Shown: positions 1 to 64,000 of the stretch, piece after piece | How positions within the stretch are numbered: position 1 is the stretch's first letter | Layout: every line of letters starts with the position of its first letter | From: Dysidea avara | Lineage: Eukaryota; Porifera; Demospongiae; Dictyoceratida; Dysideidae | Assembly: GCF_963678975.1 (NCBI RefSeq) | Contig: NC_089272.1 | Location: 59,532,574-59,596,573, forward strand | Length of the DNA stretch: 64,000 nucleotides | Reading direction: 5' to 3' | The notes under the pieces: model-generated | Told to the model about the DNA's origin: nothing | The model's database searches: none | What the model saw: the letters and a program-made list of their open reading frames with translations, nothing else | Made by a program: the position numbers and the translations under genes

Positions 1-541
1 ACCCAATCTGACTGAGACCCATTAACCACTACTCTCTGAAAACGATTTGTGAGAAAATTGGATAACCACAGGGACAAGTTTCCACGCACACCGTATGCTT
101 CAAGTTTAGAAATCAATCTACGATGTGGTACAGTCAAATGCCTTACTGTAATCCAAGTATACCACATCAACCCCATAACCCTGGTCCACCGCACTTGTCC
201 AGTCTTCAAAGGTTTCCAACAAATTAGTTAAACATGACTTGGTTTTCTAAGGCTGAAAAGGACACGGGTTGATTGCTTGTTCAGTTCTCCTTTAGCCTTT
301 TCGTTTTCACAAGGAATCGTTCCATGACCTTTTCAACCGTAGCCTCAGTGTCTCTCATCACTGCTACCGGCAATCGTTCATGGTATTTCCAGTGCGTACG
401 TGGCTTGAAAGTTAAAGGAAGTATACGTTTTATGACGAAAGTTAGTTAAACACCCCGAGCTCTAGCTTGGGGTGTGAAAACAAGTTTACGTATTGGAGCA
501 GGCGCTTATAATCTCTAATCGATAAGCGCCGTGACGGAGAA
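1..541. other. Intergenic, no gene seen
   Basis: No convincing coding region. The only open frames are short, lack recognisable motifs and lack splice context. The stretch ends at a transposon-like terminus (see 542-570). Confidence 0.5.
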
Positions 542-570
542 AAAGCGATCTGGCCACGCGAGACTACTTT
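542..570. repeat. Transposon-like terminus, CTGG(YY)ACGCGAGACTA type
   Basis: The string ending in CACGCGAGACTA is shared, with few changes, by 2413-2436 and 7411-7434, and in inverted form near 1420. This points to the conserved end of a dispersed DNA element. No second end or target duplication was identified for this copy. Confidence 0.45.
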
Positions 571-586
571 TGGACAGTTTGCATGG

Positions 587-808
587 ATTCTCTCCTGGTT
601 TATGTGGCTTCTTTCCCACAACTCCTGGTTTTGTTTGGCTTCCACAACTCGCTTAATAATATAAATTCGAAACGGAGCGGAACATCGGATTTCATTCTCT
701 CCTGGTTTGTGCGGCTTTTTTTCCCCACAGCTCCTGGTTTTGTGTGGCTTCCACAACTTGATTATACACCCCCGTACAAATCGGAAGCGGAGCGGAACAT
801 CGGATTTC
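587..808. repeat. Two-copy tandem repeat, units of 107 and 115 bp
   Basis: Unit 1 is 587-693 and unit 2 is 694-808. Both start ATTCTCTCCTGGTTT, contain CTCCTGGTTTTGT followed by GGCTTCCACAACT, and end GCGGAACATCGGATTTC. Open frames occur on both strands, but they follow the repeat and have no recognised domain. Confidence 0.75.
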
Positions 809-891
809 ATTCTTACTTTTGTGCAGGAGCAGTTGAGTGTAAGCTACGGTACCAGAACGAGTATAGAATCAGAATCACGATAACAACATAA

Positions 892-1415
892 GATTTCGTA
901 TTTCAGGCAGGATTTTACTGGAGGTGTACGAGATTTCGAAGCAGTTGGTGACCCCTCGTTTTAGCTAGGAACGCCGTATTGAGTAATAGTTACCTAGCTA
1001 TAGTACCACTGGAAAAACCTAATGCTGATTTGTTATAGCTTATTTAGGCCTAAAAACATTTACACTATGCTGTGGACTCCCGAAACTTAGCTTAAGACAT
1101 GGCATGAATAGTTCGGCACGATATAGCCCAACAGTGAATGCAGCCACCCACCTTTGAGTTTCGGTGAGTTGTCACGATGAGTCAAATAACTATAAAGCGA
1201 CCAGTATAGCTTGTTTAAGCACAGTGTAACTCGGTAAACAACTCGTTCTTCTTCGTTTCTTCCCGTACGAACACGTTCAAAAATGGGCGGTTATTTGGGA
1301 GGTGCGCTCCAACTCAGATTGCTTTGAGCATGTGTACACGAGTAATTGGATCACGTGTCTCCGTTTCCAATCCCGGGTACGTAGTATATATAATCTATGG
1401 TTTCACCTGACTGTA
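892..1415. other. Intergenic, no gene seen
   Basis: I see no gene, RNA gene or clear repeat in this stretch. Confidence 0.4.
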
Positions 1416-1417
1416 GG

Positions 1418-1472
1418 GGCACCTAGTCTCGTTCTCTTTTGTGTGGGGGCGGGGAAAGAAAAGGGTCTGGTA
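1418..1472. repeat. Transposon-like end with AAAGAAAAGGGTCTGG
   Basis: A segment with TAGTCTCG, then a GTGTGGGGGCGGGG run, then AAAGAAAAGGGTCTGG. The same sequence in foldback form lies at 2366-2440, so the pair may be two ends of one element of about 1 kb into which the inverted-repeat elements at 1509-2360 were inserted. Confidence 0.45.
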
Positions 1473-1508
1473 AACATAGTATAGAATCGTTGTTGGGCTA
1501 CGGTAGGT

Positions 1509-1679
1509 GGGGAAAGTTACGCGTGGGAAAAGTTTCGCGATTGCATTAACTATCGCGAAAATTTTAGCTTCTACATGCTTGTATTTGTATTAGTATGCAA
1601 AATCAGCATCGCGAAACTTTTACGCCGGAATACAAAGTAGAGTGCAATTCGCGAAATTTTCCCACGCGTAACTTTCCCC
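1509..1679. repeat. MITE-like element with 31-bp inverted ends
   Basis: The ends GGGGAAAGTTACGCGTGGG... and ...CCCACGCGTAACTTTCCCC are reverse complements over about 31 bp with one single-base indel. The interior is AT-rich and non-coding. This is the structure of a miniature inverted-repeat transposable element. No superfamily can be assigned because the target duplication is unclear. Confidence 0.8.
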
Positions 1680-1699
1680 GTGCAAATGACGTAATCTAT

Positions 1700-1768
1700 T
1701 GCATTTGCGTCCTGTTACCATAGATATTTCAGTAGTAGCTATGGTAACATGACGCAAATATTAGCAAA
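1700..1768. repeat. Short hairpin element
   Basis: Arms TTTGCGTCCTGTTACCATA and TATGGTAACATGACGCAAA are reverse complements with one mismatch, separated by about 17 bp. It is a small foldback insertion or a foldable remnant. Confidence 0.6.
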
Positions 1769-1825
1769 TCACGCCATTCGTGCCAATCAACAATTAGTCT
1801 TGCGCCGCCGACCCAAAATTTTCCC

Positions 1826-2075
1826 GTCTGGCGCCGCCGACCGAAATTTTTGTTCTTTTAGGGAACGATATACATGATCTTATAAATAACTATTACAATT
1901 ACAAACAACTACTACAACTACAGCTAGCTACAGGTGGGAAACTATTACTAGGGGAAAAGGGGATTGTCATCATCATCCGAGCCCTGAAGGGCCCAGTACC
2001 TCAATATCACCTTAGCATTGTTGGACCACAGTTGCACAGACAGTTGGCGCCTAAATAGGGTCGGCGGCGCCAGAC
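1826..2075. repeat. MITE-like element, ends GTCTGGCGCCGCCGACC
   Basis: A perfect 17-bp inverted repeat closes this 250-bp stretch (1826-1842 and 2059-2075). A further partial copy of the GC-rich end, GCGCCGCCGACCC, lies just outside at 1802-1814, so one element may be inserted into or abut another of the same family. Confidence 0.75.
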
Positions 2076-2150
2076 TAATCAACAATCCGGAAACTGCGCA
2101 GTAAAATCCCCAGAATCTCGGGATAGGCCAACAACGCCTCACGGATGCTA

Positions 2151-2360
2151 TACCGTATACGCAAGGAAATTTTTACGTGAAAAAAAATTGACTAATCGGT
2201 TTAATTCGTCAAATTTAAATTCGTCAACTTTTTATAAGTGCCCTTAAAAGTACAGGTTTTGCCTACAATTTCTTCATTTTCGTCAACATTTTATTCGTCA
2301 AATCTGCTGAAGTCTGGATTCGTCAAATTTTTTGACGTCAAAATTTCCTTGCGTACGGTA
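2151..2360. repeat. MITE-like element, ends TACCGTA..CGCAAGGAAATTTT
   Basis: The ends are inverted repeats of about 20 bp differing by a 2-bp indel. The interior repeats ATTCGTCAA-type words and has no coding potential. Confidence 0.7.
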
Positions 2361-2365
2361 CTATG

Positions 2366-2440
2366 TTCCACGAGACCCTTTTCTTTCTCCGCCCCCACAC
2401 AAAAGAAAGAAAAGGGTCTGGCTACGTGAGACTAGTGCTC
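2366..2440. repeat. Foldback transposon end
   Basis: CCCTTTTCTTTC and GAAAGAAAAGGG flank a CGCCCCCACAC core, followed by GGTCTGGCTACGTGAGACTA. It is related to 1418-1472, 542-570 and 7411-7434. Confidence 0.5.
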
Positions 2441-2559
2441 AAGCCACTTTTTTATGTGGGGGTGTGAAGAAAAACGGTTTTACATGTAAAACTAAATGTA
2501 CCGCAACGTATAAAGCGCCTCCCCCACTGAGACCCCCACATTGTATTCAATGTGCAACG

Positions 2560-2791
2560 TACCGTATATGCATGAGCCTAAATATTTCGAGGGAGCCGGA
2601 AAATTTTCACTGATTTCGTGGTTTTTGGGGTTATCAGTGAAAATTTTAGCCTTGAAATATTTAGACGGAAAGTAGACCTCCATATAGCTAAATACATTTT
2701 GGAAGTGTTTGCAAATCCGCGAAAATTTTAACATTGTTTAACCTCGAAATATTAAATATTTTGCCCCTTGAAATATTTAGGCTATACGGTA
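2560..2791. repeat. MITE-like element, ends TACCGTATA + GCCTAAATATTTCGAGG
   Basis: Inverted ends TACCGTATATGCATGAGCC... and ...GGCTATACGGTA. The AAATATTTCGAGG-type word recurs inside. A second, more diverged copy lies at 8586-8818. Confidence 0.7.
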
Positions 2792-3001
2792 CAATACATA
2801 TATGAGTACACTGTAGGAGATATAAGGCAGAGCATTGCATAGTGTAAAAGGATGTGCAATACTTGGCCGGGAAATTAAGGGCTTATGGATCATGTGACTA
2901 TACTAGCTAATTTAATAATTTGCCAAACCACATTTAATTAGCTAGCTTTATTAAAACATTAATTGTTGTCATTTTATAGCTTTGTACGTATTAGCTACCT
3001 T

Positions 3002-3091
3002 TTCAAACACACTTTTTTAAATAGGCTGTAGGACCAGGTTTCCTACAGACCTTCCATGCACACTTGTGCTGTAAAACCTTAATAAATAAAT
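3002..3091 (+). repeat. 5'-truncated SINE tail
   Basis: CTGTAGGACCAGG...CCTACAGACC followed by CTTAATAAATAAA matches the 3' part of the SINE at 45226-45412. The tRNA-like head is missing. Confidence 0.6.
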
Positions 3092-3329
3092 TTACAATAC
3101 ATTGAACACTTCATCTCATTTGATGGTTTCAAAAACGGTAACTGGGACAAAAGTATGAGGGGTGGATCCAGGGGAGCCCGTGCCCCATTCAGGATTTTTT
3201 TATAGTGTTGCTCATTGAACAATACTAGGCACCTTAGACATAATTCAAGCATTTTGATGCAGTTTATGACTGTGTATAATAATATAATAAATCTATCTCT
3301 AGCTGTATAGGCATGGCACAAGGAGAACT

Positions 3330-3611
3330 CAGGGGCGGATCCAGACTTTTAAAAGGGGGGTTTCACTCTGGAATTGCAGCTTCAGCCTAGCTGTAAGTCG
3401 AAGACCAAAAAAAGTGCCCCACACCTTAGATACCCTCACCAACTATATAATATTATTTCCTTATTTATAACTCCACATGTAAGTAACCTGCTACACTGCT
3501 CCTCTTAAGAATACTGTGACTGCTCTATTAGAGTATCTCGAGTAATAGAGGCTCTTTCAAAAGGGGGTTCCATGGAACCCTTTGAACCCCCTCCCCCTGG
3601 ATCCGCCCCTG
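3330..3611. mobile_element. Non-autonomous DNA transposon, CAGGGGCGGATCCAG ends
   Basis: The element starts CAGGGGCGGATCCAG and ends CTGGATCCGCCCCTG. It is flanked by a 5-bp direct repeat GAACT (3325-3329 and 3612-3616), read as the target duplication. The interior contains CTCTATTAGAG (3523-3533) followed by a TCTCGA word, also present in sister copies at 11654-12234 and 49696-49988. There is no transposase. The ends look hAT-like, but the 5-bp duplication is shorter than the usual 8 bp. Confidence 0.8.
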
Positions 3612-3616
3612 GAACT

Positions 3617-5075
3617 AGGTAGGTTATAGCACTCTCTACATTTAGAAATCGAGATGCTCTAATAGAACAGTCAGTTACTCTAATAAGGCAGCCAAGAGTA
3701 GCATAGTTATAAAACACCGTTTGTCATTTTTAAAAAACTAAAGTACCTGTTCTAAATTGAGTTACTGGTTATACACACACCCTATAGTGACTACCAGTTG
3801 CACACCACATTCCAGAACTATATCACGTGCAGGGGACATTATGCTAATTCTGTTTTGTAGCTTGATAAAATTTTCAACTTAAGTTAAGCCAAACTTAGTA
3901 CCAAAATGATTCTCAGAAGGTCAATTTAAAAAAAAAGACTTGCAGGTACCAGCTCAGTAGCATTCATACTTCCAGCATTGAATTTTCATAAGCATTTAGC
4001 TACATATTTTAGTCAAAATTGCCACCAAATTCTGAATCAATATCAGAAAGTTGATTTTTCAAAATTTCCTTGAGGAAACCTAATACTATACTACATAGCT
4101 AATTCACACAGTATATGTGTAGCTACTATTAGCATTCATACTACTAGTGCTGAACTCAGCAAATTTCAGTCATAGTTGCCACCAAATTCAATCTCATAAT
4201 GTTAATTGGCAAAATTTTCTTAGGTAAGCCTTTACACTACACTAATTTTTGTTTTTAACTCAGTAGCTATGCTATTAACATTAATTCATACTTCTAGTGT
4301 TGAACTATCAACACATTTCAGTCACAATGGCCACCAAATTCAATCTCAGTAGGAACGTTGAATTTCACGGAGTGTGCAGAGTGTGCTTTGCACACTGTGG
4401 AGTGACGTCTACCTGTGTGCCTCCCCTTTAGCAAAATTCTGGCCCAAATATAAAGCTACACTACAGGTGCAGATGCATCTAAAGCATACAGGGGCAATGA
4501 AAACATGGAAAATGTGAGAAGAGCTAATCTCTTTTAGGAATCAACAAGAGGGGATCAAAATTTATATCCAGGGGTAAACCTGAAGTTGCTCAACATTAAA
4601 AATTTAATACTCTAATACCAACAGTCAACTACTCTAATAGAACATGTATCCATTATTAAAATCTAACTTGACTATAAAGATCAAAGGCCAACTCCCAGAT
4701 GCCTTGGACTTCAACTTTGAACTCAAACCATACTGCAGAATCGATACTGTGCCCTTTATATGAAAGCTAGCTAGTTACTACTGCTAGAAAATAATGGCAC
4801 TTAAAAAATTGTTGAAGTGACTCACAATGCTTATTCAACAATTAAGGTTCAGTTGCCAATTTCAATCTCAGAAAGCTAAATTTTCAAAAAATTTCTGTGA
4901 GCATACTTTCAGACCATCTAGATAAAAGCATGCCCCTTGTGCTAAGTATGCTCTCACACTGCAGTACTAGTTGTACCAACCAGTTGCCACATTTTAGCCC
5001 CTACTATATAGATGCCCCTATAGTTTAGCACCACCCTTGGCCTTAGGAAATCCTAGATCCACAATCCACCCCTGA
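3617..5075. repeat. Degenerate repeat tract related to 51130-52600
   Basis: Partly tandem units of about 145-170 bp begin near 3955, 4127 and 4271, each with a CATTCATACT..AG(T/C)(A/G)(T/C)TGAA word followed by GCCACCAAATTC. From 4440 to 5075 the sequence is collinear with 51180-52600, through ACAAGAGGGGATCA, CCAACCAGTTGCCAC and the end GGAAATCCTAGATC. The shared end resembles the CAGGGGCGGATC family, suggesting a longer non-autonomous relative. No protein is encoded. Confidence 0.55.
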
Positions 5076-5480
5076 GTTGCATTCTGTAAACCTTAATCCA
5101 CTTCATGGCTCTCCATTGATCATCATTGGCATTTGTTGGCCTCCAAATAGAAATTCATCATATGCTGAGAAACTGTGTCATGCGATTACCAACATTGTCA
5201 ACAGCAACCCTAACTCATTTATTTGCTTAATGTGCCAGATGTTACCTGGGAAAATGAGTCTATAAAAACCACAATTATCCAGTCTACATATTAGTCAAGC
5301 ATTCTTCAGATGTTAGCTGACTGTGGCCTTGCACAATTAGTAAATGTCCTTACTAGAGAAATAATCATTTTTTTTACTAACAGAGCTTTCCTTGTTGATC
5401 GATGTTTTGGGGTTCCTGGGTTAAGTGACCATTGCATTGTTTTACTCTCTCGCTACAGTGTTACATTCCTAAAAATCTTG
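5070..5480 (+). pseudogene. Decayed LINE endonuclease fragment
   Basis: Conceptual translation, with frame changes, gives LIIIGICWPPN, then a match to the asparagine- and aspartate-containing strand (LNVPDVTW), then LADCGLAQLVN, a FFTNRAFLV segment and PGLSDHCIVL. This order is that of the apurinic-type endonuclease/exonuclease/phosphatase domain of non-LTR retrotransposons of the CR1/Jockey/L2 type. Stops and shifts interrupt it and no reverse transcriptase follows, so it is an old fragment. It sits at the end of the repeat tract beginning near 3617. Confidence 0.75.
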
Positions 5481-5936
5481 CAATTGCAAACATTTTACAT
5501 GCATAGCAGAAAGTTGATTTTGTGGGCATGAAGAGAGATTTATGTGAATTTATAAGCCGGTACTTTTGTAACAGATTACTCTCCAGTTAAACAGCTATAT
5601 GGTGTATTTTTTGAGATAAACTTTTATTAGCTTTAGTCGTCAGTTTCCCACCAATATTGTTTTGCCATACATTTTTGACTAGTTTGAGATAATGTTTATT
5701 TTTAGTTGAATGAAATTTTATTCATAACGTGCACTTTTATTGGGTCAGTAATCTCTAAGCATACTTTAGAAATAAAAAAATCCTTAGAATCTATTAGAGG
5801 AAACCATCTATATATACATATTATTATCTCATGACAGTATTTTTGTTGTAAAACCATCATACAATAATCAATTAATGGTGTAGCAATCCAGCAAAATTCT
5901 GAACGTTGTAAATAAACAGAGTGCATCTATTGTAAC

Positions 5937-6625
5937 AAGTACACAATTAATTTTTTTTGGAATTTTAAACTAGAGTAAGGACCATGACACATCGATAAAA
6001 AGTACTGAAACACTTCTTATTGTTTTACTGTGATTTAATATCGTGCACTACTCCAGCTTGTTTCAGTACTTTTCATTAATGTGCTATAAAACTTAACTTT
6101 CTTTGTAAAGTAAAATTATTATGACTGGTGAACCCACGCATACTGCATGAAAAGAAAGAAATGGTGTCGCGCGTCCCAGCTATCAATCATCATCTGAAAG
6201 GTGAACTATCCATTACACCTCGTTGTCAGCTATGTTCAACCGGTTACACAGCATTACAAATCAAGGACTGTTCGAAAAACACCTCTGCAATCAAAGTAGC
6301 CACTATGAAAAGTACAGACAACTTCGTTATGACAAAGGGAAGTCATCACATACTACTGCAAAATCGACACCTTTCACTGTCAGCAAAGATGAATGGGACA
6401 CAAAGGAGGACACTGGTAAGTCCATGAAGAATGCATTGTACATACTGCGGTATGCCAAAAGGCAAGTGTCTGGCTAAAGTTACGTTGGACAATGAAAAAA
6501 TCAAGCCCATAATTATATAGCCTTATAATTAGCTGTTATCGAGTTACACTTGTCTGAAGACATCAGTCAGTCAGTCACTAAAATTCCATTAAATTATTTT
6601 TTTAAATTTCATAATATGACATAAA
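5937..6625 (+). repeat. Composite repeat: short palindrome plus ~500-bp body
   Basis: A half-size palindromic module (5937-6080, with AAAAAGTACTGAAAC and GTTTCAGTACTTTT arms) is followed by a body starting GGTGAACCCACGCA at 6126 and ending in CAGTCAGTCAGTCACTAAAATTCC-like sequence. The same order, on the opposite strand, occurs at 17640-18583, and a body-only copy lies at 50340-50590. Two overlapping open frames here (99 and 84 codons) are in different frames and are not kept in the other copies, so the body is treated as non-coding. Confidence 0.7.
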
Positions 6626-7440
6626 TTTAATTAGATCAGATTATTTAATCACCATCCCATTGGTACCACTAGTTCATAATTATGTAGAGAAGTGCTGCTA
6701 AAAATTATGTGATGAAAGCTGCAAGTATACAATAGTTGAGATTTGAAAACAAGGACTCAAGGAGAGTAATAATTGTATAACGAATCTGTAATATTTGGGA
6801 GCCAAATCATTCCTTAGACATAACCCATAGTCCCATACCATTGCCAAAGAAATGTTAAAAAAATATAGAATGCCTATATATCAAACCCAGCTATGTAAGA
6901 TCTATTCTAGTGACAGCATGGGCTCCCTATATACTGGCGTGCACCCAGAAATATCATTAAAATTGAAAAGCTATAGCTATCCAAAGAGATTTGTCACATC
7001 AAGACATTTCAACCTCTAACAGTGTCACTGCTATGTTATCTAATTTAAAATAGAATACACTACATCACAGAAGAAAATTAACAATGCTATTTAAATCCTA
7101 TAACTTATGCACCTATCAATATTAATCCCCACTCCCGGGGATTTAGTGTACATTTGATTCAGAATAATGCCCCAAAGGTGGGGGATTTGATCGCCTGCAG
7201 AGACATACTTCAGTGCACTTTTCAAAAGTGCATGTGAGTAACTTCTGCAATAATGACTGCATGTGATTTATCTTGTCTCAATCATCCTACCTTTTTCACT
7301 CCTAAGATCAGCAGTAGGATGTTTAAATCATCTAAGGACAGATTTGGTCACTCAGGACCGGTTGGTCTTATTCAGATAGAAACCAGACTGCCATCACTTA
7401 TGCAGGAGAAAAAGTGGTCTGGTCATGCGAGACTACCTTT
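6626..7440. other. Intergenic, repeat-rich, no gene
   Basis: No coding evidence. At 7109-7190, GCACCTATCAAT followed by CCCCAC and GGGGATTT words resembles the end of the element at 56468-56899. A GGTCTGG...GCGAGACTA terminus lies at 7411-7434. Confidence 0.4.
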
Positions 7441-7444
7441 CTTT

Positions 7445-7538
7445 GGTTGATTGATTGTTTGTTTAATTGATTGATTGATTGATGGATTGATTGATTGATT
7501 AATTGATTAATTGATTGATTGATTGATTGATTGATTTG
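7445..7538. repeat. Microsatellite (TTGA)n
   Basis: Tandem TTGA/TGAT units with a few interruptions over about 94 bp, directly after a transposon-like terminus. Confidence 0.9.
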
Positions 7539-7798
7539 ACTCCAGCAATCAGCTATAGCCTTTCTTCCTTACAAGAGTTTAAATACAAACACAAAAAATA
7601 GCTTCTATGAATACACAATCTCTTACAAACATAACCAGTTCTCCAGCTAGAGATGACACAAATCTTTGTCGACACACTCCATGCAGGCTCTCAGCAAATA
7701 TTTTCCTTGCTGAAACTCACCAAAGACTAGAATTAGCTATATAGCCGCTGACTTGGTGTGATAAAAAATAGTGCAACTAGAAAGAAAAATATACAGGC

Positions 7799-8008
7799 TG
7801 TAGTCAGTGTGAAGGAAGATCATCACATGTCACCACAGACCCTGTGATACCACCTGTGCAAGATAATCCCAAAGAGCTTCAAGTGTCAGCTGCTAATCTT
7901 ACAGATAACCACTCAGCTGAGGATCTACGTCAAGCACAACTGCTGGATGGAAGTGTCGGTGGAATACTACAGGCAAAGGAGACAGACAAAAGTGCCACTA
8001 TAGACTAG
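7799..8008 (+). pseudogene. Ty3/gypsy-type pol scrap (RNase H to integrase linker)
   Basis: An open frame starts C-S-Q-C-E-G-R. It continues through SSHVTTDPVIPP, then LQVSAANL and an AEDLRQAQLLDGSVGGIL segment, and ends at a stop at 8006. The CxQC word after the RNase H region, followed by a linker of the kind that lists dispensable residues before the integrase zinc finger, is typical of Ty3/gypsy retrotransposons. Only about 69 codons survive, with no LTR seen. Assignment is from motif memory and is moderate. Confidence 0.5.
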
Positions 8009-8585
8009 TACAAGTTTAACTGGTTAACTTGGAAGTGTCTCTATGGTGATAGTTGTATACCGGGGTGCTAGTAGACCTAGCACAAATATGCATACTATGC
8101 ATAGGGCCCATGGGAAGGTGGAGACAAACATAAGATGTAAGGAGGCACAAACCAGTCAAACTGGTAATAGCTATACAGGTGCTCGGTTGGGCAGTTACAA
8201 CTTTAGCACAATTAGAACAGTGGAAAGTATTAGCTACCAGCTCAGTGCTGCATTCAGCTGTAGCTTTAGCGTTGTTACTCAGTCTCACCCTAAATCTCTC
8301 CCTCTTTATCTTCCTCCGGCCATTAGCAGTCGTCACCAGGACTTTCAACTAGGCGTTAGTGTGAAATGGGTGATGCCGTAGCAGGAGAGAGGGAGTTAGG
8401 GGGATGGGTATGTAGGTCCCCACTAAATGGTGGTAATACCCTAATCATTTCTTTGGAATTGAACTATACATGACCTTATTCTACTTTAGTTGACGAGAGG
8501 TCACGTGACTGCTTGAGGTTTATGATATAGAATATTCCAAAGTCTGCGGCATGTCATCCCATTCTCCCATCCTCTTCTATAATAA
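8009..8585. other. Intergenic, no gene seen
   Basis: Open frames occur on both strands but have no recognised domain, no paired splice sites and no repeat relatives in the window. Confidence 0.35.
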
Positions 8586-8818
8586 CATAGCCTATATTTC
8601 GAGGGGGGGGGTTTCGCTGATTTCGCGGTTCTGGGGCTTATCAACGAAAATTTTAGCCTTGAAATATTTAGACCATTATACTCTAATCATAGATAATAGA
8701 CACCCCTACCATGTCTATTATCTATGCTCTAATGCATTTTGGGAGTTGGCAAATCAGCGAAATTTTTATTTTTAGCAACATTGCTCAACCTCAAAATATT
8801 TTCCCCTCGGCTATATGG
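8586..8818. repeat. Diverged copy of the 2560-2791 element with a nested insertion
   Basis: Shares ATTTCGAGGGG, TTTCGCTGATTTCGCGG, GAAAATTTTAGCCTTGAAA and the closing CCCTCGGCTATATGG with 2560-2791. Inside it, 8692-8731 is a separate small palindrome with arms CATAGATAATAGACA and TGTCTATTATCTATG, whose ends match the large element at 55633-56462. Confidence 0.65.
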
Positions 8819-8917
8819 TAAGTGAGACCATAGGCGCATCAGTGGGAGGCGGATTCACATGCAGGCGTGCAAAATAATATTAATCATTGAAATTCTTAAT
8901 CAGAGAAGCGCTTGGAT

Positions 8918-10759
8918 ATGGATAGGGATACCACCTTGTTGACTCTTCCACCAGAGTTATTGGTTCACATAATATCGTTTGTGACACCGCTACGCGAAAG
9001 GATGAAACTACGGCATGTTTCACGAAGACTACAAAGTGCGTGCGAAACACCGTCACTGTGGAGGGAGTTTGTATGGCCATATTATCACACTGATGATGAA
9101 AGTTGCATGAAGAACGTGTTAAAGGTGTGTGGACAACATGTGAAACAACTGTCCTTTCCTAATCACGTGACGTCAACATCGATATCTGTGACGACGTTAG
9201 CATATTGTAGCAATGTGGTACAACTTAGTCTACCAACAACAAAGTTAAACTCTGAACAATTAGGAGAGATTTTACTGCACATGGAACATTTACAGAATTT
9301 GGATGTTCGTTGGGAGAGTGATATCAAACAATTACTTGAGTTAATTATACTATATTGCATGAACTTAGAGGAACTCACAATTAGAGAAATATGGTTACAT
9401 AGCATACATTTAAGAGGGTCAGGTTTTGCTAAATTAATGGAGCCATGGATACATTACTGGAAATCAAGTGGATTTGTGCCACATAAATTACATATTGCTG
9501 TTGTGGAATATACTGATGAGCTTTTCCTTGAGCTTGAAGACTTTCTACTGATGGAATCACAGAAGTCAATATCTACTTCACCAAATAGTGGCTTTGGCCA
9601 ACTCATGTTATACACTAGTCTTACAATGCCTATGGATCTTGTTCCTGTGCTACCCGTATTTCAAGTAGAGTTTGGTCAAACAGCTAGTCTTCCATTGGTA
9701 ACTGCTGATATTTGTGGATTTTCGGGATTAAATTTGTTGCTATTAACTGACACTACTCATCACAATAAGACAATTTACAAAGTTTCTCTACGACAAATTC
9801 ATCCTATTATACACACGAGTCATACTTTTACCAATCTTGACCTTTTAACTGAATTTAATGCATCATCTTGTGAAATATATTCTGACCAGTTGGAACAACT
9901 AGCTATTACATGCCCTAATCTTCATCGTCTAAATTTAGAGGATAGCGCACGTTTGAAAAGTTTACAAGGGCTACATGCCATAGCCAGCACCTGTCACAAC
10001 TTACAAGGTCTAAATGTGGTAGGTATGTCAGCTGAACATATTAAGGAGTGCACACAATTATGGGAAATATTGAGTGGCATGAAGTTGACGCACCTTGCTA
10101 TAGATTTGTGCATGTTGTTGTCCTCTGTGGAAGAAGATTCAATAAAGTTGATTAGTTACTTTGAGAAATGTAAAAGTCTGCAAGCATTAGAATGTTATGC
10201 TTTTTGCAGTGACTGTACATCATATTTTACCAGTGGCATATCTACTATATCTCACTTTCCAGCACTTATCTACTTTCAATATGTTCAGTGTCACTTTCCC
10301 TACTTTCCTATAGCACTGCATGACGTAGTCACAAGCTGTAAGCAGCTCAGATACGTGATATTTGCAGGACTTTTCAATCAACAGTATTTTCTCAGTCCAT
10401 GTTTCAGTTATAATTTACAGCATTTATCTATCTCTTTGGTCCATCTGTCCATTTCTAATGACTTTATGAGTTCAATATCTTCTCATGGTAGACTGGTATG
10501 TGTAATGTTCTATGTGAGATCAGTGACCAGTGAAGGAATTACTGTACTGGTAACGAACTCTCCTAATCTATTGAAGCTTTATGTCTTTGTCGATGATCAT
10601 AAAGCAGAATTATTGGATGTAGAAACTAAGCTTAAAACAACAATGCCCAATCGAAAACTGTTTAAATGTGGTGGTTACCAAGTAGAAGAAATTGTTAGCC
10701 ATGTTGCTACAGAACATGCTCACAAGTCACCTGCAGAGCTGCTATCATTTTGGCAGTAA
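8918..10759 (+). CDS. Intronless F-box / leucine-rich repeat protein
   Basis: Predicted 613-residue protein, probably a substrate-recognition subunit of an SCF-type ubiquitin ligase. Residues about 6-50 form an F-box: LPPELLVHIISFVTPLRER, then LRHVSRRLQSACETPSLWREF. This part would bind Skp1. The rest contains repeated leucine-rich segments such as CSNVVQLSLP, HLQNLDVRW, CPNLHRLNLEDSA and CHNLQGLNVVG, the layout of FBXL proteins, which use the repeats to bind substrate. The start is ATG at 8918, in a good context (G at -3 and +4); the frame extends two codons upstream without an ATG. There is no intron, and the nearest genes are kilobases away. I cannot name an orthologue, and the substrate is unknown. 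The frame is undamaged over 1.8 kb, which argues for a functional gene. Confidence 0.88.
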   Translation: MDRDTTLLTLPPELLVHIISFVTPLRERMKLRHVSRRLQSACETPSLWREFVWPYYHTDDESCMKNVLKVCGQHVKQLSFPNHVTSTSISVTTLAYCSNVVQLSLPTTKLNSEQLGEILLHMEHLQNLDVRWESDIKQLLELIILYCMNLEELTIREIWLHSIHLRGSGFAKLMEPWIHYWKSSGFVPHKLHIAVVEYTDELFLELEDFLLMESQKSISTSPNSGFGQLMLYTSLTMPMDLVPVLPVFQVEFGQTASLPLVTADICGFSGLNLLLLTDTTHHNKTIYKVSLRQIHPIIHTSHTFTNLDLLTEFNASSCEIYSDQLEQLAITCPNLHRLNLEDSARLKSLQGLHAIASTCHNLQGLNVVGMSAEHIKECTQLWEILSGMKLTHLAIDLCMLLSSVEEDSIKLISYFEKCKSLQALECYAFCSDCTSYFTSGISTISHFPALIYFQYVQCHFPYFPIALHDVVTSCKQLRYVIFAGLFNQQYFLSPCFSYNLQHLSISLVHLSISNDFMSSISSHGRLVCVMFYVRSVTSEGITVLVTNSPNLLKLYVFVDDHKAELLDVETKLKTTMPNRKLFKCGGYQVEEIVSHVATEHAHKSPAELLSFWQ

Positions 10760-11653
10760 TTAAATCCTTGTATCCTATAGTAATAGCGTCTGTATGCTTT
10801 TACTAGTTAATTTTGTTGTGTTGTATCAACATTTAAGACATTACATGCATTGTTGAATTTTCCTATAACTCAGCATGCTTGTCTTGCTTGTTTACATCGG
10901 TCAGGAACTGTAGTCCCTGGCTGCTCATGTTTCGGGGAGTACATATCATGATTATTGTGCGGTGATCATACAATAATATATGATTTTATATGTTTTTGAA
11001 ATTTTGACTGTGCCTACTAAACACATAATATTATAGTGACCACCCTTAATTCACGTCACTCAGAGTGTTAATTTAACAAGCCACTTTTAGCAGAGTTCTT
11101 GTCATTAGTGTTGTATTAGTTAAAAGTATAAGACAAATATGTATGTTGTTAACTAAAACTATCACTAAAAGCAAATCCATAATAACAAAATCAGAAAGAT
11201 TTTCTTATACAAAGCTAAAACTACAAGGTTTTCATGTTCAAAACAACGTGCAATAATGACCATACAAATCTATAAATATGAATTAAGAAGATTAAAATTA
11301 TTGAAGAAACTAGCTATGAAACTTAAATTCCTTACTATAAAACAACAATACGTTGCTCAGATCACGGCATGCATGTATATAGTATTCTACAGGTGGAACG
11401 AAATACAGAAATTCTACTGCCATTTAAAATTGTATAGCATGCATCCGAACATATACTGTAATTATATATAGTTTGTGATTTAATGGTAGTTTAGTACAAC
11501 TAATGGTGGTTTAGTTATCTATAATTAAAACTAAAGCTAATTTTAATATTAAATATGTATTATAGTTTAGCAAATCCATATTACACATATAATAGCTTTA
11601 AAAAAAACAAAAACAGATTAATAATCTAAAGCTAAAATGTATTATATAGGAAA
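10760..11653. other. Intergenic, 3' flank of the F-box gene
   Basis: AT-rich. No canonical AATAAA was seen in the first 300 bp after the stop. The single 71-codon frame at 11256 has no recognised features. Confidence 0.4.
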
Positions 11654-12234
11654 CAGTGGCGGATCTAGGATTTTTAAAAGGGTGTTTCTGAAAGTTGGCA
11701 TAGCTAAATAAGGCATCTGATGACATTTCCCCAGAAAAGTTTGAGATTTAGAAACTCTGAGATTAGATTTTAGGCTACTTTTAGTTAGCAATTACCATAA
11801 ATCCAATGCTTTAAACTGTAAATACTATAGCTAACTATAGGGCATGCATGCAAAGATGGTGACTATAAACTACAGCTTTGATTGTTCTATTAGAGTAGTT
11901 ACTTGACTGCTCTATTAAAGTATCTCGATCGTGTTTAATTTTTTTTTTTATTATTATTATTATTAGCACTTTACAGTGACCAGCACTGAAGGTCTGACAG
12001 CAACATGTGCTAATGTAGTGGGAGATGAAAAGTGAAGTGTTGCTGAGGGTTTAATAGCTATAAATGGTGTCAGTTAAGTGCAGCTGCATGCATGCTACTC
12101 AAATACAGTGGTATATAGTTGTTTGATATGACAAATTGTCAGTACAACAATGTTTATGTATTCAGACTTCCAAAATAAATTTAAAAGGGGGTTTCTGTCG
12201 AAGCCCCAGAAACCCATCTGTAGATCCGCCACTG
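11654..12234. mobile_element. Non-autonomous DNA transposon, CAGTGGCGGATC ends, 581 bp
   Basis: Begins CAGTGGCGGATCTAGG and ends AGATCCGCCACTG, flanked by the 5-bp direct repeat GGAAA (11649-11653 and 12235-12239). Shares the AAAAGGG(T/G)GTTTCTG sub-terminal word at both ends. Carries two CTCTATTA(G/A)AG-type motifs near 11886 and 11910, the second followed by TATCTCGATC. Same family as 3330-3611 and 49696-49988. Confidence 0.82.
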
Positions 12235-12827
12235 GGAAAGATATAACTATAACTAAAACCAAAAGATTTTCTAGATCAACTAAAACTACTGTAAGCAGTG
12301 AATACTGTGACAAGTGGTGAACATGTCACTGTACATAATAATCCAGTGACGTTCCCTATTAAGGAATTAAGATAGACTACTATATATAACTAAATTATTA
12401 TTGCCAAAACAAACTATGAAAACTAAAACTCCTTACTAAAACAACACTATCAGTATTAATCACATTGAACGATTTAGTATAATATAATCCTGCATGTGTA
12501 TTTTGACTAATAATTAATTTCTCCATCTTCCTTCATAAAATTTGATGCAGGCGATCATGGGCATAAAAATTTGATTTCTTACAAGAGCTTACTACCATTT
12601 GCTGATGCTGATCCAAAGATTGAGATAACTGATAGTGTAATATACTCTAATAATGCAGCCAGATGAGCCATGTGACAATGCATTGCAAAGTAGCTGTAAA
12701 GTTCTTTATGCAAACTGATGCTGTTTAAAACTTCGCTGTTTATAAACTATGCAAGTATTTCATTTACTGACGAGGTGGGCTATAGATTACATACATGCAA
12801 TCGCTATTCACTTCAGTTTGCAATACA

Positions 12828-13558
12828 CAGCGGAACCTCTCTTATCCGGGCAGTCTGGTACACACCTGAACAATTTAGTATCTGTGGACAAAGACTATTT
12901 TTTTACTGTTAATACCAACCCCACCTGATCAAATGGACTCAAACTTTACAAAAATCACTTCAACACTGCTATTAGAGGTCATAATTGTTCACAGAGAATC
13001 ATCAATGATTGGAACACCTTACCCCACGAAATTGTATCTGCACCTAATGTACTGACCTTTAAGACTAAATTAGATGTATTTTTATATGACCGCCAGTTTG
13101 ATTTTAGTTAAATGTATATGAGATTGGTTTTTATAAGACTTTGTCTTCCTTGTACCAATTAACAAATAATAATAATAATACTCTGTTCATATCTCAGAAA
13201 TGTCCGTAACTAAGAATTGCATGCTAACATGTTAAACTTAAAATACAAGTAATATTGATATTGCTATAATTATATCAGTTAGTGCAATGCATTGCTATTT
13301 AGTGTGCAGAGGGGGTAGTCACTACAGAGCATTCATGGTCACTCCCCTGGGCTGTAAAGAAGCATTTTCACCTAGCAACCAAGAGGTAGTTATTATTAGT
13401 AGAATAAACAAGTCACCAAATAGGGTAAACAGCCTTTAGGTGCTTTCATTTAAAGCCACACTTCATTAAAAACTACAACCCCACATGACTAATATGGGCT
13501 GTCCGGACAATGGAGGTGCCTGGATAATATAGAGGTCTGGATAAGAGAGGTTCCACTG
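12828..13558. mobile_element. Pogo-like non-autonomous element containing a LINE insert
   Basis: Ends CAGCGGAACCTCTCTTATCC and GGATAAGAGAGGTTCCACTG are inverted repeats with one mismatch over about 20 bp. A second AATATAGAGGTCTGGATAAG word lies inside the right end. This type of end is typical of pogo/Tigger-like MITEs. The 2-bp target duplication is not clear. The LINE fragment at 12912-13180 lies within it. Confidence 0.65.
12912..13180 (+). pseudogene. 5'-truncated LINE, C-terminal end of reverse transcriptase ORF
   Basis: The frame 12932-13111 encodes NGLKLYKNHFNTAIRG, then RIINDWNTLPHEIV, then VLTFKTKLDVFL and a stop. The pattern R-x-x-N-x-W-N-x-L-P-x-x-(I/V)-V...F-K-x-x-L-D is the conserved C terminus of CR1/L2-type non-LTR retrotransposons. 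After the stop, about 50 bp of UTR lead into an (AAT)n tail at 13163-13180, the usual 3' tail of such elements. It is a dead-on-arrival insertion. Confidence 0.8.
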
Positions 13559-14897
13559 TACATGCAAATAAGAATTATATGTAGGTACTCACTTCATGGC
13601 AGATCTAAAGGGAGACTTTGCCCCCTTACCTACTTTCTCTTGCCCTCTTTGGACTTATAGGACAATATTGATACCAAAAAAAAACAGACTGAGAAATATT
13701 CACACTGTATTGAAGTACAAAAAGCCAATGGGTAAATAGAACACTAGTACTTTACATGTATAAACACTATAAAGAAAGTGGGGCAGGTTTTTGCGTCAAG
13801 ATCAAGATAATTCTAATAGAGCATTAACTACTCTAATAGAACAGTCAATTGATAATAATTGCAACACTAATTGACTTTTAAAATCACTGAATACACTGAA
13901 CTATCGAATATATAGGTTATCAGAAAACAAGTCAACACAGCTTTACGAAGCATGTACACTTATCAAAATCACTGCCTGATATCTCAGACTCACATGTAGT
14001 GAGTAGCTAGTATATCCCTTTAGCCAGGATAACATGCTAAATAAAATGTGCGTGCATGTGGCCTGGCTTGTTGTATTTAATAACTAATGTTTAAGTAACC
14101 ACTCTATCAGAATGAATAGAAACTTTATATTGGTATCTTGGTTGCATTATTAGAGTATCATAGCTGATCATGAGTTGTTACATGATCACAATGACCCGTA
14201 CACAGTGTGTGCACGTGTGCATAATATTTTCATAATAATTATGGGTGATAAATGACCTGAGTCCAGTGAGAAACATGACTACATAATAATTATGGAGTGC
14301 CATTCATTCAGTGATCAACAAGTCAACATTAGACACTATACTCTCAATTCTCAAGCCTGCAAATCTCATTGATTTGTGACCATGCATATCAGCTGCAGAA
14401 TGCAACTTGCACGACTATATATATATATACAATAATAAAATAATAATTATTGGTGACTACTTTGTTAGAAGGTTTTCATGACATTCCATGTATTCACATC
14501 TTGTAGGGAAACCTTTTGTGTTACACTTTACAGGTTTGGACCCTCCCTCCCCATACCAAGACTGGACCATGAATAAAAAAGAAACTGTAGTTCTCCAACA
14601 GTACCAACACTCAAACGCTAATTAATTTAATGTGTATTGTTAGTTGAAAATAAGCTTTTACATTATCGAGTGCATGATGTCTTTCAGGCAAATGTTCTGT
14701 TTGAACATGGTCAGATAATCCTATCTGTTCTAGGCCATTCTTCTATCCCATTAAATTAAACTTGCATGAATGACAGTTTAATAAAATGATAATATTGCAG
14801 CACACACACAAATGATTATGTACAGACAATGAAACACATTTTTTACACAAAGAAAAAAAAAATCATGTACGTAGCTTTATAAATTATTATTATATAC
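13559..14897. other. Intergenic downstream of the adaptor-like gene, no gene
   Basis: No coding evidence. CTCTAATAGA-type words recur at 13812, 13831 and 14147. An AT-rich tract lies at 14415-14450. On the minus strand, the bases after the stop codon at 14898 are AT-rich with no perfect AATAAA nearby. Confidence 0.4.
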
Positions 14898-15744
14898 CTA
14901 GACATTTGACTCATCCAGTGTTGGATATGTCGGGGCACCAGTTGACTTTATTGACCATTCTTCAAACCCAGGTCGAGCTGACTCGCTTGCTCGTCGCTGC
15001 TTTTGCTCACCCGGTGAAGAGTTCGGCGATTGTTTCATACTTGATGACTTCATCTTTTTCATTAGAGCAACACCATTAGGTGTGGGATCTGTATATTCTT
15101 CGGAGCTCTCAGGCCTCTTTCCTTTCTTAACAACTTTGGACCGTTCATTCTTGTTTGGTGTAGGAGGTGTAGGCACCTCTGAATATTCTCTCTGCACTAC
15201 TTCTTGGGTACTATTATCTGTGAAAGTTTCTGTAAAGGTATCTGGGGGATTAATAACTGTAGTGTAGGATGGTGCTATGTATGGCTCATCTTCTACATCC
15301 TTGTGGGAATTATCAGGAACAGAAGACTGTTGCTGCTGGACTACCACTGACTGTTCATTTGCTCCCGCACTTTGTGGAGGTGTCTGTGTAGTATCAATGT
15401 CCTCTGCTGGAAGTACTTCATACAGACCCTCATTCGGATGACTGACTATGGCATCGGATACAGGAGGCTGTGTTTGTTGGAGTAACTGCTGCTGTAATGG
15501 CTGATATTGTTGTTGCTGCTGCTCCTGTTGCTGTGATGTCCGCCGCAGATTACTATACACAGAATTATTTGATATGAAAAACTGATCATCATGAGCACTG
15601 CGGAACTGTTCTGGCTGTTGTTGCTCAGGTTGTGGAGAATTTCTTGGAGAACGAGAACGCCTCTTCTTATGTTTGATGGGATTGTTCTCATATCTACTGC
15701 TGCTTCTTGATCTAATGCTGGAGTTGGTATCCTTGTGATTATGG
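14898..15744 (-). CDS. Adaptor-like gene exon 5 (cytoplasmic tail, stop)
   Basis: Acceptor TTTTCTATTGTAG, phase 2. Encodes residues 88-368. It contains Q-rich runs, basic KHKKRRSRSPR, six of the seven YxxL/YxxV/YxxP motifs and the C-terminal ESNV. The open frame extends 50 nt further upstream to 15794, but that part is intronic if the splice is used. Confidence 0.82.
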
Positions 15745-18700
15745 CTACAATAGAAAACATTACATATATGAATAGTAGTTGTATGGATGTGCACACAGCA
15801 TGCAGTATAGTAAATATGGTACTTGAAAGCTTAGTGGGTTTGGTAAATGGGAAACATTTTGAGACACTTGGATTTTCAAACTTAAAAAAGCTTACAAATT
15901 TGTAGAGTGCACCATTTTTACCACACTACCACATTTCTTATCATGTGACAAAAGCACTTCACTAGATTTTACGCAGTATAGTGACTGGATACCATGATAA
16001 TCAAAGCACTGTTAATAGTAACAATTGTGACCTGCTGAGCAAAAATCTGACTTATTTGCACTTTACTTTATGACTTCTTTGTTGTCTAGAGGGAATGGGC
16101 TGTTAAGTTTCAGCCTTATCTAGAGAATACTTCGGAGTTACAATATAGTATAAAGGAATAGAGTAAAACAATTGATTCATACAGTGACTATACGGAAAAT
16201 GTACCATGAAACCACCAAACTTCAAAGCCAAATTCCAGGGTACATATCTTATAAACCATGGCTGGCTATGGTACATTTAAAATAAACCATGGCTGGCTAT
16301 GGTACATTTAAAATAAACCATGACTGGCTATGGTACATTTAAATGTACCACGGCCTTGATATATCTGATGAGGTAACGTCGTTTGTTTTTATAAGAATCC
16401 TGGCAGTATTCGATTGTGGGAGTTTATTATTACTCACGTGATGAAAACCATGAACCCGATTTTGCATTCTACAGCACTTATACGAAGGCGATTCGACACC
16501 CTTACCACCCTATGAGTTGACAAACGGAAGTTTAGGGTGAGAACTAGTGTCATGGTTAATTTACAATCGCGTGTCCGCGTGTTTGATTACATACAACGCC
16601 CACTTTTCGTATATCACGAGGTAACCACTCTACAGCGGATGTTTAGAAAACATTGTAAACAGTGGTTAAACGATGTAGCAACTTTGAAACACTTGTTAAA
16701 TCGCAAAATTGAGTGTTTCCGTGATATTCATAGGATTTTCCCGTATATGTTAACAAACGTAACTGCAACGTTACTTGCTGCTGACCCATAATCGAATTTT
16801 ACAAGACTCTCTATATAATAAATCCAGCGGGTTGCCTCGTATTGGCTTGGGTGATAAGTCGCCCACCACAGTAGGCTATTAGCCTACATGGTACACATAT
16901 CAGTTGTATCACGTGCCCTCGTGATTTGCCTGATATGTACACCCACACTCTCGGGCCTAACGGCCCTCGAGCTTGGGTGTACATATCAGGCAAATCACTC
17001 GGGTACATGATACAACTATTACATAAATTACAGGTGTACATAAGTCATGAGTGCAAGAGGCTAATGGAGTTCGGATTTGTCTCCTTGTGTTTGCCATGAA
17101 TAAGGAGAATTCATTAAGGTACAGTTTTTTTTGTCTACATCCATTCAAGCATGAAACTGTTCAAGCTTATAAACAGTGGACAATAATGCTCATTTTGTTT
17201 TGTAATGTAAACACATAGCTCACGTTGCTTTGTGACAGAAACAGCACAAACATATTCGTACTCTTCATGAAGAGGTGAATCAAATGATGTAAAGTTATAT
17301 CAATTTGTGTAGTGTATTGTATGTTCACACTTTTTACCAAATGTATTTTTATCTTTAAAAAACACGGTGACTAGCCAAGTTTTTGCACTCAGCGGGTCAC
17401 AAGACCATGTCACCACTGTATTAATTGTAATAAATATCATGCTCCATCTCACCTTGGAATACATCATACACTACGATAGCAGTGTATAGTAGGGACCACA
17501 AAGGAGTAGGCATGGCCCACAAAATAATATCTTCCTAAAACAGCTTCAAGTTCCCCTAACGACAATCAGGCAGTATTGGTTAGGTGAAACTAAGTCCAAA
17601 AAAGCTTTCAGATCAACCCAAAATGCTTTCAACTAGTTGCTACGGAATTTTAAAAATAATTTAACGGAATTTTGTGCTGACTGAGTAAGTAAGTTACTGA
17701 CTGATGCCTTCAGACAAGCGTAACTTGATAACAGTTAAGGCTACTGGCTTGATTTTTTCACTGTTTGACGTCGCTTCAGCCCGACAGGTGCCTTTTGGCA
17801 TACCGCAGTACGTACAATGCATTCTTCATGGACTTACCAGTGTCCTCCTTTGTGTCCCATTCTTTGCTGACAGTGAAAAGTGTCTATTTGGCGATAGTAC
17901 GTGATGGCTTCCCTTCGTAATGGAAATCGTCCGTAATAATTGTCAGTGGCTATTTTGATATCAGAGGTGCTTTTCAAACAGTTCTTGATTCATACTGCTA
18001 TGTAACGGATTGACAACGAAGCATAATGGATACTTCACTTTTCAGATGATAATTTATATAACTGGGGTGTGCGGCACCATTTCTTTCTTTTGGTATGTGT
18101 GGATTGTAGAGGTGCTTTTTGAACAGTTCTTGATTCGAAATGCTGCATAACGGGTTGAACATAGCTGACAACGAAGCGTAAAGGATACTTCACTTTTCAG
18201 ACGATAATTGGGGCGTGCACCATTTCAGATGCGGTTGCGTGGGTTCACCAGTTATAATTATTATTTCCAAAAAAATTGACAAACAAGTACACAGAAAAAT
18301 TTGGAATTTTCAACTAGAGTAGGGACTGTAACACATAGATAAAAAGTACTGAAACAAGCTGGAGTAGTGCACAATATTAATTCACATTAAAACAATAAGA
18401 AGTGTTATATCCCTACTGTGCTCAAGATACCATGATGGAAATGCACAGTAGGGATATAACACTTCTTACTGTTTTACTGTGAATTAATATCGTGCACTAC
18501 TCCAGCTTGTTTCAGTACTTTTTATCGATGTGTTATGATCCCTACTCTAGTTGAAAATTCCAAATTTTTCTGTGTACTTGTTTATTAGAAGATACATATT
18601 TGCTTATGGAAAACACCTTGCACAGGCTCTTATGTTTTCCCTTCTAGTATATACCTAACTGGTAAAAAATAGATAAACTAAATTCATTGGAAACCTCATA

Positions 18701-21085
18701 AACCTTTGGAGACAACCTAATGTTATAGCAGGGCTTCTTACTGAAACAGAAACCTTCTGAGCACTTAAATAACATACTCATAAAGGACATTGCTAGGCAA
18801 CCACCAGATTGATTCTCACAGCCAATAACTTGATTCACATTAATGTGGTAAGATATAAAGGCCATGTTGTGCTGCTATTATACGGATTTGATAGGATTCT
18901 GTTTTGACAAAGACCACCACTCACCCAGATGAAATGGATCCTCTCCTTGAAAATCTGTATTCTATAGGAGAAGAAATACTTAATGGCATGAACAATTATC
19001 TATATTTAGACTACTTACCGATCTTCTTTATTCTTGTGTTGAAATGGAGCGCAACAAATAACAGGCTAATTCCCAACAACACTGTTATGATAAAATAGAT
19101 AACAAGCAACACCCATACAACAGCAGATGTTGATTCTTCCTTGTTATCAGCAGCAAGTGCTATAAATCAAAAAATAACATGAAACATACTTAGTAAAGAT
19201 AAAACAAATAGTTCATATATATTTATAGAGGCTCCACAGTTCTTGATACATGTAAAACCTATCATAATAACCAGATGTATAGAAGTTGCCACCTTTCTAA
19301 AAACACCAACTTTTAAAATCCGCAAGTAAGAAGCGTACACACTGTGTAATGTACTGACTGTTAAAAGAATGGGTAATTTATTTTGCACGATAATTCTAGG
19401 ATACCAGTTTCATATAAAGAAGTAAACCTTTACAGGGTGTTTGGGTCTGTACATATGTCCTATACAAACTGTATGTGCGAATGCATCAGCAACAGCACAC
19501 ACATGCAAAGCAATGGAATCAAATAACCACTTTCAATCATTTGCTGCTTAATTAATTACCATGGCAAGGCAATGGGCAAGAAAAAACTCGCCCAAGACAT
19601 GAAACCCACTAAGTCAACTACTTGCTTGGGCTGGCACAAAATGACCTCACCAAATTGACATGTAATTACTACCACCAGCAGTACTAAAAACAATACAGAT
19701 GGGATAATTCAATGAATTAATTTAAGCACAACACAAGTTAGTCAATAGCAGATGGGCTGAATGGCTTATCACCAATTACCACATCTGTGTGATGACCAAA
19801 GGGTCATACAGTGAATGCTAAAAAGGTTGACCATAACTGAATTCATTGATATGATCCCATAACAATCACAGGATAAATAGTCAACTTTGTGGCCACCACA
19901 TAACCAAGGCTCCTTTGTAGTACATAACTGATGTGCAAATACAGAAAAATGATATCATTATTGGCAAATGGCAACAAATATTTGGTTAATATTATATAAA
20001 TTAGTATTTGTTGAATAACAACTAAGATATGTAGATGGTTGGAACTAAATAGGCAATACTGGTTATTATGGAAACTAAAGATATGTGTGTAAAATGGTGG
20101 TGTTAGCCACAGCCAGCAGATAAATGATTTCATTCAAGTGTCCACAAAACCTATGCATTCTGAATGGTAAAAATCACACCACTTGACTTACTTGACAGGA
20201 TGACCCTATCGTAAAACATACATTAATTCTCTTGAGTTTTAAACTGCTAATAATGGTAAATGGTCAATTAGTTACAGAAGCAACACTATTCCATGGTAAC
20301 ATGTTTCTAAGCCATTGACCACTAACATAACCACCCAACAACAATATCCAAGATAGACAAGCCCCTTGGGAACAAATATCTGGTCCACCAGTGTACTTAA
20401 CGAAACCTCACACTACAACCACAAAACACAAAGCATTTAATAGGTTAGGTCACGAGGCATCTACAATACAACCTTAGTGACAAGGAAAGGCTGAGGCTCC
20501 ACCTTTGTGTGTGGTGTTAAATAACACTTATTAACACACAGTTGCCAAGCGATTTAATACGCCTACCACCGAAACTAACAAGGATTGGCTTCACAAATGT
20601 GTTTCTATAAAGCACTTTGCATAGCTTGCCGGTCACAAGAGAACAAAAAAACGCATAGGCGCAAACAGCAATACTGGTTGCCCTGATTTTTTCACACCTT
20701 TAGACGCCTTAGTTACACCCTCCCTACCCTGGCTACACCATTAGTTCTCACCTGACGATATCAAACAGCACAGGAACAAATAACTCCAGTAATGTGACAT
20801 GTTTAATCTACAAGTAACAAAATATACACATAAAAACATGCCGCTGTCATCTAAGTGTCACAAACAATGAACTCCTAAATGCCCATACACTTGAGGGCTA
20901 TTTGAAACGCTAGCAGTTTTAATAGCTAAGTTTAGCTTGTAAAGCTGTAGCGACAACGTTACAAAACAGTAAACTACTTAACGTGAAACTTTACGACCAG
21001 CGCAAACAAGTTGAGATAATCATAGGACTATTAACAGGATAGCCACCTGTTTCACTAACCTTAAAACTCTTAAACTAGCCGCCAT
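14898..21085 (-). CDS. Single-pass membrane adaptor-like protein (five exons)
   Basis: Assembled by me from GT-AG sites and phase. Exons are 21085-21060, 20807-20752, 19159-19019, 18961-18925 and 15744-14898: 1107 nt, 368 residues. Phases 2, 1, 1 and 2 close without gaps. Residues 12-30 are a signal peptide (MSHYWSYLFLCCLISSALA, A-L-A before the likely cut). The ectodomain is then only about 10 residues (ADNKEESTS). The membrane span is residues 40-67 (VVWVLLVIYFIITVLLGISLLFVAL), and the tail begins NTRIKK. The tail is rich in Arg/Ser, then Gln, and has tyrosine motifs Y150SNL, Y167QPL, Y195EVL, Y242IAP, Y274SEV, Y304TDP and Y360PTL, Pro-rich PTPPTP, and a C-terminal ESNV (class I PDZ-ligand pattern). 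The architecture recalls DAP12/FcR-gamma-like or LAT/PAG-like adaptors. No family was recognised. An extra phase 1-1 exon in intron 2 cannot be excluded. Confidence 0.78.
16251..16343. repeat. 31-bp tandem repeat, three units
   Basis: ATAAACCATGGCTGGCTATG plus GTACATTTAAA repeated three times with one change, in the last intron of the adaptor-like gene. It is followed by an inverted TTTAAATGTACCA. Confidence 0.85.
16552..16791 (+). CDS. Unassigned small ORF in an intron, opposite strand
   Basis: Possible 79-residue protein (MVNLQSRVRVFDYIQ...TLLAADP). It lies wholly inside the last intron of the minus-strand adaptor-like gene. The ATG has G at -3 and G at +4. The protein is basic, with two spaced cysteines (KHCKQW and IECFRDI), predicted helical character and no signal peptide or membrane span. 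CG dinucleotides are commoner here (CGCGTGTCCGCG) than in surrounding intron, hinting at a CpG-containing promoter or coding segment. I recognise no family. It could be a small single-exon gene, a 5' exon of a longer transcript or a chance frame in a conserved non-coding element. Upstream bases 16480-16551 show no TATA box. Confidence 0.35.
   Translation: MVNLQSRVRVFDYIQRPLFVYHEVTTLQRMFRKHCKQWLNDVATLKHLLNRKIECFRDIHRIFPYMLTNVTATLLAADP
16903..17016. repeat. Inverted repeat, 43-bp arms
   Basis: Arms 16903-16945 and 16974-17016 (starting GTTGTATCACGTGCCCTCG and its complement) differ at only a few bases. The loop is GC-rich with CGGGCCTAACGGCCCTCG. Probably a small foldback transposon. It lies just after the small ORF. 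Confidence 0.8.
17640..18583 (-). repeat. Composite repeat copy 2: full palindrome plus body with internal duplication
   Basis: Read on the minus strand, the palindromic module (18583-18281) precedes the body (18255-17640), the same order as at 5937-6625. Within the body a segment of about 120-150 bp (GAGGTGCTTTT...CACTTTTCAGA) is duplicated in tandem (about 17965-18110 and 18111-18235). The insertion lies in the last intron of the adaptor-like gene. No coding capacity is preserved. Confidence 0.72.
18281..18583. repeat. 303-bp near-perfect palindrome
   Basis: From AAACAAGTACACAGAAA to TTTCTGTGTACTTGTTT the two halves are reverse complements with scattered mismatches, with a loop of only about 25 nt near 18432. 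A shortened relative (5937-6080) lacks much of the middle. If transcribed as part of the adaptor-like intron it would form a hairpin of about 140 bp. Confidence 0.85.
18925..18961 (-). CDS. Adaptor-like gene exon 4 (37-nt micro-exon)
   Basis: Acceptor TTTCTTCTCCTATAG, donor GG|GTGAGT. Encodes the juxtamembrane EYRFSRRGSISSG, residues 75-87 including both split codons. Length 37 nt fits exactly the phase 1 to phase 2 change between exons 3 and 5. A second AG 7 nt in would break the frame. Confidence 0.72.
19019..19159 (-). CDS. Adaptor-like gene exon 3 (ectodomain stub and membrane span)
   Basis: Acceptor TTTTTGATTTATAG, donor G|GTAAGT. Phase 1 to 1. Encodes LAADNKEESTS, then the 25-residue hydrophobic helix, then HFNTRIKKI. 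The basic residues after the helix predict a cytoplasmic C terminus. Confidence 0.82.
19160..20751. other. Intron 2 of the adaptor-like gene
   Basis: 1.6 kb with no exon-like frame of phase 1-1 that I could find on the minus strand and no recognised domain, which supports the very short ectodomain. Confidence 0.5.
20752..20807 (-). CDS. Adaptor-like gene exon 2 (signal peptide)
   Basis: Acceptor TTGTTACTTGTAG, donor CAG|GTGAGA, 56 nt, phase 2 to 1. Encodes LNMSHYWSYLFLCCLISS. An internal ATG (residue 12) would itself start a compact signal peptide, so translation may begin here rather than in exon 1. Confidence 0.75.
21060..21085 (-). CDS. Adaptor-like gene exon 1 (start codon)
   Basis: ATGGCGGCT start (A/G at -3, G at +4), encoding MAASLRVL plus two bases, then donor AAG|GTTAGT. 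It is the weakest exon: the protein could instead start at the methionine in exon 2. Confidence 0.55.
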
Positions 21086-21443
21086 CCACTACAACTCGGC
21101 TACCCGAGTGATCCAAGACAGTACACAAGCCACCAGTAGTTGAATGATCTAAAAAGGACCTCGCGTGAAATCCCGAAGCCTTTTAAAGTCCAATTTCAAA
21201 CCTAACAGCTGACACAACTACTTGTCGAAGCAGCCACTCCTCACTGAAAATATTCAAATCTACTTCCGTTGATGATGAAATTGTTTGAATATTTGTAAAT
21301 CACATCGATTTAGAAATATCTGCGGCTTTCAAACAATTTAGGGTAACTCTGCGGTTTAAGTACTTGAGATATCAAAGCGTTCCTATTACACGTGTGTCTC
21401 ACAGGGTGAAAGGTTGTAGCGCGCAAAAACATAAGAATACGAC
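21086..21443. promoter_or_regulatory. Shared head-to-head promoter region
   Basis: The 358 bp between the start codons of the adaptor-like gene (-) and TAF7 (+). There is no TATA box at a plausible distance on either side. ACTTCCGT at 21262-21269 matches an ETS-type site, common in divergent housekeeping promoters. Transcription starts cannot be placed from sequence. Confidence 0.6.
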
Positions 21444-48259
<26,816 letters not shown>

Positions 48260-49695
48260 CAGTACACAATGTGTATGTACCTTGATGGGGGGAGCTTATA
48301 CTGATATGCAATGTTGGCAGATACTGTAGTTCATGTGACACACGACATGTTGTAATCTTCAGTAGTTATATTGATTTGTACATTAGCAGTATAAGAACTA
48401 TATGAGATTGCATAGTTATGTTGTTCATATAATGTATTTACCCTTCTTACAATGTCATGGCTAGTTGTGTATCTTGTGTGTATGTGTTTGTTGATGTACA
48501 ATAGCTAACTTAACTACACGCTTGCATTCAGTAATACATAGCTGCATCTACACTTTTGCGTCAGTTAGCTATAATAAGTACTTTGTGATTGATGGTCATA
48601 TTTCAAAGGTCACTTGAGATGATTTCTGCCCTCCTTCACCCCATGTCTTTTATGTTGAAGTCTCATTGATGGAACATTTTGACAATCCAGATCAACTTTG
48701 AGATGCTATTACTTGCAGCAAAGTGTGCAAGCTGCCATGCCCTAACTCAACCAAAAGGTGTTACCGTAGTCTGTATATCTCATAATGCCTTGGTTGGAAG
48801 TACACCAAACTTCAAATTCCATGTGTACACAGTGCTTATTGATTAGAACTAAATGCCTGCTCCTTTGTGTATAATTTCTCATTGACAAGCAGGCTACATG
48901 AGACTACTATCTAGCGGGGAAGAAGGTCATGGTTGCCTACTTGCATTGCAATGGTGAATTTAATTTTGAAAGTATAGCATGGGATGCGGTGATAAAAGTC
49001 GAGTTGCTGAGAGAAACAAAGCAAGCAAGTCTCTGTAGTGAAAGAGATGAGGCAACATATTAGGAACAAAGTTTTTTGGGGGGTAAAGGGAAACTGCTTC
49101 AGTATAAAAATACTAATTTTTGGCAGTGTGCTCAACTTACACACATACATACCCTAGCAGTGGTACCCTCCCTTTGTGCAGGTTGAACTGAGTGATTGTT
49201 ACAATGTATATTGCTTAACACACACATGTATGAATAGATTTTGAAAGCATAATTTTGAGCATAATAGGCTTAATTTTTTAGCAATGCTCAAAAGCATAAT
49301 AGGTAAAATTTTGGGCATAATAGGCCGGTGCCTAAGTATGGCATTTGCTAATGTTAAGCTTCATTGTGCCCAGCATACGTATATGTATTATACTCCACCA
49401 GTGCCTGGTGTTTTTAGAAGTAGCACAATATCAACTAGTTATTTATACAATGGTGTCAACAATACAGCAACTGTAGTTCATTAATTAAACGATGACACTG
49501 CTGTGCCTGGCTATGCCAACTAATCCAGACATTGTAAGCAACTTTGATTTGTAGCTAATATGGGCAAATACAATACTCTATGGAAGTACAGTACACTTTG
49601 GGATTTTGTTCCTCCACACAAAGCACAATATGGTATTATTTCAAATAAAACTAATGTTTAATGAAGTGAGTATTATTATAATAATATGTGATCAT
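48260..49695. other. 3' flank of TAF7 and intergenic
   Basis: No canonical AATAAA in the first 250 bp after the stop. A GCATAATAGG word repeats three times at 49245-49325. No coding evidence. Confidence 0.4.
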
Positions 49696-49988
49696 CAGGG
49701 GCGGATCCAGAGTTTGGAAAGGGGGTGCACTTTGCTGAAAAAAAAGTTGAAGACCAAAAAAAAAAGGTTGCAGCAATAATGGCTGTCCTTCACCAAATAT
49801 ATATACTATAAAGTATATACAGATCCTTATTCATAGCTTCATAGTTAAGCTACACTGCCTCATGATAGTCATGAACACTGTGACTGCTTTATTAGAGTGA
49901 TTGATTGCTCTATTAGAGTACCTCGATCTTGTATGCAATTTTTTAAGGGATGAAGGGGGGAACGTGCCCCCCCCCCGATCCGCCACTG
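49696..49988. mobile_element. Non-autonomous DNA transposon, CAGGGGCGGATCCAG ends
   Basis: Starts CAGGGGCGGATCCAG and ends GATCCGCCACTG, with flanking direct repeats ATCAT (49691-49695 and 49989-49993). Contains GACTGCTTTATTAGAG and TTGCTCTATTAGAGTACC near 49880-49920, followed by TCGATC. Family of 3330-3611 and 11654-12234. Confidence 0.82.
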
Positions 49989-50339
49989 ATCATAGCACTG
50001 ATATCAATGTTGATGATTCTTCTCCATCCTCCACCCACACCAGCATTACCAGCAAAACAAGTAGAAATTGCCATCATAGCACAATATGTCCATTGTGTGT
50101 CACTGATACAATAGTAACCTGACTTGTCACCAGTTTCAGGATTGTTCACTGGAAATATACTAAAATTTCAAGAAGCAATGGTATTGTATAATAGGGACCA
50201 TGTATGTAGTAGGTTTGCACCTTTCCATGAAATATATCGTCCAGGAACCAGCCTCACAATAACTTCACAGTGCCTGGGCAGTGTATAGTCAAGACCACAA
50301 GTATCTTCAACCCAAAATGCTTCCATTACATAAATTTCT

Positions 50340-50590
50340 CTTCTAACAGTAATAAATGCCTACACACACAAGCATAACTCATGAACAGTATCGGCTAATG
50401 GTACTGGCTTGACTTCTTCCCTGATGTACAGGTGCCTTTTGGCATGCCGTAGTGTTCACAATGCCTGAGTATGAACTTATGTTTGTCCACCTTTTGTATG
50501 TCCTTTTTCTTTCACTGATAGTGCAAGGTGTTGATTTGCTGCAGCTTTGTGCCAGAGTCATCCATAAAAGAGAGAGAACCATCATTTAGT
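50340..50590 (-). repeat. Body-only copy of the composite repeat
   Basis: Shares GGTACTGGCTTGA, CAGGTGCCTTTTGGCATGCC, and TCACTGATAGTGCAAGG words with 17740-17900 (minus) and 6340-6470 (plus). The palindromic module is absent. Confidence 0.6.
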
Positions 50591-50816
50591 GATGAAAATA
50601 ATATGTACAATTCAAAGGGAAAAACAACGGTATGTGAGTCCTTGTATGACTTGTGACCACAAATTGGACCGCCATGTAGAGAACCAGTGTTGGTACGGTA
50701 AGGAAATGTATTACAAAAATAAATGCGTAAACAAAATAATTATGAGTAGTTTGTGGACCATGTACTCTTTTCAGTTTCTCTCCAGAAATAGCTGAGAAGC
50801 AGAAATTCTGGCAGAG

Positions 50817-50850
50817 GCAGCATATATTTATTGCTATAAATATATGCTGC
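50817..50850. repeat. Perfect 15-bp hairpin
   Basis: GCAGCATATATTTAT and ATAAATATATGCTGC separated by 4 nt. The function, if any, is unknown. Confidence 0.8.
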
Positions 50851-51129
50851 ATCTTCATACGTATACAATTAAATAAGTACATATATGAGTCCTCAAACAA
50901 TAAGCATCCACATATCTAACTGACTTGGGTCAGTTGTGGGCATGGCAAGGAGAAAGAATAGAACTAATTCTAAAACTAAAATTTGGTAGCTATGTATAAA
51001 GCAGTCCACCATCTAAGCATTTCTTAATAACAAACTTCATCTCTGGGTGAACAGATTAGCAAGTTCTTGATAGAAGACACTTATTATAGTAACTTAGCAC
51101 TGTTACTCCAAATCTTATCATTAATAGCC

Positions 51130-52600
51130 AAGGGCAGGTTTAGGAGGGAGTGTGAAGCACCCCTACTATGTACTAGCTAGAAGGCTAATAAAACTATACA
51201 GTATAGGTGCAAATGCATCTGAAGTACACATGGGCATGGAAAGAGTAAGTATTAATTTCTACTAGGAATTAACAAGAGGGGATCACAATTAAATTTAGAA
51301 GTAAAACTGCTGCTACAATGGAAATACTCTAACAGAGTATTCAACTACTGTAATAGAACAGCCATCACTAAAACTCTTGTAATGTATAAGGAACAGAGAC
51401 CAGAGTATGAGCTGAAATTGAATCTCTTCTTCTTTACCTGTGAATGTGCACTGCTACCTCACCGTTATACCAAACATCCTGCATGACATAGCAATTGCTT
51501 AGAAGTTACAAACTTATGTGCTGTAAATCATAAGACATCAATTATTTTTCTTTTGGTGTAATGGACTATCTAATAGGTAATTAACTACAAATTGACGCTT
51601 GAGTTGAAATGCTTCCTTTTGCAACTAAATCCTACTGAAATTTTACTATCTATAAAATTAAAGGAGTTACAGCACCTGGGGGTTATGCTCTCAAAGTTAC
51701 TTGATCAAGCCCACGTTTTCTAAAATCATAGCTTTAGAACAAAACAAACAAACACTGTATACATTCCATCTACTTGGATGTTTCATTTGAAAGTACATAA
51801 TTATATATATAGGTGTTTATATCAACTTTATAATGGTGAAAGTACACCGGACCATCGCCTTAAATCCAACTTTCCAAAGGAGATGCTTTACAATAGTGTA
51901 CACAGTATCAATCAGGGATTCCTATATATACCATAAGTAGTTGCCTTTCCCTGGTGAAGACAGACTGAAACCTCTTTGAAAGTATAGATGCAGTGATGCT
52001 GGTCATGGTTTCATTTTAGTGTTATTAGCATCATTTTAGGCTAATTAATGCTGTTCCCTTCATAGTAAACATACATGACAGCTAGAAAATGCGACTGGGC
52101 CTGTGAAAACAGGGCATGTGGGCACAAACCACACGCTGTCGTGCTACAGGCCATATCTCAGTATTGGAACAGAATATTTAAATTCTGTAACTTGTATCAC
52201 AAAGCCAATTAAATGCTTACTAAGAGCTGAAAATTACATAGCCATAGTATAATGGTACAAAACGTTATGAGTGATGAAAGTTTGAAAAAATAGGCAAAAA
52301 TCATGTGCCCACATGCCCTGTTTTCGCAGGCCTTGTCACAAATAGTGATTTTATAAATTGGCTCACAATGCTTATATGCTTACTCTTTCAAAATTCAATT
52401 CAATCTCAGAAGGCTGAACTTGTAAAGTTTTCCTGCCCCCAGATTGAGCATGCTCTGCTTGCTGAGTGTGCATCCCGCTCTGTCACTATATGTTCAACTA
52501 GCTGTATCAACCAGTTGCCACTTTTTCTTAGCCCCCACTGTATATAGATGCCTCTAGTTTAGCACCCACCCTTGGGAAATCCTAGATCTGCCCCTGATGG
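51130..52600. repeat. Long degenerate repeat, relative of 4440-5075
   Basis: Collinear shared words with the early tract: GGTGCAAATGCATCTGAAG, ACAAGAGGGGATCAC, CTACTGTAATAGAACAG, CAACCAGTTGCCAC and the end AATCCTAGATCTGCCCCTG. The last is the inverted form of the CAGGGGC(A/G)GATC(T/C)A end. A separate MITE (52098-52332) is inserted. Confidence 0.55.
52098..52332. repeat. MITE-like element, 29-bp inverted ends
   Basis: GGCCTGTGAAAACAGGGCAT... and ...ATGCCCTGTTTTCGCAGGCC pair over 29 bp with one mismatch. Confidence 0.8.
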
Positions 52601-53324
52601 TAATTCGCAACTGTAGTATTTGCACCACGTCTCAAGCAGTCAAAAGTAAACAGATTGGTTGTATGATACCTTCACATATCATTCTCCATGTGTAAGATTA
52701 TGTGATGGGTAGAACATAGTCAAAAACTATTCAAGCTATAATATACTGTAAAGGCGATGCCAATTATAGCCCAATTCTAAACTAACTAACTGGTAGGTAA
52801 ATCCTTACAGATAAAGTGGATCATTAGCAATTCCTTTCAACAATGATTTCTGGGTAATGTTGTAACTAGAATTAGGCAATCAAGAGACATATGGATATAA
52901 TAAAAATTTTCATCATGGGTAACTAATCTGAAGCTGTTTAGATACTTACTACAGGGCAACTATACATCTCCGTATAATGAAGATTGTGTTGTGTGCATAA
53001 AAACATGCAAGCTTAAACTAGCTGTAAGTACCTGTATAGTGTAGCTACTATAGAGGGGTGAGTCTGAAATTTTAGGGGGGTCCTCCTCTCCCTCCCCCCT
53101 AAAAATAAACACTAAAATAAGCACTGACTATTATTCACTTACTAGAACTGTCACATGCACTGTAGACATATGCACATATACACTCGTCTGGTGCCTTACA
53201 TCACGATAACCACCATAAGCATGACGCTATTGTATATATACGCTTCGTGATGGGCAATTGGAAACAGTGGAAATGGAAACTGGAAACGAAAAGTGCAAAT
53301 GGTCAAATCCTCATACCCTAGAGT

Positions 53325-53520
53325 AAAACCTTTGTTTAGTGGCCACCTCTTAGAGACCACCTTGTTATAAAGACCACCTCTGTACAATGACCACATTGTA
53401 ATTAGATCTCAAAGATGGCTAAGACATACTGACCACTTCACAGCCACCTTTATAAGACCACCTCTTTACAAAGACCACCTCTTCACATTGCAAAGGTTCT
53501 AAACATCCTATTAGCTACAT
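53325..53520. repeat. GACCACCTC-family tract
   Basis: AAAACCTTTGTTTAGTGGCC, AGACCACCTTGTTATAAAG, GACCACCTCTTTACA: degenerate tandem words of the family at 30914 and 39600. The opening resembles the end of a DNA transposon. Confidence 0.6.
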
Positions 53521-54072
53521 GACTTTATCAAAACAATAGGCTCTTAAGGTCTCTTTTTTCGTTGATACAGTAGGTTGTAGTGTACTGCATGGAATATATT
53601 TTTGTATGACACATTCTGGTACAAACTAAGCGATGATGATATAAGTGAAGTTGACAAAGAGATGACATTAATACGAGTTATGAAATACATGCTTGAAGCT
53701 TAGAAGTTGCTATTAGTTCGATTTCTGATCAAGGATTTTGTGTTTAGCGTTTTTTTTCTATATATATATTTTTTTAATTTATTAATCAGGGAAAATAGCA
53801 TCAGCCAAAAAGGCTGTTTTTCAGCTATGCCCTGAGTTGTTTGTTTGAGGACCCTTTTTTGTCTTAAGTTTTATTATTATTCACATGACTGCCGAACAAT
53901 AGCAACAGCCTTGACTATTTCCGTTTTCCATTTCCACTGTTTGTGATTCTAACACTAACAGACGCAAACGTCAGCCGGTATATATGTGGCCACAATGGGG
54001 CGTATAGACTATAGAACGTATAAGATAGGGCGGGGAAATTTCCATGATACACCCAAGCAGGTAGCCATATAG

Positions 54073-55526
54073 ATGGGTTGCCTTTTTAAGGCGTGGTCGT
54101 TTTACCATAAATTTTCCACATACTTTCCGAGTTCACAAGTAAGTTAAACTCAATGAAGTTGCAACTCAAAGATCAATCTACCACTAAGCAAACAAATACT
54201 CCAAGTGAAATGCAGCCTTCTTCCACTCCTAAACCTTCCGACAATCCCAGTACTGGCCCACCACTAACTAATTCATCACAAACACCTAATCCTACCATCA
54301 TTTCAACTATCAATGCCATCTTGTCTGAAGAGAGAGAGAAGGAGAAACGCCAACTCAATCTGATTGTACATCAACTAGCTGAGTCCACTAAAGAAGATCC
54401 AAAATCTAGAAAGACTGATGACATAGATGCTTCCTCAAAACTAATCCAGAAATATATAGGAACACCTGCTACCATCACAAACGCAATCAGATTGGGTTCT
54501 AAGGGAGCCAAACTTAGACTACTTAAAATTTCTGTCAGCTCTAAGCATGAAAAAGGTTCGATATTAAAAAACTGTACAAAGCTTCGTAATAAAGACCATC
54601 CTGAAGACATCCAAAGAATTTATATCACACCAGACCTTACTCCAAAGCAACAACAAGAAAATAACTTCTAGAGTTAAATAAATCTATAAAATAAAAAACG
54701 GGAAGATTGTGCGGAGGGACAAATAGTTGTCCCCCACACCCCTGATCATGTTTATGATTCTAACACCTTAAATTATCCACCAACTTTTCCGGCATCTTCA
54801 ACTTTCAGGATGATTTACTTTCAGGATGATTTGTTAACATCTCCAACTTTTCAGGACAATTTATTTTCTTATTTGTGTAAAATTTGTTGATGATTTTTGT
54901 GTTTGTAAATTGTTTGCTTAATTGTTTTGTATGTGCTATGGTGTGTGTTGTAATTTTTTGTTCAGTTATTGTGTGTGTGCTGTTGTAATTTATATGTGTA
55001 TATGTATGCTATTTTTGTGTTTCCTCCTCAGTCAGGGAAGAACGGCATTGCCTACTGACTTGAGGCTAATTTAAAAATCAAATCAGTTCGCTAAGACAAA
55101 AATGTCACTGATTAGCTACGGCTAATGGAGCGGAAAATGAACGTTTCGGTTAACTTTAGCAAGCAAGAGTTAGCCAGCCTTCAGAACAGAAAGTATGTTA
55201 TAGAGAAAGGTTCGAACTATAACATATCCAGCGTGTAAGGTGAAGGCTGAACGAGAAGATGCTTTTCTCTCGGCAATCTCGGGTTTTTGGATAGCGATAA
55301 AACTCGCTGAAAACATTCTTTGTAAGACTTTGCTACTACTTAGAATGATAGACTGGATGATTTTAACTCACCTTGTACCTTTGAAGAATCAAAAACGTTT
55401 GTCAAACTATTTTAAAAAGTGGATTTTTTGTTGACTTCTTGACCAACATTGTAATCATGCGTAAAACGGAAAGTCGCGTTTTCTCGCGTTACACAAGGGA
55501 CACGCCCTAAATAGGCAACCCGTCTT
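54073..55526. mobile_element. Putative DNA element, ends GGGTTGCCT..AGG(G)CGTG, containing a LINE fragment
   Basis: GATGGGTTGCCTTTTTAAGG followed by CGTGG at the left is the inverted form of CACGCCCTAAATAGGCAAC followed by CCGTC at the right. The LINE-derived ORF lies between them, so either the LINE jumped into this element or the element captured it. Confidence 0.45.
54153..54671 (+). pseudogene. LINE ORF1-like fragment
   Basis: Open frame of 172 residues: a Ser/Thr/Pro-rich N terminus (about 1-50), a charged helix (SEEREKEKRQLNLIVHQLAE, residues 59-78), then an RRM-like region with IRLGSKGAKLRLLKISVSS, ILKNCTKLR and IYITPDLTPKQQQ. This last series is typical of nucleic-acid-binding ORF1 proteins of CR1/L2-type non-LTR retrotransposons. 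The frame stops early, and 54700-55070 looks like a 3' UTR, so most of the element, including ORF2, is deleted. No host function is implied. Confidence 0.7.
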
Positions 55527-55632
55527 ATAGCAGCCGGCGTACGAGGAGACACCCAGTTACCTGTCTGAGTCTAGATTAGAAAGGTTCTAGCTACCAGAGA
55601 GCTACTGGCTACATAATTCAGGTGAGTATAAT

Positions 55633-56462
55633 CATAGATAATAGAGTAAAGGGATAGGAAACGCAATAACGTGACGTCACAAAATACATACATTTCTATT
55701 GGAATTCCGTGTAGTACGTCACGAACATACTCGTTACGCTTGCTGCGCTTGTATCAAAGAGAAACAAATTGTTGTAACGACAGAATTTTGTAACCAACGA
55801 CTGTGAAACTTCGCTACAGTGAACTCAAGTAAGTAATCGAGGGAAATAGGATGGTACCAACCCTCAAGGAAGTTATACGCAAAATTAAAGGAGATTGAAA
55901 GTGAAAAAAACGGCCCAAAAATTACTTTAAACCACTTTACTTTCTTCGTAAATATATTCTATCCTTTTAACTGTGATAAACCTATTCCTTACCATTTAAC
56001 AGAGGGAACCAGAGGAAATATCGGAGCAAAACAGGAACTGTTGCTTGAAGAAACGACTAAGTATCTTCCATTTTTAACCAAAAGTTTTAACCACCTTGCA
56101 GTACAACGCAACAGTAAAAGACTGTGTTGGTGACACGCCTAGCTTACCACAAGATTCGAAAGTGGAACCGGTTATAAAAGAAGCGGTATGGACGAGGCAT
56201 GAAGGTACGATGAGTGAAAGTGTGACAGCGTGTAACAATCATGGTTAATGCGATACGCTTTGTTACAAAATCTACGGTCTGAATTCTCTCGCCAAAATCT
56301 CTCACATATAGGCCTAAATACTTACTGTAGTCTGTTGGATTACTATTTACGCTGCTTAGAACACTAATTCTCACAAAACTGTCTTGTCCTTTCAAGTCAC
56401 GCGTAACGGAAATTAAACCGGAAATCGCTTGCGTTTCCTATCCGTTTACTCTATTATCTATG
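55633..56462. mobile_element. Non-autonomous element, 830 bp, ends CATAGATAATAGAGTAAA
   Basis: CATAGATAATAGAGTAAA followed by GGGATAGGAAACGCAA at the left is the inverted form of TTGCGTTTCCTATCC followed by GTTTACTCTATTATCTATG at the right, about 34 bp with few mismatches. The tiny palindrome at 8692-8731 has the same outermost CATAGATAATAGA ends and may be a minimal derivative. The interior has scattered stops and no transposase motifs. Confidence 0.78.
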
Positions 56463-56467
56463 GTATA

Positions 56468-56899
56468 ATGCACCTATCAATGTATTCCCCCCCTCGGGCA
56501 TATATGGGGCTATAGTGGGGATTTGACACAGCCGAATGTCAAATGCCCCATAGTAAGGCAAACCTATCGTGTCAAATCCCCACCGTTGGCCCCAGTTGCA
56601 ACGTGGGATTTGACATAGCGAAGGAAGTTACAACAAAAAAAATATTTGGATGCTTATTATTATTATATTATTATTATTGTTAATTAGCAAAGCCCACTAG
56701 GGGCAACACGCTAATGAGCATTACAATCACATATTATATTATATTACTTACAGCGTTCTTAAATGTTTCAAGATCTATTGTGGCTACTGAACGATCATCA
56801 AATGCCCCATAGTGGGGCAGCAGTTTCGTGTCAATTCCCCCTGTAAAGCCCCACTTACGCCCGAGGGGGGGTGGTGGGGCAATACATTGATAGGTGTAC
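56468..56899. mobile_element. MITE-like element, ends TGCACCTATCAATGTATT
   Basis: TGCACCTATCAATGTATTCC and CAATACATTGATAGGTGTA are inverted repeats, each followed inward by CCCCTCGGGC / GCCCGAGGGG. Several ATTTGACA and GCCCCATAGT words are repeated in both orientations. A fragment of the same family is at 7109-7190. Confidence 0.75.
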
Positions 56900-57256
56900 A
56901 GCGGCGGAGGAAGTAGTTGATATGAGGGGGGGCTGGGCTGACCCAGACCTATTTCTATAGTTTGGTAAGGTGAGACCACAAAAAAAAAAAAAAAAAAAAG
57001 GTCACAACCAACTGACAAGAGCTTTCCACCTCACCAGCTACCATTTCTAGCTGATAAACTACATAAAAATCCTTACATAGCTCGCTACACACTGACTACT
57101 TTATTAGAGTGACTGCTCTATTAGAGTATCTCGATCTTTATCACGGTTTTCAGCTCCACTCCAAGAAAGATAATTTCGGTGTGATATCATTCTGAGGGGG
57201 GGGGGGGGGGGGGGGAGGGGCTTTAGCCCCCCAGTCCCCCCTTTCCGCCGCCTATA
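56900..57256. repeat. CAGCGGCGGAGGAAG-ended repeat
   Basis: Left end CAGCGGCGGAGGAAG and right end CTTTCCGCCGCC are inverted. It contains an A19 run (56980-56999), a G-run (57196-57216), and ACTACTTTATTAGAG with CTGCTCTATTAGAGTATC. Related in layout to the 49696-49988 family, but the target duplication is not resolved. Confidence 0.55.
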
Positions 57257-60200
57257 GTTTTAGGCTTTCAGCTGAAATGGTTGACTTTTTATGTTAGAGT
57301 GTTTGACAGCCATATTAAAGATTTTGTTATTTCTGCAGTCAAATCTGCAGTATTTTATGTCTTTATAGTGTTGGATTTGCAGGAACTATAGTGTTTAACA
57401 ACTTTCAGTACACAATCGAAAGCAATCATCCACCTTGTATGCATTTTCAAACCATTTTTTCTGATTTTGAGCAAAAATAGCTAGGGCGATTATTGCTCCA
57501 TGCAGTGACAGCCTCTTTTCTTTGGTTTATAACTCATCAGTACAATACTTTAAATGAAATAAACCATACATATTTAGAAAGTAAATGAGTAGCCCCACAA
57601 TCTGAAGGTATGAAATTTTTGATTTAATGCAAGAGTGATCTGCAAACAATGGCTGTCCTTGAATTAAGCGTTTTTTCCGATTTTACGTATTATTCGGACT
57701 GGTCTTCAAAAGGTTGCTGTACCGAGACCAAGAACCCGAGACATCTGAAACTTGGTACACAAGTTTATGAAGCATTGGCCTACCTGGAGATGTGCAGAAT
57801 GTTTGAATATTCATTGTAGTTTAGGATAAATAGTGTCCGATATTGGAGCCCATCCGATATTAGGTGAGCTCCTATAGCTACCAACTGAGCTGCGTGTGGC
57901 TTCCATAATTAACCATAGCACTTCGATTAACCACTGATATAGTGCTTCGAGGTCCACTTTAATGATGCATGAATATAGACAGTGGTTATCTCTCTATCGC
58001 TAAGGCTTCTATTATTCTACATACAGTAGCTATATAGGCCATCCATGACCACACTATACTATATATTTTGATTAATTCCAATCGTAATTCGTTAAATATT
58101 TTCTAATAAGAGCCCGGAATAGCAATGATGAACACCAGACTGGATGGACACTGCGACTGATAGACTTTTAACTATAACACAAGTAAGCCTGGCTTGTTGC
58201 ATTCAATGATATGAATTCTAAAGTGTTAAGTGTGTGAGTCTGTCAGTTGTTTTCATATTAGCTAACCTTATTATTGTTATTATCATGGGCCATGCATGTT
58301 TGGACAATGGTGAAATGTAATGCTTAGCTTATAGCTCAAATGAATGACTCTGAGCAGTCTTAGAAATGATGGAGTGTAAATGCACTACAACCATATTTTA
58401 ATCTCTTGTTTGCATTAGTGTGTGATTGGCCCATGTTGAGAGGAATTTGTGTCGGCACAATGATGTGTGACAAATTTATTTAATCAGTGCATGCATTTCT
58501 GCATTTAAGCAATTTGAGGCTATTCTCAGGATATTGAATATTAAACCTTTCTCAGCGTCTGGGGGCTATGCTCCCAGACCCCCGTGTCTGGGATCACCTA
58601 CCGCTTCAATTTAGAATCCCCCTTTTGAAATTCCTGCGTACGGGCCTGCTTATAGCTAACATCTTTAAACAAGCTGTAGCTAGCTGCAGCTAGCGGAACC
58701 AGGTGTCCCATAAAACCCTTACTACTAATAATCTGTCAGCAAACCGGTATAGCTACATGCAGTAGCTATATCAACTCTTTTAGCACATGTGATTAGCTAT
58801 ACCAGTCATTACCAGAGCTAGACAATAGATTATGCATTCCTCCGATGCAAACTTATTGACATCACTGATATTAGAATAAACTGCTATACTGGGAATTAGT
58901 GTAAAATACTAACTTGTTTTCAACAAAATTTTGTCCATTGCACATAAATTTATTGTTGTCAGACTTTTAGTGACATGTTATGAGTTGTAAATCGTAATTA
59001 GATTTAACTACTATTTTACTACTACAAGAAACACCACATGACATTCTTGTGGTGAGGGGTGTACATAAAGTTCATAGTTCAACATTGTTGATTCTGGACA
59101 CACCCTTCAATACTGGATCAAAGCTAAGATGGAAACAAATTTCATGTGTACATATAGCGCAGCTGAACTGGCTTGCTTGCAGCCCTGCACAGCAGTGTTT
59201 GAATGTGAAGTAGTTAAGTCAGGATTATGATACTCATGACTTGTCCAGAGGACCACCCAATTATAATGATATTAAAATTAATGATGATGCTAGGGTATTG
59301 AAAGATTGAAATAGAATATTCTATATCATATAGAAGTTGCATGGTGCTAGCCTTACCCATGATGATACAAGTTATAAAGGTGTATACAATTATTATGCCA
59401 TTGCACATATATACACTACTTCATTTGGATGTATTTGAAGCACTATAGTGTGTGTATTTAGCCAATCCAATCACAATACGTATATCAATGCAGATTCTTG
59501 GGATAGTCAAGCAGGTATCACGTTTCAATACACACTAGCTGGCACGCATCTGGTACTATAGCTATGTGCATAAATATAGCTACTTACAAGAGTAAAACCT
59601 TCAGTGCAGTTTTGATTCCTTGATCTGTTGTGCTCTGTATTAAATTAAATTTTATTAATCAAATGTAATCATAGCAGCAAGTATAACTTGTGAAGTAAAC
59701 AGGATGACATAACATTCTTGAAGTTTGTGTGTTCATTTGTTGTGTGGCATTATCAATAAGTCACACAACTAGAGGACTAGATGTGGGATGAACATAATTT
59801 AATTATTGCATTTTTGTGGTGAAAGGTGCACGTGCATACAGTATTATAAAGTCCACCATTAATGATATTGACACATCCTTTAGTGTCAGGTCAAACAAAG
59901 TAGATAAAGACATAGTAGTGCAGCGGCATAGTCCAACATATCAAGCCTATTGTGCATTTTTTGATAAAAGCACCAAATTTGGTACACATGTAGGTAAATA
60001 CCTAATAATCATTTTTGGATATGGAGGCATTCACAAATGTACTCACGGTAGCCATAGCAACTATTTACAAAATGGCTGCTACAAAAACACTATTTCTTGT
60101 TGCAACAGCTGAAAACTTTGCCACAACAGTACACAATAACCAAATAAACATATAAACAAGTAAACAACTACACAATAACTAACAAACAAATTACCACATG

Positions 60201-60444
60201 CATAGAGAACACATGGCATTTATTCTGAATAGAGCACTGTCAAAGCACATGGTACCTTTTCTAATTGAAGTACTGAGCAGCTCAGCAGTTTTTAGTTTGG
60301 TTTCTTATTGAAAATTCTAAAGTTAGCAGTTACAGAAAAGTTTGTATGCATGTGTATATATATTATGCAAGCAATATAATATATATTGTACCATTGTGTA
60401 TCAGGTCATTCTTAGTTCCATTGGACTAGCTTGTCAACACAACC
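57257..60444. other. Intergenic, no gene supported
   Basis: A diverged SINE-like tail (AACAAGCTGTAGCTAG...ACCAGGTGTCCC) lies near 58655-58725. TTCTTGTGGTGAGGGGTG (59050) and TTTTTGTGGTGAAAGGTGCA (59812) begin two similar stretches of unknown nature. The 98-codon frame at 59816-60112 has no recognised features. Confidence 0.4.
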
Positions 60445-63400
60445 ATGTCATCCTCCAAGAAGTTTAAACTTATTGACACTTGGGAAACATCTTCATCTCA
60501 ACAGCCAGCTGGTACAAACTGGGAGCTTTGTGTTATATGTCAGGAAGTGACAGCAGAACCACTTACTTCTCCTTTGAATTCAAAAAGAAATGACATTGGA
60601 AAGGGATATCAATCACTTGCTGAAAACCTGGTCAAATTTGATGAATTGGGAAAGTTACCAAGGACCTTGCATTTAGACAGACTGAACGAAGGACAAGGTA
60701 TTGAAACAGCTATGATTACCAATAAGGTTAAGTGGCATAAGACATGTAGGCTCCATTACAACAACCAAATGCTACAAAGAGCAGGAAAAAGGGAGCATCA
60801 AAGCCCAGAAATAGATGATGCTCCACGCAAGTGTAGTCGATTGAAGTCTTTACTTAAGTCTGATGGGAAATTGTGCTTTTTCTGTGGTGAAGAAGGTGGT
60901 ACTGATGGCCTACATGAGCTGACAACTTTTCAAGTGGACCAACGTGTACACAAGTGTGCTAAACTCACTGGAGACAGTTTTCTCTTGGCAAAACTGAGTT
61001 TAGGTGATATGGTAGCTTTGGAAGCTAAGTACCATACCAAGTGTTTATTGGCTCTGTACAACCGTGCAAGGAAGGTGCAGGCTCCTCAGCAACAAATAAG
61101 TAGTAAAGATGATGTAGTATCAGGAATCATATTTGCTGAGCTTGTAATGTATATTGAAGAAGTTTGTTTGGAAGCAAGCATTTCGCCAGTTTTCAAACTC
61201 ACTGATATTTCACAACTCTACATGTCTAGAATGCAACAGTTTGGAGTCATGAGGGACAAAAGAATGCATACAACCTGACTGAAACAAAGACTGCTTGCAC
61301 ACTTTCCAGATATGCGAGCTCAGAGTAAGGAGAGAGGTGTTATGCTTGTATTTGATAAAGATATTGGTGCTGCACTTGACAAAGCCTGTGACCAAGACAG
61401 TGACAGTGAAGCTGTTTATCTAGCACGTGCTGCACAGATTGTACGCCAACACATGTTTGACCCCACACCCTTCACTGGAACATTTGAAGAAAATTGTCAG
61501 GAAAGGTCTGTGCCACACTTACTGCTTTCATTAGTAAGTATGGCGTTGGAAGGTCCAAGTATCAAGGACCAACTTCGTGAATGTTCAACACCGTACCAGC
61601 AGCACTTTTCATTGCCCAGATTTTGAAGTATAACAGTGTTAAACACATGCATAAACAGGTAGATGTCACCTCATCTCTCCGTCACAGTTCTGCACAAGAA
61701 ACACCACTCCCAATCTATGTTGGGCTATTGCTGCATGCACAAACTTGAAAGAGAGATTTGGTGGACAGTTTATTCAACCTTGGCCTAAACATTTCTTATG
61801 ATCGTGTGCTATGTCTTTCAGCAGAGATGGGAAACAGTGTATGCCAGCGCTTTCATGTGGAGCAAGTTGTCTGTCCACCAACGTTGAAGGGCAACACGTT
61901 TACAACAGCTGCTGTGGATAATCTTGACCATAATCCCAGTGCTACAACTGCCAAGGATTCATTCCATGGAACTGGAATTTCTTTATTACAGCATACCACT
62001 AGTGCTAATGGGGGTATGTGTATGGGCACCGTCATCATGGGAAGTAATGCCGATTCAAAAACTATTAGCTGTCTGCCACATTTCTATACTGATGTGCCGC
62101 CTATTACATCCACTATGAAACAGTCAACTCTTCCTACCACCAGTATGATATCTCTTAAACAGGATAACTACAGGAAGCATGCTGAGGGAGAGTACAGATG
62201 GCTAGAGAACACAAGGCATGTTCTGGAAGAAAATGCTGAGCTGGAGAATGTATCATGGGCTGCATATCATGCAGAGCATCAGGAATTGTGTGATCGAATC
62301 ATCACACCAACAGCATTACTCCCCTTTTTTCAGGAGAACGCTCACACAGTTGCAATGATTAGACATTCAATGGACGTAGTAAAGAGTGCTGTTGAGCACC
62401 TCAATACAGGACAGACTCCAGTTCCAACATTTGACCAGCCACTCTTTGCTTTGGCTAAACAAATCCAGTGGAAGTGGCCAGAGAAGTACGGAGAGAAAAA
62501 GTTTGTTGTTATGTTTGGTGGCTTACACATCGAGATGGCAGCACTGAAGATTATTAGTGACTGGCTAGAAAGCAGCAGATGGGCACAAGCACTGGTTCAA
62601 GCAGAAATTGCAACAGCAGGAATAGCTGTACAAGGCATCACATGTTATGCGCACAAGAAAGGCTCACCAAATTATAGCTGCTGCCTTATATACTCTGCAA
62701 CACCATGCCTATGAAAATTATAGTCTTACCTGCTTGAAAGATGGTCAGACCCAGATGGAATTTGAGACCTGGTGTGATGAGAGAAAACAGAATTGTCCCC
62801 AGTTTTAGTACTGGGCAACAACAATGGAGCTAGAAGTTTGTATTCTAACTTACGTGCGATCCCTAAGAGAAGCCAACTTTTCCATGTATCTAGATGCCTT
62901 AACAGAACTTGTTCCCTGGTTCTTTGCACTAGACCACACGAACTATGCTCACTGGATACCAGTGCATTTAAGAGATATGGCTGAACTTCCCAAGACACAC
63001 CCAGATGTTTATGGAGAGTCAATATTGGTCATTTCACGGTGCAAAACACCAAGCGAGTTTTCTCAGCAATCCCTATAGACCAAGCACACGAACAAAATAA
63101 TGCCTGTGTAAAGGGTGATGGGGGTGCAGTTGGCCTCACTGATAATCCAAGTGCCCTGCAGAGGTGGATGATTTCTGGGCCAGAGGTTGCTAGAATAATT
63201 GGAGAATTTGAAAACTCTGATCAACAGGAAAATGGAAGAGTAAACACTCATCACCATGACCAAACAACAAGTGTGCAGACATCTTTTGCAAAAGATGTTC
63301 ACACTCTGTTGGCTGTTATTGAAGAGTTTGGAAACCCATTTGAAGAGAAGAGTCAGGACTTGCTTGTTCTTGATACAAAGGAAATTGCAGACTCTGCTGT

Positions 63401-64000
63401 ATTGAACACGATAAATAATGTAAAGCGCATTGGTCAGGATCAATTTGATGTTTTTACAAAAGAATGTTTCATAGACAAGACTAAGTCTATAGATGATACA
63501 ATTCGTCACAACAAGCTACCACTGCTTGGCACCCCAGCATCTAAAGCTTCCAAAGGAAAGCAACATTTGAACTCCCTGAAGTGTGATGTTGAACTCTTTG
63601 CAAGATTATATATCAGCTGTCAGACATGTGATGGAAATCTGGAAGAATTTTTCCGGCATGAAAATCAAGCATGTCCCCCAGCACTATCTGTTGCAGGAAG
63701 GGACATGCTAGTGTGTCTGGATGATCTTTCTGAGGCACAGTCTGAAGCAGCCAAAGTCTCCACTGTTGTCATTGACGGAGCTGCTATTGTTCAGATGCTG
63801 AAGCCAGGTGCTGCAGAGACATTTGAGCAATATGCTCATCAGGTCTTTCTCCCTTACATCTTAGGACATCTTCAACATGCATCACGGCTAGATCTGGTGT
63901 GGAACAGCTATGTAGCTGACTCTCTCAAAGCAACAACCAGGGCAAAACGAGGAAAAGGAGTACATCAACATGTTGCTGAATCTGCACCCATACCAGCAAA
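60445..64000 (+). pseudogene. Broken copy of a large CxxC...HxxC zinc-binding protein gene, continues past the edge
   Basis: Starts ATG at 60445 in ACCATG context. Two similar modules can be seen: CVIC (residues 29-32)...WHKTC (97-101), and CFFC (144-147)...YHTKC (196-200) followed by LLALYNRARK. Both suggest zinc-binding treble folds. Later blocks include YVGLLLHAQT, LEVCILTYVRSLREANF, DALTELVPWFFALDHTNYAHWIPVHLRDM, IPIDQAHEQNN, KGDGGAVGL and VVIDGAAIVQML. Lesions are TGA at 61276, a frame change near 61591, TGA at 61746, a frame change near 62635, TAG at 62806 and a frame change near 63020; the last frame is open to 64000. By memory this is a multi-copy uncharacterised family in sponges and corals, function unknown, possibly transposon-linked. 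No introns seen. Confidence 0.8.

What the first reader, a model, noticed from the sequence alone, without database searches (positions are those of the whole stretch)
14898..21085. A DAP12/LAT-like membrane adaptor architecture in an early animal
Five exons join in perfect phase to give a signal peptide, about 10 extracellular residues, one membrane helix and a long tail. The tail has seven tyrosine motifs (YSNL, YQPL, YEVL, YIAP, YSEV, YTDP, YPTL), a proline-rich stretch and a class I PDZ-ligand end (ESNV). YSNL and YQPL are 13 residues apart, just outside the usual 6-12 spacing of an ITAM. Unlike DAP12, the membrane helix has no charged residue, so pairing with a receptor as DAP12 does is unlikely. 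If real, this is a candidate phosphotyrosine scaffold with no family I can name. Sequence shows the exons and motifs; the signalling role is inference.
Basis: partly seen in the sequence, partly recalled or inferred. Interest (0 to 1): 0.85.

Follow-up and report, generated by a model that had tools for sequence, protein, structure and literature searches.

The report
Conserved animal membrane phosphotyrosine scaffold
An early animal, probably a sponge, carries a gene for a small membrane-anchored protein whose long floppy tail holds tyrosine docking sites kept across related species, so it looks like an ancient cousin-in-function of the signalling scaffolds best known from vertebrate immune cells.

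Summary
Five minus-strand exons join in phase into a 368-residue ORF: signal peptide, about 9 extracellular residues, one membrane helix, a long tail predicted to be disordered. The exon-5 tail belongs to a conserved family: 11 related proteins in public sequence data, in two groups (near group 71-75%, plus one near-identical; distant group 41-48%). Seven tail tyrosines are shared by both groups (Y105 YENN, Y150 YSNL, Y167, Y195 YExL, Y247 SY[T/I]T, Y274 YSxV, Y304 YTDP), as is a C-terminal class I PDZ ligand (ESNV/ESDL). The ITAM idea fails: its second half is lost in the distant group, and the helix has no charge. The best analogue is a PAG/Cbp- or LAT-type transmembrane adaptor, without a palmitoylation CxxC. 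The same genome encodes Src-family, SYK, CSK, GRB2, NCK and SHP2-type proteins; its GRB2 keeps the loop that reads YxN and one CSK keeps the residue that sets CSK specificity. Best reading: a Src-phosphorylated membrane docking scaffold recruiting GRB2 and probably CSK. Transcripts, binding, and the membrane exon in relatives remain unshown.

The parts
21060..21085 (-). Exon 1, 26 nt, first ATG (Met1)
   Evidence: donor GTTAGT
20752..20807 (-). Exon 2, 56 nt, signal peptide core (Met12 ... LFLCCLISS); the AxA-type cleavage site SSALA|AD has its first Ala split across the exon 2/3 junction
   Evidence: cleavage rule recalled, no signal-peptide predictor was run
19019..19159 (-). Exon 3, 141 nt: short ectodomain, uncharged membrane helix AVVWVLLVIYFIITVLLGISLLFVALHF, basic stop-transfer RIKK
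   Evidence: (19-residue hydropathy up to 2.94)
18925..18961 (-). Exon 4, 37 nt, juxtamembrane YRFSRRGSISS; skipping it would shift the frame
14898..15744 (-). Exon 5, nearly the whole cytoplasmic tail and the stop, conserved in 11 relatives, predicted disordered
15681..15692 (-). Y105 YENN (GRB2-type YxN): Y in 8 of 8, YENN in 7 of 8 covering rows
15546..15557 (-). Y150 YSNL/YRNL (GRB2-type YxN): Y in 9 of 10, NL in 10 of 10 covering rows
15495..15506 (-). Y167 YQPL/YTPN: Y in 10 of 10 covering rows, context weak
15411..15422 (-). Y195 YE[VMTS]L: 12 of 12
15270..15281 (-). Y242 YIAP: Y in only 4 of 12
15255..15266 (-).
15174..15185 (-). Y274 YS[E/D/V]V: 12 of 12, resembles the CSK site pYSSV of PAG/Cbp
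15084..15095 (-). Y304 YTDP (YxxP, CRK type): 12 of 12
14916..14927 (-). Y360 YPTL: only this sequence and its near-identical P0001 (2 of 11 covering rows)
14901..14912 (-). C-terminal class I PDZ-ligand ESNV/ESDL: 11 of 11 rows with an intact end (P0007 stops short)
   Evidence: the class I rule is recalled

Best explanation
A single-pass membrane docking scaffold that works like the transmembrane adaptor proteins PAG/Cbp and LAT. The signal peptide and the helix hold it in the membrane with almost nothing outside; the disordered tail is phosphorylated on tyrosine, most likely by the genome's Src-family kinases. pY105 (YENN) and pY150 (Y[S/R]NL) recruit GRB2 and so the Ras route; pY274 (YS[E/D]V) recruits CSK, a brake on Src; pY304 (YTDP) recruits a CRK/NCK-type adaptor; the ESNV/ESDL end tethers it to a PDZ scaffold. 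Shown: ORF, splice signals, hydrophobic helix, tail conservation, presence of partner genes (Src, CSK, GRB2, NCK types). Inferred: phosphorylation, each partner, location, direction of signal.
For: Gene model and membrane exon. Conservation: tyrosine columns match the distant group at 0.78 against 0.39 for all 281 residues (64 of 20000 random sets as high), positions +1 to +3 at 0.54-0.56 against 0.08 at -2, as SH2 docking sites would be. Motif table. No folded domain seen: no Pfam hit near its cut-off, tail model mean pLDDT 50. Partners in the same genome: 133 SH2 matches (150 of 173 candidates scored); Src-type and NCK-type ORFs by eye, SHP2-type by eye, SYK-type, GRB2 with the loop GKYFLWVVKFNSLN identical to the GRB2 chain of 1gri, a CSK gene whose pieces match recalled human CSK at 28-70% identity (the lowest runs across introns) with Glu at the position of Glu127. 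Papers (passages only): GRB2 wants +2 Asn, CRK +3 Leu/Pro (PMC3514216); Cbp peptide pYSSV binds CSK SH2 at about 0.5-1 uM (PMC5071372); Glu127 sets CSK versus CHK SH2 specificity (PMC10016382).
Against: No transcript, phosphorylation or binding data. Exons 1-4 are seen in this genome alone; the search for a relative of the membrane exon found nothing. YxN at Y105 is broken in P0005 and Y150 is His in P0008. No juxtamembrane cysteines, so no raft anchor as in PAG or LAT. YSxV may suit other SH2 domains than CSK. Lys (0.61) and Arg (0.53) columns and position -1 (0.53) are also above the mean, so not all conservation is about SH2 docking. PDZ partners in this genome were not seen.
Confidence: 0.62

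Rival explanations
1. Sub-case of the best explanation. Chiefly a PAG/Cbp-like brake: the main job is Y274 bringing CSK to membrane Src, with the PDZ end as anchor; GRB2 sites are secondary.
For: Y274 motif in 12 of 12 while each YxN site shows one loss; CSK with Glu127 kept; pYSSV precedent.
Against: +2 is mostly acidic here (E/D; V once) and Ser in Cbp; no CxxC; no binding data.
Confidence: 0.35
2. Sub-case of the best explanation. Chiefly a LAT/FRS2-like positive docking protein for receptor tyrosine kinases, through two GRB2 sites and YTDP.
For: Two YxN sites; FRS2 pYENI and pYENL bind Grb2; GRB2 loop identical; a paper found no Dof in the sponge Amphimedon and judged its sponge Frs2 match to be something else (PMC7260276, passages).
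Against: FRS2 and Dof reach receptors through folded domains (recalled); none here. Each YxN site is broken in one relative.
Confidence: 0.3
3. The tail belongs to a larger receptor: ectodomain exons in the 1.6-kb intron 2 were missed, or are used in other transcripts.
For: Exon structure is unproven; relatives' upstream exons unseen.
Against: Longest in-phase open AG..GT segment in intron 2 is 168 nt, reached in 52 of 100 mononucleotide shuffles; an AxA-type cleavage site forms at the exon 2/3 join.
Confidence: 0.12
4. Soluble protein: exon 5 (or a different 5' end) makes a cytosolic tyrosine-rich scaffold without a membrane helix.
For: Database relatives are exon-5 ORFs only.
Against: Junction residues look like a translated splice acceptor in 7 of 7 sequences that read past it; one linkable membrane exon, found in 2 of 100 shuffles.
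Confidence: 0.1
5. ITAM adaptor like DAP12, signalling through the genome's SYK-type kinases.
For: YSNL and YQPL in this species; SYK-type SH2 genes present.
Against: Spacing 13 outside 6-12; +3 Leu of the second half absent in 6 of 6 distant rows that cover it; no charge in the helix.
Confidence: 0.03

Closest known systems
[quoted passage not shown]
   Same: Short ectodomain, one helix, long tail with several tyrosines, a Y-S-x-V site, C-terminal PDZ ligand (recalled; the PAG-EBP50 link seen only as a reference title)
   Different: No CxxC palmitoylation motif; a predicted cleavable signal peptide (its absence from PAG is recalled); GRB2-type YxN sites; no sequence homology found
LAT and the other lymphocyte adaptors NTAL, LAX, LIME, SIT, TRIM
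   Same: General layout as defined in PMC2803307 (passages); several Grb2 sites as in LAT, LAB and LAX (PMC3291652, abstract start in the listing); LAX, SIT and TRIM also lack CxxC
   Different: No homology found; PDZ end; not a vertebrate
FRS2 and Dof docking proteins
   Same: YEN-type GRB2 sites as in FRS2
   Different: A membrane helix in place of a folded receptor-binding domain (recalled)
Choanoflagellate transmembrane proteins with cytoplasmic YxxP repeats (PMC5043372, passages)
   Same: Membrane-anchored SH2 docking tail outside vertebrates
   Different: Those have several YxxP repeats, some with extracellular domains or SH2-like domains; here one conserved YxxP among mixed motifs
DAP12 (TYROBP; features recalled)
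   Same: Short ectodomain, one helix
   Different: No charge in helix, no conserved ITAM, far longer tail

Membership tests
Transmembrane adaptor proteins (TRAPs, as defined in PMC2803307) | Short extracellular part, single helix, long tail with several tyrosine motifs | tested here: met
   as predicted from the gene model
Transmembrane adaptor proteins (TRAPs, as defined in PMC2803307) | Tyrosines phosphorylated and bound by SH2 proteins | not testable with these tools
   Only conservation of motifs and presence of partners
Transmembrane adaptor proteins (TRAPs, as defined in PMC2803307) | Sequence homology to one of the seven vertebrate members | tested here: inconclusive
   No Pfam family and no named relative; no direct comparison with the vertebrate members was run; such tails diverge fast, so absence is weak
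PAG/Cbp | Juxtamembrane CxxC palmitoylation motif | tested here: not met
   The only cysteines are C22 and C23 in the signal peptide
PAG/Cbp | CSK-binding tyrosine site (YSSV type) | tested here: inconclusive
   YS[E/D/V]V in 12 of 12; binding untested
PAG/Cbp | C-terminal PDZ ligand | tested here: met
   ESNV/ESDL in 11 of 11 intact ends; the class I rule is recalled
DAP12 / ITAM adaptors | YxxL/I x6-12 YxxL/I | tested here: not met
   Spacing 13 here; second half lost in 6 of 6 distant rows that cover it
DAP12 / ITAM adaptors | Charged residue in the membrane helix | tested here: not met
   Residues 40-67 hold no D, E, K or R

The most novel reading that the evidence does not exclude
A PAG/LAT-type transmembrane phosphotyrosine scaffold, complete with CSK and GRB2 docking and a PDZ anchor, was already at work in early animals long before lymphocytes, either as a convergent invention or as the deep ancestor of the vertebrate adaptors.
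Probability: 0.4. Interest if true: 0.78.

Novelty: new variant of a known kind. Interest (0 to 1): 0.62.

Why it matters
Membrane scaffolds that turn tyrosine kinase activity into assembled complexes are best described in vertebrate lymphocytes (PMC2803307, passages), while the kinases and SH2 proteins they serve are far older (PMC8662651, PMC5043372, PMC7260276, passages). This would be a conserved early-animal scaffold joining Src, CSK and GRB2, with a short list of peptide tests that can prove or kill it. In the parts of the listings that I saw (20 of 58, 20 of 384, 15 of 40, 12 of 25, 12 of 276, 12 of 23 and 10 of 296 papers) no title was about such a sponge protein; the library lacks most subscription journals, and I read no paper whole.

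Tried and rejected
ITAM/DAP12: rejected on conservation and on the helix. Hidden ectodomain in intron 2: nothing above chance. Hidden folded domain in the tail: Pfam hits all far below cut-off; weak PDB hits to NAP1 (best E 0.075) are judged low-complexity matches; tail model mean pLDDT 50 with one weak hairpin at exon-5 residues 169-188, not searched further. Relatives of the membrane exon: none. Homologous loci in genome contigs and viral contigs: none confirmed (34 and 40 pattern matches). RNA families in the window: none at gathering score. Paralogues by protein search of the own genome: not completed, so unknown; by DNA, exon 5 has one match. PDZ-domain count in the genome: not completed. 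The first alignment misplaced YExL; I realigned with another MAFFT mode, which all motif counts use. No signal-peptide or membrane predictor was available beyond a hydropathy script.
Full report
Gene model. The gene lies on the minus strand. Five exons at 21060-21085, 20752-20807, 19019-19159, 18925-18961 and 14898-15744 join in phase to 368 residues, with GT..AG at four of four introns. Two starts are possible, Met1 in exon 1 and Met12 in exon 2. The predicted chain is a signal peptide ending SSALA|AD (the AxA rule is recalled; no predictor was run), about 9 outside residues, a helix with 19-residue hydropathy up to 2.94 and no charge, a basic stop (RIKK) and a tail of about 300 residues.

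Chance. 2 of 100 dinucleotide shuffles returned any. The thresholds were set after the model was known, and the scan does not test exons 1 and 2 (exon 1's donor is GTTAG). The longest in-phase open segment in intron 2 was 168 nt, matched in 52 of 100 mononucleotide shuffles, so no ectodomain exon stands out.

Relatives. Two protein searches gave eleven relatives of the tail: P0001 at 99% (probably the same species), P0002, P0003 and P0010 at 71-75%, and seven at 41-48%. They are ORFs of exon 5 from unnamed ENA or JGI records. In 7 of 7 sequences that run past the start of exon 5, counting the window, the junction residue is Ser or Arg right after C, Y or F, which is what a translated splice acceptor gives (inference). 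No relative of the membrane exon was found, so the membrane part rests on this genome alone.

What is conserved. Counting only rows that cover the site, the window included: Y105 8 of 8 (YENN 7 of 8; P0005 has an inserted Glu); Y150 9 of 10 (His in P0008), with N at +2 and L at +3 in 10 of 10; Y167 10 of 10, context weak; Y195 YExL 12 of 12; Y247 SY[T/I]T 12 of 12; Y274 YSxV 12 of 12 (x is E or D, V once); Y304 YTDP 12 of 12; C-terminal ES[N/D][V/L] 11 of 11 intact ends. Not conserved: Y242 4 of 12 and Y360 2 of 11. Rows are not independent: P0001 repeats the window, and P0004/P0007 and P0005/P0009 are 89% and 86% identical. Against the distant group, tyrosine columns average 0.78 identity against 0.39 for all 281 exon-5 residues; 64 of 20000 random sets of nine did as well; +1 to +3 average 0.54-0.56 and -2 only 0.08. 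Position -1 is also high (0.53), and Lys (0.61) and Arg (0.53) are above the mean, so basic stretches are conserved too.

Fold. No Pfam family came near its cut-off. The exon-5 model has mean pLDDT 50 and pTM 0.16: mostly disordered, as expected of a docking tail.

Partners. The window lies in a 550.8-Mb genome with one match of exon 5 by DNA search. It has 133 SH2 matches at E up to 1e-3 (150 of 173 candidates scored), counted exon by exon and so not a gene count. I read ORFs on the right strand for 20 of the 30 automatic loci (8 of 8 plus-strand, 12 of 22 minus-strand) and for 19 of 20 further fetched regions. Names by eye from recalled sequences: Src-family SH2-kinase (L002, L004, L005), ABL-type (L003, L007, L015, L020), SHP2-type (L012), NCK-type (L014, L039), RASA1-type (L025). 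By PDB search: SYK/ZAP-70-type (L021, E 1.3e-46 to SYK) and GRB2 (E 5e-84). For L014 the PDB search gave RASA1 (3.9e-34), PLCG, GRB2 and NCK (1e-30) chains close together, so NCK rests on the SH3-SH3-SH3-SH2 order read in its near-copy L039. GRB2's loop GKYFLWVVKFNSLN equals that of 1gri in the alignment; that its Trp imposes +2 Asn is recalled. PMC10016382 (passages) says Glu127 separates CSK from CHK SH2 specificity.

Mechanism. Two GRB2-type sites, one YSxV and one YxxP on a membrane-held disordered tail fit a multivalent Src-substrate scaffold. PMC3514216 (passages) gives +2 Asn for GRB2 and +3 Leu or Pro for CRK, and lists FRS2 pYENI and pYENL as Grb2 binders. PMC5071372 (passages) gives 0.52 uM for reduced and 0.99 uM for oxidized CSK SH2 with Cbp ISAMpYSSVNK. 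I put the scaffold reading at 0.62; the split between a mainly braking (CSK) and a mainly activating (GRB2) role, the first two rivals, is open.

Known kinds. TRAPs are defined by short ectodomain, one helix and several tyrosine sites, with CxxC in LAT, LIME, NTAL and PAG only (PMC2803307, passages). Layout met; homology not shown; CxxC absent. So it works like a TRAP but is not filed as PAG or LAT. DAP12 is out. PMC5043372 (passages) reports choanoflagellate membrane proteins with YxxP tails, a precedent for membrane docking tails outside vertebrates. PMC7260276 (passages) found GRB2, CRKL, SOS and SHP2 but no Dof in the sponge Amphimedon.

Verdict. A real, conserved, unnamed gene family with a credible and testable role; not DAP12-like; two listed motifs are not conserved and two conserved ones were missed.

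Noticed in passing
21444-21830 (+): A TAF7-like gene starts about 360 bases from this gene in divergent orientation (TAFII55_N E 3.1e-4, 20.9 bits, below the family cut-off of 25, on two joined exon pieces), so the two may share a promoter region.
   Followed up: partly
8915-10756 (+): Single-exon F-box protein ORF, leucine-rich by eye (F-box-like E 3.8e-10).
   Followed up: partly
18281-18583: Inverted repeat in intron 4, 141-nt arms at 95% with 21 nt between, and another with 56-nt arms at 86% at 16902-17017; possible MITE-type elements.
   Followed up: no
60430-61275 and 61749-62711 (+): Two long ORFs without a Pfam hit at E 0.01, perhaps a mobile element.
   Followed up: no
L002, L004, L005, L008 and other loci on C13:16.6-17.6 Mb; [quoted passage not shown]
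   Followed up: partly
L062 and L063 (C7:3.326-3.339 Mb): Two CSK-type genes side by side; one keeps the Glu127 equivalent, the other has Arg there, like a CSK/CHK-style split.
   Followed up: partly
L021, L022, L046 (C5:6.39-6.40 Mb): Several SYK/ZAP-70-type SH2 exons close together (L021 by PDB search; L022 and L046 by eye), suggesting tandem SYK-like genes.
   Followed up: no
15180-15239 (-): The tail model shows one weak hairpin (exon-5 residues 169-188, pLDDT about 80) ending around Y274, in a stretch poorly conserved in the distant group.
   Followed up: no
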